Part shown: positions 1 to 64,000 of the stretch, one piece after another
Layout: each line of letters starts with the position of its first letter
Position numbering within the stretch: position 1 is the first letter of the stretch
Origin: Treponema sp. J25
GTDB lineage: Bacteria; Spirochaetota; Spirochaetia; Treponematales; Breznakiellaceae
Length of the DNA stretch: 64,000 bases
Assembly: GCF_004343725.1 (NCBI RefSeq)
Contig: NZ_PTQW01000022.1
Span: 1 to 64,000, forward strand
Direction of reading: 5' to 3'
Program-made: the position numbers and the translations under genes
Notes under the pieces: model-generated
Seen by the model: only the letters and a program-made list of their open reading frames with translations
The model's database searches: none
What the model was told of the DNA's origin: nothing

Positions 1-241
1 CGCCCATTTTGAGGACCCCGTGCCTCAATGGGTTGATGAGATTCGTACCCTTAAGGAGGTACCGACCATGTTAGCCACTGCCATCAAGAAGAAAGAACAG
101 GAATGGTTTAAAGAAGGCCTTATGGAAGGCCGGATAGAAGAGCGCCGGGAAACGGCCCGGCGGATGAAGGCCCGCGGGATTGAGCTTGATATCATTGCCG
201 AGGTGACCGGCCTTTCCCGGGAGGAGATTGAGGAACTGTAG
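1..241 (+). CDS. C-terminal part of an Rpn/YhgA-like PD-(D/E)XK family protein (partial)
   Basis: Reading frame 2 is open from the left edge to the TAG at 239-241 with no stop, so the gene begins outside the window. The visible ~79 residues carry the signature tail of Rpn-type recombination-promoting nucleases/putative transposases: a charged helical stretch (KKKEQEWFKEGLMEGR) followed by a short helix-turn-helix-like end (DIIAEVTGLSREEIEEL). In this family the nuclease domain is N-terminal and so is not visible here. A GTG at 20 is only an internal codon. Family assignment rests on the tail alone; whether the gene is intact cannot be judged. Confidence 0.65.
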   Translation, partial: AHFEDPVPQWVDEIRTLKEVPTMLATAIKKKEQEWFKEGLMEGRIEERRETARRMKARGIELDIIAEVTGLSREEIEEL

Positions 242-332
242 GCTAGCAGAGAGGGGATAGGGCCCGGCTCCCTCAAGGATCCCCTGGTTCATCATATTGA
301 CAACCCCTCATAAATAGTTATATCTTTCTAAC

Positions 333-354
333 AAGGGCGTGATGCCCTTTTTTT
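333..354 (+). terminator. Rho-independent terminator
   Basis: AAGGGC (333-338), loop GTGAT, GCCCTT (344-349), then a T run to 354. It closes the transcript arriving from the left and isolates the feo promoter that follows. Confidence 0.75.
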
Positions 355-387
355 AACGCCTTATATGTTAGTCTATACTAACATATA
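351..387 (+). promoter_or_regulatory. feo promoter with DtxR-like palindromic operator
   Basis: A perfect inverted repeat spans 362-387: TATATGTTAG, six central bases, CTAACATATA. A good -10 hexamer, TATACT (374-379), lies across the centre and right arm, with a poor -35 (TTTTAA, 351-356) 17 bp upstream. The core TTAG-N6-CTAA resembles sites of DtxR/IdeR/MntR/TroR metalloregulators. A repressor bound here would cover the -10 of an iron-uptake operon. The palindrome is seen; the regulator is inferred. Confidence 0.65.
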
Positions 388-409
388 GAGCAAACTAGGA
401 GGAAAGAGT

Positions 410-796
410 ATGTTTTTATCCGATGCCCCACCGGGTGCATCTTTTCGGGTGATTCGGGTGTTGCTGGGAAAGGAGGTTGGCAAGCGGCTTGCCGACATGG
501 GATTCACCGAAGGTGCCGAGGGAGCGGTTATTCGATCTGGTTTTATGCGAGGCCCCTTACAGGTACGTATCCGGGGCTACGATGTGCTGATTCGCCGCTG
601 TGAGGCTGCGGGTGTCGAGGTAGAACCCATAGGGGACTGGAGCGCTGCCGAAGATGCCCATCGGCTTTTTGCTGGGTTTGGGCCTTTTGGAAGACGAGTC
701 GGAGGGCCTCATGGCAGAAGACGTCGTTGGGAACATGGGGGAAGACGACATCCTGAAACCTTTTGCGAAGATGATGAGGGAGAAAAGAGTAAATGA
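410..796 (+). CDS. feoA: Ferrous iron transport protein A with an extended basic tail
   Basis: 128 residues; ATG at 410 preceded by AGGAGGAAAG. Residues 1-75 form the SH3-like FeoA domain (GKEVGKRLADMGFTEGAEG followed by a VRIRGYDVLIRR strand), the small cytosolic partner of FeoB. FeoA is normally about 75-80 residues; here some 50 extra residues follow, rich in Arg, Gly and His (FGRRVGG, GRRRRWEHGGRRH) and ending acidic. The tail does not look like a second FeoA domain. The stop overlaps the feoB start by 4 bp (ATGA), so translation is probably coupled. Confidence 0.9.
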   Translation: MFLSDAPPGASFRVIRVLLGKEVGKRLADMGFTEGAEGAVIRSGFMRGPLQVRIRGYDVLIRRCEAAGVEVEPIGDWSAAEDAHRLFAGFGPFGRRVGGPHGRRRRWEHGGRRHPETFCEDDEGEKSK

Positions 797-2928
797 AGCA
801 AAATATACGGGTAGCCCTGGCGGGGAATCCTAATTCAGGGAAAACAACGCTTTTTAACGCCTTAACCGGATCCCACCATAAGGTGGGAAACTATCCGGGA
901 GTAACGGTAGAAAAAAAAGAAGGAAGCCGGCTGTATAAAGAGACCACCTTTCATTTTGTGGACCTACCGGGTATTTATAGTCTTACGGCCTATTCCATCG
1001 ATGAAGTGGTTGCTCGGGATTTTCTGCTCCACGAAAGGCCCGATGTGGTAGTCGATGTGATGGATTCCACCAACCTGGAACGACACCTGTACCTGTGTTT
1101 ACAGTTCCAGGAGTTGGGGATCCCGGTGGTTGGCGCCCTGAACATGACCGATGAGGCTGAAGAAAAGGGAATAAAGATAAATAAGGCTTTTCTTGAAAAG
1201 GTCCTGGGTATACCCATGGTGCAAACCGTAGGACCCCGCGGAAAAGGAATGGAGGAACTTTTAGAGCTTATTCTCCATGTCTACCAACACCAGGATCTCC
1301 CTAAAAAATACATTGTGTATGGTTCTGAAATAGAACAGCGTTTAGAGCCATTGCAGCATCTTATTGAAAGCGATGCTACCTTCGCTAAAACCTATCCTTC
1401 CCGATGGCTCGCGGTAAAACTTTTAGAAAAGGATAGCCGGGCCTTCGAAGTGGTAAAGGAACATCCGAAGGCCCAAGAGATCCTGTCATTTTTGCAGGAA
1501 AGTGTGGTATGGCTTGAAAAACATTACGGTAAGGATCTTGAAATAGTTATTTCTGAACAGCGCTATGGCTATATTCATGGGGCGATAAAAGAAGCCGTTG
1601 CCATCCAAAAAAAGAACGATTTTTCTCTTACCGAGGCCATCGATCGGATTGTGATGCATCCTCTCTTATCTCTGCCTATCTTTGTGGGGGTTCTCTGGGC
1701 GATTTTTCAGCTTACCTTTACCCTGGGGGAATACCCCATGGCATGGCTCGAAACCTTTTTTACGTGGCTTTCTGAGGTAGTCCACGGGGCCCTTCCTAAT
1801 GGGTTGCTTCAATCCCTCGTGGTGGATGGTATTATCGGCGGCGTTGGCGGGGTGCTTTCCTTTGTTCCTCTTATAGTTATCCTGTTTTTTTTCCTTTCTT
1901 TGCTTGAGGATATCGGCTATATGTCCCGGGCTGCCTTTGCGACCGACAAATTCCTTCACTTCTTTGGGCTGCATGGGCAATCTATTTTCCCCATGATGTT
2001 GGGATTCGGTTGTTCCGTACCTGCGATTATGGCCGCTCGAACCCTTAAAAGTCCCCGGGATCGGATCCTTACGGTGCTGGTAATACCCTTTATTAGTTGT
2101 GGGGCCAAGCTCCCCGTCCATGTGCTCCTGGCGGCGGCCTTTTTCCCCGAGAATCCGGCGGCCATGGTGATGCTCGTCTATGCTATTGGGGTGGTCCTTT
2201 CGTTGGTGGCGGCTTGGGTGTTAAACCATACCGTACTAAAGGGGGACCCTACTCCCTTTGTTATGGAATTGCCTCCCTATCGGCTCCCCACTCTTCGGGG
2301 CATCCTCTGGCATGTGTGGGATAAAACCTGGCAGTACGCTAAGAAGGCGGGGACCGTCATCCTTGCGGCTTCTATTTTGATCTGGGCGCTCCTCAAATTC
2401 CCTTCCTACGAAATGTCTCCGATGGAGCAGGAACATCTTCAGGCTGACTATCTTTCTCTCCATGCAGAGGCCTCGGAAGAAGAACTGGCCGCATACATTT
2501 CGGCCCGAGAGGCTGAGGCTGCCCTGGAACATAGTTTTGCCGGTCGGTTTGGTAAGTTCATCGAGCCGGTTTTTAGACCCTTAGGGTTCGATTGGAAAAT
2601 AGCGGTCTCTATGGTAACCGGCTTTGCTGCCAAGGAGGTGGTGGTTTCTACCCTTGGAATCCTCTATGGGGTAGGGGAAGAAGCAACTGAAGAATCGGAA
2701 GGGCTCCGACAGGCCCTGCAACAGGACCCTGCCTGGAATCCCTTGGTTGCCTTTGTGCTTATGCTATTTGTGCTGGTTATTCCTCCCTGTTTTGCTGCCC
2801 AGGCGACAATTCAGGCCGAATTGGGATGGAAATGGTGGGCCTTCTCGGTGGTAAGCCTCCTGCTGTTTGGCTGGTTGTTAGGATTTGCGGTGTACCAGGG
2901 GGGCCTGCTGCTTGGACTGGGAATATGA
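793..2928 (+). CDS. feoB: Ferrous iron transporter FeoB
   Basis: 711 residues, inner-membrane Fe(II) importer with an N-terminal GTPase domain. G1 is GNPNSGKT at residues 11-18, the G3 DLPG at 57-60 and the G4 NMTD at 117-120; the usual helical spacer domain follows to about residue 275. The C-terminal half holds Gate motifs (GFGCSVPAIMAART; VIPFISCGAKLPV) and multiple membrane helices, ending in a hydrophobic segment. Overlaps feoA by 4 bp. Length is in the lower part of the normal range. No disrupted motif seen. Confidence 0.96.
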   Translation: MKQNIRVALAGNPNSGKTTLFNALTGSHHKVGNYPGVTVEKKEGSRLYKETTFHFVDLPGIYSLTAYSIDEVVARDFLLHERPDVVVDVMDSTNLERHLYLCLQFQELGIPVVGALNMTDEAEEKGIKINKAFLEKVLGIPMVQTVGPRGKGMEELLELILHVYQHQDLPKKYIVYGSEIEQRLEPLQHLIESDATFAKTYPSRWLAVKLLEKDSRAFEVVKEHPKAQEILSFLQESVVWLEKHYGKDLEIVISEQRYGYIHGAIKEAVAIQKKNDFSLTEAIDRIVMHPLLSLPIFVGVLWAIFQLTFTLGEYPMAWLETFFTWLSEVVHGALPNGLLQSLVVDGIIGGVGGVLSFVPLIVILFFFLSLLEDIGYMSRAAFATDKFLHFFGLHGQSIFPMMLGFGCSVPAIMAARTLKSPRDRILTVLVIPFISCGAKLPVHVLLAAAFFPENPAAMVMLVYAIGVVLSLVAAWVLNHTVLKGDPTPFVMELPPYRLPTLRGILWHVWDKTWQYAKKAGTVILAASILIWALLKFPSYEMSPMEQEHLQADYLSLHAEASEEELAAYISAREAEAALEHSFAGRFGKFIEPVFRPLGFDWKIAVSMVTGFAAKEVVVSTLGILYGVGEEATEESEGLRQALQQDPAWNPLVAFVLMLFVLVIPPCFAAQATIQAELGWKWWAFSVVSLLLFGWLLGFAVYQGGLLLGLGI

Positions 2929-2976
2929 GTGGTCCTTCTTTGTTCTGTGATGGGCCGCTACTAAAAAGGAAACTGT

Positions 2977-3081
2977 ATGGAACTCATTATAGTAGGAATA
3001 ATCATCTGTATTGCCCTTGGGGGGGCCGTCTACTCATTCTGGAAAACCCTGAGGGGTAAAAAACGAAGCTGCTGTTCCTGA
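2977..3081 (+). CDS. FeoB-associated Cys-rich membrane peptide (FeoC-position gene)
   Basis: A 34-residue gene 48 bp after feoB: one N-terminal membrane helix (MELIIVGIIICIALGGAVY), a short basic linker, then a terminal KKRSCCS. This architecture (single helix, basic linker, adjacent cysteines) matches the FeoB-associated Cys-rich membrane protein family found after feoB in many anaerobes. An AAAAGGAAAC sequence lies just upstream of the ATG. Role unknown; electron or iron handling at the FeoB exit is a guess. Confidence 0.75.
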   Translation: MELIIVGIIICIALGGAVYSFWKTLRGKKRSCCS

Positions 3082-3089
3082 GATTAAAA

Positions 3090-3160
3090 AAAGAGGCCTG
3101 CGCCATCACATCATATATGACGTGACCTGCAGGACGCCTCTTGTAGGTCACGTTCATATA
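3090..3160. repeat. Inverted repeat with an alternative pairing, downstream of feo
   Basis: TATATGA+CGTGACCT (3114-3128) pairs with AGGTCACG+TTCATATA (3145-3160) with a single bulge, around a 16-nt loop. The loop contains GCCTCTT (3136-3142), which is itself the complement of AAGAGGC at 3091-3097, so two mutually constrained structures are possible. No T run follows, so it is not a standard terminator. Confidence 0.6.
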
Positions 3161-3170
3161 ATTTGGCGGG

Positions 3171-3197
3171 GCTGGAGCGAGCTCAGGCGGCTTTTTT
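3171..3197 (+). terminator. Probable terminator of the feo operon
   Basis: GCTGGAGC (3171-3178) can pair with GCTC...CGGC (3181-3191, with an AGG bulge), followed by six T residues (3192-3197). The stem is imperfect. It is the first hairpin with a T run after feoB. Confidence 0.5.
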
Positions 3198-3257
3198 AAT
3201 GGGCCGCGGGTTTCTGTTTCGGAGGGGAAAAACACAGTTTTTCGCGGAGGCCCCCCA

Positions 3258-3424
3258 TTATTTCTGGACTTTCTTTTTTAATACGGAGCCTATCCAGTTT
3301 CCATTTAAGAAAAGATGAAGGCCAATGAGCGCAAACATACCATATTCTGCCAGGTCTTTTCCTGAGCCATCGCAGCACATAAGGCTCCCCCAAGGCCTAC
3401 CACAAGAAAAAGGAGCTTTTTCAT
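3258..3424 (-). pseudogene. Small membrane-protein gene split between two frames
   Basis: From ATG at 3424 (upstream GAGGGGGT) one frame gives a signal/membrane-like start, MKKLLFLVVGLGGALCAAMA, and stops at 3305 after 39 residues. A second frame reads from near 3420 to the stop at 3258-3260 and encodes a second membrane helix (AEYGMFALIGLHLFLNGNWI, then GSVLKKK); its ATG at 3380 would give 40 residues. Adding one G to the G5 run (plus-strand C5 at 3387-3391) would join them into a coherent 54-residue two-helix protein. It may be a frameshifted gene, a sequencing error or a phase-variable tract. The helix end resembles short haem-membrane domains (DUF4405-like), but weakly. The rest of 3198-3729 holds only the hairpins listed. 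Confidence 0.4.
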
Positions 3425-3536
3425 AGCTACCCCCTCATTCATAATAATTCTTAATTAAAAAGGTACGGTATTTTATCACAATAAACAATGAAAAATTCTT
3501 TCATCCTTCACAAATTTTTAGTTGGGATTGATAAAT

Positions 3537-3594
3537 AAAAAAGCCATCACGACGGCAGGGGGTAGCCTTTTTTTACCGTACGATGGCTTAGCAT
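3537..3594 (-). terminator. Terminator, minus strand, after the short-chain dehydrogenase
   Basis: Read on the minus strand, AAGCCATC ... GATGGC is followed directly by TTTTTTATTT (plus-strand side: AAATAAAAAAGCCATC ... GATGGCTT). The inner part is imperfectly paired. Its position and polarity suit the end of the minus-strand operon 10770-3730. Confidence 0.6.
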
Positions 3595-3646
3595 ACTTCC
3601 GGCGAAGGGCCCCTTCTTTTTTATAGGTGGGGGGCGCTTTCCGCCG

Positions 3647-3692
3647 AGGGGCGGCCCATTCATTGAAGAATGGGAAGCCCCTCTTTCTTTTT
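3647..3692 (+). terminator. Strong hairpin with plus-strand T-rich tail
   Basis: AGGGGC (3647-3652)+CCCATTC (3655-3661) pairs with GAATGGG (3668-3674)+GCCCCT (3677-3682), then CTTTCTTTTT. It has terminator polarity on the plus strand, although no plus-strand gene precedes it closely. It could also act on minus-strand transcripts leaving the operon. Confidence 0.5.
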
Positions 3693-3729
3693 AAGAATGG
3701 GACATCCCCCTGAAGAAGCCCCCTTCTCT

Positions 3730-4596
3730 TTATTCTCCCTGCTTGTAGGGCCGTTTTAAGAATTGCCGGGCAAAACGGGCGCTTGCCAGGGGGCCTACGA
3801 GAATGCTTGCCAGGCGCTGAATCCTCCAGTTCCAGCGGGGGATGCTGTAGACCTTCCCTTTAGCTGCGGCTTTTAGGCACCGATAGGTAGTTTTTTCGGC
3901 GCTATAGCCCCCTGCCACCTCCTGGCGAACACCGTCGCTGGCAACCAGGGCGAATTCGCTTTGAACCGGACCGGGACAGAGGGCGTGCACCCGAATACCC
4001 CGGGACTCCCATTCGGTGGCCAGGGCCACGGACAGGGAAAATACATAGGCCTTGGTAGCCGCATAAACCGCAAAGTCCCCCAGGGGGGCAAAGGCAGCAA
4101 GGCTTGCCACATTGATGACAAGGCTTCCCTCCTGGAGAAAAGGAAAGAATTTCCCGCACGATTCGGTAAGGGCCCGACAATTCAGGTCGATTTCGCCAAG
4201 CTGTTTTTCCAGGGATATCTCTGCAAAGGGGCCATAGCTGCCATAGCCCGCATTGTTAATTAAAAGCCGCAGCGGTTTCCCCGTTTCCCGGCACCGGTTT
4301 GCCAGCGTATCGATAGAGCCTGCTTGAACCAAATCTAGGGGGAAGGTACGGATAAGAAGCTTCCGATCTGCCTGTGATTTGGGTTCGCTGTAGGTGTTTT
4401 GCAATTCCTCTGCCAGACTAGTGAGCCGATCCTGCCGCCGGGCCACGAGCCATAGTTCATCAAAAAGGGGCAACCCTTTAAAGTGTTCTACCTCTGCTGC
4501 GGCCGCCGCCAGGTGCCGGGCAAAGGCAGCCCCAATGCCGCTCGATGCTCCGGTTACAATGGCTATGCCTTGGGTTGATGTGGGTATGTTCTTCAT
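3730..4596 (-). CDS. Short-chain dehydrogenase/reductase
   Basis: 288 residues, classical SDR fold. The NAD(P)-binding motif TGASSGIG is at residues 15-22, NNAG follows in the middle, and the catalytic Ser and Tyr/Lys are visible in INVASLAAF and YAATKAY; CPGPVQSEF is the usual following motif. The substrate cannot be read from sequence; this SDR branch (DltE/YqjQ-like) often has a lipid or keto substrate. I chose ATG at 4596 over TTG at 4599; AAGGA lies upstream. It is last in the minus-strand cell-envelope operon, 78 bp after ftsK. Confidence 0.88.
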   Translation of the reverse strand: MKNIPTSTQGIAIVTGASSGIGAAFARHLAAAAAEVEHFKGLPLFDELWLVARRQDRLTSLAEELQNTYSEPKSQADRKLLIRTFPLDLVQAGSIDTLANRCRETGKPLRLLINNAGYGSYGPFAEISLEKQLGEIDLNCRALTESCGKFFPFLQEGSLVINVASLAAFAPLGDFAVYAATKAYVFSLSVALATEWESRGIRVHALCPGPVQSEFALVASDGVRQEVAGGYSAEKTTYRCLKAAAKGKVYSIPRWNWRIQRLASILVGPLASARFARQFLKRPYKQGE

Positions 4597-4674
4597 CAAT
4601 CTACATCCTTAGGTGAGAGAATCTTTTTCATCGACTGGGGAAAGGTACGATTTCCCCGGGGAACGTGTCCTTTC

Positions 4675-7341
4675 CTATTGTCGGCGGATAAGTTCCCGGG
4701 GTTTAGAGCCCTGGGCGGGTCCCACGATACCCTGTTCTTCCATCATTTCCACAAGGCGGGCTGCCCGGTTGTAGCCTATTTTAAGACGCCGCTGAATGTA
4801 GCTTGCGCTGGCCTTCCCTTGCTGGTACACAATTTCCAGGGCCTTTTCGTACAGAGGATCTTCGCCGGACGAAAAAAGGGTGGCATCCTGGTCCTCTTCT
4901 TCCTCATCGTAAAAGATTTCGTCATCGATGTATTCCGGCGGTCCCCATTGTTTTACATACTCCACCACCCGTTCTACCTCTTCTTCAGAGACGTAGGCCC
5001 CCTGAATACGAATAGGGAAGGGGTCTACTGCCCCCGCATAGAGCATGTCTCCCTTGCCTAGGAGTTTTTCTGCCCCCACCATGTCGATGATGATGCGGCT
5101 ATCCATCTTGCTAGCCACCATGAAGGCAATCCGGGTGGGAATGTTGGCCTTGATGAGACCGGTAATTACGTCGATAGAGGGACGCTGGGTGGCCAGAACC
5201 AGGTGGATGCCCACGGCCCGGCTCATGGCGGCCAGGCGGGCCACGGTGGATTCAAGCTCCTTGCCGGTGGTAACCATGAGGTCCGCAAACTCATCGATAA
5301 CCACCACAATATAGGGGAGCCGCTCGGTGGCAATGTTCTTTTCTCTTATTTTTCGATTGTAACTGCGGATATCCCGAACCTGCATGGAATCTAGGAGGGC
5401 ATAGCGTCGCTCCATTTCATAAATGCAGTACTGTAACGCCTGGAAGGCCCGTTTGGGCTCGGTAATCACGGGGGTGAGCAGATGGGGAATATCATTATAC
5501 AGTTTAAGTTCCACGATTTTGGGGTCGATGAGAAGGAGTCGGACTTCCGCAGGGGACCGTTGATACAAAATAGAAAGGATCATGGAATTGACGCAGACCG
5601 ACTTTCCTGAACCGGTGGCCCCGGCGATCAAAAGGTGGGGGGTCTGGACCAGGTCGATGGTGATGGCCTCGCCGGTAATATCCTTACCGAGAACCACGGG
5701 AATCTCCATCTTTTTGTCCCGCCGCTGCAGCTCACCTTCGATCATTTCCCGGAAGGACACGATGTTGCGTTTCCGATTGGGAACTTCTATGCCAACCGCG
5801 TGCTTGCCGGGAATGGGGGCCACAATACGGACTGAGCTTGCCGCAAGACGGAGGGCGATGTTGTCCTGAAGGTTCACGATTTTAGAAAGCTTTACCCCCG
5901 GCGCAGGAAGTATCTCAAACATGGTGATAACCGGCCCTTTACGGATCCCCGTAACCTCCGCCTGAATGTTGAACTCTTTCAGGGTTTCTTTAAGAATCAC
6001 CGCCGCATCCCGGGTGGCCTGATCGATAATCCAGTATTGACCATCGGGGTAGGCCGTAAGCAACCCCTCAATGGGTACATGATAGGGCTGCTTACCCCCC
6101 GCGGGGGAAACTCCCCCGCCGTGCAGGGAATTAGCAGGCTGCCTCTCCCCCGAAGCAGCAGAACCGGAAGCCGGTCTTCCCTCAGAGGAAGAAAAAGTAT
6201 CGGCGGTTCCAGTAGCGGAAAGGAGGGTGGGGGCCTCTGGGCGATCGTTGGCTCCATCTCTTGTGATTCCCTGGCTTTTGCGAGCGGCTTCCTTCTCTGC
6301 TGCCGCCAGGGCTTTGCGGAGATCCTCATCGATGGCAAAGGTTTTTTCCCCTGGGGGGGTACTATCAGAAAAAACGGCCGGGGATTGGGGCCGTTGGGAC
6401 GCTCCTGCTTCTTCTTTGTTTGGCCCTTCTTCGCTAGGGGTCCCCTGTGGAACTTCTAGATTATCAGAAATTGATGACCGGTCCCCTTCTTCTATCGGAA
6501 GTTCCTCCAGGTTTTGAGGTTCCTCATATTCCTGCGTTTTGAAAGGGGAAGATGCAACCTTCCTTGGTTCAGCTGGGGGTGCTTGCTCAACCCAAGAACG
6601 GTTCTCATCAGGTGGTTCCTTAGGGCGACCAGCTTCTGTTTCGAGAGGAGCTATTCGTTTTTTATTGTGCTGATCCGCTTGCCCCCTCGAAGAACATGCT
6701 TTCTGTATTTCTTCTAATTCCTCAAATCGACGCAAGCTTGCAAGTGGTTTGGGTTCGGGGAGCGAAAATGGGATAGCTGTATTCTTTTGGTCTACCCACG
6801 ATGGTCTGTCTCTGTCCTGTTCCCTTGGCCCGCTGAGCAGCCTTTTTTCTTGCAAAGGGCGGCGATCTTTAAAAACAGGGGTGTTTTTTTCTTTCCTTTG
6901 AGGATACAGAAGATCCCGGGCCTGGAGAATCACCATACTTTCGAGAAATGTGAGCACTCCCCCAATGCCAAGGAGCAGTTCTGGCGGAAATTCCTTAAGA
7001 AAGCTGAATGAAAGGGCTTCTTCTTTTGTATTCCGCCAGAGGTAGAGGGTAAAGGCGAGGGTAAAGAAGGGAACCATACTCCAAAAGAGAAGGAAATATC
7101 GGTCGGGACGATATTTTCGGGTAAGGAGCAAGAGGGCTCCACCCAGGATGTACAGCGGAATGGCAAAGGCCAAAATTCCGTACGCTTCGAGGAAAAAACT
7201 ACCTACGAAGGAAAGGAAAAACGGCAGAGAATACTGGGCTGCCACAAGAGCCACTGAGAGCAAAAGAGCTAGGGCTATAAAAATACTCGCCACCGTAATT
7301 TCTCTTTTGCGTCCCCGGTAGGAAGCTTGCTGAGGTGCCAC
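4675..7341 (-). CDS. ftsK: DNA translocase FtsK/SpoIIIE
   Basis: 888 residues. An N-terminal block of membrane helices (residues ~15-150), a long low-complexity charged linker (about 180-440), then the RecA-like motor: Walker A GATGSGKS at ~574-581 and Walker B VVVIDEFADL near 680. The last ~65 residues form the winged-helix gamma domain (YIQRRLKIGYNRAARLVEMM) that reads KOPS-like sites. It pumps chromosome ends through the septum. The start is GTG at 7341, two bases after the preceding gene's stop, with GGGAGGA inside that gene as ribosome-binding site; the frame stays open further upstream but would overlap the transglycosylase. Confidence 0.95.
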   Translation of the reverse strand: MAPQQASYRGRKREITVASIFIALALLLSVALVAAQYSLPFFLSFVGSFFLEAYGILAFAIPLYILGGALLLLTRKYRPDRYFLLFWSMVPFFTLAFTLYLWRNTKEEALSFSFLKEFPPELLLGIGGVLTFLESMVILQARDLLYPQRKEKNTPVFKDRRPLQEKRLLSGPREQDRDRPSWVDQKNTAIPFSLPEPKPLASLRRFEELEEIQKACSSRGQADQHNKKRIAPLETEAGRPKEPPDENRSWVEQAPPAEPRKVASSPFKTQEYEEPQNLEELPIEEGDRSSISDNLEVPQGTPSEEGPNKEEAGASQRPQSPAVFSDSTPPGEKTFAIDEDLRKALAAAEKEAARKSQGITRDGANDRPEAPTLLSATGTADTFSSSEGRPASGSAASGERQPANSLHGGGVSPAGGKQPYHVPIEGLLTAYPDGQYWIIDQATRDAAVILKETLKEFNIQAEVTGIRKGPVITMFEILPAPGVKLSKIVNLQDNIALRLAASSVRIVAPIPGKHAVGIEVPNRKRNIVSFREMIEGELQRRDKKMEIPVVLGKDITGEAITIDLVQTPHLLIAGATGSGKSVCVNSMILSILYQRSPAEVRLLLIDPKIVELKLYNDIPHLLTPVITEPKRAFQALQYCIYEMERRYALLDSMQVRDIRSYNRKIREKNIATERLPYIVVVIDEFADLMVTTGKELESTVARLAAMSRAVGIHLVLATQRPSIDVITGLIKANIPTRIAFMVASKMDSRIIIDMVGAEKLLGKGDMLYAGAVDPFPIRIQGAYVSEEEVERVVEYVKQWGPPEYIDDEIFYDEEEEDQDATLFSSGEDPLYEKALEIVYQQGKASASYIQRRLKIGYNRAARLVEMMEEQGIVGPAQGSKPRELIRRQ

Positions 7342-7343
7342 GC

Positions 7344-9644
7344 CTATTCTTCCTCCCTTCCAGATTCTGATGAAAACCCTTTGATGTTCACAGGAAATAT
7401 ATCGGTAATTACCTGTTCCATAGACATACCAAAGTAAAGATATCCGTATACCGCCGCCGCCGCAAGAACCTGTCGTGCGTACTGGCGGGTTTCGGTTATG
7501 GGAATGGTTTCCAGAAAAAGATCCTCCGCCATCGATGGGGTTGTGCTTCGCCACTGTCGCACCCGGGTGATACCACCGTTGTAGGATGCCAGGGCTAAAA
7601 GGGGACTTCCGGTCCGTTCTATAAGGTGTTTAAAATACCAGGTGCCAATATAGATGTTGGTCTCCGGATCGGGTAAATTTACCGTCCCATTTTGAATAAA
7701 TTGGGGCCCCCCCGCCCGGGCAATGCGGCTGGCCGCATCCAGCGCGGTAGTGGGCATTAACTGGGTAAGACCTACCGCCCCTGCCCGGGATACCGCGTCG
7801 GCAGCAAAGGCGCTTTCTGTTCTGATGAGACCATACATGAGTTCCGGTGGAACCCCAAAAGAACGGGCCGTTGTGTCGATGAGGTGGCTATAGGGCCGGG
7901 GATACAGGAGAAAGAGGTCCTCTCGAATAGGGCTGTAGTCCTGCCGGGAAGAGAAACGACTGGTAAGTCGGATGACTTCCCACCACCGTTCTTTTTGAAC
8001 AAATAACTGGGCAAGCTGACGAAGCTGGAAAAGGGAAAGATCTTTTTCATATTTTAGGATGAATGGCAAAACCAGCTTCGTTGCCCCATATTCAAAAAAT
8101 CCCCGCAGGAATTGATAAAGATCCTCGGTCTTTTTATCTGTTTTGTTAGGTTCTTCTTTAGAGGTAGCAGCTACCAGCTCTACCTGGGCTCCCAGATGCG
8201 CCGCCGCAAGGCTGCGGTAGTAAAAAGAGGCCCGATCGCTCTCATAGGCGATCTTGAAGAAAAATGTGGATGGCCGGGATGCGGTGTAGTTTTCGGGAAT
8301 ATCGCTAAAAGAAAGGGGGGTCTTTGGAAGATAGAACCCTTCTTCTATCGATCTTCCTAAAATATAGGCATAGCGGGCCCTGAGGGGGGATTCAAGAAAT
8401 TGATATGCCCGCTGGAAAACCTGATGTAACAAGGCCCAGGAGCTGCGGGTTACCAGGGTGGTGCATATTTTATCCAGGAGATCCTGATAATAAGAGGAGG
8501 AATACCAGAGGGAGATGTATTTGTCTAAATATAAAACAATATTGTCTATTTGATTCGTCACTATCGTGTCGAGGATGTACCATATTGCCGCATCCCGTTG
8601 GGTAGGGCTTTCTGCAAATGCAATGCTTCGCTGGAAAAACTCAAGACTCTTAGGGAAATCTTGCTTTTGTCGGTACATTCTGCCAAGATAAAACAGAAGG
8701 CGGAAGCGAAGGGGATCTATGCCGAGATTTGGTACCTCTTGCTCCCATCGACTAAAAAGTTCTATTCCTTCCTGCAGAGCAGGTCCATACTGATACGCCT
8801 TTCCCAGATCCGAAAGAACCTCTGGCCAGAAAAGAATTGCTTCCTTATTTTCTTCCATGACCTTTTTAAAGTACAAAAGAGCCTCGCCGTAAGACCGGTC
8901 AAGCACGAGCGATCGAGCCTGGGCAACATTTTTTATAACCGAGGGGAGAAGTGTGGGATAGGTGGTGTTAATAAATTTGAAGGTTTTCTGGTGTTCCTGG
9001 CTAAAGGGGGTCGCCAGAAAGTATTTTTTAAACGTCTCCTCCAGAGAGGGAGGGGCCTTTGCTATGCTTGATGATGCTGGTTTATCCTTTGAGATTTTCT
9101 CTATTTCTTTGAGGAGAATAAGGGCTTTCAGGTGATCCGAACGACTTTCTTCTGGTATTCTTTGTATCAGTTTTTCCATGGCCACAAAGTTACCTAAGAC
9201 AAAGCTTATCTCCGCTGCGAGTTCGCAAAGAGGAGGCCGACAATACTCTTTTTCTTTGGTGAACCGTTCAATCAGGGAGTTTAATTTCTGGGTGTTTCGT
9301 TCTTTTTGTTTCCAGAGAGAAGAAAAGAGCGCCTCGTAGGCCTCTCCCCGAATAATGGAGGAAGCGCTTTTTAAGGCCTCTTCGAAAAGAATAAGGGCCC
9401 GTTCTTCCTCTTTCTGAGCCTGAAGCTGTAGTCCCACGTAGAAGGCTATTTCTGGTCCTAGCCAGCGCAGCTGACTGGTTTGTTCCAGCGGCTGGTCTAT
9501 TATGAAACTGAGGGACCCCGCACGAATTTGCTCAAGGACCTCTTCTTTGGAGATACCCAATACGAAAGAAGGTGTACAGGCTTGTAAAAATGCGAGAAGC
9601 ATCCCTAGCCCCACGGAACTCTGGAAAGAGGTTCGGAGCCACAT
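7344..9644 (-). CDS. Lipoprotein soluble lytic transglycosylase (Slt70-like)
   Basis: 766 residues. A signal peptide ends in lipobox LQAC (MWLRTSFQSSVGLGMLLAF then LQAC), so the mature protein is predicted to be lipid-anchored. A long alpha-helical superhelix follows, and the catalytic SLT domain lies near residues 620-740, with the catalytic Glu in GLIRTESAF, then GAVGLTQLMP and ALASYNGG. It cleaves MurNAc-GlcNAc bonds in peptidoglycan. I chose ATG at 9644 because AGGGAGGAG stands about 10 bp upstream and the signal peptide then begins at once; an in-frame ATG at 9671 is the alternative. Lies between the LysM gene and ftsK. Confidence 0.88.
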   Translation of the reverse strand: MWLRTSFQSSVGLGMLLAFLQACTPSFVLGISKEEVLEQIRAGSLSFIIDQPLEQTSQLRWLGPEIAFYVGLQLQAQKEEERALILFEEALKSASSIIRGEAYEALFSSLWKQKERNTQKLNSLIERFTKEKEYCRPPLCELAAEISFVLGNFVAMEKLIQRIPEESRSDHLKALILLKEIEKISKDKPASSSIAKAPPSLEETFKKYFLATPFSQEHQKTFKFINTTYPTLLPSVIKNVAQARSLVLDRSYGEALLYFKKVMEENKEAILFWPEVLSDLGKAYQYGPALQEGIELFSRWEQEVPNLGIDPLRFRLLFYLGRMYRQKQDFPKSLEFFQRSIAFAESPTQRDAAIWYILDTIVTNQIDNIVLYLDKYISLWYSSSYYQDLLDKICTTLVTRSSWALLHQVFQRAYQFLESPLRARYAYILGRSIEEGFYLPKTPLSFSDIPENYTASRPSTFFFKIAYESDRASFYYRSLAAAHLGAQVELVAATSKEEPNKTDKKTEDLYQFLRGFFEYGATKLVLPFILKYEKDLSLFQLRQLAQLFVQKERWWEVIRLTSRFSSRQDYSPIREDLFLLYPRPYSHLIDTTARSFGVPPELMYGLIRTESAFAADAVSRAGAVGLTQLMPTTALDAASRIARAGGPQFIQNGTVNLPDPETNIYIGTWYFKHLIERTGSPLLALASYNGGITRVRQWRSTTPSMAEDLFLETIPITETRQYARQVLAAAAVYGYLYFGMSMEQVITDIFPVNIKGFSSESGREEE

Positions 9645-9753
9645 AAAAAGTTTGCTCCTCCCTGTGGGCATTCCCCGGTGTACAATTCCCCTCTCTCTGT
9701 TGGGCTTTCTGGAGGTCCGTGTCCTCTGCTCTAGTTTCTTTACCCTTCCTCCC

Positions 9754-10770
9754 TTATTTAGGAGGAATCCGAATAGTGGTCCCCGAGATGATATGATCGG
9801 GATTCTTGATTTTATTGAATCGCGCAATGCGCGGATACAGCCATGGATTCCGATAAAACGCCTCCGCTATGTCCCAAAGGGTATCTCCCCATCGTATTGT
9901 ATATAAAACGCCCTCTTTTGGAATAGTGGTCGGTACCCGGTACCGGGAAACCGGCGCAGGGGGGCGTTTGCGGACAGTTTCTGTGGGCATTGTACTCTTG
10001 GTCTGGCTCTCCGATGGAAGGGTCTCTTCCTTTTTAGGCGCAGTACTTTCTGAAGTTCCACTTTCTTTTGCGGTTTCCGCTGGCGGGGGAGTTGGGGCTG
10101 GTTCGGTGATAACCATCGGCGCCGCTGGGGCTTCTGATGCGCCTTCCCCTTCTTCCTGGACCTTCTGCGTGATGGGAGTAGTTCCTGCAGGTTGGTTTCC
10201 CCTTTTTATTGCAAGTACCAGGACTAATCCTAGTATAAGAACAACCAGAATACCTAACAAAACCGCTAACCAGGGGAACCTTTTCCCCGCCCCTGTTACC
10301 GGCGCTGGTTCGAAAGTTTCTTCCTCCTGTTTTTCTTCCGCATACCGTTGTGCCCGGGCGTAGAGGCCTGATGATGAGGGGCTTTCCTGGTCCAATTCAA
10401 AGTCAGGGAACTCATAGGTTTCCTGTTCATTTAACGCTTTAAGGGATACCGAAAGGTGATGCCGCTCTGAACCGGGCGGGGCATCAAGGTCCCTGGCTTC
10501 TGCCACGAGTTCATCCCCTTCTTGGGAAGAAATAATCATCTCTATCGAGGGTTCCCCTTTGGGGCGCGGTTCGATGTTTTCGATTACCAGGGAGCCGATG
10601 TATTCCGCATCTGCCATGGTCCGGGATTCACTCTTGTACAGGTCGATCTGCACACTTTTTTGGTTGTCATGCACGGTGGTAAGGATGAGCCGCTTTTTGG
10701 AGATAGTACCTTCCTCAAGGATGGGGTAAAACTCCCCATTTGCTATTTTGATTCCTATACTGGCCGCCAT
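9754..10770 (-). CDS. Membrane protein: DnaK substrate-domain-like region, TM helix and LysM domain
   Basis: 338 residues. Residues ~20-112 resemble the beta-sandwich substrate-binding domain of Hsp70/DnaK (TTVHDNQKSVQIDLYKSE; IENIEPRPKGEPSIEMII), without any ATPase domain. An acidic linker leads to one membrane helix at 165-188, then a long Pro/Thr/Glu linker and a C-terminal LysM domain (290-338, YTIRWGDTLWDIAEAFYRNP). With no signal peptide, the N-terminal domain should be cytoplasmic and LysM periplasmic, bound to peptidoglycan. First gene of the operon with the transglycosylase, ftsK and SDR; AAGGAG precedes the ATG. The LysM call is sure; the DnaK-like call is by pattern only. Confidence 0.82.
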   Translation of the reverse strand: MAASIGIKIANGEFYPILEEGTISKKRLILTTVHDNQKSVQIDLYKSESRTMADAEYIGSLVIENIEPRPKGEPSIEMIISSQEGDELVAEARDLDAPPGSERHHLSVSLKALNEQETYEFPDFELDQESPSSSGLYARAQRYAEEKQEEETFEPAPVTGAGKRFPWLAVLLGILVVLILGLVLVLAIKRGNQPAGTTPITQKVQEEGEGASEAPAAPMVITEPAPTPPPAETAKESGTSESTAPKKEETLPSESQTKSTMPTETVRKRPPAPVSRYRVPTTIPKEGVLYTIRWGDTLWDIAEAFYRNPWLYPRIARFNKIKNPDHIISGTTIRIPPK

Positions 10771-10797
10771 ACCTTATCTCCTTACCTGGTTTCTTAA

Positions 10798-10826
10798 ACT
10801 TTAAAACCCATTGCCCCCTTTGTCAA
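10798..10826 (-). promoter_or_regulatory. Promoter of the lysM-slt-ftsK-SDR operon
   Basis: On the minus strand TTGACA (10826-10821), a 17-bp spacer, then TAAAGT (10803-10798), about 28 bp before the LysM gene start. Confidence 0.6.
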
Positions 10827-10872
10827 TCGATATCTATAAAAAATATAGGTTTACATATTTGATGGGGGAAAC

Positions 10873-10901
10873 TTGACCAGATCTCCCCAGATACCGATAA
10901 T
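10873..10901 (+). promoter_or_regulatory. Promoter abutting the start codon of the TPR-Mrr gene
   Basis: TTGACC (10873-10878), 17-bp spacer, GATAAT (10896-10901). The ATG is at 10908, so transcription should begin at or next to the start codon; there is no Shine-Dalgarno sequence in between. Confidence 0.65.
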
Positions 10902-10907
10902 GAAACC

Positions 10908-12287
10908 ATGATACCAATAATTCCCGTTCTGGTGGTCATCATTCTTCTTTCTTTAGTGGTTCTTATTCTTATCATGGCTTCACAGAAAGAAGAGACCAGA
11001 ACAAAAGAACCAAAAAAACATAAAAAAAACCGTAGTAAAGAAGCGGTTATTCGGGATGCTACCCGGCGGCTATCTCAAAACCCTAAAGATCCAGAGGCCC
11101 TCCTGGCTTTAGGAGACATATATTATCAGGACCAGGTATGGGATAAGGCCCTTAAAATATATGAAACCCTGGTGGAACTCTGTGCAACTAATCCTGATCT
11201 GGATGAATACGAGATAAACTGTCGCTATGGCATGAGCGCTCTTAAGCTAGGGCTTCAGGACCAGGCGTATAAGGGACTTGTGATTGCCCGGAGTTTACAA
11301 CAAAACAACTTTGAAGTTAATTACAATCTGGGGTACCTGGAATTTCTCCGAAAGAACTATGAAAAGGCTGTTCAATTGTTACAGCAGGCCCGTACCCAGG
11401 ACCCAGAGCATGCTCCCACCCTTCGCTATTTAGGTCATGCCCTCTTTAAACTGCATCGATACCGGGAGGCCCTTGTCTTTTTACGAAAAGCGGTGGATCT
11501 GATACCGGAAGATAAGGAATCCCTTTATACCATGGGAGAATGTTACTACGAGTTAGGACAGGTCGAGCAGGCTATTAAAATTTTTACCCACCTTCGACCG
11601 GATCCTAGCCTGGGACCTACCGCATCTTTGTTTGCGGGAACCATTCACATGAATCAGCACCAGTATCCTAAGGCAATCATGGATTTTGAAATTGGGCTTA
11701 AGCACGAAAACATAAAGATCGAAATCCAGGCGGAACTAAAGTACCGACTTGCCCTGGCGTACCTTAAGCAACAAGAAATTGGACGGGCCCTTACGATTCT
11801 TAAGGAATTGCAAAATAGCTATCAAAATTATAAGGATGTTCCCACTCTTATTGCCAAGTACCAGGAGTTGAATTCGAATAAGAACCTTCAGATTTACCTT
11901 ATGGCGCCGACGGGAGATTTTGTTACCCTCTGTAGAAAGGTGGTGCTGAGCTTTTTCCCAAAAGCCAGGGTGAAAATTACCAATATTGCGGTCAATAAAA
12001 ACGAATGGGCCGATATCCTGGCCGAGGTGGATACCCCTAAGTGGGCCGATGTGGTGATGTTCCGGTTTATCCGAAACCAGGGGGTGGTAGGGGAACTTAC
12101 CGTCCGGGATTTCCATGCCCATCTTAAGGAAGTGAAGGCCGGAAAGGGCTACTGCCTTTCGGCGGGAACCTTTTCGGATGAGGCAAAAAAATTTGTAGAA
12201 GCTCGGCTCATCGATCTGTATGAAAAAAACCAGCTGAGTAAGATCCTGGAATCGGTAGATGCCAGTGTTTCGGCAATTCCCCTTTAA
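10908..12287 (+). CDS. Membrane-anchored TPR protein with a degenerate Mrr-like domain
   Basis: 459 residues. One N-terminal membrane helix (residues 2-24), a Lys-rich cytoplasmic linker, then about six to eight TPR units (roughly 55-330; for example PTLRYLGHALFKLHRYREAL). Residues ~335-450 look like the PD-(D/E)XK fold of Mrr-type endonucleases: ADVVMFRFIRNQGVVGELTV ... GYCLSAGTFSDEAKKFVEAR. The usual catalytic Q/ExK strand appears as VVMFRF, so nuclease activity is probably lost. Function unknown; a scaffold is the likeliest role. Divergent from the LysM operon; apparently leaderless. Confidence 0.8.
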   Translation: MIPIIPVLVVIILLSLVVLILIMASQKEETRTKEPKKHKKNRSKEAVIRDATRRLSQNPKDPEALLALGDIYYQDQVWDKALKIYETLVELCATNPDLDEYEINCRYGMSALKLGLQDQAYKGLVIARSLQQNNFEVNYNLGYLEFLRKNYEKAVQLLQQARTQDPEHAPTLRYLGHALFKLHRYREALVFLRKAVDLIPEDKESLYTMGECYYELGQVEQAIKIFTHLRPDPSLGPTASLFAGTIHMNQHQYPKAIMDFEIGLKHENIKIEIQAELKYRLALAYLKQQEIGRALTILKELQNSYQNYKDVPTLIAKYQELNSNKNLQIYLMAPTGDFVTLCRKVVLSFFPKARVKITNIAVNKNEWADILAEVDTPKWADVVMFRFIRNQGVVGELTVRDFHAHLKEVKAGKGYCLSAGTFSDEAKKFVEARLIDLYEKNQLSKILESVDASVSAIPL

Positions 12288-12302
12288 AGGGAAAGCTGCC
12301 CG

Positions 12303-13514
12303 TTATTGTTCGGGAGCTTCTAACTCTTCCACCGCTGAAAGCTTCCCTTGAATGCTCCTGCTCTTTTTGTCCGCCAGGTCCACCGTGTCGGCCGCTTCCT
12401 GCAGTTTTTTCCTTGTTTTATCCAGGAGTTCCCCAAATTTTGCAAATTCCTCTTTTACCAGGTTTAGGGTTTTCCAGATTTCGGCGGTCCGCTGTTCTAC
12501 CGCCAGGGTTTTAAAGCCCATCTGAAGGCTATTGATAAGGGCCGCAAGGGTTGTGGGACCCGCCACTACCACCCGATATTCCCGCTGAAGATGCTCCGCA
12601 AGACCGGGACGGGAAAGACATTCGGCAAAGAGCCCTTCCGAAGGGAGAAACATAATCGCAAAGTCGGTGGTATGGGGTGGGGCAATGTATTTCTCGCTGA
12701 TGTCCTTGGCGGCGTTCTTAAAGCGCCGTTCCAGGTTTTTCTGGGCTTCCTCTAAAAGAACCGGGTCTCCCTGATCCCGAGCTTCCAGGAGGCGTTCATA
12801 GTCTTCTTTTGGGAATTTTGCATCGATGGGGAGGTAGATCCGCTCGTTTTTCCGGGGATCCCGACCAGGAAGGGCTATGGCCACTTCTACCCGTTCGTTT
12901 GAACCGGGCCGCATCACCCCATTCAGAATGTACTGGGCAGGCGAGAGGAGATCCTCCACAAGTCGGATAAGCTGGATTTCTCCCCAGGTTCCCCGGTTTT
13001 TTACGTTCACCAACACTTTTTTTAGGTCCCCGACTCCCGCTGCAAGGGAACGCATCTCCCCGAGGCCCGCCTGAACCTGTTCGAGCCGTTCGCCGACAAG
13101 TTTGAAGGATTCCCCGAGGCGCCGTTCCAGGGTTTCGTGAAGTTTGTCGTCCACCGTTTTTCGGATTGCTTCCAATTTGTTTGCCGAGTCTTCCTGGATT
13201 TCTCTCAGTTTCCGGTCCACCGTTTCACGGAGTTTTTCAAGCCGTACCTCGTTCCCCTGTCCAAAGCGGGATATTTCTTCCCGTAACGAAGCCATTTGAC
13301 GGAGATTCCCTTCCATGACAAGGCGGAGCTGTTTTATGAGTTCTTCCCGGTTGCGGGCCAGTTCTGCCTGCATTCCCTCCCGAAGTTGTTCCTGACTCTT
13401 TATGAGTTCGAGCATCGGGGTAGCATCCGACTTCCGGGGCCGAAAAACGAGAAAGAGAATGAGTACCAGGGCAAAGAACGCTATGCCAAGAAAGGCAAAA
13501 AAATAGACTTCCAT
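12303..13514 (-). CDS. rmuC: DNA recombination protein RmuC family
   Basis: 403 residues. An N-terminal membrane helix (MEVYFFAFLGIAFFALVLIL), a long coiled coil (~35-170), then the conserved RmuC nuclease-like domain (NRGTWGEIQLIRLVEDLLSP; PIDAKFPKEDYERLLEA; FAIMFLPSEGLFAE). RmuC limits rearrangement at inverted repeats in E. coli; its enzymatic role remains poorly defined. I chose ATG at 13514 rather than one at 13592, which would overlap the divergent nfeD gene. A -10 sequence TATACT ends 6 bp before this ATG and no ribosome-binding site is visible. Converges on the TPR-Mrr gene 15 bp away. Confidence 0.9.
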   Translation of the reverse strand: MEVYFFAFLGIAFFALVLILFLVFRPRKSDATPMLELIKSQEQLREGMQAELARNREELIKQLRLVMEGNLRQMASLREEISRFGQGNEVRLEKLRETVDRKLREIQEDSANKLEAIRKTVDDKLHETLERRLGESFKLVGERLEQVQAGLGEMRSLAAGVGDLKKVLVNVKNRGTWGEIQLIRLVEDLLSPAQYILNGVMRPGSNERVEVAIALPGRDPRKNERIYLPIDAKFPKEDYERLLEARDQGDPVLLEEAQKNLERRFKNAAKDISEKYIAPPHTTDFAIMFLPSEGLFAECLSRPGLAEHLQREYRVVVAGPTTLAALINSLQMGFKTLAVEQRTAEIWKTLNLVKEEFAKFGELLDKTRKKLQEAADTVDLADKKSRSIQGKLSAVEELEAPEQ

Positions 13515-13520
13515 AGAATG

Positions 13521-13577
13521 AGTATACCTAAAAAATAGCTCCCTGGGTATGGACGGAATCTCCAGATGGTGTAGAAT
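13521..13577. promoter_or_regulatory. Divergent promoters between rmuC and nfeD
   Basis: Minus strand: TATACT (13526-13521), 6 bp from the rmuC ATG, -35 not recognisable. Plus strand: TGGACG (13550-13555), 16-bp spacer, TAGAAT (13572-13577), again 6 bp from the nfeD ATG at 13584. Both leave no room for an untranslated leader. Confidence 0.5.
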
Positions 13578-13583
13578 AGAGCT

Positions 13584-15131
13584 ATGAAGCAACGTACCGC
13601 TTTTTGGCTCTCTCTCTTTCTTTGTGTAGCTGGGAGCTTTCTGGCGATTATGCCGGTGAGCGCTGAGGCCGCCTCTTCTCCAGCTGGGACGGCAAAGACC
13701 GCGGTTATTGTTCCTATTAAAGGGGACATTGAACCGTCATTGGCCGCTTTTATCCGCCGGGAAAGCCGTAATGCCCTTGCCCAGGGCGCCCAGTATCTGA
13801 TTTACGAAATCGATACCTTTGGGGGAAGGGTGGATACGGCGCTTCAGATTTCTTCGTTTATTGGTTCTATAAAAGATGCGACCACGGTGGCCTGGGTCCG
13901 CAGTGGCCCCGATTCGCTGGGGGTAAGCTGGTCTGCGGGGGCCCTCATCGCCCTTTCCTGTTCGGCTATTTACATGGCCCCGGGAACCTCTATTGGGGCG
14001 GCTGCGCCGGTTACCATTGGGCCTGATGGGCAACCCCAGCCTACGGGTGAAAAAACGGTAAGCGCCGTCCGGGCCCAAATGGCGGCCCTGGCAGAACGAA
14101 ATAAGCATCCCGTGGCCCTTGCCCTGGCCATGGTGGACGAAGACCTGGAGGTCTGGGAAATAGAAACCGCCAGAGGAAAACAAATTGCCACTCTGGAGGA
14201 GGTGGAACAACTGGAGCGGGATGCCGCGAATGACGTCCGAAGGGTTCGCCTCATTTCTCCCGAAGGGAAACTCCTCTCCCTTACCGCAGGAGAAGCGGTT
14301 ACCTACGGGCTTGCCCGGGGCTTGGCTGCCGATACGGATGAACTTGCCGCCTTGCTGGATCCTTCCATAGAAACGGTTCTTGAGCAAAGTCCGGGTATAG
14401 CGGATAGTATTGTTTCCTTTCTTACTTCCGGGGCGGTGCAATCGGTGTTGATTTTGGTGGGGCTGGTCATGTTGTTCCTGGAGATAAATACCCCCGGTTT
14501 TGGTATCCCCGGGGTGGTGGCGATCATCACCTTTGCGGTGGTGTTTGGTTCTAACTTCCTCCTGGGTACGGTAGATTCTTTTGAAATGATTCTTTTCCTG
14601 ATTGGGGTGGTGCTTTTGGCGGTGGAAATCTTTATCCTCCCCGGTTTTGGCATTACGGGGATTTCAGGAATTGTGTTGATCGGCCTTTCCCTCGTCTTTT
14701 CGATGCAGGACTTTGCGATCCCCGAATTCTCCTGGCAATGGGAACTATTGGGCCGCAATGTCCTCGTGGTGGTTACCGGCATCATTCTGGGAATTGCAGG
14801 AATTGCTGCCCTGGCGCTGGCGGGTACCCGAATTCGGCTGTTTGATCGGCTGGTCCTTAAAACCCAGATTCAGGGAACGGCGGGGGGGCCTGACCCGGAT
14901 AATCCGGTGGAAGGTGCTCGAGCGCCTGCCCCTGAGGAACCCCTCCCCGATTATGGGGCTCTGCTGGGTAAAACGGGGGTCGCCGTATCGGTGTTACGGC
15001 CCGCGGGGAAGGCAGAAATTGAAGGGACGGTATACGTGGTGGAAACGAATGGCGCCTATGTAGAATCCGGGAGCCCCGTTCGGGTGGTCCGGGTTCGAGG
15101 GAATAGAATCATTGTGGAAAAAGGAGCGTAG
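13584..15131 (+). CDS. nfeD: NfeD-family membrane serine protease (1510-N/ClpP-like plus NfeD)
   Basis: 515 residues. A signal peptide (1-28), then a ClpP/SppA-like domain (~38-280): the likely catalytic Ser is in WSAGALIAL (about residue 117) and a candidate Lys near 157. Four or five membrane helices follow (~290-420), with the soluble OB-fold NfeD domain at the end (about 450-515; GKTGVAVSVLRPAGKAEIEG). These proteins partner flotillin-like FloA, whose gene begins 3 bp after the stop. Start at ATG 13584 right behind a -10 element. Confidence 0.92.
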   Translation: MKQRTAFWLSLFLCVAGSFLAIMPVSAEAASSPAGTAKTAVIVPIKGDIEPSLAAFIRRESRNALAQGAQYLIYEIDTFGGRVDTALQISSFIGSIKDATTVAWVRSGPDSLGVSWSAGALIALSCSAIYMAPGTSIGAAAPVTIGPDGQPQPTGEKTVSAVRAQMAALAERNKHPVALALAMVDEDLEVWEIETARGKQIATLEEVEQLERDAANDVRRVRLISPEGKLLSLTAGEAVTYGLARGLAADTDELAALLDPSIETVLEQSPGIADSIVSFLTSGAVQSVLILVGLVMLFLEINTPGFGIPGVVAIITFAVVFGSNFLLGTVDSFEMILFLIGVVLLAVEIFILPGFGITGISGIVLIGLSLVFSMQDFAIPEFSWQWELLGRNVLVVVTGIILGIAGIAALALAGTRIRLFDRLVLKTQIQGTAGGPDPDNPVEGARAPAPEEPLPDYGALLGKTGVAVSVLRPAGKAEIEGTVYVVETNGAYVESGSPVRVVRVRGNRIIVEKGA

Positions 15132-15134
15132 TGT

Positions 15135-16124
15135 ATGATTTCTCTTGTGGCTCTTGCGGTACTGGGGGTTATAGCCCTTGGATTTTTACTCCTTTTTTTT
15201 AAATTTTTTGGCCTCTGGTTTCGCTCCCTCCTTTCCGGGGCACCGGTAGGCATGGGGAAACTCATCGGTATGTGGCTCAGGCACGTAAATGCCAATGTGA
15301 TTGTCGAAGCCCGTATCATGCTGACCAAGGCGGGTATCGAGGTACCCACGGACCTCTTGGAAACCCACTATCTTGCCCGGGGTGATGTGATGAAGGTGAG
15401 TCGAGCCCTGGTGGCGGCAAACAAGGCAAACATTCCCCTGCCGTTCCAGCGGGCCGCCGCAATAGACCTGGCGGGACGGGATGTGCTTGAGGCGGTAAAA
15501 ACCAGTGTGAATCCCAAGGTTATTGACTGCCCCGATCCTTCCAAGGGAAAGCAAACCATCGATGCGGTAGCGAAGGATGGAATTCAACTCCAGGTAAAAG
15601 CTCGGGTTACGGTGCGGGCCAATATTGAGCGGTTAGTCGGGGGTGCCACAGAGGAAACGATCATCGCCCGGGTAGGCGAAGGCATCGTAACCACCATTGG
15701 TTCTGCCGAAACCTACAAGGCGGTACTGGAAAACCCCGATCGCATTTCTAAAACCGTGCTCGAAAAGGGTCTTGATGCGGGGACGGCCTTCGAAATTCTT
15801 TCTATCGATATTGCGGATATCGATGTGGGGGCCAACGTGGGGGCCAAGCTCCAGGCCGATCAGGCCGAAGCGGATAAACGGCGCTTCCAGGCCGAAGCGG
15901 AAAAACGCCGGGCCGCAGCCCAGGCGCGGGAGCAGGAGATGCTTGCCCTGGTGCAGGAAAATCGGGCCAAGGTGGTCCTAGCCGAGTCCGAAATCCCTCT
16001 GGCCATCGCAGAGGCCTTCCGCAAGGGGCAACTGGGCATAATGGATTATTATCGACTCAAGAACATCCAGGCCGATACGGATATGCGCTCCGCCATCGGT
16101 CATGGGTCGGGGCAGAATAGTTAA
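15135..16124 (+). CDS. floA: Flotillin-like protein FloA
   Basis: 329 residues. An N-terminal hairpin membrane segment ([20 protein letters not shown]), an SPFH/band-7-type domain ([40 protein letters not shown]) and a charged coiled coil rich in Ala/Glu/Arg near 240-290. FloA scaffolds membrane microdomains and affects membrane fluidity and protease/secretion function in Bacillus. Follows nfeD by 3 bp, the usual pairing. Confidence 0.94.
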
Positions 16125-16138
16125 ACCAGAATAGACAT

Positions 16139-16654
16139 ATGCAGGAACTTATCGATACGGTTTTAACACTGCTCCCCGTTGCGTTGCTTATTGCGCTTCG
16201 CATAATAATGAGCGCTAAGAACAGGGAGACATCCCTCCAAAAGGGAAAGCCTCAAAAAAGCCGTTTTTTTGCCTCCCTTGAGGAGTACCGGGAGACTTCG
16301 GTCCCTCAAGGAGAAAAAGCCTCAGGAGGGGGAACATACGGCCCCTCTCCAGCAGAGAGAAGCAAGAAGGTACCCCTCTCTCGGCGTTCAGGTTTGCCTA
16401 AGGGAAGGCCCTATCAGGTCTCCCCGCCAGAAGAGGAACTTCGGGTTTTCCCCCAGGGTATTTCTGCCGCAGCATCAGCGGAAAAGGATCCTGCAGTACC
16501 TTCTCGCAAGCGGGAGATGAATCCCCTTTTGCAGCCCCTTCCTGAAGAGCGGGGTATGCAGATGGCAGTGGTAGAACGGATTGAACGACTACCCCTTCTG
16601 CAGCGGGCGGTGGTGTGGTCTGAGATTCTCGGGCATCCTAAAGGCCTTGATTGA
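16139..16654 (+). CDS. Small membrane-anchored protein of unknown function in the floA operon
   Basis: 171 residues: one N-terminal helix (LIDTVLTLLPVALLIALRII), a long basic, disordered middle rich in Ser, Pro and Lys, then a conserved-looking end (MAVVERIERLPLLQRAVVWS then EILGHPKGLD). It begins 14 bp after floA and has no clear ribosome-binding site. A third small gene (yqfB) also follows floA in Bacillus, but I see no sequence similarity that would justify that name. Family not recognised. Confidence 0.7.
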   Translation: MQELIDTVLTLLPVALLIALRIIMSAKNRETSLQKGKPQKSRFFASLEEYRETSVPQGEKASGGGTYGPSPAERSKKVPLSRRSGLPKGRPYQVSPPEEELRVFPQGISAAASAEKDPAVPSRKREMNPLLQPLPEERGMQMAVVERIERLPLLQRAVVWSEILGHPKGLD

Positions 16655-16727
16655 TGAGAGGATACACTTAAGCGGGCGCGAGCCCTTATGTGAGGATAGT
16701 TTGGGGATAACATAAAAGGAGGTGATT

Positions 16728-18008
16728 GTGGAAAAGAATCGGGGGTTTTCAAAATATTTCTGGCTTACCTTCTTGATTGGAAGCGGCTTTTTCACCATGG
16801 GTCTCATGGATTCCCTGTATGATACCTATGTGCCTATTTTCCTTAAGCGGTATATCACTTCCAATGCGCTGGTGGGAGCGGTGATGACCCTGGATAACAT
16901 CCTTCAGCTCTTTTTGATTCCTGTTATTGCCCTCTGGTCCGATAGGACCAGGACCCGGCTTGGGCGTCGCCTCCCCTTTATTGTGGTGATGCTACCCTTG
17001 AGTGGGATCCTCTTTTCGTTGATTCCCGTTACGGTGGCCCTTTCGTTGGCAGCCCTTATTGGGATCCTCTTTTTGTTTAATATCTTTAAGACCAGCGTGC
17101 GGGGCCCCGTGGTGGCCCTCATGCCCGACACTATTCCGGGAGAGTATCGTTCTGAAGCCAATGGGGTCATTAACACGATGGGGGGTATAGGGCTTATCAT
17201 TGGAACCCTCTTTCTTGCCCGCCTGATGAACAAAAGCGAACTGTTACCCTTTGGTATAGCCGGAGCTTTGGTGGTACTGGCGGTGGTGGTTTTGCTATTG
17301 TTTGTCCGAGAACGGACGGCCGAGCATTCTTCTGAAGAGAGCGTACCCCTGGGAAAGGCATTGAAGGAGCTTTTTGCCGCCGGTGACAACAGTGTGATTC
17401 GGATTCTTTTTGGTATCTTTTTCTGGTTCATGGCCTATGAGGGAGCAAAACCCTTTTTGGGCTTGTACCTTGTGCAGGTCATGAAGGTTTCCCAGGGAAG
17501 CGCGGCCCTTGCCCAGGGTGTTGCGGGTATTGCCAGTGTTGTACTGGCTATCCCTTCCGGATATCTAGCCCATCGACTTGGTCGAAAACGCTTGATTCGG
17601 GGGAGTCTTCTGGCGCTTGCCGTAATTCTGGCCCTGGTACCTCTCACGGCTCCTGTGGCTCGTTGGTTGCATTTGCCCGCCGGAGGGTCCCTGATACTTT
17701 TCCTTATTTTGATGTTCTTATATGGGTCAGTGTGGATTGGGGTGGTGGTGAATAGCTTCCCCATGCTGTGGCAGATGGCTCACTACGGAACCATAGGAAT
17801 GTATACGGGCCTGTACTATACCTTTAGTCAGACCGCCGCTATTACCGCCCCTCCTATCACGGGAGCCATTATTGACCTTACGGGGTATCCTGGGATATTT
17901 CTTTTTGGTGCCGGTTGTATGCTAGTGGCCCGGGGCATTATGGGTGGGGTGAGTCGTGGCGAAGCCGATGGGGCTCCTGATATTCCTTCTTCCGAAAAAA
18001 GAGAATAA
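16728..18008 (+). CDS. Major facilitator superfamily transporter (SLC45/GPH-like)
   Basis: 426 residues, about twelve membrane helices. The helix 2-3 loop DRTRTRLGRRLPFI is the MFS A-motif in the form seen in sucrose/maltose-type SLC45 and GPH carriers; FNIFKTSVRGPVVALMPDTI fits the same group. I chose GTG at 16728 (VEKNRGFSKYF) because AAAAGGAGG stands 5-6 bp upstream; GTG at 16722 lies within that site. A sugar is the probable substrate but cannot be read from the sequence. Confidence 0.88.
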   Translation: MEKNRGFSKYFWLTFLIGSGFFTMGLMDSLYDTYVPIFLKRYITSNALVGAVMTLDNILQLFLIPVIALWSDRTRTRLGRRLPFIVVMLPLSGILFSLIPVTVALSLAALIGILFLFNIFKTSVRGPVVALMPDTIPGEYRSEANGVINTMGGIGLIIGTLFLARLMNKSELLPFGIAGALVVLAVVVLLLFVRERTAEHSSEESVPLGKALKELFAAGDNSVIRILFGIFFWFMAYEGAKPFLGLYLVQVMKVSQGSAALAQGVAGIASVVLAIPSGYLAHRLGRKRLIRGSLLALAVILALVPLTAPVARWLHLPAGGSLILFLILMFLYGSVWIGVVVNSFPMLWQMAHYGTIGMYTGLYYTFSQTAAITAPPITGAIIDLTGYPGIFLFGAGCMLVARGIMGGVSRGEADGAPDIPSSEKRE

Positions 18009-18112
18009 AAAAACGGGAGGTCCCCAAAAGCTTTTTCTTTTTTAAATTAAGGTTTTTACGGGAACGGAGAATGCAATGGGCAAAATCCCGATAACTATTG
18101 AGAGGTGAAACT

Positions 18113-18817
18113 ATGTCGATTCATATTGGGGCAAAGACGGGGGAAATTGCAGAGGTGGTTCTGTTGCCGGGGGATCCCCTTCGGGCTCAGTTCATCGCAG
18201 AGAATTTCCTGGAAAATCCTGTGTGTTACAATACGGTGCGGAACATGCTTGGGTTCACAGGCACCTACAAGGGAAAGCGAATTTCTGTCCAGGGGACGGG
18301 AATGGGAATTCCTTCTATTTCGATATATGTTAATGAACTTTTCAAGGATTACGGCGTGCAGCGGGCGATCCGGGTGGGAACGGCGGGCTCCCTTCAGGAG
18401 TTCCTTAAGGTTCGGGACATGGTGCTTGCCATGGCGGCCAGTACCGATTCCGGGGCGAATAGCCTTCGTTTTGGGGGGCGTTCTTATGCGCCCTGCGCTA
18501 CCTTTAGCCTTCTTAAAAAGGCCTATGAAGTAGCCCAAGAGCGGGGATGGCAACCCGCGGTGGGAAACGTCATTTCTTCCGATATGTTCTATACGGAGGA
18601 CCCGGAGGAGTGGAAATTGTGGGCCCGTTTTGGCGTTCTGGCCGTAGAAATGGAAACCGCCGAACTGTATACCCTGGCTGCGAAATATCGGCGGGAGGCC
18701 CTTTCTATCCTGACTATTTCTGATTCCCTGGTGAGTCACGAAATTACCTCCGCGGAAGAACGACAGCGGACGTTTACAAAGATGATGGAGGTGGCCCTGG
18801 AAGTGGCTATCAGTTAA
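18113..18817 (+). CDS. deoD: Purine nucleoside phosphorylase, DeoD type
   Basis: 234 residues, the length of hexameric DeoD. It cleaves purine (deoxy)ribonucleosides with phosphate for salvage. Visible family features: [44 protein letters not shown] (phosphate site), [15 protein letters not shown] (sugar site) and ISDSLVSHE with the catalytic Asp. ATG at 18113 with GAGAGGTGA upstream, preferred over TTG at 18098. Confidence 0.96.
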
Positions 18818-18971
18818 TGGGGACGCCTTTTAGGAAGCCTGATTGAGGACCTTCCTCGTGGGCGCTTTGTAGAATGGAGCACAGGCCGTCCCTCTTCAAA
18901 TAGTGAGTTTTGTGGTAGCAATAGCGTGGGACCCTCGCGGTACTCCCTTCGGGAAGAAAGGAGGGGGTACA

Positions 18972-19000
18972 TTGACAAAAGAGGGCTTTTCACATAATAT
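18972..19000 (+). promoter_or_regulatory. Promoter of tRNA-Leu
   Basis: TTGACA (18972-18977), 17-bp spacer, TAATAT (18995-19000), 11 bp before the tRNA. The 154 bp between deoD and this promoter show nothing further that I can name. Confidence 0.85.
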
Positions 19001-19011
19001 AGACCCATCCT

Positions 19012-19095
19012 GCCCAGATGGTGGAATTGGCAGACACGCTAGTTTCAGGTACTAGTGCCTTCACGGGCTTGGGGGTTCAAGTCCCCCTCTGGGCA
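19012..19095 (+). tRNA. tRNA-Leu (anticodon CAG)
   Basis: 84 nt with GCCCAGA/TCTGGGC acceptor stem, discriminator A, long variable arm typical of class II tRNAs, T loop GTTCAAG, and anticodon loop TTCAGGT giving CAG. CCA is not encoded. Confidence 0.95.
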
Positions 19096-19217
19096 TGCAG
19101 CGGCTCATGTTCGGTTCACAGGAAAGGCCCCTTCAGGGAACGAAGGTTCCTTGGTGGCCTGCCCCGGCAGGGAGTCGTAAAGGCAAGTGGTGAAAAAGTC
19201 TTAAAAGTAGGCAACCC

Positions 19218-19246
19218 TTGACATGGCGGTGTATTTTTGCTATGTT
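19218..19246 (+). promoter_or_regulatory. Promoter of tRNA-Thr / rpmG / tRNA-Trp
   Basis: TTGACA (19218-19223), 17-bp spacer, TATGTT (19241-19246), 22 bp upstream of tRNA-Thr. Confidence 0.8.
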
Positions 19247-19268
19247 CAGCGGGCGTTTTTGGAGGAAT

Positions 19269-19341
19269 GCCCTTGTAGCTCAGTCGGTAGAGCACATCCA
19301 TGGTAAGGATGTGGTCAGCGGTTCGATTCCGCTCGAGGGCT
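19269..19341 (+). tRNA. tRNA-Thr (anticodon GGT)
   Basis: 73 nt; acceptor GCCCTTG/CGAGGGC with one G-T pair, D loop AGTCGGTAGAG, anticodon stem CATCC/GGATG with loop ATGGTAA (GGT), T loop GTTCGATTC. No encoded CCA. Confidence 0.95.
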
Positions 19342-19425
19342 TTTGTCGCCACCTGGAAGAGCAGTGCGAAGGATAAAGAGCGAGAGGCTGGGTGGTTTCA
19401 GTTGATAGTGTAGAAGGGGAATAGT

Positions 19426-19599
19426 ATGGCAAGCAAGAAAACAGCGGTGGAGTTGATAGCCCTGCAGTGTACTGAATGTAAGCGGAGAAATTATACTACC
19501 AAGAAGAATCGTCGCACTATGCAGGAAAAGCTGGAGTTAAGCAAGTACTGCAAGTTTGATCGGAAACATACGTTGCATCGGGAAACGAAAATAAAGTAA
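19426..19599 (+). CDS. rpmG: 50S ribosomal protein L33
   Basis: 57 residues: [20 protein letters not shown], then RNY and KKNRR, ending KHTLHRETK. Zinc-site residues are Cys15, Cys18 and Cys42, with Asp where some L33 have a fourth Cys (YCKFDRK); the same substitution occurs in Bacillus L33. It sits between tRNA-Thr and tRNA-Trp, the common arrangement upstream of secE-nusG. GAAGGGGA precedes the ATG. Confidence 0.96.
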
Positions 19600-19610
19600 G
19601 CGAGCATTTT

Positions 19611-19683
19611 AGGCCAGTAGCTCTAATGGTAGAGCACCGGTCTCCAAAACCGGGTGTTGTGGGTTCGAGTCCTACCTGGCCTG
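19611..19683 (+). tRNA. tRNA-Trp (anticodon CCA)
   Basis: 73 nt; acceptor AGGCCAG/CTGGCCT, discriminator G, anticodon loop CTCCAAA (CCA), T loop GTTCGAGTC. Begins 11 bp after the rpmG stop; no encoded CCA tail. Confidence 0.95.
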
Positions 19684-19751
19684 TTGTTAATAAAAAGGCT
19701 GTTGCATAGCAACAGAAAGGGATAAAAAAGGAAGTAAAAAACTTCCGGTGT

Positions 19752-19787
19752 AACACCTCGGGAGAAGGGAGAGGTGTTTTTGTTTTT
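19752..19787 (+). terminator. Terminator or attenuator before secE
   Basis: AACACCTC (19752-19759) pairs with GAGGTGTT (19771-19778) and is followed by a T-rich tail TTTTGTTTTT. It stands between tRNA-Trp and secE, so it may set how much transcription continues into secE-nusG. Confidence 0.8.
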
Positions 19788-19807
19788 ATGTCTGGAAGGA
19801 AGTGGGT

Positions 19808-19987
19808 ATGAAGAAGCTGATTCAGTTTGTTAAAGAGTCCTATGGAGAGCTTAAAAAGGTTGTGTGGCCTTCCCGAGAAGATGTGATAAGCTCCGTAAAG
19901 GTTGTTATAGTTTCTACCATTATTTTTGCGCTTGTGCTCGGGTTGGTGGATGCTCTTTTGTTGTTGGGAATTGAAGCCCTCTTTTAA
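19808..19987 (+). CDS. secE: Preprotein translocase subunit SecE
   Basis: 59 residues, single-helix bacterial form. A cytoplasmic amphipathic helix with the conserved YGELKKVVWPSREDV is followed by one membrane helix (VVIVSTIIFALVLGLVDALL). It clamps SecY. ATG at 19808 follows AAGGAAG; GTG at 19802 is a less likely start. Confidence 0.95.
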   Translation: MKKLIQFVKESYGELKKVVWPSREDVISSVKVVIVSTIIFALVLGLVDALLLLGIEALF

Positions 19988-20004
19988 AGGATTAAAGGAT
20001 ACCC

Positions 20005-20562
20005 ATGGCGGCAGGTTGGTATGTGCTTCATACCTATTCAGGGTATGAAAATAAGATAGAAAAAACCATTCGCATGATGCTCGAATCCGGAGAACTGGAT
20101 CGCGAGATTGTTCGGGATGTAAAGGTTCCTGCCGAAGAGGTTGTAGAAGTAAAGGATGGTAAGAAAAAAACGGTAAGCCGTAAGTTCTTGCCCGGTTATC
20201 TTCTCATTGAAATGGATCTTCCTGAGATAGGGTGGAAACAAACCTGTTCAAAAATTAAGAGTATTCAGGGAGTTACCGGTTTTGTAGGAACCCCTGCAAA
20301 CAAAAGGCCTCAGCCGTTGAATCCGGAAGAAGCGCGGGCTATTTTACAAAAGGCCGGTGAATTAAAAGGTGAACGGCCAGTGCGGGCCCGTCAGAATTTT
20401 GCTCCGGGCGAGCAGGTAAAGATTATCGAAGGGCCTTTTGAGTCTTTTACTGGTACTATCGAAGAGGTAAACCCTGAACGCAATAAGTTAAAGGTGCTGG
20501 TGGGTATCTTTGGTCGAACTACGCCTGTAGAAGTAGATATCTTGCAGGTGGAAAAACTGTAG
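20005..20562 (+). CDS. nusG: Transcription termination/antitermination factor NusG
   Basis: 185 residues. NGN domain (MAAGWYVLHTYSGYENKIEK ... KFLPGYLLIEMDLPEIGW) followed by the KOW domain (EQVKIIEGPFESFTGTIEEV). NusG binds RNA polymerase and couples it to Rho and the ribosome. 17 bp after secE. Confidence 0.97.
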   Translation: MAAGWYVLHTYSGYENKIEKTIRMMLESGELDREIVRDVKVPAEEVVEVKDGKKKTVSRKFLPGYLLIEMDLPEIGWKQTCSKIKSIQGVTGFVGTPANKRPQPLNPEEARAILQKAGELKGERPVRARQNFAPGEQVKIIEGPFESFTGTIEEVNPERNKLKVLVGIFGRTTPVEVDILQVEKL

Positions 20563-20590
20563 AGTGAATCCTACGAGAGGTTTTCTCTTT

Positions 20591-20712
20591 TTATGGAAGA
20601 GATCGGGAAATCCCGATGCGCTTCCCATAAATAGGTGCCTCCTGGATGGGAGTTTCCGCAGTTTGTGCGGGAACGCAGCCCCGATCCCGTGTTGGGTCGG
20701 GTATACCACAGA
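20591..20712 (+). promoter_or_regulatory. Structured leader of rplK-rplA
   Basis: Three hairpins fill the 161-bp nusG-rplK spacer: TTATGGAAG..ATCGGG with CCCGAT..CTTCCCATAA (20591-20630), TTCCGCA with TGCGGGAA, and CCCGATCCC with GGGTCGGG. Ribosomal protein L1 represses this operon in E. coli by binding its leader. That this leader does the same is inference. Confidence 0.55.
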
Positions 20713-20723
20713 AGGAGAAATGC

Positions 20724-21155
20724 ATGGCTAAGAAAAAGGTCACCGCAATTATTAAATTGCAGTGCCCGGCTGGCAAGGCAACGCCTGCTCCGCCGGTAGG
20801 GCCAGCCCTTGGTCCTCACGGTGTGAGTGCTCCCCAGTTTGTGCAGCAATTTAACGATCGCACCAAGGGGATGGAGCCGGGACTGCTTATTCCGGTCGTT
20901 ATTACCGTATATAACGACAAGTCTTTTACCTTTATCCTTAAAACGCCTCCGGCCTCGGTCCTGATTAAGAAGGCTATTGGCATCGAAAAGGGTTCTGCGG
21001 AGCCCCATAAGGTAAAGGTGGGTAAGCTCTCTAAGGCAAAGCTGGAAGAAATAGCAAAGATGAAATTGCCCGATCTTTCCGCCAACGACCTGGAAGCGGC
21101 AAAGAAGATCATCGCGGGAACCGCCCGTTCTATGGGTGTAGAGGTGGAGTGGTAG
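20724..21155 (+). CDS. rplK: 50S ribosomal protein L11
   Basis: 143 residues: N-terminal domain [20 protein letters not shown] and C-terminal rRNA-binding domain ([12 protein letters not shown] at the end). Forms the GTPase-associated stalk base. ATG at 20724 is chosen because AGAAGGAGAA precedes it; the frame is open further upstream but lacks L11 similarity there. Confidence 0.97.
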
Positions 21156-21156
21156 T

Positions 21157-21837
21157 ATGAAGCGAGGAAAGAAATATCTTGAGGCGTTAAAGAAATACGA
21201 CCCCACCGCTACCTATGATATGAAAGCGGCGGCGGAACTCGTAAAGAAACTTGCCTTTGCTAAATTTGATGAAACGGTAGATCTTTCAGTGAAGCTGAAC
21301 TTGAAAAAGAGCCAGTCCGTGCGAGACACGGTGGTCCTTCCCCATCAATTCCGGGCAGAAAAAAAAGTTTTGGTTTTCTGCAAGGGTGATAAGGAAAAGG
21401 AAGCGAAAGAAGCAGGGGCTACCTACGTTGGTTCCGATGATCTTATTGAAAAGATCAAAGGGGGCTGGCTCGATTTTGATGTGGCAGTGGCTACCCCTGA
21501 TATGATGAAAGACGTGGGTAAGTTAGGTATGATCCTGGGTCGGAAAGGGCTTATGCCAAACCCGAAGACCGGGACGGTTACTTTTGACCTGAAAGGGGCT
21601 ATTTCGGAGCTTAAGAAAGGACGGGTGGAGTTTCGGGCTGATAAAACCGGGGTGGTGCATCTTGCAATCGGAAAGGTTTCTATGGACCCCGAAAAGATTG
21701 CGGAAAATGCAGCCACGGTGCTTTCTGAAATTCAGCGAAAGAAGCCGGCCGATGCAAAGGGTGATTTTATCCAGTCCGTGTCTCTTTCATCGACCATGGG
21801 GCCCGGTGTATGGGTTGCCCTGAAGGATAAGGAGTAG
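21157..21837 (+). CDS. rplA: 50S ribosomal protein L1
   Basis: 226 residues. Typical motifs: [34 protein letters not shown] and [13 protein letters not shown]. Builds the L1 stalk at the E site and is the usual autogenous repressor of the L11-L1 unit. One base after rplK. Confidence 0.97.
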
Positions 21838-21840
21838 ACC

Positions 21841-22386
21841 ATGGCGATTGTTGCTAAGAAAGTGCAGGATGCAAAGGTTTCGTTTATCCAGGAACTGAAA
21901 GAGCAGTTTAGGAAGGCGCCGGACTTTATCTTTACCGATTACCGGGGGCTTACGGTAGAACAGATTACTGCCCTTCGTAAACAGTTGCGGGCAAAGGATG
22001 CTCAGTTTAAGGTGGTAAAAAACAATTTTGCCCGCATTGCCTTTGAGCAGCTTTCTGCCCCCAATGTGGAGCAGTATCTGGTAGGGCCCACGGCGGTGGC
22101 CATATCTCCCCGGGATTCTAACGAGGTAGCGAAGATCCTCCTGGAGTTTGCGAAGGAAGTTCCCGCTCTTAAGGTAAAGGGAGGCCTGGTAGGTTCTACC
22201 GTGTATACGGCAGAACAGATTGAGGCCTTCTCGAAATTGCCCGGTCGGCTCGAGCTTATCGCTATGTTGATGTCGGTGATGAATGCTCCCGCCAGAAACC
22301 TGGTTTCTGCGCTGAACGATATTAATGCTCGCCTGGTGCGGACCATTAAAGCGGTGGCCGACAAGAAACAAGAGGGGGCCGCGTAA
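21841..22386 (+). CDS. rplJ: 50S ribosomal protein L10
   Basis: 181 residues. N-terminal rRNA-binding region (FIFTDYRGLTVEQITALRKQ) and C-terminal helices (NDINARLVRTIKAVADKK) that carry L7/L12 dimers. Begins 3 bp after rplA. Confidence 0.97.
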   Translation: MAIVAKKVQDAKVSFIQELKEQFRKAPDFIFTDYRGLTVEQITALRKQLRAKDAQFKVVKNNFARIAFEQLSAPNVEQYLVGPTAVAISPRDSNEVAKILLEFAKEVPALKVKGGLVGSTVYTAEQIEAFSKLPGRLELIAMLMSVMNAPARNLVSALNDINARLVRTIKAVADKKQEGAA

Positions 22387-22613
22387 GGCTCTTCCCCGGA
22401 AAGGGGGAGGGGACTGGCTTGTTGCCTGGGGAAGAATTAGGCAGCAGGCTGGGTCAGGGCCTTAATAAGGGCGGTCTAGTTTGTGTAAGAACCGGACCGG
22501 ACACAAAAAATAGTACGTATGGGCCTTCAGGCTTCGGATGGCTGCCGTTCCTGTCGGTCCCTGTTATAGCTGTTGTGTATGCAACGGTAACATTGTTGTA
22601 AGGAGAAGATAAT
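22387..22613 (+). promoter_or_regulatory. rplJ-rplL spacer with hairpins
   Basis: 227 bp without a gene. It contains CTTCCCC/GGGGGAG near 22391-22410, GCCT/AGGC pairs near 22440 and TTTGTGT/ACACAAA near 22480-22507. In other bacteria the L10-L12 unit is controlled and boosted here. No clear -35/-10 pair was recognised. Confidence 0.4.
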
Positions 22614-23006
22614 ATGGCAGCGTTAACAAAAGACCAGATTATCGAAGCAATCGCTTCGATGACCGTTCTTGAGGTTTCTGAACTGGTAAAAGCAATGGAA
22701 GAGAAATTCGGTGTTTCCGCGGCGGCGCCCGTGGCGGTGGCTGCGGTTGGGGCTGCTCCTGGCGCAGCGGCGGCGGCTCCGGCGGAGGAAAAGACCGAAT
22801 TTACCGTTATCCTTAAGGCCTTTGACGAATCCAAGAAGATCGCTATTATTAAGGAAGTTCGGGCCATTACTGGTCTGGGCCTGAAGGAAGCGAAGGACCT
22901 CGTCGAGGGAGCTCCGAAGCCTCTTAAGGAAAATGTCTCCAAGGAAGAGGCCAATAAGATTAAGGAGCAGATCACTGCCGCTGGCGGTACGGTTGAAATC
23001 CAGTAA
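22614..23006 (+). CDS. rplL: 50S ribosomal protein L7/L12
   Basis: 130 residues: dimerising N-terminus, an Ala-rich hinge ([18 protein letters not shown]) and the globular factor-binding domain ([20 protein letters not shown]). Present in multiple copies on the ribosomal stalk. AAGGAGAAG precedes the ATG. Confidence 0.97.
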
Positions 23007-23043
23007 TGTAGTAGGATACAACAGTTCATTCCTCGTTGCTGTG

Positions 23044-23087
23044 GTGAGAGAAAGGATGTCCTTGTCTCACTACAAGAAAGGCTCTCG
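23044..23087 (+). promoter_or_regulatory. Hairpin in the rplL-rpoB spacer (RNase III/attenuator-like)
   Basis: GTGAGA..AAGGA with TCCTT..TCTCAC (23044-23070) forms a long stem. In E. coli the equivalent position holds an attenuator and an RNase III site. Function here is inferred. Confidence 0.45.
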
Positions 23088-23247
23088 GTTGGGTGCAAAA
23101 GAGCATGCGGCCGGGGCCTTTTTGTGTCATTACAAAATAACAAATTGTGCCGATGGTAGAATAAAGTGATCAGGAGGCGATCCTGATTGGAGGGGAACCT
23201 ATCCGGAACAGAGAGGCGAAAAGGATAGTGTCCACAGGGGGTAGTGA
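23069..23247 (+). promoter_or_regulatory. rpoB leader with hairpin ATCAGGA/TCCTGAT
   Basis: A perfect 7-bp stem, ATCAGGA (23169-23175) and TCCTGAT (23181-23187) with loop GGCGA, lies 60 bp before rpoB. It could tune rpoBC translation or transcription; no regulator is known to me for it. Confidence 0.4.
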
Positions 23248-26200
23248 ATGAATATGGAACACAAGGGTGTAAAGCGGATCTATGTTGGGAAGGATTTTCA
23301 AGATGTGATGGAGCTTCCCAATCTTATTGATATACAGCTTTCTTCGTATGAACGTTTTTTGCAGCGAGAGCGACTTAAACGGGGCGAACCCCCACTCATG
23401 CAGGGATTGGAAGAAGTTTTCAGGACCACCTTCCCCATTGAGAGCCCCACCGGTGATATGGTTCTTGAATACGAGTACTATACCCTCGATGAAGAGGGAA
23501 TAAAATTTACTGAGCAGGAATGTAAACAAAAGGGTCTTACCTATGCCATTCCCCTTAAGGCGCGTATAAATCTTATCTTCCAGGAAACAGGGGAAATCCG
23601 GCAAAAAGATATCTACATGGGGGATATCCCCCTTATGACCGAGCGGGGGACCTTTATTATCAATGGGGCTGAACGGGTGGTGGTCTCCCAGATCCACCGT
23701 TCGCCGGGGGTTATTTTTAGCCATGAGAAGGGCGTGTATTCCTCCCGGATTATTCCCTATCGGGGTTCCTGGCTTGAGTTTGAAATTGATCAAAAACGGG
23801 AACTTATCTACGCCAAAATAGATCGCAAGAAACGTATCCTGGGGACCATTTTCCTCCGCGCCCTTGGCTATGAAGGGCGGGAAGAAATCATAAAGGCCTT
23901 CTATAAAACGGAGACCCTTCCGGTGTCGGCCAATCGAGAGGAACAAAGCTCCCTGGTAGGTCGGGTGCTGGCAAAGGCGGTATGGATCGATATAGAAGGA
24001 GAAAAGGGTCCGGAAAAGAAAAAATTGTATCGGGCAGGAGAAAAATTACACCCCCACGATGTGGACGAACTCTTGGTGAATAAGGTCTCTTCGGTAGAAG
24101 TCATAGATTTTTCTGCCGAAGATTCCCTTAACTCCCCCATGATCCTTAACTGTTTTGAACGGGAAGAGATTAAGTTTGTAAAAGAAGATCCCAGCCGGGA
24201 TGAACCTTCAAAAGAAGATGCCCTTTCGGCGGTCTATGCGGCCCTCATGCCGGGAGAGCCTATTACGGTGGAAGCGGCCGAGAAGGACCTTTTAGGCATG
24301 TTCTTTACCAGCCGACGGTATGACCTCGGGAAGGTAGGTCGGTACAAGCTTAATAAGAAGTTTAACTTTAATCCCCCCATCGAAGAGTTTACCCTTACCA
24401 AGCAGGATATCATCGCCACCATGAAGTACCTGATCAAGGTCTTTATTGGGGAAGAAAACATCGATGATATTGATCACCTGGGAAATCGACGGGTTCGGTC
24501 CGTGGGTGAACTCCTGGCGAACACCATGAAAACCGCCTTCAGTCGAATGGAACGGATCGCCAAGGAACGGATGAGCCTTAAAGAAACGGACACGATTAAA
24601 CCCCAGGATCTTATTTCGATTAAGCCGGTAGTGGCGGCGATAAAAGAATTCTTTGGTTCAAGCCAGCTTTCCCAATTCATGGATCAGGTGAATCCCCTCT
24701 CGGAGCTTACCCATAAGCGACGGCTCAATGCTCTAGGACCAGGGGGACTTTCCCGGGATCGGGCGGGCTTTGAAGTGCGGGATGTCCACTATACCCATTA
24801 TGGCCGCATGTGCCCCATCGAAACGCCAGAAGGACCAAACATCGGTCTTATCGTGTCCCTTGCAAACTATACCCGGGTAAACGATTTTGGGTTCCTGGAA
24901 ACCCCCTATCGAAAGGTGGTGAATGGCCGGGCGACCAATGAAATTGAATACCTCTCGGCCATGGACGAAGACCGGTATTACATTGCCCAGGCATCGGCCC
25001 GGTTAAATCCGGATGGGACCTTCGCCGATTCCCAGGTTTCCTGTCGGCGGCAGGGAGACTACACCACCCGGAGCCCCGAAGATATCCAGTATATGGATGT
25101 GTCTCCCAAGCAGATCATCTCGGTGTCGGCCTCTCTTATCCCCTTCCTGGAACATGACGATGCGAACCGGGCCCTCATGGGTTCAAACATGCAGCGTCAG
25201 GCGGTGCCGCTTCTCTTCCCTGAACCGCCCCGGGTGGGAACCGGAATGGAAGCCAAGTGCGCCTATGATTCGGGCGTTTTAGTAAAAGCAAAGCGGTCGG
25301 GAACGGTGATACGGGTAACGGCCACCGAAATTGTGATTCGCCCCGATGATGCCAAGAGTCCCGATGAACGGGATGTGTACACCCTCATTAAGTACCAGCG
25401 GACCAACCAGGATACCTGTTACAATCAGCGGCCCATCGTAAAATTGAACGAACACGTGGTGGCCGGCCAGGTTATTGCCGATGGACCTGCTACCAAGAAC
25501 GGCGAACTCGCCCTGGGGCGGAACATCCTGGTAGGCTTTATGCCCTGGAATGGGTATAACTATGAGGACTCGATCCTCATCTCCGAACGGGTTGTGAAAG
25601 AAGACATGTTTACTTCTATTCACATCAAGGAGTTTATTACGGAGGTGCGGGAAACGAAATTGGGGCCCGAAAAAATCACCCGGGATATTCCTAATACCAG
25701 TGAAAAGACCCTGGATAATCTTGATAGCGAAGGAATTATCCGCATCGGTGCTAAGGTTCGCTCGGGAGACATTCTTGTTGGGAAGGTGACGCCTAAGAGC
25801 GAAACCGAAACCACCCCTGAGTTCAAGCTCCTCAATTCGATATTCGGTGAAAAGGCCAAGGAAGTGCGAGATTCATCCCTGCGGGTGCCCCATGGTATTG
25901 AAGGTACCGTTATCGACGTGCAGCGGATGAAGCGGACCGAAGGGGATGACCTGAATCCGGGTGTCGACGAAGTGGTCAAGGTTTTGATTGCCACCAAACG
26001 GAAACTCCGGGAAGGGGACAAGATGGCCGGTCGACACGGGAACAAGGGGGTGGTGGCCCGGGTTCTGCCGGTGGAAGACATGCCCTATATGGATGATGGG
26101 ACCCCCCTCGATATCTGTCTTACCCCCCTGGGCGTTCCTTCCCGTATGAATATCGGTCAGCTCCTGGAAACGGAACTCGGATGGGCCGCAAGTACCCTGG

Positions 26201-26760
26201 ATGAATGGTACAGTTGTCCCGTCTTCCAGTCCCCTTCTACCGAGCAGATAGAGGAAAAACTCAAAGAAGCGGGGCTCCCCGTGACCAGCAAAACCATGCT
26301 TCGGGATGGAAGAACCGGTGAGTATTTTGTGAACCCCGTATTCTGTGGGGTTATCTACTTCTTAAAGCTCCATCACCTGGTGGATGATAAGATGCACGCC
26401 CGTTCTACCGGACCCTATTCGCTGGTTACCCAGCAGCCCCTGGGTGGTAAGGCCCAGTTCGGAGGGCAGCGGCTTGGAGAAATGGAAGTCTGGGCCCTGG
26501 AAGCCTATGGGGCGGCCAATACCCTCCAGGAACTCCTTACCATCAAGAGTGATGATATGACGGGCCGTTCTAAAATCTATGAGGCCATCGTCAAGGGAGA
26601 ACCTTCCACGGCGGCGGGTATCCCCGAATCCTTCAATGTATTGGTCCAGGAACTCCGCGGCTTGGCGCTGGATATCAGTATCTATGATGCCAAGGGGAAA
26701 CAAATTCCTCTTACCGAACGGGATGAGGAACTTATCGCCAAACAGGGCTCTAACTTCTAA
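23248..26760 (+). CDS. rpoB: RNA polymerase subunit beta
   Basis: 1170 residues, full length for the group. Conserved regions include [55 protein letters not shown] and the C-terminal [20 protein letters not shown]. The rifampicin cluster has Asn494 (codon 24727-24729) where E. coli has Ser531, and Val where E. coli has Asn518. GGGGGTAG lies upstream of the ATG. Confidence 0.98.
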
Positions 26761-26774
26761 GAGGAGTGGCGGGA

Positions 26775-29700
26775 ATGCGGGATATTCAAGATTTTGATTC
26801 TATAATGATACGGTTGGCCTCGCCCGAGATGATTCGGGCCTGGTCCTATGGTGAGGTAAAGAAGCCAGAAACCATCAATTACCGGACCCTGCGGCCCGAG
26901 CGGGACGGGCTCTTTTGCGAACGGATATTCGGAACCACCAAAGAATGGGAATGTTACTGTGGGAAATTTAAGTCCATCCGGTACAAGGGGGTTATCTGTG
27001 ACCGCTGTGGCGTCGAGGTTACCCACTTCAAGGTCCGCCGCGAACGGATGGGCCACATAGAACTGGCTGCCCCGGTTTCCCATATCTGGTACTACCGCTC
27101 GGTGCCGAGCCGCATGGGATTGCTCCTGGATCTGCCCATGGCGAGTCTCAGGTCTATCCTGTACTACGAAAAATACATCGTCATCGATCCGGGTGATACG
27201 GATCTTAAAAAGATGCAAATCCTCACGGAGGAAGAATACTACGAGGCCCAGGAACGATACGGGGGTAACTTTACCGCCGGCATGGGCGCCGAGGCCATTC
27301 GTACCCTCCTTGAAGGGCTTAACCTGGATCAGCTTGCGGCGGAACTGCGGGCCAAGATGATCGAAAAGGGACCCAAAAGCGATAAGCGGCTCCTTAAGCG
27401 CATCGAGATTGTGGAGAATTTCCGTAACTCCGGTAACAAACCCGAATGGATGATTCTGCAGGTAATCCCGGTAATCCCCCCGGAACTGCGGCCTATGGTG
27501 CAACTGGATGGAGGCCGTTTCGCTACCAGTGACTTAAACGACCTTTACCGGCGGGTTATTAACCGGAACAACCGCCTTAAACGGCTTATCGCCCTGAACG
27601 CGCCGGATATCATTATCCGGAACGAAAAGCGGATGCTCCAGGAGGCGGTGGACGCCCTCTTCGATAACTCCAAGAAGAAGCGGGTGGTCAAGGGCGCTTC
27701 CAATCGACCCCTTAAGTCGATCAGTGACATGCTTAAAGGAAAGCAGGGGCGTTTCCGGCAGAACCTGTTAGGGAAACGGGTTGACTATTCGGGACGGTCG
27801 GTTATTGTGGTGGGTCCGGAACTTAAGATGTGGCAGTGTGGGCTTCCCACCAAGATGGCCCTGGAACTCTTTAAACCTTTCATCATGAAAAAACTCGTCG
27901 ATAAGGACGTGGTCTATAATATCAAAAAAGCAAAGATGATGGTGGAACAGGAATCACCAGAGGTGTTTGCCATCCTTGACGAGGTGGTAAAGGAACATCC
28001 GGTGCTCCTGAACCGGGCGCCTACACTGCACCGACTCGGTATCCAGGCCTTTGAGCCGGTTCTGGTAGAAGGGAAGGCCATCAAACTTCATCCGCTGGTA
28101 TGTCACGCCTTTAATGCGGACTTCGATGGGGACCAGATGGCGGTCCACGTTCCCCTTACCCATGCGGCCCAGATGGAATGCTGGACCCTGATGCTTTCTG
28201 CCCGGAATCTTCTGAACCCGGCGAATGGTAAAACCATCGTCTTCCCCTCTCAGGACATGGTGTTGGGGATTAACTTCCTGACCAAGATAAAGAAAAATGC
28301 CAAGGGAACGGGGCGGCGCTATTCTTCACCGGAAGAGGTGCTCATGGCGGTGGAAAGCAAGGCCCTGGAATGGGAGGCCCTTATCAAGGTGCGGCCGCCG
28401 AAACAACCCGTGTGGACAAAAACGGGGGTGGAAGCCACCATTGGTCCCGATGGCTACATTGAAACGACCGCCGGTCGAATCGTGTTTAATGAGGAGCTTC
28501 CCAAAGAGGTGCCCTTCCTTAACTACGAACTAAAAGATAAGGAACTGAAGGCCCTGATTGAATATGTGCTCAAGCATTCGGGCTCCTGGATAACGGTACA
28601 GATGCTGGATGCCATAAAGGCCACGGGGTATAAGTATGCTACCATCTTTGGGGCTACCATCGGGGTGGACGATATCGTTATTCCTAAAGAAAAGGCCGAG
28701 ATGATCGAGAAGGCCAACAAGGAAGTAGAGGCTATCCAGAAACAGTACCGCCAGGGACATATTACCCAGGAAGAACGGTATAACCGGGTCGTGGAAGTTT
28801 GGTCCAAAACCAACGAAGAACTAACAAACATCATGATGAAGACCCTGGAGGCTGATAGGGATGGCTTTAACTCGGTGTACATGATGGCTAACTCGGGGGC
28901 CCGAGGAAGTCGGAACCAGATTCGACAGCTCGCGGGGATGCGAGGTCTTATGGCAAAGCCTTCGGGGGACATCATCGAGTTGCCCATTCGATCAAACTTT
29001 AAAGAGGGGCTTTCGGTTATCGAGTTCTTTATTTCCACCAACGGTGCCCGAAAGGGTCTTGCCGATACGGCCCTTAAAACCGCCGATGCGGGATACCTTA
29101 CGCGCCGCCTTGTGGATATTGCTCAGGATGTGGTGGTGAACGAAGAAGACTGTGGTACCATCAATGGAATTCTTCATACGGCTATCAAGGATGGGGAAGA
29201 CGTTATCGAATCCCTTAAGGATCGTATCGTTGGCCGCTACACCCTGGAGAGGGTGAAGCATCCCATCACGGGCGAAGTGATTGTAGATGTAAACGAAGAG
29301 ATTACCGAAGAAATAGCCGATGCGATTGAAGCCGCAGGTATCGAAGGGGTTCGGCTCCGGACGGTCCTTACCTGCGAAGCCAAGCATGGGGTGTGTCGCA
29401 AGTGCTATGGGCGGAATCTGGCCACCAATCGGCCCGTCGATATTGGGGAGGCGGTGGGTATCATCGCTGCCCAATCGATCGGTCAGCCCGGAACACAGCT
29501 TACGATGCGTACCTTCCATATCGGTGGGGCCGCTACCAAGGTAAGTGAAGAAAATCGGGTATACTTTAAATATCCCGCCTACATTCGGGACATTACCGGT
29601 TCCCATGTGGAACTCGAAAATGGCCACTGGCTCTTTACCCGTAAAGGGTACGTCTGGATTAACCGGGTAATGAAGGAGTATGAACTCCAAAAAGGGGACG

Positions 29701-31058
29701 AACTCCTGATAGAAGATGGCAAACGGGTGCTCAAGGGAGACCCCATCATCCAGCGGAAGGGAGAGACGATCTTCTCCTCTGACATTGCCTATGCGATGGT
29801 GCTCGAAGGCCGCTTGTGCTTGATTGGCCCTGATCAGCGGGTGGAAATCAGAAACGGAAGCGAAGTTGTTGTTAAGAAGGGTCAGCTTGTTCAGGCAGAA
29901 CAGACCGTGGCAACCTTCGACCCCTTCTCGGATCCTATCATTGCTGAAGTTTCGGGATATGTTCGGTACGAAGATATCATCCCCGGTACCACATTAAAAG
30001 AGGAAATCGACGAAGAAACGGGCAATGTAGAGAAACGGATCAGCGATTTCCAGCTGGAAACCAAGCAGCCCCGCATCGTTATTACCGACGAGGCGGGTAA
30101 TGAATTGGGTTCCTACTACCTGCCGGCGGGGGCCTATCTCCTTGTAGAAGAAAACGAGAAGATCCATGCGGGCCGAACCATCGCCAAAACCTTGAAGGAA
30201 TCGGCTAAGGCTATGGATATTACCGGTGGTCTTCCCCGGGTAAGCGAGTTGTTTGAGGCCCGGAAACCCAAGTCGCCGGCTGTGCTGGCCCAGGTTTCGG
30301 GAACGGTCCAGTTCAAAGGTATCATAAAGGGCAAACGGATCATCATGATCCGGGATGCCTTTGGTAAGGAATTTAAACACCTCGTACCGATGGCAAAAAG
30401 GCTCTTGGTGCGAGATGGCGACACGGTGGAAGCGGGAGAACCCCTCTGTGTAGGAGCCCCTAACCCCCACGATATTCTCCATATTCTAGGCGAGAATGCC
30501 TTGCAACGATACCTGATGGACGAAATTCAGTCGGTGTATCGGCTCCAGGGGGTTTCTATCAACGATAAGCATATCGGCGTTATTATTCGTCAGATGATGC
30601 GAAAAGTAGAGATCGTTTCAGTAGGGGATACCCGCTTTATTTATGGTCAGATGGTGGACAAGTTCAAATTCCACGAAGAGAACGCCCGGGTTATTGCAGA
30701 AGGGGGGCAACCCGCGGTGGCCCGACCGGTGTTCCAGGGAATTACCAAGGCGTCCCTTAACATCGATTCCTTCCTGTCGGCCGCCTCGTTCCAGGAGACC
30801 ACCCGGGTGCTCACCAATGCGGCTATCGCGGGAAGCGTGGATTACCTGCGGGGCCTTAAAGAAAACATCATCATCGGTCATCCTATCCCTGCCGGTACCG
30901 GGATGAAACAGTATCGGGCGGTAAAGCTCTACGATCAGAACCAAAAAGACCTGGATCTCTATATGCAGGAGATCCTTGAAAAACGAAAGCAGGAGAAGGT
31001 GGTTCAAACCATCGAAGAGGATTACGACACGAACGATGATGAAGAGGATGAGGAATAA
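26775..31058 (+). CDS. rpoC: RNA polymerase subunit beta'
   Basis: 1427 residues. N-terminal zinc site (CYCG...CDRCG), the catalytic NADFDGDQM loop with its Mg-binding aspartates, a second zinc region ([13 protein letters not shown]), trigger loop region ([20 protein letters not shown]) and C-terminal [15 protein letters not shown]. Start ATG at 26775 with GAGGAG eight bases upstream; GTG at 26766 lies in that site. Ends in an acidic tail. Follows rpoB by 14 bp. Confidence 0.98.
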
Positions 31059-31062
31059 CCTC

Positions 31063-31091
31063 TTGACCAAGGATGGGGAGAACGGTATAGT
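31063..31091 (+). promoter_or_regulatory. Promoter of rpsL-rpsG
   Basis: TTGACC (31063-31068), 17-bp spacer, TATAGT (31086-31091). Transcription should start near 31098, inside the first leader hairpin. Confidence 0.75.
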
Positions 31092-31187
31092 ACTCTACCG
31101 TCGAAAAAGACGGTAGAGTAAGCGCGTACCAGTGCACCGAAAGAATCGGTGTATAAGTGTTAAATCCGCATCGGGTGCTGACGATGC
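31091..31187 (+). promoter_or_regulatory. Three-hairpin leader of rpsL
   Basis: TACTCTACCGTC/GACGGTAGAGTA (31091-31120, loop GAAAAA), CACCGA/TCGGTG (31135-31151, loop AAGAA) and GCATCG/CGATGC (31168-31187). None has a T run, so they look like mRNA-stability or regulatory structures rather than terminators. Confidence 0.6.
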
Positions 31188-31208
31188 GCAAAGGGGAGTT
31201 TTGTATTC

Positions 31209-31583
31209 ATGCCAACGATTAACCAGTTAGTTCGTTTTGGAAGAGAAAAGGTTGCCTCTAAAACTAAATCGCCGGCTCTTCAGGGCTGTCCCCAAAAGCG
31301 GGGGGTTTGTACCCGGGTTATGACGGTCACGCCGAAAAAGCCTAACTCGGCTCTTCGGAAAGTTGCCCGTGTTCGTCTGTCGAATGGGGTGGAGGTAACC
31401 GCCTACATTCCGGGTATTGGTCATAACCTGCAGGAACACTCGGTGGTTCTGGTGCGGGGTGGTCGTGTAAAGGATCTGCCTGGTGTGCGGTATCATATCA
31501 TCCGCGGTGCAAAGGATACGCTGGGTGTGGCAGATCGTAAGCGGGGACGCTCCAAGTATGGAGCCAAGCGTCCTAAGGCATAA
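31209..31583 (+). CDS. rpsL: 30S ribosomal protein S12
   Basis: 124 residues. [20 protein letters not shown] and [15 protein letters not shown] are the two streptomycin-site loops; the key lysines of both are present, so the protein has the sensitive type. The usual Tyr-Thr-Thr of the first motif reads Met-Thr-Val here. Part of the decoding centre. Confidence 0.97.
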
Positions 31584-31603
31584 AGCGACAAGAGGAGTAC
31601 GGT

Positions 31604-32074
31604 ATGGGAAGAAAGAGAAAGGCCATTGAACGGCCTGTGGCTCCAGATCCGAAATATAATAGTGTGCTGGTTTCTAAGTTTGTGAACCGGATGATGTGGG
31701 AAGGCAAGCGGTCGATTTGTTTAAAGATCGTTCACGAGGCGCTTGAAATCCTGCAGCAGAAGAGCGAAAAGGAAGCCCTTGAAGTTTTTACAAAAGCGAT
31801 TGATAATGTAAAACCGGTGCTGGAGGTAAAATCCCGCCGGGTGGGTGGGGCTACCTATCAGGTGCCGGTGGAAATCCGGGAATCTCGACGAGAAGCTCTG
31901 GGTATGCGATGGATTATTCAGGCTGCTCGGGCTCGTTCGGGGCATGATATGAGTGAACGTCTTGCAGCGGAGCTGCTTGATGCGTATAATAACACCGGTA
32001 CGGCGGTTAAAAAGAAAGAAGACACCCATAAGATGGCAGAAGCCAATAAGGCCTTTGCCCATTATCGGTGGTAA
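31604..32074 (+). CDS. rpsG: 30S ribosomal protein S7
   Basis: 156 residues; starts the assembly of the 30S head. Motifs: [35 protein letters not shown], and C-terminal [13 protein letters not shown]. Begins 20 bp after rpsL with AGAGGAG upstream. fusA, often next, is absent. Confidence 0.97.
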
Positions 32075-32490
32075 AAATTGCTTCCCTTTCTGGGAAGGAT
32101 ACTTTAAAAAAGGCGTTCTTTGAAAGAGATATGTGTTCATAGGTAGGGAGAAGGCCCGTTGGGTTTTCTCCTGTTAAAACTGGCTTTTAACAATGCCTGT
32201 GGACGCAAAGACCATACCATGGGGAGAATGCCGGGAGGTGAGACGAGAATAGTATTGTCGGATTGCCGGTAGCCCTGGTGTGGTTGTCTCGGTGATCCAA
32301 ACCGATCATCGTTTTAAAGGTTTAAAACCGAAGGTTTCCTTTCGGCTGTAAAAACCTGGGCGGGATGCTCGCGGTGGGATAGGTGGAGCCGGACGTGCGG
32401 TGGTGCCGCATTTCTGTGTAAAAAATTAGCCTCCTATCTATCACTCTGTCCTGCCTGAAAGAAAAGGTAATAAGTGTCTCTTGCGTTTAC
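32075..32490. other. Hairpin-rich spacer of unknown function between rpsG and tuf
   Basis: No credible gene on either strand. Clear pairings: CTTCCC/GGGAAG (32081-32097); GGAGAAGGCCC/GGGTTTTCTCC (32147-32171, triloop, two G-U pairs); ACCATACCA (32211-32219) with TGGTGTGGT (32277-32285); GAGAC (near 32240) with GTCTC (32286-32290), which would cross the previous pair as a pseudoknot; GTTTTAAA/TTTAAAAC (32311-32328); CCGAAGG/CCTTTCGG (near 32328-32345); TGCGG/CCGCA (near 32396-32410). The density suggests a structured RNA or the relic of one. No known class fits. Confidence 0.45.
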
Positions 32491-32495
32491 CTATC

Positions 32496-32524
32496 TTGCC
32501 ATAAATAGTGCAATTAGGTATACT
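32496..32524 (+). promoter_or_regulatory. Promoter of tuf
   Basis: TTGCCA (32496-32501), 17-bp spacer, TATACT (32519-32524), 50 bp before the tuf ATG. Confidence 0.8.
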
Positions 32525-32574
32525 GCCGGGACTTGTAGTACATTTGAGTGCCCATAAAAATTTAGGAGGACACA

Positions 32575-33765
32575 ATGGCAAAGGATAAGTTCAATAGAAC
32601 GAAACCGCACATGAACGTTGGAACCATTGGTCACGTTGACCATGGTAAGACCACCCTTTCTGCTGCTATCACCATGTACTGTGGAAAGAAGTATGGTGAT
32701 AAGATCATGAAGTATGATGATATCGATAATGCACCGGAGGAGAAGGCTCGGGGTATTACCATTAATACCCGGCACCTGGAGTATCAGTCTGACAAGCGGC
32801 ACTATGCACACATCGACTGTCCCGGTCACGCTGACTATATTAAGAACATGATCACCGGTGCGGCCCAGATGGATGGGGCTATTCTTGTTGTGTCTGCCCC
32901 TGACTCGGTTATGCCCCAGACTCGGGAGCACATTCTTCTTGCTCGTCAGGTAGGTGTTCCGAACATCATCGTGTTCCTTAACAAGGTAGACCTGGTAGAC
33001 GATCCGGAACTTCTTGAGTTGGTGGAAGCTGAGGTTCGCGAAGTGCTCAGCCAGTATGGCTTCCCCGGGGATGAAATCCCGATCATTAAGGGATCTGCCT
33101 TCAAGGCCATGTCCGAACCGGATAATCCCGAGGCGACCAAGTGCATCGAAGAACTGCTTAAGGCTATGGATGAATACTTCCCCGATCCTGTACGGGATTC
33201 GGATAAGCCCTTCCTGATGCCCATCGAGGACGTGTTTACCATTTCTGGTCGTGGTACGGTAGTAACCGGTAAGGTGGAGCGGGGTGTTCTGAAGCTGAAC
33301 GAAGAAGTGGAAATCGTTGGTATTCGCCCCACCAAGAAGACGGTTGTTACGGGTATCGAAATGTTCAATAAACTCCTGGAAGAAGGGGTTGCTGGTGATA
33401 ACATCGGATGTCTTCTCCGGGGTATTGAAAAGAAGGAAGTGGAACGCGGTCAGGTTCTTGCAAAACCCGGTACCATTACCCCCCACAGCAAATTCAAGGG
33501 GCAGATTTACTGCTTAACCAAGGAAGAGGGTGGTCGTCACAGTCCCTTCTTCTCTGGTTATCGGCCCCAGTTCTACTTCCGGACCACCGACATCACTGGT
33601 ACGGTTAAGCTTCCTGAAGGTAAAGAGATGGTCATGCCCGGTGATAATACCGAAATCATTGGGGAACTGATCCATCCTATCGCTATGGAGAAGGGGCTTA
33701 AGTTCGCTATCCGTGAAGGTGGACGAACGGTAGCGTCCGGTCAGGTTATCGATATCCTCGAATAA
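32575..33765 (+). CDS. tuf: Elongation factor Tu
   Basis: 396 residues. G1 GHVDHGKT, effector ITINTRH, G3 DCPGHADY, G4 NKVD, then domains II ([13 protein letters not shown]) and III ([13 protein letters not shown]). Brings aminoacyl-tRNA to the ribosome. TTTAGGAGGACAC precedes the ATG. Own promoter and own terminator, so it is a single-gene unit between the str and S10 blocks. Confidence 0.98.
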
Positions 33766-33791
33766 AAAGATTTTTAAGAGAATGAAAAGAG

Positions 33792-33823
33792 GGCGGTTCC
33801 TGGATACAAGGGACCGCCTTTTT
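33792..33823 (+). terminator. Terminator after tuf
   Basis: GGCGGTTCC (33792-33800) pairs with GGGACCGCC (33810-33818), followed by TTTTT. It separates tuf from rpsJ, though some read-through is likely because I see no strong rpsJ promoter. Confidence 0.85.
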
Positions 33824-33863
33824 ACGGTGAGATCAAAGGGAAGCCGTAGAGCCTGGAGGAATA

Positions 33864-34172
33864 ATGGTTAAGGAACGGATACGTGTACGGCTGCGGGGTT
33901 TTGACGTGGAGTTGATAGATCAGAGCGCACGGTCGATTGTGCAGACGGTGCAAAAAGCGGGAGCGAAGGTGTCGGGGCCGATACCGCTTCCGACGCGGAT
34001 ACAGAAATTTACGGTACTTCGCTCACCCCACGTTAATAAGAAGTCCCGAGAGCAATTTGAGATGCGGACTCATAAGCGATTGATCGACATTATTAATCCA
34101 TCGCCGGAGGTGATGGATTCGCTCATGAAGCTGGAGTTGCCAGCTGGTGTGGATGTGGAGATAAAGCAGTAG
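33864..34172 (+). CDS. rpsJ: 30S ribosomal protein S10
   Basis: 102 residues: [40 protein letters not shown]. First gene of the S10 cluster; GGAGGAATA precedes the ATG. Also NusE in antitermination complexes in characterised bacteria. Confidence 0.97.
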
Positions 34173-34245
34173 GAGTAATCAAGGGTAGACGGTTCCCTGC
34201 TTTCTCAAAGAGGGGAATAACGTGCCTGTATAATGGAGTGAACCA

Positions 34246-34866
34246 ATGATAGGTCTATTGGCCAGAAAGATTGGCATGACCCAGGTTTTTGATGATAACG
34301 GAAATCTGGTGCCGGTTACGGTTTTGAAGGTAGAACCGAACGTAGTTGTTGCCAAAAAAACACAGGAAAAGCACGGGTATACGGCAATACTCGTGGGTGT
34401 GCAGGATGTAAAACCTCAAAGGGTTTCCAAGCCCTATGCAGGGCAGTTCCCAGAGAATATTACCCCCAAGAAGATTTTGAAAGAATTCCGTGATTTTGAG
34501 AAGGATGTGGCGGTAGGAGACAGTCTTGGAGCCGAGTTGCTTTCAGAATGCCGGTATGTGGATGTGACAGGTATTTCGAAAGGAAAGGGGTTCCAGGGCG
34601 TTGTGAAGCGCTGGGGTTTTGGAGGTGGTCGAGCCTCCCACGGTTCAAAATTTCATCGTGAGCCTGGTTCTACGGGGCAGTGTACCTCGCCGGGCCACTC
34701 ATTCAAGAATATCAAGATGCCCGGAAGAATGGGGCGTGAAAAGGTGACTGTTCTCAACCTTAAGGTAGTTAAGGTTGATGTGGAAAATCAGGTAATCATG
34801 GTTCGAGGGGCTGTTCCCGGTGGAAATAAGGGGACGGTGGTTGTTCGGGCTGCGGTTAAGAAGTAG
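34246..34866 (+). CDS. rplC: 50S ribosomal protein L3
   Basis: 206 residues: GLLARKIGMTQVF at the start, GKGFQGVVKRWGF and the loop KMPGRMGREKVTVLNL reaching the peptidyl transferase centre. 73 bp after rpsJ, a slightly wide gap for this cluster. Confidence 0.97.
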   Translation: MIGLLARKIGMTQVFDDNGNLVPVTVLKVEPNVVVAKKTQEKHGYTAILVGVQDVKPQRVSKPYAGQFPENITPKKILKEFRDFEKDVAVGDSLGAELLSECRYVDVTGISKGKGFQGVVKRWGFGGGRASHGSKFHREPGSTGQCTSPGHSFKNIKMPGRMGREKVTVLNLKVVKVDVENQVIMVRGAVPGGNKGTVVVRAAVKK

Positions 34867-34877
34867 TGAGGGAAGCT

Positions 34878-35525
34878 ATGAATCGGATAGTCTATTCCAT
34901 CGAGGGCAAGGAGCTTCGCACTATCGAACTGGATGATGCCGTGTTTGGTCTCCCGGTGAATGAAGATGTGATTTGGTATGCCATTAATAATGAGCTTGCT
35001 AATGAGCGACTGGGGACGGCCTGTACAAAGGATCGGAGTGAAGTTCACGGTTCTAATACGAAGCCATACAAGCAGAAGGGAACCGGACGGGCCCGGCGGG
35101 GTGATAAAAAATCGCCTCTCCTGGTAGGTGGCGGTATTATTTTTGGCCCTAAACCGCGGGATTTCTCGTATCGGATGCCCAAGAAAGCAAAACGCCTTGC
35201 AATGAAGAGTATTTTGAGCCTTAAAGCTCAGACGGATCTTCTTAAGGTGATAGAAGATTTTTCTGTGCAGTCGGGAAAGACAAAGGACCTGGCGAAGATC
35301 CTGCAGAATTTTGGTGCCCCGGAGCGGACGGTTTTAATTCTTAAGGATGATGATGAGATGCTAAAGCGGGCGGCCCGGAATATCCCCTGGCTTACCTATC
35401 TTTCCTATAATCGACTGCGGGCCCATGATCTCTTTTATGGTCGCCGGGTTATTTTGATGGAAGGGGCTGCAAAGGCATTAAGTGAGTTCTATGCCAGCTC
35501 TGAAGAGGCGGAGGCCGCTGTATGA
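34878..35525 (+). CDS. rplD: 50S ribosomal protein L4
   Basis: 215 residues. The exit-tunnel loop reads [21 protein letters not shown]4 represses the S10 operon in E. coli. ATG at 34878 follows GAGGGAAG; GTG at 34866 is rejected because it overlaps the rplC stop and lacks a site. Confidence 0.96.
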
Positions 35526-35806
35526 CCTACGAAAATGTGATTATTGAGCCGGTCTTGTCGGAAAAGACCAATAGAATGCGGGAAGAGGGGAAATATGTTT
35601 TCAAGGTAAATCTTTCTGCTACAAAGATTCAGGTAAAAGAAGCGGTGCGACGGCTTTTTAATGTGCATCCTGTTTCATGCACCATGATGGTGGTAGGTGG
35701 AAAGCCCAAGCGGCTTCGCTATCGAAGTGGTCGTACCTCCACATGGAAGAAGGCCATCGTGCGATTAGAAAAGGGCGAAAAGATCTCCCTTTTTGAAGGT
35801 GTATAA
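35522..35806 (+). CDS. rplW: 50S ribosomal protein L23
   Basis: 94 residues: IIEPVLSEKTNRMREEGKYV, KEAVRRLFNVHPVSC, ending in a short basic strand. Sits at the tunnel exit and docks trigger factor and SRP. Overlaps rplD by 4 bp. Confidence 0.96.
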   Translation: MTYENVIIEPVLSEKTNRMREEGKYVFKVNLSATKIQVKEAVRRLFNVHPVSCTMMVVGGKPKRLRYRSGRTSTWKKAIVRLEKGEKISLFEGV

Positions 35807-35830
35807 CGAAAGGATTTGGTGGGGAAATTT

Positions 35831-36655
35831 ATGGGTATTAGAACATTTAAGCCGGTGACCGCAGGCATGCGCCACCGTATCAGTCTGGATTATGCAGAAA
35901 TAACAGCGGATAAACCCGAAAAGTCCCTTACCACGGGCCGGGCCGAAAAGGCTGGTCGTGGGGCGAAAGGCCGCATTAGTGTATGGCATAAGGGTGGTGG
36001 TCATAAGCGACGGTATCGGGAAATCGATTTTAAGCGGGATAAATACAACATCCCCGGCAAAGTGGCCACGATCGAATATGATCCTAATAGAAGCGCAAAT
36101 ATAGCCCTTATTCATTATGCGGATGGAGAAAAACGCTACATTATTGCTCCCAAAGGGCTTACGGTGGGGTCTACCGTCATAAGTGGTCCCAATGCTCCTA
36201 TAGAGGTGGGCAATGCCCTTCCCCTGGAGAATATTCCGCTGGGGTTCGCTGTTCATAACATCGAATTAACCCTTGGTAAGGGAGGACAGCTTGCCCGATC
36301 GGCCGGGGCGAGTGCCCTTATTGCGGCAAAAGAAGGGGATTATGTCACCGTGAAGCTTCCCTCTGGCGAAATGCGGATGGTCTTCAAAAAGTGCTATGCC
36401 ACCATTGGTGAGGTAGGAAATGAAGATCATATGAACGTCCAATTGGGGAAAGCGGGACGTAAGCGGTGGCTTGGTATACGTCCTACGGTTCGTGGTATGG
36501 CCATGAACCCCATTGATCACCCCCATGGTGGTGGTGAAGGACGGAACAAGGGATGTAATCCTGTTACCCCCTGGGGACAACCCACGCGGGGGTATAAAAC
36601 TCGCAATAAGCATAAACCGTCTTCACGGTTTATTGTAAGTCGCAGAAAGAAGTAA
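35831..36655 (+). CDS. rplB: 50S ribosomal protein L2
   Basis: 274 residues. [16 protein letters not shown] start, [20 protein letters not shown], and the near-catalytic-centre [20 protein letters not shown] at 35831 chosen over an in-frame TTG at 35816; GGTGGGG lies upstream. Confidence 0.97.
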
Positions 36656-36667
36656 GAGGGGTAAGCG

Positions 36668-36949
36668 GTGTCTAGGTCAGTGAAAAAGGGGCCCTTCATT
36701 GAGAAGAGCCTGTACAAGAAAATAATCGAGATGGGAAAAAGTGGAGAGCGAAAGATGATTAAGACCTATTCTCGCTGTTCCACTATAATTCCCGAAATGG
36801 TAGGGAATACCATTTCTGTGTATAACGGTAAGACGTGGGTTCCAGTATATATTACTGAAAACCTGGTTGGGCATAAGCTTGGGGAATTCGCACCAACCCG
36901 TATTTTCAGGGGGCACGCGGGTTCTGATAAGAAAGCCGTAAAGAAGTAG
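36668..36949 (+). CDS. rpsS: 30S ribosomal protein S19
   Basis: 93 residues, GTG start after [25 protein letters not shown] and [18 protein letters not shown] are family motifs. Binds 16S rRNA in the head with S13. Confidence 0.97.
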
Positions 36950-36956
36950 GTGTGAT

Positions 36957-37319
36957 ATGGCAGCAAATAATGCGTATAGGGCGGTTTCAAAGTACCTTAT
37001 TGCTTCTCCTTTTAAAGTGCGTCCGGTGGCCGATTTGATTCGCCGCAAGCCCTACACGGAGGCCCTTTCTATTCTGGAGAGTATGCCCCATAAGGGTGCC
37101 CGGCTCATTCGTAAGACTATGAAGTCCGCCGCTGCAAATGCGCTCAATGCTAACAAGCAGCTTGCAGAGGACATGTTGTATGTCAAGGATGTGCAGATCG
37201 ATGAGGGGCCCCGGCTTAAGCGGATATGGTTTCGTGCTCGGGGACGGGCGGATATGCTGTTGCGACGCATGTGCCACATTACGGTGGTAGTAGACGAAAT
37301 TAGCAAGGCGGGGGAATAA
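36957..37319 (+). CDS. rplV: 50S ribosomal protein L22
   Basis: 120 residues: [20 protein letters not shown] and the tunnel-loop end [20 protein letters not shown]. Lines the exit tunnel. 7 bp after rpsS. Confidence 0.97.
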
Positions 37320-37320
37320 G

Positions 37321-38025
37321 GTGGGACAGAAAGTAAATCCGATTGGTTTACGGCTGGGTATCAATAAAACCTGGTCTTCCCGTTGGTATGTGGATCCGCG
37401 GGAATATGCGGACACCCTTCATGAAGACTTAAAGCTTCGTAAATTGGTGTTGACCATGCCCGAGACGAAGGGCGCGGAAATAGCGGAAGTAGAGATTATT
37501 CGGCACCCCCAGCGAATTACCATTGTTATTCATACCGCACGGCCGGGGGTTATTATCGGTGTTAAGGGTGCAAACATCGAAAAAATCGGGAGCGAGCTTC
37601 AGAAACATGCTTCCAAGAAGGTGCAGATAAAGATTAAAGAAGTTCGCAACCCTGATAACAATGCCCAACTCATAGCCGAAAACATTGCGCGCCAGCTTTT
37701 AGCCCGGGGATCTTTCCGCAAGGCCATGAAACAGGCGATCAGTAATGCAATTAAGAAGGGAAACGCCCAGGGTATAAAGGTTCGCCTTTCGGGTCGGCTG
37801 GGTGGCGCCGAAATGTCCCGTACGGAAGAGTTAAAGGAAGGTCGGGTGCCTCTCCATACTCTTCGGGCCGATATCGACTATGGCTTTGCCGAAGCCCATA
37901 CTACCTATGGCGCCATTGGGGTCAAGGTATGGGTGTTTAATGGAATGAAATACGGCAAAGAACAGAAGGAAGATGCGGGTGCCCTGGTAAAGAAACGGCG
38001 GGAACGGGTTCCCGCAAGGAGTTAA
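37321..38025 (+). CDS. rpsC: 30S ribosomal protein S3
   Basis: 234 residues, GTG start one base after rplV. Motifs: [22 protein letters not shown] domain [21 protein letters not shown]-terminal [18 protein letters not shown]. Ribosomal mRNA-entry helicase component. Confidence 0.97.
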
Positions 38026-38028
38026 GGT

Positions 38029-38454
38029 ATGCTGAGTCCTAAGCGTGTAAAATTCCGAAAGGTTCAGCGCGGTAGAATGCCTGGCAAAGCCACCAGGGGA
38101 AATACCGTAGCATTTGGTGAATATGGCCTTGTGGCGCTGGAGCGAATGTGGCTTACCAATCGTCAGATTGAAGCAGCTCGTATTGCTTTGAACCGGCACA
38201 TAAAACGGGGTGGTAAATTGTGGATTCGGATTTTTCCTGACAAACCCTATACCAAGAAACCTGCAGAAACGCGGATGGGTAAGGGAAAGGGAGCCCCTGA
38301 ATACTGGGTGGCGGTAGTGAAGCCGGGAACGGTGTTGTTTGAACTGGGTGGTGTGGATCGGGGGCTTGCGGAAGAAGCAATGAAACTCGCCGGTTCGAAA
38401 CTGCCGATTAAAACGAAGTTTGTGGCTCGTTCAGAGTTGGAGCTCGGAGCATAA
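38029..38454 (+). CDS. rplP: 50S ribosomal protein L16
   Basis: 141 residues: [37 protein letters not shown]. Contacts the A-site tRNA. 3 bp after rpsC. Confidence 0.97.
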
Positions 38455-38479
38455 TTTAGAAGGGAAGAGGGAATTACCT

Positions 38480-38677
38480 ATGAAGAATTCTTTTAAGAAC
38501 CTGACGTTTCCAGAGCTCGTATCGAAGCGGGACGAGCTTAAGCGGAAATATCTAGAATTCCGCTTCCAGATGGTGATTGGGCACGTAGATAATCCGCTGC
38601 AGAAGCGGAATTTGCGGCGCCAGATCGCACGGCTTAATACGCTGATCCGTCAGCATGAGCTTGCTGGGAAGGCATAA
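38480..38677 (+). CDS. rpmC: 50S ribosomal protein L29
   Basis: 65 residues, two-helix hairpin: [20 protein letters not shown] and [21 protein letters not shown] at 38480; GAAGAGGGAA lies upstream. The frame is open further left inside rplP but has no L29 similarity. Confidence 0.95.
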
Positions 38678-38688
38678 AGGAGCGCGTT

Positions 38689-38961
38689 GTGGAAGGGCAA
38701 ATGGTTGAGAAAAAGACAGGGAAGAAAGAGTTTGTGGGGATCGTTACCAGCGATAAAATGGATAAGACTATCGTGGTTTCGATCATCAACAGGACCCTGC
38801 ATCCCCTGTATAAGAAGTACGTAACCCGTATTAAGAAGGTAAAGGCCCACGATGAACATAATGAGGCAAAGGTAGGGGATCGGGTTCGAGTAATGGAGTG
38901 TCGACCTATCAGCAAGGAAAAGTGCTGGAAGCTCGTTGAAATTATTGAGCGGGCAAAATAA
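38689..38961 (+). CDS. rpsQ: 30S ribosomal protein S17
   Basis: 90 residues from GTG at 38689, placed 6 bp after AAAGGAG; ATG at 38701 would shorten it by four residues. [18 protein letters not shown] and [20 protein letters not shown] are family motifs. Confidence 0.95.
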
Positions 38962-38979
38962 GGCGAGAGGAACAGAACT

Positions 38980-39348
38980 ATGATACAGGTGGAAACGTTC
39001 CTGAATGTGGCAGATAACTCAGGGGCAAAGCTCGTGCAGTGTATTAAGGTCCTGGGTGGTTCAAAACGAAAATACGCAAGTATTGGCGATATCATTGTGG
39101 TGGCGGTAAAAGACGCCCTGCCGACTTCAACCATTAAGAAAGGGTCGGTCGAACGGGCAGTGGTGGTGCGGACCCATAAGGAATACCGACGGCCCGACGG
39201 AACCTACATCCGGTTTGATGATAATGCCTGTGTAATTATTGATGCGAATAAGAACCCCAAGGGAAAGCGTATTTTTGGACCAGTGGCTCGGGAGTTGCGG
39301 GAGAAGGATTTTATGAAGATTATTTCTCTCGCTCCTGAGGTCCTGTAA
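38980..39348 (+). CDS. rplN: 50S ribosomal protein L14
   Basis: 122 residues: [60 protein letters not shown]. Forms an intersubunit bridge. Confidence 0.97.
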
Positions 39349-39357
39349 GGAGGCGGT

Positions 39358-39675
39358 ATGACAGGACATAAATTTAAGCTTAAGAAAGATGATACCGTCC
39401 AGATTATTGCTGGTAAAGATAAGGGAAAACGGGGAAGGATCTTACGGATTCTCCGCGAAAAGGATCGGGTAGTGGTAGAAGGCGCTAACATCGTAAAGAA
39501 AGCGGTAAAACGGCGCAGTCAGCAAGATCGAGGCGGTATTGTAGAGGTTGAAGCTCCGATTCATATCTCCAATGTTATGATCGTGTGTAAAAAATGCGGG
39601 CCTACTCGGATTGGCTATAAACTTGATGGAGAGAACAAAGTCCGGGTATGCAAGAAATGTGGAGAGGCGCTGTGA
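39358..39675 (+). CDS. rplX: 50S ribosomal protein L24
   Basis: 105 residues. KOW motif [20 protein letters not shown]. The C-terminus has CxxC pairs (VCKKCGPTR and VCKKCGEAL), a zinc-binding form found in many bacteria. Overlaps rplE by one base (TGATG). Confidence 0.96.
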
Positions 39676-40226
39676 TGAAGAACTACGAACCGCGGCTCAA
39701 AAAACTGTATCGGGAAAAGATCGCTCCCGAAATGTTTAAGGAGTTCGGATATAAATCGACAATGCAGACCCCACGGTTAGAAAAAATCGTGGTAAGCATG
39801 GGCGTAGGCGAGGCTCTTCAGAATAAAAAGCTGTTGGATGCGGCCATAGAAGACCTTACCCAAATTACGGGGCAAAAGGCGGTAAAAACCAAGGCCAAGA
39901 AGAGTATCGCTAACTTTAAGATCCGGACGGGACAGGAAATCGGAGCAAAGGTAACCTTGCGGGGTGCCATGATGTATGAATTCCTTGATCGACTCATAAA
40001 CGTGGCGCTCCCCCGGGTTAAGGATTTCCGGGGTGTCAATCCGAATGGTTTTGATGGTCATGGAAATTATTCTCTGGGTATTACGGAACAGATCATTTTC
40101 CCGGAAATCGATTTTGATAAGATTGAACGGGTAGCGGGTCTGAATGTTACCATTGTGACCACGGCGAATACCGATGCGGAAGCAAAGGCGCTCCTCGCAA
40201 AATTCGGTATGCCATTCAGGAAATAA
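39675..40226 (+). CDS. rplE: 50S ribosomal protein L5
   Basis: 183 residues: [60 protein letters not shown]. Binds 5S rRNA. Start in the TGATG overlap with rplX; an in-frame ATG at 39648 inside rplX is rejected. Confidence 0.97.
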
Positions 40227-40237
40227 GCGAGGGACCT

Positions 40238-40423
40238 ATGGCCAGAAAAGCGATGATTTTAAAGGCTTTAAAGAAGCCCAAGTATTCTACACGGAAAGTA
40301 AACCGGTGTCGGCTCTGTGGACGACCCCGCGGATATATGCGGAAGTTTGAAATGTGTCGTCTTTGTTTTCGCAAGCTCGCCAGTGAAGGCTTAATTCCTG
40401 GCGTTACAAAATCAAGTTGGTAA
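40238..40423 (+). CDS. rpsN: 30S ribosomal protein S14, zinc-binding type Z
   Basis: 61 residues, short form with two CxxC pairs ([20 protein letters not shown]), so it needs zinc. No second, zinc-independent copy is in this window. Confidence 0.97.
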
Positions 40424-40437
40424 GGTAGGAGTAGAGC

Positions 40438-40836
40438 ATGAGCGTTTCAGATCCCGTCGCTGATATGCTGACCAAGATCCGGAATGCCGGATTGGCAAGG
40501 CATGAAAAGGTGGATATCCCTACCTCCAAGCTCAAGCTTGAGATTGTGAAGATCTTGAAGACTGAGGGATATATTAAGAACTTTAAAAAGATCACCCAGG
40601 ATGGGGTAAATACAATCCGTATCTTTTTAAAGTATGATGAGAAACAGAACCCGGTGATTCATGGGCTAGAGCGCATTTCTAAGCCGGGTCGTCGGGTATA
40701 TACCGGCTATAAGGATATGCCCCGGGTATATAATGGATATGGTACACTGATTGTGTCTACATCACTGGGTGTTACCACTGGGAAAAAGGCCGCCGAAAAG
40801 AAAGTGGGCGGTGAAATTCTCTGTACCGTGTGGTAA
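40438..40836 (+). CDS. rpsH: 30S ribosomal protein S8
   Basis: 132 residues: [20 protein letters not shown] and C-terminal [17 protein letters not shown]. Assembly protein and autogenous repressor of spc genes in E. coli. Confidence 0.97.
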
Positions 40837-40848
40837 GGGGGGAGATTC

Positions 40849-41388
40849 ATGTCACGTATTGGAAAGATTCCGGTGAAAATTCCCCAGGGCGTAAAGGTTC
40901 AAATTGGGGCGGATAGTATCACCGTGGAAGGCCCAAAGGGAAAGCTATCCCAGACCTATAAGCCCGTAGTCACCTTTGAACAAAAGGGTGATGTGGTGGT
41001 GGTACAGCGAAAAGAGGATACCAAGCAAGGAAAGGCTTATCACGGTTTGTATCGCAATCTCCTCAATAATATGGTGATAGGAGTTTCTGCGGGGTTTTCT
41101 AAGTCCCTGGTGGTGAATGGAGTCGGTTATCGAGCGGAGGTAAAGGGAAACCTTTTGGCGTTGAATCTGGGATACTCCACTGATTTTTACGTAATGATCC
41201 CCAAGGATCTCCAGGTAACCGCCGATGCGAACGGCAAGATCACCATTACGGGGATTGATAAGCAAAAGGTCGGTGAGTTTGCAGCTCAGGTTCGGAAACT
41301 GAGACTCCCTGAACCGTACAAAGGGAAGGGAATCCGGTACGAAGATGAAGTTATCAGAAGAAAAGTCGGGAAATCCGGCGTTAAATAG
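40849..41388 (+). CDS. rplF: 50S ribosomal protein L6
   Basis: 179 residues: [26 protein letters not shown], and [19 protein letters not shown]. Located near the sarcin-ricin loop. GGGGGGAG precedes the ATG. Confidence 0.97.
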
Positions 41389-41397
41389 GGTTGCCAT

Positions 41398-41760
41398 ATG
41401 AGACGGAAAATGCTTGATAAGGATAGGAAACGGCTTAAGAGGAAGATTCACATTCGGAAGCGGATATACGGGACCCCAGAGCGACCTCGGATGAGTGTCT
41501 TTAAGAGCAACCGTTCTCTCTATATTCAGGTGATTGACGATACCCAGGGGAAGACCCTGGTATCGGCAAGTACCCTGGAAAAGGAATTGCGGAATATCAA
41601 GAGAACGGTAGAAGGGGCTGCCCAATTAGGGGAAATCATGGGGAAACGTCTTCTGGAGAAGAATATTACCTCCGTGGTGTTTGATAGAAACGGTTATCTC
41701 TATCATGGCGTTGTTAAAGCCATGGCTGATGGGGCCCGGAAAGCCGGGATCCAGTTCTAG
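41398..41760 (+). CDS. rplR: 50S ribosomal protein L18
   Basis: 120 residues: [40 protein letters not shown]. Binds 5S rRNA with L5. Confidence 0.96.
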
Positions 41761-41768
41761 GGGGACGC

Positions 41769-42284
41769 ATGGACCACGCAAAGGATAAAGAAAGGCTTGT
41801 ACAGGAAAAGGAATACGTAGAAAAACTGGTGAAGCTTAACCGGACCGCTAAAGTAGTGAAGGGTGGGCGGCGTTTTTCCTTTTCTGCTCTTACGGTGGTT
41901 GGAGATAAAAAGGGCAATGTAGGGTATGGTTTCGGAAAGGCCAATGATGTTTCAGAGGCTATCCGCAAGAGCCTTGAGAAGGCCAAACGGAATATGGTAA
42001 AGCTACCCATCCGTAATGGGACCATTCCGCATGAGGTGCTTGCTCAGTTTAAGGCTTCGTCCGTGCTTCTGAAGCCAGCCTGTTCTGGTACGGGGATTAT
42101 TGCCGGTGGCCCAGTGCGGGCGGTGATGGAAGCCGGTGGGGTCACCGATGTGTTAAGTAAGTCCATCGGTTCCAGTAATCAGTACAATGTTCTCAAGGCG
42201 ACCTTTAAAGCCATCGCTAAACTGATGGATGCCCGGGAAGTTGCCAAGAACAGAGGGAAGACCCTCAAGGATTTGTGGGGATAA
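41769..42284 (+). CDS. rpsE: 30S ribosomal protein S5
   Basis: 171 residues: [60 protein letters not shown]. Helps decoding accuracy and mRNA entry. Confidence 0.97.
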
Positions 42285-42288
42285 GTGT

Positions 42289-42474
42289 ATGGCAAAGAAA
42301 ATACGTATTCGTCTGGTGCGCAGCACAATTGGAGCGCTGCCTGCCCAGCGGGCCACGGTCCGGTGCCTCGGATTACGAAAAATTGGATCGGTAACTGAAA
42401 AAGAAGCAAATCCTGCCATCCTTGGAATGGTACGGGCCGTTTCTCATCTCGTGGCTGTAGAGGAGATTCAGTGA
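42289..42474 (+). CDS. rpmD: 50S ribosomal protein L30
   Basis: 61 residues: KKIRIRLVRSTIGALPAQRA, RCLGLRKIGSV. ATG at 42289, 4 bp after rpsE; the frame continues left into rpsE but has no L30 similarity there. Stop overlaps the rplO ATG by one base. Confidence 0.96.
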   Translation: MAKKIRIRLVRSTIGALPAQRATVRCLGLRKIGSVTEKEANPAILGMVRAVSHLVAVEEIQ

Positions 42475-42926
42475 TGCACGATTTTAATTTACATGCCCCA
42501 GAGGGAGCAAATAAAAAGGGTCGACGGGTTGGTCGTGGCCAGGGATCAGGCCGGGGAACCACCGCTGGCCGGGGTAACAAGGGTCAAAAATCCCGTTCGG
42601 GAGGAAAAACCTATGTAGGCTTTGAGGGAGGTCAGATGCCTCTCTATCGCCGCCTTGCCCAGCGGGGGTTTTCTAACTATCCCTTTAAGAAAGAATACCA
42701 GGTGGTAAATCTGGCGCGGCTTGAAGCGGTGTATAATAATGGCGAAACGGTAGATGTGGCTTCTCTTATACAGAAGGGGTTAGTTAAGAAGGCTGCTCCT
42801 GTGAAGATCCTCGGCACCGGAGAAATTACCAAGAAGCTTGAAGTAAAGGTGGATGCTATCTCCGGATCAGCGAAAGAAAAAATCGAAAAAGCCGGTGGCA
42901 CGGTGGTAGTCACGGCGCAGAACTAA
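42474..42926 (+). CDS. rplO: 50S ribosomal protein L15
   Basis: 150 residues. Gly/Arg-rich N-terminus (GRRVGRGQGSGRGTTAGRG) then FEGGQMPLYRRLAQRGFSNY. ATG at 42474 (TGATG overlap). Confidence 0.96.
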   Translation: MHDFNLHAPEGANKKGRRVGRGQGSGRGTTAGRGNKGQKSRSGGKTYVGFEGGQMPLYRRLAQRGFSNYPFKKEYQVVNLARLEAVYNNGETVDVASLIQKGLVKKAAPVKILGTGEITKKLEVKVDAISGSAKEKIEKAGGTVVVTAQN

Positions 42927-42944
42927 AGAAGGAAGGCGGGGAAC

Positions 42945-44264
42945 ATGGCAGCTAATCCATTGGTCAGCATTTTTCGGGTAAAAGAATTACGGGAACGCCT
43001 ACTTTTCACGATGTTGATGCTCGTTGTTTTCCGCCTGGGGGCGGTGCTTCCTATTCCGGGTATCAACGTCAATGCCTTGAAGGCGTATTTCCTCTCCCAG
43101 CAAGGAACAGGAAATGCTATTGTGGATTACCTTGATTTCTTTGCCGGAGGGGCCTTTACCAATTTTTCAATCTTTATGCTCGGCATCATGCCCTACATCT
43201 CGATGTCGATCATCATGCAACTCTTTATTATTATCTTCCCGAGTCTTAAACGTATTTCGGAAGAAGAGGGGGGCAGAAAAAAGATCCAGTGGTATCAGCG
43301 ACTGGGGACCATCGTGGTTTGTTTAATCCAGTCCTTTGCGGTTTCTCGCTGGGCTGATACGATGCCGAATGTAATTACCATGGGGCGTGTTTCTTTTACC
43401 CTCATTGCGATGATGACCGTCACAACGGGGACCATGTTCCTTATGTGGATCGGTGAGCAGATTACCCGTCGCGGTATCGGAAACGGAACTTCCCTTATCA
43501 TCTTTGCAGGGATTGTGGCCCGATTGCCCCGGGCCGTGTGGGAACTGATCGAAAAGGTAAAGAGCCGGGAATTAAACCCCGTGTTTGTAATTGTTGTTTT
43601 TGTGATGTTTGTGGCGGTAGTGGCCCTGGTGGTTTTTGAACAACAGGGACAACGGAAAATCCCCGTGAACTATGCCAAGCGGGTTGTGGGCCGAAGAATG
43701 TATGGCGCCCAGAACACGTACATTCCCTTTAAGATTAATCCTTCGGGGGTTATTCCGGTTATTTTTGCCTCATCCCTCTTAACCTTCCCTCTTCAGATAG
43801 CCAGTGGAATCGGGGCGAATGTAAAGTGGCTGGCCGACTTTTCTCGATGGCTCAATCCTCATGGGGTGGCGTATAACATTTTGTATACCATTTTCATTAT
43901 ATTCTTTGCCTATTTTTATACCCAGGTAACGCTGAATCCTATTGAAATAGCAAAGAATATCCGGGAAAATGGTGGTTCTATCCCGGGAATTCGGACGGAC
44001 AAAATCGAGGAATACCTGACGGCGATTCTTAATCGTATTATTCTCCCAGGTTCTTTGTATCTGGCGTTAATAGCGATACTCCCGACGATTATCCAGGCCC
44101 TTTTCAATTTCCCCGCTTCTATTTCGTACCTCATGGGGGGAACCTCCCTGCTGATTCTGGTGGGGGTTGATCTGGATACGATGAGTCAGGTTGATGCGTT
44201 GCTAAAAATGCACCATCACGAGGGAATTGCCCGGAAAGGGCATATTCGATCTCGGAATTTATAG
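42945..44264 (+). CDS. secY: Preprotein translocase channel SecY
   Basis: 439 residues, ten membrane helices. Motifs: FRLGAVLPIPGINVNAL (helix 1/plug), GIMPYISMSIIMQL, GIGNGTSLIIFAGI, NPSGVIPVIFASSLL and the cytoplasmic loop ENGGSIPGIRT that contacts SecA. 18 bp after rplO. adk, map and infA, which commonly follow, are not here. Confidence 0.97.
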   Translation: MAANPLVSIFRVKELRERLLFTMLMLVVFRLGAVLPIPGINVNALKAYFLSQQGTGNAIVDYLDFFAGGAFTNFSIFMLGIMPYISMSIIMQLFIIIFPSLKRISEEEGGRKKIQWYQRLGTIVVCLIQSFAVSRWADTMPNVITMGRVSFTLIAMMTVTTGTMFLMWIGEQITRRGIGNGTSLIIFAGIVARLPRAVWELIEKVKSRELNPVFVIVVFVMFVAVVALVVFEQQGQRKIPVNYAKRVVGRRMYGAQNTYIPFKINPSGVIPVIFASSLLTFPLQIASGIGANVKWLADFSRWLNPHGVAYNILYTIFIIFFAYFYTQVTLNPIEIAKNIRENGGSIPGIRTDKIEEYLTAILNRIILPGSLYLALIAILPTIIQALFNFPASISYLMGGTSLLILVGVDLDTMSQVDALLKMHHHEGIARKGHIRSRNL

Positions 44265-44302
44265 GAGGTCTCTCAACCTCAGAGAGGTGAAGAGAGTACT
44301 TG

Positions 44303-44372
44303 GCGAAAGGTGAAAAATTCGCTTTAATATGCGAATCATGCATATGCTCCCCCCATCTACAGGGCATATGCA
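44303..44372 (+). promoter_or_regulatory. Hairpins in the secY-rpmJ spacer
   Basis: ATTCGC (44317-44322)/GCGAAT (44331-44336) competes with GCGAA (44303-44307)/TTCGC, and TGCATATGC (44339-44347) pairs with GCATATGCA (44364-44372). No T run. In E. coli S4 represses the next block (S13-S11-S4-alpha-L17) from a leader here; a similar role is possible. Confidence 0.5.
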
Positions 44373-44402
44373 GAAGGATGAAACGAGAAAGGGAGATAGA
44401 GG

Positions 44403-44516
44403 ATGAAAGTCCGAACCAGTGTCAAACCGATTTGTGATAAATGTAAGGTGATAAAGCGGAATGGTATCATCCGCATCATCTGTGAAAATCCCAAGCATAA
44501 ACAGAAACAAGGGTAA
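44403..44516 (+). CDS. rpmJ: 50S ribosomal protein L36
   Basis: 37 residues: [20 protein letters not shown], then [11 protein letters not shown]. Zinc ligands C11, C14, C27 and H32. Typical place before rpsM. Confidence 0.97.
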
Positions 44517-44530
44517 GGAGGAAGGTAGTC

Positions 44531-44896
44531 ATGGCACGTATTGCGGGGGTGGATCTCCCTAACAAACACGTAAATATCGCCCTTACCTATATTTATGGGA
44601 TTGGTCGTTCCAGTGCGGATGCTATCTGTGAACGGGCAAAGATCGATCCAAATCGAAAAATGAACGATCTTAGCCAGGAAGAGGTGAATGAGCTTCGCCA
44701 GATCATCGAAAATGAATATAAGGTAGAAGGACGCCTACGAACTGAAGTGGCCCTCAATATCAAGCGGCTGATGGATATTGGATGCTACCGGGGTTTGCGT
44801 CATCGGAAAGGGCTTCCTGTTCGTGGCCAACGAACACGGACGAATGCTCGAACCCGTAAGGGTAAGCGAAAGACTGTCGCAGGAAAGAAGAAGTAG
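44531..44896 (+). CDS. rpsM: 30S ribosomal protein S13
   Basis: 121 residues: [20 protein letters not shown], and C-terminal [20 protein letters not shown]. Head protein touching P-site tRNA. Confidence 0.97.
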
Positions 44897-44913
44897 TCGG
44901 AGGATAGAGAATC

Positions 44914-45294
44914 GTGGCTGAGAGCAGAAAACGAAAAGAGAAGAAGACCGTATACGAAGGAAAGGTGTATATCCAGGCTACGTTTAATAACACGATTGTT
45001 ACCATTACGGATTTAATGGGAAACACCATTGCATGGGCAAGTTCGGGAGGCCTTGGTTTCCGGGGTGCGAAAAAATCTACCCCCTTTGCGGCTCAGACCG
45101 TAACGGAAACTGCGGCTCAGAAGGCCATGCAGGCAGGGTTGCGAGAAGCCCATGTATATGTAAAGGGGCCGGGGATTGGTCGAGAGTCTGCTATTCGACA
45201 GTTGGGAGTTATGGGTATTAAGGTAAAATCCATCAGTGATATTACCCCAATACCTCATAATGGTTGTAGACCGAGAAAAGCACGACGCATCTAA
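44914..45294 (+). CDS. rpsK: 30S ribosomal protein S11
   Basis: 126 residues, GTG start after GGAGGATA. Motifs: [51 protein letters not shown]. Confidence 0.97.
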
Positions 45295-45312
45295 GTAAAA
45301 GGTGGATAGGAT

Positions 45313-45948
45313 ATGGCTCGTTATATTGGACCAGTATGCCGACTCTGTCGGACAGAAGGAAAAAAGCTCTTTTTAAAGGGTGAACGGTGCAAGAGTGATA
45401 AGTGCGCCATCAATAAAAAACGCCCGGCCCCTGGAAAGGATCCAAAAGGGCGGGTAACCAAGCGTTCTGATTATGGGCTGCAGCTTCGGGAAAAGCAGAA
45501 GCTTAAGAGAATTTATGGAATGCAGGAGCGGCAGTTTAAACTCTTCTTTGAGCGGGCCCTCAGAATGCCGGGCATTACGGGTGATAACCTGTTTATGCTT
45601 CTGGAACGGCGCCTTGATAATGTGGTGTATCGTTTGCGCTTTGCGGTGAATCGCACCCAGGCGCGACAGCTCGTGTTGCATGGTCATGTACTGGTGAATG
45701 GCAAGTCCGTGAATATTCCCTCTTACCTTGTGAAGCCCAATGATGTCATTGAAATTCGGGAGAAGAGCAAGGGCTTAACGGTTATTAAAGAAGCCCTTAA
45801 AGAATATGGCAAATCCGGCGTCATGCCCTGGCTGAGCCTTGATCCTGATGCAATGAAGGGTACTTTCCTTGCTATTCCCAGGCGAAGCGATGTGACAGAC
45901 CTGGCGGATATTAAAGAACAGATGATTGTCGAGTTATACTCGAAGTAA
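45313..45948 (+). CDS. rpsD: 30S ribosomal protein S4
   Basis: 211 residues. The N-terminus has the zinc-type Cys set (CRLCRTEGKKLFLKGERC, then C); S4 domain LERRLDNVVYRLRFAVNRTQ and GHVLVNGKSVNIPSYLVKP. Primary 16S binder and alpha-operon repressor in E. coli. Confidence 0.97.
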   Translation: MARYIGPVCRLCRTEGKKLFLKGERCKSDKCAINKKRPAPGKDPKGRVTKRSDYGLQLREKQKLKRIYGMQERQFKLFFERALRMPGITGDNLFMLLERRLDNVVYRLRFAVNRTQARQLVLHGHVLVNGKSVNIPSYLVKPNDVIEIREKSKGLTVIKEALKEYGKSGVMPWLSLDPDAMKGTFLAIPRRSDVTDLADIKEQMIVELYSK

Positions 45949-45957
45949 GGAGTTTAA

Positions 45958-47016
45958 ATGGACCGTAAAAATCTGCTTAAAGGGTTTAAACGCCCTAAGG
46001 GGATTACCTTTGAGCATAGTGAGCTCGAGCCTAATTACGGTAAATTCATCGCTGCTCCTTTTGAGCCAGGTTTTGGCACCACCGTGGGTAATACTCTGAG
46101 AAGGATCCTGCTTTCTTCTATTCAGGGGTATGCCGTAACAGCGGTTAAGATTACTTCCTACGATAAAGAAGGGGTTCCTCATATTGTATCGAGTGAATAT
46201 GAGATCATCCCGAATATCGTGGAAGATACCCTGGAGGTTATTAACAACCTCAAACAGATGCGGGTTAAGTTGCCCGATGATGTAGAACAGGACACGTTCT
46301 TATACGAATGGAAGGGGCAGACGGAAGTAAAAAGTGATGATTTTGCGCGGCCGGGACAGCTGGAAGTGCTGAGTAAGGGTCAGCATATCATGACCCTTAT
46401 GGACGATGCACGGCTCGAAATGGAAATCCAGGTGGACCTTGGGCGGGGGTATGTCCCTTCGGAAGTAAATGAGAAGTATGTAGAAGTCATCGGGACTATT
46501 CCGATGGATGCTATTTTCTCGCCGATAAAAAAGGTGAAGTATGCAGTAGAGCCTACGCGGGTGGGGCAGCGCAGCGATTATGACAAGCTGATCATCGAAG
46601 TGTGGACCGATGGGACCATCCGACCCGATGATGCCCTCGCGGAGGCGGCAAAGATAGCAAAGGATCACTTCTCGGTCTTTATCAATTTTGATGAAAGCCG
46701 TATTGGTTCGGAGGAAGATCTCAGTGAAACCGATGAACGGATACGGCAGATTCTCAATACTCCAGTGGAAGAACTGGAATTGTCGGTTCGATCGTCGAAC
46801 TGTCTTAAGAATGCCAATATACGAACGATTGGAGAGCTGACCCGAAAAACGGAAGAGGATATTGCAAAGACCCGAAATTTCGGTAAGAAATCTCTCCAGG
46901 AGATAAAAGAAAAATTGGCAGAATGGAACTTAAGTTTGGGCATGACCGATTATAGTGTCCTGAAGAACATAACCAAATTTGCACCTGTGAAGAAGGAAGA
47001 AGAAGATGAAGCATAA
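45958..47016 (+). CDS. rpoA: RNA polymerase subunit alpha
   Basis: 352 residues. N-terminal dimerisation domain ([20 protein letters not shown]) and C-terminal DNA-binding domain ([32 protein letters not shown]). Slightly long, with an acidic end KKEEEDEA. The last 11 bp overlap rplQ. Confidence 0.97.
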
Positions 47017-47440
47017 GATTGGCTTTAATCGCCTTGAACGAACCGCCGCTCATCGTAAGGCCCTTCTGCGGAGCATGGTGACCTCTCTGTTTAAATACGA
47101 GCGCATCACCACTACCAAAGCAAAGGCCCAGGAAGTCCGACGGGCTGCGGAAAAACTGATTACCCGGGCAAAGGAAGACACCTTACATAATCGGCGTATT
47201 GTGGCAAGTCGCCTCTTTAACGAGGATATGGTAACCAAATTGTTTACCAATATTGCGCCTCGTATGAAGGATCGGCCAGGGGGGTATACCCGTATTCTTA
47301 AACTGGGTCAACGACCGGGAGATGCCTCGGAGATGGTGATTCTGGAACTCGTTGATTATAAAGTTGAGGAAAAAGAGAAGGAGTCCCAGAAGAAAGAAAA
47401 AAAGGCTTCCAAAAAAGAGGAAGCTAAGGCGAAGGCGTAA
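47006..47440 (+). CDS. rplQ: 50S ribosomal protein L17 with a charged tail
   Basis: 144 residues, about 20 more than usual. Core: [60 protein letters not shown]. The extra tail is Lys/Glu/Ala only ([19 protein letters not shown]). Overlaps rpoA by 11 bp. Confidence 0.96.
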
Positions 47441-47454
47441 TAGGAGGAAGACCC

Positions 47455-47631
47455 ATGTCTAAGGCGCACAGAGGAAAGGGTATCCGGGAGCTTCCAGCCC
47501 ATGGACGAGGTACCTGCCCCGTTTGTAAAAGAGCGGCGGTAAAAATTCTCTACGAACAAGAAGTGAATGGGGAAAAAGTAAAGATCTGTAAGGTGTGTAA
47601 GGCTGCCCTGAAACATGGCAAAGCTGTGTAA
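47455..47631 (+). CDS. Small zinc-ribbon protein after rplQ
   Basis: 58 residues, basic, with two CxxC pairs: GTCPVCKRAAVKI and KICKVCKAALKHGK. TAGGAGGAAGA precedes the ATG, 14 bp after rplQ, and the terminator follows, so it belongs to the ribosomal operon. A ribosome-associated or ribosomal-RNA-binding role is plausible from charge and place. I do not recognise a named family. Confidence 0.85.
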   Translation: MSKAHRGKGIRELPAHGRGTCPVCKRAAVKILYEQEVNGEKVKICKVCKAALKHGKAV

Positions 47632-47674
47632 GGGCTGACGGATCTTTTGTATAAAGAGGTTCCCAAACATAATA

Positions 47675-47708
47675 AAAAGGCTACCTAAGAAGGAGGTAGC
47701 CTTTTTTT
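47675..47708 (+). terminator. Terminator of the ribosomal protein operon
   Basis: AAAAGGCTACCT pairs with AGGTAGCCTTTT (stem ~47677-47686 and 47694-47703) with loop AAGAAGG and a run of seven T residues. Confidence 0.92.
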
Positions 47709-47866
47709 ATGCAAACGCCCTTATAAAATATCTTAAGGTACCCGCTGCCATGAGGCCGTTGGGGCTGATTCCTTTGTAAAAATCTTACATAAATATGCAG
47801 GTATTATGCATAAAATCTAGACAAAACGTATAAAAATAGAGTAAATTTCGCTCCAGGAGGAACACT

Positions 47867-48988
47867 ATGAAAAAGAGAGTATTAGTGTTGAGTGGAGTAC
47901 TGCTCGCCCTTTCCCTTGTCCTGGTAGGGTGTCAGGGTGGTGGTGGCGGTTCTATTAAGATTGGTGTTGCTGGCGCCCACAGTGGGGATCTTGCCTCATA
48001 TGGTTTGCCGTCGGTGAATGCGGCGAAGCTGGTGGTAAAAGAAATTAACGAAAAGGGCGGGATCAATGGCCGGAAGGTAGAGCTTGTGGTGGAAGATGAT
48101 CAATGTAAGCCAGAACTGGCTACTACCGCCGCCTCAAAATTGGTAAGCAATAAGGTGGTAGCTGTTATTGGGCATATCTGTTCTGGAGCCACTAAGTCGG
48201 CCCTCGGAATCTATAAGGATTCGAAGGTAATTACCATTTCTCCCTCTGCGACAAACCCTCCTCTTACCCAGAGTGGGGAGTATCCCAACTTCTTCCGTAC
48301 CATTGCTCCGGATGATGCCCAGGCCCGGCTTGCGGTTACCTTTATTGCGGAGAAACTGGGCCTTAAAAAATTGGCGGTGCTCCATGATAAGGGAGACTAT
48401 GGCAAAGGCTTTGCAGAGTTGGTAAAGCAATTTGCAGAAGAACGGGGAATCGAAGTGGCCCTCTTTGAGGGAGTTAACCCCGGTGCCCCTGATTACTCTG
48501 CGGTGGTCAATAAGATTGGTAATGCCAAAGTGGATGGCGTTGTGTGGGGTGGCTATCATCCTGAGGCGTCCAAGCTGGTTCAGCAGATGCGAGAAAAGGG
48601 AATCAATGTCCCGTTTATCTCTGATGACGGGGTAAAGGATAACACCTTTATCGAGGTAGCGGGGAAATATGCGGAGGGGGTCTATGCTACTGGCCCAACC
48701 GATACGACCCAGAATCCCCTTGCTATCAAGGCTATCGAAGATCATAAAAAAGAATTTGGTAGTGAACCCGGAGCTTTCTTCTTGAATGCCTATGCTGCTA
48801 CCCAGGCTCTTTTGAATGCTATAGCCAAGGCTGGTACCACCGATTATGACAAGGTAGTGGCTGCTTTGCGTTCTGAATATGTAGAGACACCCCTCGGGAA
48901 CATCAGCTTTGATGAGAAGGGCGATGTCATTGGCTATGGGTTCTCTGTCTTCCAGGTTCAAAATGGTAAATATGTGGAATTAAAGTAG
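47867..48988 (+). CDS. livK: Branched-chain amino acid ABC transporter, substrate-binding lipoprotein
   Basis: 373 residues. Lipoprotein signal MKKRVLVLSGVLLALSLVLVGC (anchor Cys22), then the LivJ/LivK-type two-lobe fold: IKIGVAGAHSGDLASYGLPS, VVEDDQCKPELATTAASKLV, FRTIAPDDAQARLAVTFIAE, GVYATGPTD. Predicted to bind Leu/Ile/Val outside the inner membrane; exact ligand not certain. CAGGAGGAAC before the ATG. The upstream 150 bp are AT-rich with no convincing promoter hexamers. A terminator follows before livH. Confidence 0.94.
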   Translation: MKKRVLVLSGVLLALSLVLVGCQGGGGGSIKIGVAGAHSGDLASYGLPSVNAAKLVVKEINEKGGINGRKVELVVEDDQCKPELATTAASKLVSNKVVAVIGHICSGATKSALGIYKDSKVITISPSATNPPLTQSGEYPNFFRTIAPDDAQARLAVTFIAEKLGLKKLAVLHDKGDYGKGFAELVKQFAEERGIEVALFEGVNPGAPDYSAVVNKIGNAKVDGVVWGGYHPEASKLVQQMREKGINVPFISDDGVKDNTFIEVAGKYAEGVYATGPTDTTQNPLAIKAIEDHKKEFGSEPGAFFLNAYAATQALLNAIAKAGTTDYDKVVAALRSEYVETPLGNISFDEKGDVIGYGFSVFQVQNGKYVELK

Positions 48989-49011
48989 CTAAAGAGATAT
49001 AATGTATTCAG

Positions 49012-49050
49012 GCCGTTCCGGGGAATATAGCGGAACGGCTCATTTTTTTT
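49012..49050 (+). terminator. Terminator between livK and livH
   Basis: GCCGTTCCG (49012-49020) pairs perfectly with CGGAACGGC (49031-49039), followed by CA and eight T residues. Confidence 0.92.
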
Positions 49051-49074
49051 CAGTGTCTCCTGTTGGTATATAAT
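49046..49074 (+). promoter_or_regulatory. Probable promoter of livHMGF
   Basis: A perfect -10, TATAAT at 49069-49074, lies 41 bp before livH. The -35 region overlaps the terminator T run and is weak (TTTTTC). Confidence 0.5.
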
Positions 49075-49114
49075 AGGAGTAAGGGTAGAACGCCCGAACA
49101 TCGAGGACGGAAGG

Positions 49115-50017
49115 ATGGAGTATTTCTTAAAACTCTTGTTAAGTGGTACCACAAAGGGGAGTATTTACGCGTTGATTGCCCTGGGGTACACCATGGTATA
49201 TGGGGTTATTCAACTCATTAACTTTGCCCACGGCGAAATTTATATGATTGGCGGTTTTACAGCCCTTATTTTTGGAGGCTTTTTATATAGTATGGGATTG
49301 CCAGCGCCGGTGGTGTTACTTATTTCAGTGATTCTTGCTATTGTGTACGCAGCATCCTTCGGGTTTACGATTGAGAGAATCGCCTATCGTCCTTTACGGA
49401 ATAAACCTCGTTTGTCTGCGCTTATCAGTGCTATAGGGATTTCTATCGTATTACAAAATTTTGTGCTTTTGGCTCAAACAGAAAAGTACCTTGCCTATCC
49501 TTCATACTTACCGGATCTTCCGTTCTTACAGCCGGTAAAACAATACATAAATGCAACGCAGTTTATTATTTTGATAGTGACAGCCCTCATCATGGTTTTT
49601 TTGACCATGTTGATAAAATATACGCGGATTGGAAAAGCCATGCGAGCCACCGCTCAGGATAAGGATATGGCGCAGCTCGTGGGCGTGAATATTAACCAGG
49701 TCATATCTATTACGTTTATTATTGGATCAAGCCTCGCTGCCATCGGTGGAGTACTGATTTGTTCCTATATGGGACAGATTAACTATTACATTGGGTTTAT
49801 TGCGGGTATTAAGGCGTTTGTGGCTGCCGTTCTTGGCGGTATTGGCAGTATCCCGGGGGCGGTGCTCGGCAGTTTTGTCCTTGGATGGACGGAGAGCTTT
49901 GGAACCGGCTACCTTTCCAGTGATTACGAAGATGCCTTTGCCCTGCTTATTCTCGTTCTTATCCTTACGGTTAAACCGGAAGGCTTATTGGGTAAAAATC
50001 AAAAGCAGAAGGTATAG
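49115..50017 (+). CDS. livH: Branched-chain amino acid ABC transporter permease LivH
   Basis: 300 residues, about eight membrane helices. Family motifs: GSIYALIALGYTMVYGVIQL and INFAHGEIYMIG near the N-terminus, KAMRATAQDKDMAQLVGVN (the EAA-like loop) and KAFVAAVLGGIGSIPGAVLG. GACGGAAGG precedes the ATG. Confidence 0.95.
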   Translation: MEYFLKLLLSGTTKGSIYALIALGYTMVYGVIQLINFAHGEIYMIGGFTALIFGGFLYSMGLPAPVVLLISVILAIVYAASFGFTIERIAYRPLRNKPRLSALISAIGISIVLQNFVLLAQTEKYLAYPSYLPDLPFLQPVKQYINATQFIILIVTALIMVFLTMLIKYTRIGKAMRATAQDKDMAQLVGVNINQVISITFIIGSSLAAIGGVLICSYMGQINYYIGFIAGIKAFVAAVLGGIGSIPGAVLGSFVLGWTESFGTGYLSSDYEDAFALLILVLILTVKPEGLLGKNQKQKV

Positions 50018-50019
50018 GT

Positions 50020-51309
50020 ATGAAACAGAACGGGATACTAAAAGATATAGCCCAGGCCTTATTGCAAGGGGTGTGGTTTGTATTTCTCCTTTTCCCCTTG
50101 CTTGTAATGAAGGTTTCGGTAGTAGGTGGTGTGGCCTCGGTAACCTTCCGCTGGACCAATATCCCTTTGGTGTTTGTGGCTGCCGTTGGGGGTTCTCTCC
50201 TGTGGCGGTGGGCGCTCCGCTGGAATGAACAGAAAGGTGCCAGGGATCCGGAGAATTCCCTGGGGGTTCGTATCCAGAATGGAGTTTCCGCCTTTCTTAA
50301 ACAAAATCGCCTTGCCCGGGTGGTGCTTCCCCTTCTCTTAATAGGGGCCCTTCTGGCATATCCCCTCGTTTCGGGGATGTACCACACCAATGTAATGATT
50401 TCTGCCCTTATTTATGTGATACTTGCCCTGGGGCTTAACATTGTAGTCGGTTTGGGAGGGCTCCTTAATTTAGGGTATGCCGCCTTTTTCGCAGTCGGTG
50501 CCTATACCTATGGTCTTCTCTGGAAACATACGGGACCCTGGCTTGCCCAGGTGGGAATAGATCCCTCCTGGCTGTTCTGGATTTCCCTTCCCTTCGCTGG
50601 CCTTGTGGCCTTACTTTTTGGGGTTCTCTTGAGTTTACCCGTATTGCGCCTGCGGGGAGATTACCTTGCTATCATCACCTTGGCCTTTGGGGAAATTTTT
50701 CGGATGGTCCTTCAGAACTCGGGAGATATCACCGGTGGTGCCACAGGGATCAGCCTTATTCCCCGGCCGTGGTTTTTTGGAGTAAAGCTAACACCCCATA
50801 TGGCGGCGATCTATATTTACTATATCACCCTGTCTCTTGTGGTTTTTACTATTTTTGTGGTTCGCCGAATCGAAAATTCCCGGGTCGGGCGGGCCCTGGA
50901 GGCGATGCGGGAAGATGAAATCGCCTGTGAAGCCATGGGGATAGATCTGGTAAAGAACAAGCTGATTACCTTTGCGTTGGGGGCTTTCTGGGCAGGCGTG
51001 GCAGGGGTGCTTCTTGCTGCTCAGACGACCTATATCAATCCTGATAGTTTTACCCTCTGGGAATCGATTATGGTGCTCATGGCGGTGGTTATCGGAGGAA
51101 CAGGTTCGATTCCGGGGGTTATCGCGGGAACGTTGGTTCTTAAGCTGCTGCCAGAGTATTTCCGGGCCCTGGCCCAGTATCGGATGCTTCTGTATGGAGT
51201 GGCCATGATCATAGTAATACTCTTTAAGAGTGATGGGCTTATTCCCCGGCGGCGTACCGAATATCGACTTGAGCAAGAGGGGTCGACATCTCCAGAGGGA
51301 CACCTATGA
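50020..51309 (+). CDS. livM: Branched-chain amino acid ABC transporter permease LivM
   Basis: 429 residues. The N-terminal ~110 residues add extra membrane segments and a charged loop to the usual core, as in the longer LivM forms. Core motifs: ALGLNIVVGLGGLLNLGYAA, RGDYLAIITLAFGEIFRMVL, ALEAMREDEIACEAMGIDL. Starts 2 bp after livH; overlaps livG by 4 bp. Confidence 0.95.
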   Translation: MKQNGILKDIAQALLQGVWFVFLLFPLLVMKVSVVGGVASVTFRWTNIPLVFVAAVGGSLLWRWALRWNEQKGARDPENSLGVRIQNGVSAFLKQNRLARVVLPLLLIGALLAYPLVSGMYHTNVMISALIYVILALGLNIVVGLGGLLNLGYAAFFAVGAYTYGLLWKHTGPWLAQVGIDPSWLFWISLPFAGLVALLFGVLLSLPVLRLRGDYLAIITLAFGEIFRMVLQNSGDITGGATGISLIPRPWFFGVKLTPHMAAIYIYYITLSLVVFTIFVVRRIENSRVGRALEAMREDEIACEAMGIDLVKNKLITFALGAFWAGVAGVLLAAQTTYINPDSFTLWESIMVLMAVVIGGTGSIPGVIAGTLVLKLLPEYFRALAQYRMLLYGVAMIIVILFKSDGLIPRRRTEYRLEQEGSTSPEGHL

Positions 51310-52100
51310 TACCAATGAAAGAAGACACCATCTTACAAATCGAAGGTCTTTCCATGGTTTTTGGAGGACTTCGAGCAATTGATAATGTGGATTTGTATAT
51401 TAAGCGAGGTGAGATCTGCGCCCTTATAGGTCCGAATGGGGCTGGTAAGACCACAATTTTCAATTGTATTACGGGGGTCTATAAACCTACGGAAGGCACG
51501 ATAGCTATCCGGAATCGAGATGGCACTCCAGAATACATCCATGGCTTAAAACCCCATGTAATTAATAAAAAGGGCCTTGCTCGGACCTTCCAGAACATCC
51601 GTCTTTTTTCCAACATGACCGTTTTGGAAAACGTTATGATTGGACGGCACAACTCCCTTACGGCGGGAGTGTTTCGTTCTATTTTTCGAGATGCGGCTAC
51701 TCGACAAGAGGAAGAGCGGGTTATCGAAGAAAGCTATCAAATCCTAAGAAAGCTGAACCTTCATGAATTCGTGAATGAACGGGCATGCAATCTTCCCTAT
51801 GGAGCACAGCGACGGCTGGAAATCGCCCGGGCGTTGGCGACCGATCCCTTCTTGTTGCTTCTGGATGAACCGGTGGCCGGTATGAACCCGCAGGAAACAA
51901 AGGAACTGGAGGAAACAATCCACCTTATCCGGGAAGAGGGACATCTTACGATTCTGCTCATTGAACATGACATGAGTCTTGTGATGAATGTATCAGAGCG
52001 CATATATGTGCTTGATTATGGACGGCTCATCGCCGAGGGAAGTCCTGGGGAGATAAAGTCCAATCCAGAAGTGATAAAGGCCTATCTGGGAGAAGCGTAG
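51306..52100 (+). CDS. livG: Branched-chain amino acid ABC transporter ATPase LivG
   Basis: 264 residues. Walker A GPNGAGKTT, signature-like LPYGAQRRLEIARAL (a degenerate LSGGQ, normal for LivG), Walker B FLLLLDEPVAGMNP and the switch His in LIEHDMSL. An in-frame ATG at 51315 is a possible later start. Confidence 0.95.
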   Translation: MIPMKEDTILQIEGLSMVFGGLRAIDNVDLYIKRGEICALIGPNGAGKTTIFNCITGVYKPTEGTIAIRNRDGTPEYIHGLKPHVINKKGLARTFQNIRLFSNMTVLENVMIGRHNSLTAGVFRSIFRDAATRQEEERVIEESYQILRKLNLHEFVNERACNLPYGAQRRLEIARALATDPFLLLLDEPVAGMNPQETKELEETIHLIREEGHLTILLIEHDMSLVMNVSERIYVLDYGRLIAEGSPGEIKSNPEVIKAYLGEA

Positions 52101-52101
52101 T

Positions 52102-52815
52102 ATGGCAGTAATGGAGTTACGGGGCGTTCACACCTATTATGGCAATATTCATGCCCTGCGGGATATTTCGATTTCCGTAGAGGAAGGGGAAATCGTTACC
52201 CTCATTGGGGCCAATGGGGCAGGAAAAACAACCACCCTGATGAGTATCTGTGGTATTGTACCAGTGAGGGAAGGGGAGATTTATCTGGATGGGGTAAATA
52301 TTACCCATCTTCCTCCCCACAAAATTGTGGAAATGGGGGTTTCCCAGGTACCAGAGGGACGCCGGATTTTCCCCCAGCTGACGGTGGCGGAAAACCTTGA
52401 AATGGGGGCTTACCTGCGAAAAGACAAGGACGCCATAAAGAGTGACATGGATCGGGTGTTTGATCTTTTCCCCCGCCTTGCGGAACGAAAAAACCAACTG
52501 GGAGGGACCTTGAGTGGGGGGGAACAACAGATGCTAGCCATTTCACGGGCTCTTATGGCCCGCCCTCGCATCCTTTTGATGGATGAGCCCTCCCTGGGGC
52601 TTGCACCCCTCATTGTTCAACATATTTTTGAGATTATCAAAAATATCAATGAGGAAAATCGAACCACCATTTTTCTGGTAGAACAGAATGCCCATATGGC
52701 CTTAAAAATCGCCCATAAAGGGTATGTTTTGCAGAATGGGGTCATAAAACTGAGTGATACGGCTGAACGATTATTGGCCAATGAAGAGGTGCAACGGGCC
52801 TATTTAGGGTTATAA
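52102..52815 (+). CDS. livF: Branched-chain amino acid ABC transporter ATPase LivF
   Basis: 237 residues. Walker A GANGAGKTT, signature LSGGEQQMLAISRALM, Walker B RILLMDEPSLGLAP, switch region VEQNAH (His replaced by Asn-Ala-His order usual in LivF). One base after livG. Confidence 0.95.
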   Translation: MAVMELRGVHTYYGNIHALRDISISVEEGEIVTLIGANGAGKTTTLMSICGIVPVREGEIYLDGVNITHLPPHKIVEMGVSQVPEGRRIFPQLTVAENLEMGAYLRKDKDAIKSDMDRVFDLFPRLAERKNQLGGTLSGGEQQMLAISRALMARPRILLMDEPSLGLAPLIVQHIFEIIKNINEENRTTIFLVEQNAHMALKIAHKGYVLQNGVIKLSDTAERLLANEEVQRAYLGL

Positions 52816-52835
52816 TAGAAGGTGGAGGTGTCGCT

Positions 52836-53480
52836 ATGAACGTAGGACAACGAATGACAAGGAATCCCATAACCATCACGCCGGATATGTCGGTACCTGA
52901 TGCGCAGGCCCTTATGAGAAAAGAAAAGATCCGGCGTCTCCCGGTGCTGGATAAGAATGGCAAACTGGTCGGTATTGTGACTGCCCGGGATCTGATTCAT
53001 GCGTCCCCTTCGCCTGCGACAAGCCTGGACATGTATGAACTGCATTATCTGCTTTCGAAATTAAAGGTTGAAAAAGTGATGAGCCATCCGGTTATTACGG
53101 TCACCGAGGATCTCCCTATCGAAGAAGCGGCCCGTATCATGGCGGATAATAATATCTCTGGTCTTCCGGTAATGCGCGGTGAAGTGTTAGTAGGAATTAT
53201 TACCGAATCGGACCTCTTTAAGTTATTTATTGAGCTTTTTGGGGCCCGGCATCAGGGTATCCGTCTTACCGTATTGCTTCCTGAAAAACGGGGAGAACTG
53301 GCGGAGGTATCGAGCGCCATAGCTAAAAACGGGGGAAACATCATTTCCTTTGCCACCTTTGAAGGGGAGGACCCCACCAATTCCTACTGTACGATTAAGG
53401 TGAATGGGATTGATCGGGAAACGCTCCTTGATGTGATAACACCCCTGGTTACTCGTATTGTGGATATCCGGGAAAGCTAG
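52836..53480 (+). CDS. CBS-pair and ACT domain protein (AcuB-like)
   Basis: 214 residues: CBS domain 1 (~5-60, RMTRNPITITPDMSVPDAQA), CBS domain 2 (~78-130, VMSHPVITVTEDLPIEEAAR), then an ACT domain (~142-212, IRLTVLLPEKRGELAEVSSA). CBS pairs bind adenosyl ligands and ACT domains often bind amino acids. It begins 20 bp after livF on the same strand, with GGTGGAGGTG as its site, so it may sense amino acids or energy state for this transporter. That link is inference. Confidence 0.88.
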   Translation: MNVGQRMTRNPITITPDMSVPDAQALMRKEKIRRLPVLDKNGKLVGIVTARDLIHASPSPATSLDMYELHYLLSKLKVEKVMSHPVITVTEDLPIEEAARIMADNNISGLPVMRGEVLVGIITESDLFKLFIELFGARHQGIRLTVLLPEKRGELAEVSSAIAKNGGNIISFATFEGEDPTNSYCTIKVNGIDRETLLDVITPLVTRIVDIRES

Positions 53481-53497
53481 CAAATCCTTTACCCAGG

Positions 53498-55534
53498 TTA
53501 TGAAATTGCCTGGATCGAAAGGACTTGAGGGATACTGCGGAGGTTTTTCATTACCTGTTTCAGGTCGTTGCGATGTTCCAGTTTCATGGTAAAGTAGCCT
53601 GTTAAACGGTCGGCACTTATTTCCTCAAGGCGGCCTTCCAGCAGATGCCCCTGTTGTTTTCGTATTGCCCCTTCTATGGCGGAAAAGAGGTCCGCCGTTT
53701 TGCGGGCTTCGATCTTAAAATGTTTAACCAGGGTGCTTTCGGCATTTTCCCACTCTACCTCCACCCGCCGTTTTTCAAAGTCCGGGATGGAAGCAATGTT
53801 CCGACAGCTTTTCTTGTGGATAATGATTCCCCGCCCGCGGGAAACGTACCCTACGATAGGATCGCCGGTTATGGGCCGGCAGCATTGGGCAAAGCGGATC
53901 ATCATGTTTTTTTCATCTTCCACACGGACCTGCAGGATGCTGCTTTGCCCTGGCGGTAGGGAAGGCTGAACGGTTTGCACAGAAGGTTCTGGTTTAGGGG
54001 CGACGGGCGCTTGCTGACTCACCGCCGCAGTAGTGCCAGCGGATGCAGAGGGTATTGTGGCGGGCCTTTTCTTAGCCACAATGTTTTTATCGATGATAAG
54101 GGTTTCATCGTGCTGTTGAAGCCATGAGCGGATTTTACTCCTGGCCCGGGCGGTTTTTACGGCCCGAAGCCAGTTAAGGTGGGGATGGGCCTGAGGGGAG
54201 GTTAGAATCTCTACCACCTGGGTGTTTTTTAATTCCGCTGTAAGGGGAATGATAGCCCCGTCAGCTTTTGCTCCATAGCAATGGTCCCCAATATCGGTAT
54301 GGATGTGATAGGCAAAATCAATGGGCGTAGACCCTGCCGGTAGTTCTATCACCTTGCCTTTGGGGGTAAACACAAAGATGGAATCTTTTAGAAGTTCCCG
54401 CTTGATATCATCCAGGAAGGTCGTCATATCTAGATCCTTCCAGGCCTTAAGCCGATTCACGATGGAAAGATCCTCGGGACGAACGATTTCCTTGGTGGTC
54501 CCCTTTTTATAAAGCCAGTGGCTCGCAATTCCATACTCGGCCACCTGATGCATGTCCCAGGTGCGGATCTGGATTTCCAGCAGTTTACCGTCGTAACTCA
54601 TCACGGTGGTATGGAGACTCTGATAGCCGTTTGATTTGGGCATGGCGATATAGTCTTTAAAACGCCCTTCGATGGGTTTCCACAGCCGGTGTACGGTTCC
54701 CAGCAGGGTGTAGCAATCTTCGACGGTGTTGCAAAGAATACGGATCCCAAATAGATCATACAATTCGTCGGGATTCTTATTCCGTTTGCGCATTTTCTGG
54801 TAGATTGAGTAAAAATGTTTCGCCCTGGCATTCACGGTGACGGGAATGCCGAGATTTTTGGTTTCCTTGTAGAGGGCTTCCTGGACCTTTTCTAGAAATT
54901 CGGTACGGGCGCTCTTTTTTAAGGCTACGATGTTTTTGATTTGATCATATACGTCCCGGTTAAGATGTTTCAGGGAAAGGTCTTCTAATTCATCCTTAAG
55001 CCAGGAAATACCGAGGCGATCCGCAAGGGGCGCGTAAATGTCCAGACATTCCTGGGCATTCAGCTTTCTTCGTTCCTCAGGGAGATGATCCAGGGTGCGC
55101 ATGTTGTGAAGCTTGTCGGCCAGTTTTATAAGGATCACCCGAATATCCTGGACCATGGCGAAAAGCATCTTTCGAATGTTTTCGGCTTCCTGAATCGTTT
55201 TGTTGTTGGCCTGGATGTCGGCAATTTTGGTGACCCCCTCTACCAGTTTAAGGACCGTTTTCCCGAACTTCTCTTCGATTTCTGCAGGGGTAGCGCTGGT
55301 GTCTTCCAGGGTATCGTGTAAAAGGGCCGCAATAATGGTGTCAGCGTCCAGGCGGAGATCCAGCAGGATAAGCGCCACTTCAAGGGGGTGAATAAAATAG
55401 GGATCCCCGCTGGCCCGTTTCTGTTCCCCATGGAGCGATTCTGACCATGCGAGGGCTTCCCGAAGGCGTTGTTGCTCTTCTTGGGTGTATGCTTCGGTTA
55501 TCTTTTGTAAAAAAAGCGTAACGAGCTCATCCAT
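53498..55534 (-). CDS. relA: Bifunctional (p)ppGpp synthetase/hydrolase (Rel/SpoT)
   Basis: 678 residues. HD hydrolase domain with the metal motif LLHDTLEDT (~70-78), synthetase domain (~235-345; KSNGYQSLHTTVMSYDG, LEIQIRTWDMH), TGS domain (~385-445; DSIFVFTPKGKVIELPAGST), a conserved C-terminal region (RFAQCCRPITGDPIVGYVSR) and an ACT domain at the end. Both active sites look intact, so one enzyme may make and degrade the alarmone. Last gene of the minus-strand prfA-prmC unit, after a 129-bp gap; ends 17 bp from the CBS-ACT gene. Confidence 0.95.
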   Translation of the reverse strand: MDELVTLFLQKITEAYTQEEQQRLREALAWSESLHGEQKRASGDPYFIHPLEVALILLDLRLDADTIIAALLHDTLEDTSATPAEIEEKFGKTVLKLVEGVTKIADIQANNKTIQEAENIRKMLFAMVQDIRVILIKLADKLHNMRTLDHLPEERRKLNAQECLDIYAPLADRLGISWLKDELEDLSLKHLNRDVYDQIKNIVALKKSARTEFLEKVQEALYKETKNLGIPVTVNARAKHFYSIYQKMRKRNKNPDELYDLFGIRILCNTVEDCYTLLGTVHRLWKPIEGRFKDYIAMPKSNGYQSLHTTVMSYDGKLLEIQIRTWDMHQVAEYGIASHWLYKKGTTKEIVRPEDLSIVNRLKAWKDLDMTTFLDDIKRELLKDSIFVFTPKGKVIELPAGSTPIDFAYHIHTDIGDHCYGAKADGAIIPLTAELKNTQVVEILTSPQAHPHLNWLRAVKTARARSKIRSWLQQHDETLIIDKNIVAKKRPATIPSASAGTTAAVSQQAPVAPKPEPSVQTVQPSLPPGQSSILQVRVEDEKNMMIRFAQCCRPITGDPIVGYVSRGRGIIIHKKSCRNIASIPDFEKRRVEVEWENAESTLVKHFKIEARKTADLFSAIEGAIRKQQGHLLEGRLEEISADRLTGYFTMKLEHRNDLKQVMKNLRSIPQVLSIQAIS

Positions 55535-55663
55535 TCTGTTTTCTGTTCCACCTTCTCCTGGAGTCGAGGGATTAAAAATCCCTTCGTCCTCGGGGATTTC
55601 AGGGTCTCTTTCCCTTCTATCATCTTAAAAATTTACAAAAAACCTTAGGTATTTGACCAGCCG

Positions 55664-56527
55664 CTAGGGCTTAATTCCCCGACTTACCCGGGGTAGCCCC
55701 GCCAGGTCGCTATAGGTATCTATCCCTATAAAGCCCGCTTTGTGCAAGAGGGTCCGTATGGATTCGACTTGACTGCTGTCGGATTCAAGAAAAAGGGCTC
55801 CCCCTGGTTCAAGGTACGAGGGCGCCATGGCGATGATACGTCGAATAAGATCCAGCCCATCGTCCCCCCCATCTAAGGCGCCAAGCGGTTCCTGTTGGAC
55901 CTCTCTGGAAAGATGAGAAATCAGCGACCGGGGCACGTAGGGCGGGTTGGTGACAATACAATGAAAGGTCCCCCGGATGTTCTCGAAAAGATCGCCCCGA
56001 CAAAAGTGGATGGCCCCGGGTCCTACAAGGCGCTCGGCGTTTTTCTGGGCAATCGCCAGGGCCCTCTCTGAAATATCGCTGGCCCATACCTCAAGGGAGG
56101 GAAGTAGCCTTTTTATGGCCACCGCGATACAACCAGATCCTGTGCAGAGATCGAGGGCTCGAAGGGAAGCTCCGGTTGTGACGGGCCTTTTAGAGAATTC
56201 TCTCAGCCAGGCCAGGGCCTGTTCAACAAGACCCTCTGTTTCGGGCCGGGGTACAAGCACATCGGGGGTCACAATAAAATCAAGGCCCATAAATTCCCGG
56301 TGTCCCGTAAGGTATGCCACACACAGACCTTTGCGCCGCTCCTCGAGGAGGGTCCTATAAGCGTTCCATTGGGATGGGGTAAGGGATGCCTCTGGATGGG
56401 CAAGGAGCCAGCTGCGATCAACCCCGAGGACATGGGCAAGAAGAAGCGCCGCATCTAAAGGGGCGCTTTCGATGCCCGCTTCCTGTAAATGTGTGCTACC
56501 GTAGCGACGAGCTTCGGCAATGTTCAT
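55664..56527 (-). CDS. prmC: Peptide chain release factor N5-glutamine methyltransferase
   Basis: 287 residues. N-terminal helical domain, SAM-binding motif [20 protein letters not shown] and the substrate-binding catalytic tetrapeptide NPPY ([12 protein letters not shown]). Methylates the Gln of the GGQ motif in release factors. Its ATG overlaps the prfA stop by 4 bp, the classical coupling of enzyme and substrate. Confidence 0.96.
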
Positions 56528-57594
56528 GAAGCGGTGGCTTTAAGGAGTTCTTCCCGGGCAGAGAGTTTTAGGGCGTCGAAGAGTTCCTGCAGGTCCCCCT
56601 GCATGATAAGGTCAAGCTTATACAGGGTGAGGTTGATCCGGTGGTCCGTAAGTCGATTCTGCGGAAAGTTATAGGTCCTGATTCGTTCGGACCGATCCCC
56701 GGTTCCTACCTGGCTTTTGCGGGCCTCCGCCCGTTCTGCCTGGCGTTTGGCTTCTTCCATTTCGAATAAGCGGGCCCGCAGAATGCGCATGGCCTTGGCT
56801 TTGTTCTTGATCTGGCTTTTTTCGTCCTGGCAGTGGACCACGATTCCCGTCGGAAGGTGGGTAATGCGGACCGCCGAATCGGTGGTGTTTACGCACTGGC
56901 CCCCCGGACCACCGGCCCGCATGACATCGATCCGCAGGTCCTCGGGCCGAATTTCTATTTCTGTTTCTTCCGCCTCTGGGAGAACCGCTACCGTCACCGT
57001 AGAGGTATGGATTCGTCCTGAAGCTTCGGTGGCGGGGACCCGTTGTACCCGATGCACCCCCGATTCATACCGCAGGTTCTCGTACACATTTTTCCCCGCA
57101 ATGGAAAAAATAATTTCCTTTAAGCCACCGAGTTCGGTTTCATTGGAACTCATGACTTCGATTTTCCAGCCCTGGTTTTCTGCATACCGGGAGTACATAC
57201 GAAAGAGGTCCGCCGCAAACAGGGCCGCTTCATCTCCACCCGCACCGCCTCGAATCTCCATGATGATGTTTTTTTCGTCCAGGGGATCCCGGGGAATCAA
57301 AAGGAACTTAAGACGGTCCTTCGCATCCTGTAACTGAATCTCCAGTTCCCGCAGTTCTTCTTTTATCAGTTCCTTCATGCCCGGGTCTTTTTCTTCTTTA
57401 AGTAAGGCTTCGGTTTCCTGGATGTTTTTCTCTAATTCTTCGCAGCGCCGGTGGGCTTCCACGATTTCTGAGAGCTGGGCGTGCTCTTTCATGACGTCCC
57501 GGTATTTTTTGGGGTCCTTTGCCAGGTTGGGATCTTGAACCAGCAGGTCCAGCTCTTTAAATCGTTCCTGTATCGATACGAGTCGCTCGTTCAC
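56524..57594 (-). CDS. prfA: Peptide chain release factor 1
   Basis: 356 residues. Codon-recognition PAT motif within [19 protein letters not shown] and catalytic GGQ in [13 protein letters not shown] (stop codons UAA/UAG). GTG start immediately after the stop of the small four-Cys gene, with AAGGAGAAGG as its ribosome-binding site inside that gene. Confidence 0.97.
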
Positions 57595-57765
57595 TTAGTC
57601 CTTCTCCTTAAAATAGGGACAGGTGTAAATAACCAGTTCCATCTGAATCTCTTCGTGGTTAAAGGGTTTTACGGCATCCATCAGGGCCTTTTGAATACGG
57701 CAATGATTGTGTTGTACACAGATAGGGCAGGCCCCGTTGCCACGGGAATTGAGCTCTATATTCAT
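57595..57765 (-). CDS. Small four-cysteine protein upstream of prfA
   Basis: 56 residues: GACPICVHNNHCRIQKALMD in the first half and VIYTCPYFKEKD at the end. The four Cys (13, 16, 22, 49) could bind a metal. It fits exactly between the TPR/zinc gene (11 bp) and prfA (no gap). The prfA ribosome-binding site is inside its last codons, so translation is linked. No family recognised; codon use and complete fit in the operon argue for a real gene. Confidence 0.75.
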   Translation of the reverse strand: MNIELNSRGNGACPICVQHNHCRIQKALMDAVKPFNHEEIQMELVIYTCPYFKEKD

Positions 57766-57776
57766 ACTTCAGCATA

Positions 57777-60425
57777 TCAAAAATTGATGTTTTTCGCAAT
57801 CTCTGATTGACGGCTCCATTCATACAAAAGATACCGAAGTCGGTCATCAATCAGTTTTAAATGCTGTTGACAGGTGGGGCACAAAAAACGGCCCCCCGCA
57901 TCCAGATGTTCTTTGGCACACTGGATACAGTAAATTTTCCCGCAGGAAGGACACATACCGGCGGGAAGGTCCTCCGGAGGCTGGGCCACCAGCTTGAGGG
58001 GCGGCACGGGAGGAAGCTGTCGGGGAAGTCGCCACAGGCGCTGACAGACCGAACAGGTGACTTTCTCCGTGGTACTTTCAAGGTATTGTTCTTCTAATGC
58101 CGTAATAGCAGCCTCCAATTCCGTATCCTCTCTGTTTCGAAGGGTCTTAAGCTTATCGATAAGTTCCCGGGCCTGTTGCCAGCGTCCCATGGTGAGGTAC
58201 AGCCAGGCCAGTTCTTGATACAGATGGACCTCCTCTGGGGCGGCTTCGATTGCCAATCGGTAGGCCACTTCTGCCCGGGGGAATTCCCCTTTCTTGGTGG
58301 CCACATAGCCAATAAGATCCAGAATACGGGAAAGGTAGGGCTCTTTCCCTTCGGTTTCATAGGCATCTGCCAGGATATCGTCCGCTTCTCCGTACAACCC
58401 CATATCGATAAGCAGGTGTGCCCGGGAAAGTTGGTATTCAATGGATCGGGGATTCTTTCTCAGCGCTTCCTGAAAAGCCTCGTCTGCTTCTTCAAACCGT
58501 CCGAGACGATACAGGATGGTTCCCTTTTCGTGAGCCGCTTCTCCGGTGGTATCGTCGTGCTCGTAGCGACTTACCAGTTCTAGGGCCTGGGCAGGCTCTC
58601 CCTGAAGGTACAGAAGCTCTGCCTGGTTGATAATGAGGGGTATTTCTTCGCCTAAGAGTTCCCGGGCCTTTTCAAGATGAATTTTGGCGGTCGTTACATC
58701 TCCCTTTGCCATGGCGATCTGGGCGGCCAGGTTGTGGATCCATCCATTACCGGGATCCAGCCGCAGGGCCTCTTCCAGGTGATAGAGGGTTTTTCCATCA
58801 TGGGTGGAGCCATAGAGGATGAAGCGGCTCTCGGCAAGTCGAAAATGAAAGGTTGCCACCGCAGGATCGAGGGCAATGGCTTCTTCTAATAGGGAGAGCG
58901 CCTTTTTCCGATGCCCCTCCTGAATGCTGATCAGGGCCAGGAGATACGGAACGGCCGCGTCTTCCTGGGCATTAAGGGTGTGGGCCCGTTCCAGTTCATG
59001 TTGCGCTTTGGGGTATTCTTCCACCGCAAAAAAATACTTCCCTATAATCCCGTGGGCCTCGGCAGAGCTAGACCCCAGTTCCTGGAGTCGGGGGATAAGA
59101 AGCTCCAGGTCATGATACTGTTCCTGGTTAAGGAACAGTTTCCCTGCCTTACAGTACCATCGCAGGGCTTCCTCTGGGTTTCCCAGTTTTTCGAAGGTGG
59201 AGCCAATGTTTTGGGCCAAAAGGCCGTTGTCATTATCCTTTTGAAAGGCCTCCTGATAGGAACTCAGGGCCTCTTCGTACAGGCCAAGCTGAAAGGCCCC
59301 GTGGGCCTGCAAGGTGTGAAGCACCGGATCCTGGGGAAAAAAGCCCAGGGCTTCCCGGGTAAGCTCTATCAATTCTCCGTAGCGGTCCTGGAGATACAGG
59401 ATTTTTGCCTTCTCTGCCAGGGCAGCGCGGGATTCTTCGGCCTGACTATCTACTTCTATGCAGTGGTCGAAATATTCTTCCGCTTCTTGGTGAAGCCCCA
59501 GGAGCAGGGCCGAACGACCCGCCAACAGCAGTTCCGAAGCTGTCCGAGGACCAGGACGTTCTTTCCAAAGCCGTTTCAGCTGAACCAGGGCTGCGTGGGG
59601 TTGGTTCATCACAAAAAAGGTTTCCGCCAGATTATAGCGAGCACTGGGACTAATCGGGATAAAAGAGGTCCAGCGGATGTAATAGGCTTCTACGTTCAAA
59701 GGCCGGGAATCCACGTGGAGATGGCGGAAGAGGAGAGATGCCGATTGGTGAGTTTCCTTTGGTTTTTCGTAAAGCACTCCCAAAAGGGCAAGCCGACCTT
59801 CGGGAATGGTGGCATCCTGGATTTCGGCGGCCCATCGATTGTTGATAAGAATACACATCCGTTCCCCAGAGACGATAAGCCCAATTTGAACCGCCGTGAT
59901 TGGGACGGAAAGGGATACCGGCGGAACAGAGGGGTTTTCTTGCCTTGTCTTCTCAGACTGGAACTGTTCTCTGGTTTTCCCTGAAGCTTCCTTTTCCTGA
60001 CTCCGGGGTATTTCGGTCCACCCAATAAGAGGCATGGTCCGGCCGTTAAAGAGGAGATCCAGCCGAAAATAGCCCCTATTGGAAACCAGCAGGGAATAAT
60101 AGGAACTGTCATCAACCCGATGAAACTGAAGCCCCCCCGCATAATACGCCGTAGGTGTAGAAAAATGAACATCAAGCTGAATAAAAAGATCTTGATAGCG
60201 GTACAGGGGATCTTCTATCCAGGTAAGGGTGTGTTCATGGTAAAGTTCTAGCGTAAAACCTTGTTTTGTATAGAAACCCCGGTACTTGGTGCTTTCTTCG
60301 GGAATAAAGCGCCCCTTACCAGGATGGCTCAGATCAGTGGTCCAAACTTCTTCTTTAATTTGATCGGGATCGTCTTCCTTTTTCTTAAAAAGCATGCGGA
60401 AGAACTGCACTATCAATTTCCACAT
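57777..60425 (-). CDS. Large TPR protein with N-terminal beta-sandwich and C-terminal zinc fingers
   Basis: 882 residues. An N-terminal amphipathic/hydrophobic stretch (MWKLIVQFFRMLFKKK), a ~200-residue region rich in strands resembling a concanavalin/LamG-type sandwich (FTLELYHEHTLTWI; AVQIGLIVSGERMCILINN), then at least twelve TPR-like helix pairs (~260-770). The C-terminus has eight Cys in four CxxC pairs at about 791/794, 825/828, 833/836 and 849/852, a RING-like or double zinc-ribbon arrangement. No signal peptide is evident. Function unknown; probably an assembly scaffold. Heads the operon with prfA-prmC-rel. Confidence 0.8.
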   Translation of the reverse strand: MWKLIVQFFRMLFKKKEDDPDQIKEEVWTTDLSHPGKGRFIPEESTKYRGFYTKQGFTLELYHEHTLTWIEDPLYRYQDLFIQLDVHFSTPTAYYAGGLQFHRVDDSSYYSLLVSNRGYFRLDLLFNGRTMPLIGWTEIPRSQEKEASGKTREQFQSEKTRQENPSVPPVSLSVPITAVQIGLIVSGERMCILINNRWAAEIQDATIPEGRLALLGVLYEKPKETHQSASLLFRHLHVDSRPLNVEAYYIRWTSFIPISPSARYNLAETFFVMNQPHAALVQLKRLWKERPGPRTASELLLAGRSALLLGLHQEAEEYFDHCIEVDSQAEESRAALAEKAKILYLQDRYGELIELTREALGFFPQDPVLHTLQAHGAFQLGLYEEALSSYQEAFQKDNDNGLLAQNIGSTFEKLGNPEEALRWYCKAGKLFLNQEQYHDLELLIPRLQELGSSSAEAHGIIGKYFFAVEEYPKAQHELERAHTLNAQEDAAVPYLLALISIQEGHRKKALSLLEEAIALDPAVATFHFRLAESRFILYGSTHDGKTLYHLEEALRLDPGNGWIHNLAAQIAMAKGDVTTAKIHLEKARELLGEEIPLIINQAELLYLQGEPAQALELVSRYEHDDTTGEAAHEKGTILYRLGRFEEADEAFQEALRKNPRSIEYQLSRAHLLIDMGLYGEADDILADAYETEGKEPYLSRILDLIGYVATKKGEFPRAEVAYRLAIEAAPEEVHLYQELAWLYLTMGRWQQARELIDKLKTLRNREDTELEAAITALEEQYLESTTEKVTCSVCQRLWRLPRQLPPVPPLKLVAQPPEDLPAGMCPSCGKIYCIQCAKEHLDAGGRFLCPTCQQHLKLIDDRLRYLLYEWSRQSEIAKNINF

Positions 60426-60806
60426 GTTATTCTTTGTAGCGTAAAAGAAAAATAAAGTCGAGAGGATAGGGCGTTTTGAATAAAGAAACAGGCCCGTTCC
60501 GTTGGAGGGGATAAAGGGGTGTTCCTGGGACTTTTTGTATCAGCGATGCACGCCATGATAATGCGTGAGAGAAGGGAAGAAAGGCCCGCAGGTATGGATA
60601 ACCAACAAAACCTGCTACATCACTTTGACCTCCTCCGCTTTCACCGCCTCAGAGGAGAAAAAATAGTTGACTAAATAAGTATTATATGCCATAGTAATCA
60701 CTACTAATAAACTATTATTAGTAGTATATTAAAAGGGGAAAGAACAAGAGAACCCGTTGGAGGGAAAAACTCGGGGATTCCCCATGCCTTGCGAAGGAGG
60801 TACCAC
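60426..60806. other. Gene-free interval upstream of cysK
   Basis: 381 bp. The left ~230 bp show no gene, tRNA or convincing structure (a GCATTATCATGG-type short repeat only). The right part holds the cysK promoter and operator listed separately, and a ~100-nt leader without a riboswitch that I can recognise. Confidence 0.6.
60667..60725 (+). promoter_or_regulatory. cysK promoter with palindromic operator
   Basis: TTGACT (60667-60672), 17-bp spacer, CATAGT (60690-60695). A perfect inverted repeat follows at 60700-60725: ACTACTAATA, six bases, TATTAGTAGT. It covers the start-site region, a good place for a repressor such as the Rrf2 protein encoded two genes on. Confidence 0.7.
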
Positions 60807-61745
60807 ATGGCCAGGATAGCTAAGAAACTTACCGATCTTATCGGAAACACGCCCCTTCTAGAACTGGGGTCCTATGGGAAACAGGAGGGCCTACAGGCCC
60901 GACTGGTGGCAAAGCTTGAGTATTTTAATCCCCTTTCGAGTGTAAAGGACCGGATTGGCTATGCCATGATTGCCGATGCGGAAAGGCGGGGCCTTATCTC
61001 TCAAGATACGGTCATTATTGAACCTACCAGTGGCAACACGGGAATTGCCCTGGCCTTTGTGGCGGCGGCAAAGGGATACCGCCTTATTTTAACCATGCCC
61101 GAGACGATGAGCCTTGAACGGCGAAGCCTTCTTAAGGCCCTGGGGGCAGAACTGGTCCTTACCCCCGGTACAGAGGGGATGAAAGGGGCCATTAAAAAAG
61201 CAGAAGAACTGGCAAGCCAGATCCCCAATTCTTTTATCCCCGGCCAGTTTAGTAATCCCGCTAATCCCGAGATTCATCGTAGGACTACCGCCGAAGAAAT
61301 CTGGCGGGATACGGATGGCGAGGTAGATGTCTTTGTGGCGGGGGTAGGGACGGGCGGTACCATCACCGGGGTAGGCGAGGTTCTGAAAGAGCGGAAAGCG
61401 CAGGTTAAGGTGGTGGCGGTAGAGCCCTTTGATTCCCCCGTACTTTCAGGGGGAACTCCGGCCCCCCATAAGATTCAAGGTATTGGGGCGGGTTTTGTTC
61501 CTGAGGTACTCAACGTGAAGATTATCGATGAAATCATTACCGTAAAAACGGAAGAAGCGGTGAGTACCGCCCGAAAGCTTGCCCGCTATGAGGGCCTCCT
61601 GGTGGGAATTTCCTCCGGAGCGGCGGCTTTTGCGGCAACCCAGGTAGCTAAACGGCCTGAATGGGCAGGTAAAACGGTGGTGGTGCTCTTACCGGATACG
61701 GGAGAACGGTACCTTTCTACCATTTTGTATCAGGACCCTCAGTAA
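60807..61745 (+). CDS. cysK: Cysteine synthase (O-acetylserine sulfhydrylase)
   Basis: 312 residues. PLP-binding Lys47 in [25 protein letters not shown] (substrate loop), [15 protein letters not shown] (phosphate site) and [11 protein letters not shown]. Makes cysteine from O-acetylserine and sulfide. ATG at 60807, 7 bp after AAGGAGG; the frame is open slightly upstream. Followed by a CymR-like regulator. Confidence 0.96.
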
Positions 61746-61787
61746 AGGGGAACAGAACCTGCAAAATGGAGAAGATAAGGTCGAACT

Positions 61788-62234
61788 ATGAAACTTTCTA
61801 CCAGAACCCAGTATGGGTTACGGATGCTCTGCCAATTGGCGATGGAGTATCAAAAAAGGCCCCTGCAACTCAGCGAGATCAGTGAACGGGAAGGAATTTC
61901 AGAAAAGTATCTGGGGCAAATCATGTTGCTCTTGCGGGCTTCTGGTTTGGTGCTTTCCATCAGGGGGGCCCAGGGGGGCTACTACTTACGGAGGGCCCCC
62001 GAGAAGATCCGACTCCTCGAGATGTTTGAGGTATTGGAGGGGAAACTTCTGGATTATGAGATTGAAGAGGGTGGTGCGTCGCCCCCCGATGTTCCAACGG
62101 GTTTTAAAGAGGCCAGTGAAGAGCTCTGCATCCAGATTGAAAAAGCCATCCGGGCTGTGTTAGAACGATATACCCTCGATGATATGGTCCGTCTTGGGCT
62201 TTTAAAGCGAGGGGTGGTGGATTTTAGTATTTAA
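61788..62234 (+). CDS. Rrf2-family transcriptional regulator, CymR-like
   Basis: 148 residues. Winged helix-turn-helix (~25-70; QLSEISEREGISEKYLGQIM, then RGAQGGYYL). Only two Cys are present (15 and 114), so the three-Cys Fe-S site of IscR/NsrR/RsrR is absent. In Bacillus the Rrf2 protein CymR lacks a cluster and uses CysK as corepressor; adjacency to cysK makes this the best model. 42 bp after cysK. Confidence 0.85.
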   Translation: MKLSTRTQYGLRMLCQLAMEYQKRPLQLSEISEREGISEKYLGQIMLLLRASGLVLSIRGAQGGYYLRRAPEKIRLLEMFEVLEGKLLDYEIEEGGASPPDVPTGFKEASEELCIQIEKAIRAVLERYTLDDMVRLGLLKRGVVDFSI

Positions 62235-62366
62235 AAAGGGTCCCCTCGCAGACACTCGGGGGAGCCCTTTCTGGGCTACCCCTTCATATCTCATAATAAA
62301 AAATAGACAAGTTACACAGAGATTCTCTTTAGCTCGATTGAGTAAAAAAAATAGAGGATGTCTTTT

Positions 62367-62394
62367 TTGTTTTCTAAAAAAAGTGAGATATAGT
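62367..62394 (+). promoter_or_regulatory. Promoter of the solenoid-repeat gene
   Basis: TTGTTT (62367-62372), 16-bp spacer, TATAGT (62389-62394), in an AT-rich tract 60 bp before the ATG. Between the Rrf2 stop and here there is an imperfect GGGTCCCC/GGGGGAGCCC hairpin (62239-62269) that may end the cysK transcript. Confidence 0.55.
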
Positions 62395-62453
62395 TTTTTG
62401 TACTGAGGTGGTAGATAAACCATAAAAACAACTAAAAAAGTGAGGAGGATCCT

Positions 62454-63650
62454 ATGCGGCGAATAGCGCTGGCGCTGATGATGCTGGGGCTTGCCCTGAC
62501 GGGGGGAGCTCAGGATTGGTGGGACGATGATTCGGTTCTTCAGGAAGCCCGAAAACGGGCCCAAAAAGAGCAGGCGGAACAAAAAACGTCAGAAAATGAA
62601 ACAATGACCTCTGTAGAATCGGAATCTAGGGAACCGGATGCGCCGCCGGTCCCGCTTGTCCTCGGGTTTGTGCCGGGCCTTTCGGTGCCTTCAGAGTATC
62701 GCACTGTTATTGTGAGCCTTAATGTGATTGGCGGGGCGGCGCCGAAAGTCTCGGGGATCATGGGAAGCGGTATCTTTAGCCTTTCCGGAAGGACCGAGGG
62801 AATTCTCGGTGCCGGTATTTTTACTATTACCGGTACCTTAAAGGGCATTCAAGGTGCGGGTGTTTTTAATATAGCCGGTGGGGTGCCCCAGGGAATCCAG
62901 ATGGCAGGGGTCTTTAATATCAGTGGCTCTCTTCGGGGAGTACAGGGGGCAGGCCTCTTTAATACGGCTGAGACGGTCCGAGGAATCCAGGGGGCGGGGC
63001 TATTTAATATCGCCAAGGATGTTAAGGGCATTCAAGGGGCGGGACTGTTTAATGTCGCTGAGGATGTGCAGGGTCTTCAAATTGGCCTTATAAATGTGGC
63101 CAATAGGGTTCAGGGTCTCCAACTGGGGCTTATCAATGTGGCTCGCAATGGTATTCATGATGTGGGGCTCCTCTACGATTGGAACCGGGATCTGGTAACT
63201 GCCTATGTGCGGAGTGGCTCCTCTTTTTTATATTCTATCCTTCAGATTCGGCTCCCTTCGGATGAATGGTTTGGAAGTTCCCCCAATCCAGTTTATGGCC
63301 TTGGTCTAGGTACTCGTGCAGGGAGTCCTGATCTGCATCTTGATATAGATCTTTCAGCTTCGATGACCCAGCGACGGTTGCAGCAACTGGATACTACTAC
63401 GGAAGAGTGGAAGAATATCAATTGGGTGTACCTGGGTAGTTTAGCCTTTGCGACACTGCGGGGTACCGTAGGTATATCCCTGGGAAATGGGGAATTCTTG
63501 ATTGGATATGTGGCAGATGTAGAACAATCAGGTACTGAACGTATACCAGCATCTCTTAAAACTGGTAGTGTTTATAATGTTGATATATACCGGCTCTCCA
63601 TGACCTTGTATGGTTCCTGGTTTATCGGTTTTTCGCTTCCTCTTTTTTAA
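62454..63650 (+). CDS. Secreted/outer-membrane protein with nine solenoid-like repeats
   Basis: 398 residues. Signal peptide MRRIALALMMLGLALTGGAQ (cleavage near 19-20), a charged helical spacer (~25-60), then residues ~101-233 hold nine units of 14-16 residues, such as GIQGAGLFNIAKDVK and GLQLGLINVARNG. This pattern matches the LA_2272/LA_2273 surface-repeat type known from Leptospira. The C-terminal ~165 residues are strand-rich and end in F, which would suit an outer-membrane or barrel-like domain. AGGAGGAT precedes the ATG. Function unknown. Confidence 0.82.
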   Translation: MRRIALALMMLGLALTGGAQDWWDDDSVLQEARKRAQKEQAEQKTSENETMTSVESESREPDAPPVPLVLGFVPGLSVPSEYRTVIVSLNVIGGAAPKVSGIMGSGIFSLSGRTEGILGAGIFTITGTLKGIQGAGVFNIAGGVPQGIQMAGVFNISGSLRGVQGAGLFNTAETVRGIQGAGLFNIAKDVKGIQGAGLFNVAEDVQGLQIGLINVANRVQGLQLGLINVARNGIHDVGLLYDWNRDLVTAYVRSGSSFLYSILQIRLPSDEWFGSSPNPVYGLGLGTRAGSPDLHLDIDLSASMTQRRLQQLDTTTEEWKNINWVYLGSLAFATLRGTVGISLGNGEFLIGYVADVEQSGTERIPASLKTGSVYNVDIYRLSMTLYGSWFIGFSLPLF

Positions 63651-63665
63651 TCATAGGGTGCATAT

Positions 63666-63763
63666 TTCTCTGCTGTAATGAAATCTTGTAGAGTAAGGAA
63701 GACTTTTTCCTGGAATAATTAGTCCAGAAAAATTATTTTTCAGAGATTTTTTACAGCAGAGAA
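63666..63763. repeat. Long imperfect palindrome with internal hairpins
   Basis: TTCTCTGCTGTAA (63666-63678) is the exact complement of TTACAGCAGAGAA (63751-63763); the stem continues inward with a bulge. Inside lie GGAA/TTCC and CTGGA/TCCAG (63711-63728) hairpins, giving a branched structure. It could be the 3' end of the solenoid transcript or a small mobile-element relic. Confidence 0.6.
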
Positions 63764-63773
63764 GTATTTTTTA

Positions 63774-63805
63774 TTGACAAAAAAATATTTTGGTATCATA
63801 ATACC
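63774..63805 (+). promoter_or_regulatory. Promoter and operator of the second Rrf2 gene
   Basis: TTGACA (63774-63779), 16-bp spacer, CATAAT (63796-63801). TGGTAT-CATA-ATACCA (63790-63805) is a perfect palindrome over the -10, a likely autoregulatory site. The ATG is 6 bp after the -10. Confidence 0.75.
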
Positions 63806-63807
63806 AT

Positions 63808-64000
63808 TATGAGTGTTAACCGAATTGTCCATTTTAGCGATGCCAGCATGCTCGGTATCCACGCCCTGATGTATCTCGCCCAATATAGGGGAGAGCGGGT
63901 GCAGACCAAGGAAATAGCGAGTTATCTGGGTATCAGCGAAAATCACCTGGCTAAGGTGATGCAGAACCTGGTGCGAAATCAATTGGTCCGTTCGGTTAAA
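63808..64000 (+). CDS. Rrf2-family transcriptional regulator (N-terminal part)
   Basis: 64 residues before the window ends, frame still open. MSVNRIVHFSDASMLGIHAL, then MYLAQ and TKEIASYLGISENHLAKVMQ, show the Rrf2 winged-helix start. The region that would carry Fe-S cysteines lies beyond the edge, so IscR, NsrR or cluster-free type cannot be decided. No Shine-Dalgarno sequence; see the promoter entry. Confidence 0.85.

Follow-up and report, generated by a model that had tools for sequence, protein, structure and literature searches.

The window, a stretch of 64,000 nucleotides from Treponema sp. J25 (contig NZ_PTQW01000022.1), carries a gene whose product joins the beta substrate-binding domain (SBD) of Hsp70/DnaK to an acidic stalk, a transmembrane (TM) helix, a linker and a LysM domain (hereafter SBD-LysM; Table 1). 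Read on the minus strand, the ORF starts with the ATG at 10770 and stops at 9754, and a Shine-Dalgarno-like AAGGAG is found just 5' of the ATG. The chain lacks the ATPase (nucleotide-binding) domain (NBD) of Hsp70 proteins, the ORF opening directly at strand beta-1 of the SBD, and also the interdomain linker before that strand. The divergent upstream gene is only 137 bp away, which leaves no space for an ATPase domain 5' of the ORF. ORF 9754-10770 was confirmed as a real gene encoding an ATPase-less DnaK SBD, a TM helix and a LysM domain. The downstream genes for a lytic transglycosylase and for FtsK, which the original prediction placed in one operon with it, share its strand. The Mrr_cat-like, nuclease-like domain of the divergent TPR protein scored 25.6 bits (Pfam; cut-off 21). 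Genes encoding NfeD-like and flotillin-like proteins, upstream at 13584-16124 (+), are found beside the cluster in no more than a few of the close relatives.

Table 1. Features of the SBD-LysM locus, and Hsp70 paralogues of other spirochaete orders (coordinates of the window unless a locus handle is given)
Feature	Coordinates	Strand	Basis or remarks
FtsK/SpoIIIE DNA translocase	4675-7554	-	Pfam; true start probably downstream of mechanical GTG
Lytic transglycosylase, MltS/BB0259 orthologue	7344-9671	-	Likely ATG 9671; Pfam SLT 90.5 bits, BLASTP, synteny
SBD-beta/acidic stalk/TM/linker/LysM gene	9754-10770	-	338 aa
Hsp70/DnaK SBD beta sandwich, aa 1-114	10429-10770	-	Pfam, AF2, VIA-align, groove conservation
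PDFEL(D/E)...GLY motif in predicted cytoplasmic stalk, aa 121-137	10360-10410	-	Homologue alignment
TM helix, aa 167-190	10201-10272	-	AF2 helix, hydropathy, positive-inside
Pro/Ser/Thr/Glu-rich linker, predicted periplasmic and disordered, aa 191-287	9910-10200	-	Low AF2 pLDDT
LysM domain, aa 288-336	9763-9909	-	Pfam, AF2 pLDDT 94-98
Divergent TPR gene	10908-12287	+	N-terminal TM, TPR repeats, Mrr_cat-like C-terminal domain; syntenic phylum-wide
Short-lid/full-length Hsp70 paralogues	L148:1187-2932, L149:1017-2783, L150:7304-9058, L158:8200-9924, L159:1846-3648		SBD match

The identity of the N-terminal domain was assessed by sequence and by structure. The Pfam profile HSP70 (PF00012) matched residues 4-80 with 33.6 bits (cut-off 20.6), the match being confined to profile positions 393-471, which form the substrate-domain part of the profile; this start at position 393, in an ORF that itself begins at the SBD, bears out the earlier statement that an ATPase domain is missing. 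DnaK/Hsp70 SBD chains of the PDB were matched by phmmer at E ~3e-7, and the genome's own DnaK, a full-length protein of 645 aa encoded at a separate locus, gave a 27% match to residues 4-117. An AF2 model of the region, built on a 51-sequence alignment, showed residues 1-110 as an eight-strand beta sandwich with pLDDT 86-96 (~95 over residues 1-100). The Foldseek matches listed for this model were Hsp70 SBDs, and superposition on the DnaK SBD 4r5l_A (DnaK residues 396-503) with VIA-align gave Z 14.8 and rmsd 1.9 A over 106 residues. No alpha-helical lid was modelled, a short helix at 110-116 being followed by the low-confidence stalk and the TM helix with no helical bundle. Pfam, phmmer, AF2, Foldseek and VIA-align agreed on an Hsp70 SBD, and fold prediction with comparison to DnaK returned the DnaK-SBD-like module proposed from the sequence and not an unrelated fold. 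The range first given for it, residues ~20-112, was close at the C-terminal end (~114), but the domain begins already at residue 4.

Conservation within this domain was compared between 115 distinct SBD-only proteins and 17 Hsp70s (E. coli numbering), with groove positions taken from Table 4 of PMC4408060 and NBD-clamp positions from PMC8215388. Entropy at groove positions of the SBD-only proteins was 0.99, versus 1.63 for the remainder of the domain; in the Hsp70s the two classes were not different (1.09 versus 1.05). In a non-redundant set of 30 sequences the values were 1.48 and 2.03 (permutation p 0.005), and the difference in groove conservation between SBD-only proteins and Hsp70s was significant at p 0.003. 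Residues I401, T428, Q433, V436, I438 and G468 were mostly retained. Systematic substitutions were E402->K, M404->A, A429->V, F426->L and T409->Y, the pocket residue F426 being Leu in 93% of the proteins; the arch residues were Ala/Val, versus Met/Ala in DnaK, and the latch R467 was not strictly conserved (K/A/S). On the side facing the ATPase, K414 was E in 85% of the SBD-only proteins, T417-I418 were deleted in 100%, and P419 and D481 were variable; K414 and D481 are NBD-clamp residues of Hsp70 (PMC8215388). A conserved groove combined with reversed or lost clamp residues indicates an SBD uncoupled from the NBD and not decaying evenly, and fits a module freed from NBD allostery whose groove would have been kept for peptide binding. 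In comparison to the DnaK/Hsp70 SBD, the beta fold is shared over ~110 residues (Z 13-15) and most groove residues are kept, whereas ATPase domain, linker and alpha lid are missing, the clamp loop is deleted, the arch is Ala/Val and the module is membrane-tethered. The groove may thus still bind peptides; with Leu at position 426 and an Ala/Val arch its specificity is perhaps unlike that of DnaK, or narrow.

The same comparison bears on the possibility that the SBD has lost the binding of extended peptides and serves as a static sandwich for protein-protein interaction, the whole protein being a structural scaffold comparable to the SBD-like domain of FAP363. This ciliary microtubule inner protein, which is eukaryotic, lies inside doublet microtubules and carries Mn repeats (PMC10973386), has an Hsp70-SBD-like domain within a structural non-Hsp70 protein that has no Hsp70 ATPase of its own (6u42_5F, Z 13.2, VIA-align; phmmer); unlike SBD-LysM, it has neither a membrane nor a wall part. 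The Leu at F426, the loosely kept latch and the missing lid are in line with such a role, but conservation of the groove above the rest of the domain would not be expected for a generic sandwich, and we consider the scaffold unlikely, if the best placed of the alternatives.

Regarding topology, the N-terminus showed neither a signal peptide nor a hydrophobic stretch in any of 47 homologues (maximum 19-aa hydropathy 0.89 over the first 25 windows), so that the signal peptide that would have put the N-terminus outside did not appear. Within 20 residues of the TM helix, the homologues contained on average 4.7 K/R before and 2.6 after it; in 42 of the 47 the number before was no smaller than that after, and a similar bias was seen in a set of 77 sequences. 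Together, the charge bias and the lack of a hydrophobic N-terminus support an N-in orientation with the LysM domain in the periplasm, so that a cytoplasmic SBD with a periplasmic LysM is the favoured prediction. A second, full-length AF2 model was confident for the TM helix (167-190) and for the LysM domain (288-335), with low confidence for stalk and linker, in agreement with the membrane helix and LysM originally described. The linker (191-287) is the least conserved segment of the protein. LysM (PF01476) matched residues 290-336 with 36.3 bits (Pfam; cut-off 20.9), which marks the C-terminus as a candidate peptidoglycan binder. SBD-LysM shares with other LysM cell-wall proteins a LysM above the Pfam cut-off, but has no catalytic domain and its other end is predicted to be cytoplasmic. 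What the computation supports directly is a chain in which an SBD-beta free of ATPase domain and lid is followed by a single TM helix and a LysM domain. As for the earlier description of a cytoplasmic peptide-binding module tethered to peptidoglycan, the two locations are supported as predictions, and peptide binding is suggested by the selective conservation of the groove. In the stalk, a PDFEL-like motif is present in 33 of 47 aligned homologues and conserved beyond the genus; it could serve as a docking motif for a partner. Docking of this motif in the protein's own groove was considered and found unsupported, the stretch being at low pLDDT in both AF2 models.

Conservation of the locus was surveyed in 80 close relatives retrieved from a genome collection, nearly all labelled Treponema or Spirochaetaceae. 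An SLT lytic transglycosylase lies downstream on the same strand in 76 of the 80 loci, the divergent TPR gene precedes the SBD gene in 62 and FtsK is downstream in 43, counts affected by the early end of some of the contigs. The transglycosylase of the window has an N-terminal signal, a lipobox-like LQAC, and TPR and SLT domains, and it aligned to a Borrelia-like SLT protein with 28% over 365 aa (BLASTP, E 4e-39), well past the catalytic domain. The latter protein is 713 aa long, has a lipobox and is followed by UppP; BB0259 of Borrelia has 717 aa and a lipobox and adjoins bb0258 (PMC8517470). The Borrelia-like protein thus corresponds to BB0259, of which the window's enzyme is the orthologue. 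BB0259 is required for flagellar hooks to cross the wall and binds FlgJ (PMC8517470), and, renamed MltS, it was reported to be a functional lytic transglycosylase with a role in the turnover of the wall (PMC12279116). The Borrelia-like locus and one outgroup locus share the arrangement TPR, SBD, SLT, UppP and FtsK; in the T. pallidum-like locus and several other Treponematales loci SBD-LysM is found with MltS, and FtsK is not adjacent. MltS/BB0259, adjacent phylum-wide, is a candidate partner of SBD-LysM and not a homologue.

With a profile of the N-terminal domain, SBD-only proteins were detected throughout Treponematales, in other Spirochaetia and in some other classes of Spirochaetota. One divergent copy, matched at E 3e-8, was T. 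pallidum-like, and Borrelia-like copies were matched at E 1e-8 to 1e-7. The Borrelia-like orthologues (L143:6184-7365 (-) and L164) keep the SBD, a long acidic stalk and the TM helix; no LysM was detected in them, so that the wall anchor appears dispensable in the Borrelia lineage. Judging from position and gene numbering, the SBD gene of Borrelia would be BB0260.

A possible link with periplasmic flagella was explored in 393 Spirochaetota genomes searched for FliF, 29 of the FliF-negative ones among them falling beyond those listed. The Spirochaetia without FliF among those listed were the members of family f12 and genomes G362, G371, G063 and G315. Members of f12, G362 and G371 each had one SBD-profile match, which where listed was their DnaK, and no SBD-only protein. 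G063 and G315, by contrast, have the SBD gene and at first looked like carriers without flagella; both contain FlhA, so that they are probably flagellated and FliF was missed. FlhA was absent from G362, G371 and G224, the three flagella-less genomes checked. Genomes shown to be flagella-less therefore lack the SBD-only protein in two separate lineages, an association that does not in itself establish function and whose co-occurrence counts, losses included, are phylogenetically clustered. Conversely, no SBD-only copy was detected in FliF-containing genomes of f13, f15 and f18 and in Leptospira-like and Brachyspira-like genomes, indicating that the protein is not essential for flagella; f10 and G360 gave only weak matches. 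A lead from T. pallidum, where TP0046-TP0048 have been linked to motility (PMC2386257), was abandoned: the T. pallidum-like orthologue lies between mcp and transglycosylase/gidA, hence upstream of TP0046, and PMC2386257 is silent on TP0041-TP0043.

Fold, topology, conserved groove, adjacency of MltS and association with flagella favor SBD-LysM as a bitopic adaptor across the inner membrane, linking a partner in the cytoplasm or at the basal body to the opening of the wall by MltS, the most economical reading, to which we give about an even chance. The groove would grip a short hydrophobic stretch of a partner located in the cytoplasm or inner membrane, and would do so constitutively because no ATP cycle is available to open it; we infer both this grip and the cytoplasmic orientation of the SBD. 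LysM would reach peptidoglycan through the long flexible linker, and joining partner and wall would place or license membrane-bound MltS, the product of the adjacent gene, where the wall has to be opened, most probably at points where the cell builds a periplasmic flagellum or new wall. Weighing against the adaptor are the lack of LysM in Borrelia, the flagellated genomes without a copy, the altered F426 and arch, and the clustered co-occurrence. More tentatively, and with a clearly smaller likelihood, it may act as a device that spans the envelope throughout the phylum: its ATP-free Hsp70 peptide clamp would recognise a linear motif on a partner in the cytoplasm or basal body and relay that partner's position across the membrane to the peptidoglycan, thereby guiding MltS to the place where the wall is to be opened for periplasmic flagella.

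The retained groove, and the suitability of SBD-beta alone for transient holding, would also agree with an ATP-independent holdase stationed at the inner membrane, which would prevent the folding of exported or flagellar clients close to their translocon, with LysM merely fixing its position. The gene is beside that of a Sec-exported lipoprotein-like enzyme and tracks flagella, but a general holdase needs neither a wall anchor nor strict gene pairing with MltS, which makes this option rather improbable. Septal action with FtsK at the division site, as originally suggested, is the most doubtful: FtsK is downstream in just over half of the close loci as well as in the Borrelia and outgroup loci, and wall synthesis and turnover in Borrelia are concentrated at midcell (PMC12279116), but nothing specific points to this role. 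The most constant neighbour is MltS, the T. pallidum-like and other Treponematales loci dispense with adjacent FtsK, and flagella-less genomes of otherwise dividing cells have no SBD-only protein.

The two domains are individually known. In the open-licence literature no description was found of an SBD-TM-LysM architecture, of an SBD that has lost the ATPase but retained its groove, of such a family conserved across the phylum or of its pairing with MltS. FtsN and RodZ are bitopic envelope adaptors with a cytoplasmic module, one TM helix and a long periplasmic linker, ending in FtsN with a wall-binding domain. The layout of SBD-LysM is similar, an Hsp70 SBD replacing the short basic tail or HTH, and LysM replacing SPOR. 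SBD-LysM, which is conserved and uncharacterised and has one end predicted in the cytoplasm and the other on the wall, is a direct candidate for directing MltS; Treponema has it, and Borrelia has a form devoid of LysM. The protein would further provide a clear example, in bacteria, of selection maintaining an Hsp70 substrate domain in the absence of the ATPase.

Other spirochaete orders have full-length Hsp70 paralogues of ~575-600 aa (Table 1) whose SBD is closer to the SBD-only family than is that of canonical DnaK. Descent of the family from these short-lid paralogues was considered on account of this match, but the tree, which groups all Hsp70s in one clade (0.998), does not single out a parent. 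In the Borrelia-like contig, a Borrelia-type short Hsp70 of 503 aa (L143:10804-12315 (-)), probably a BB0264-type protein, is encoded within a few genes of the SBD/MltS cluster.
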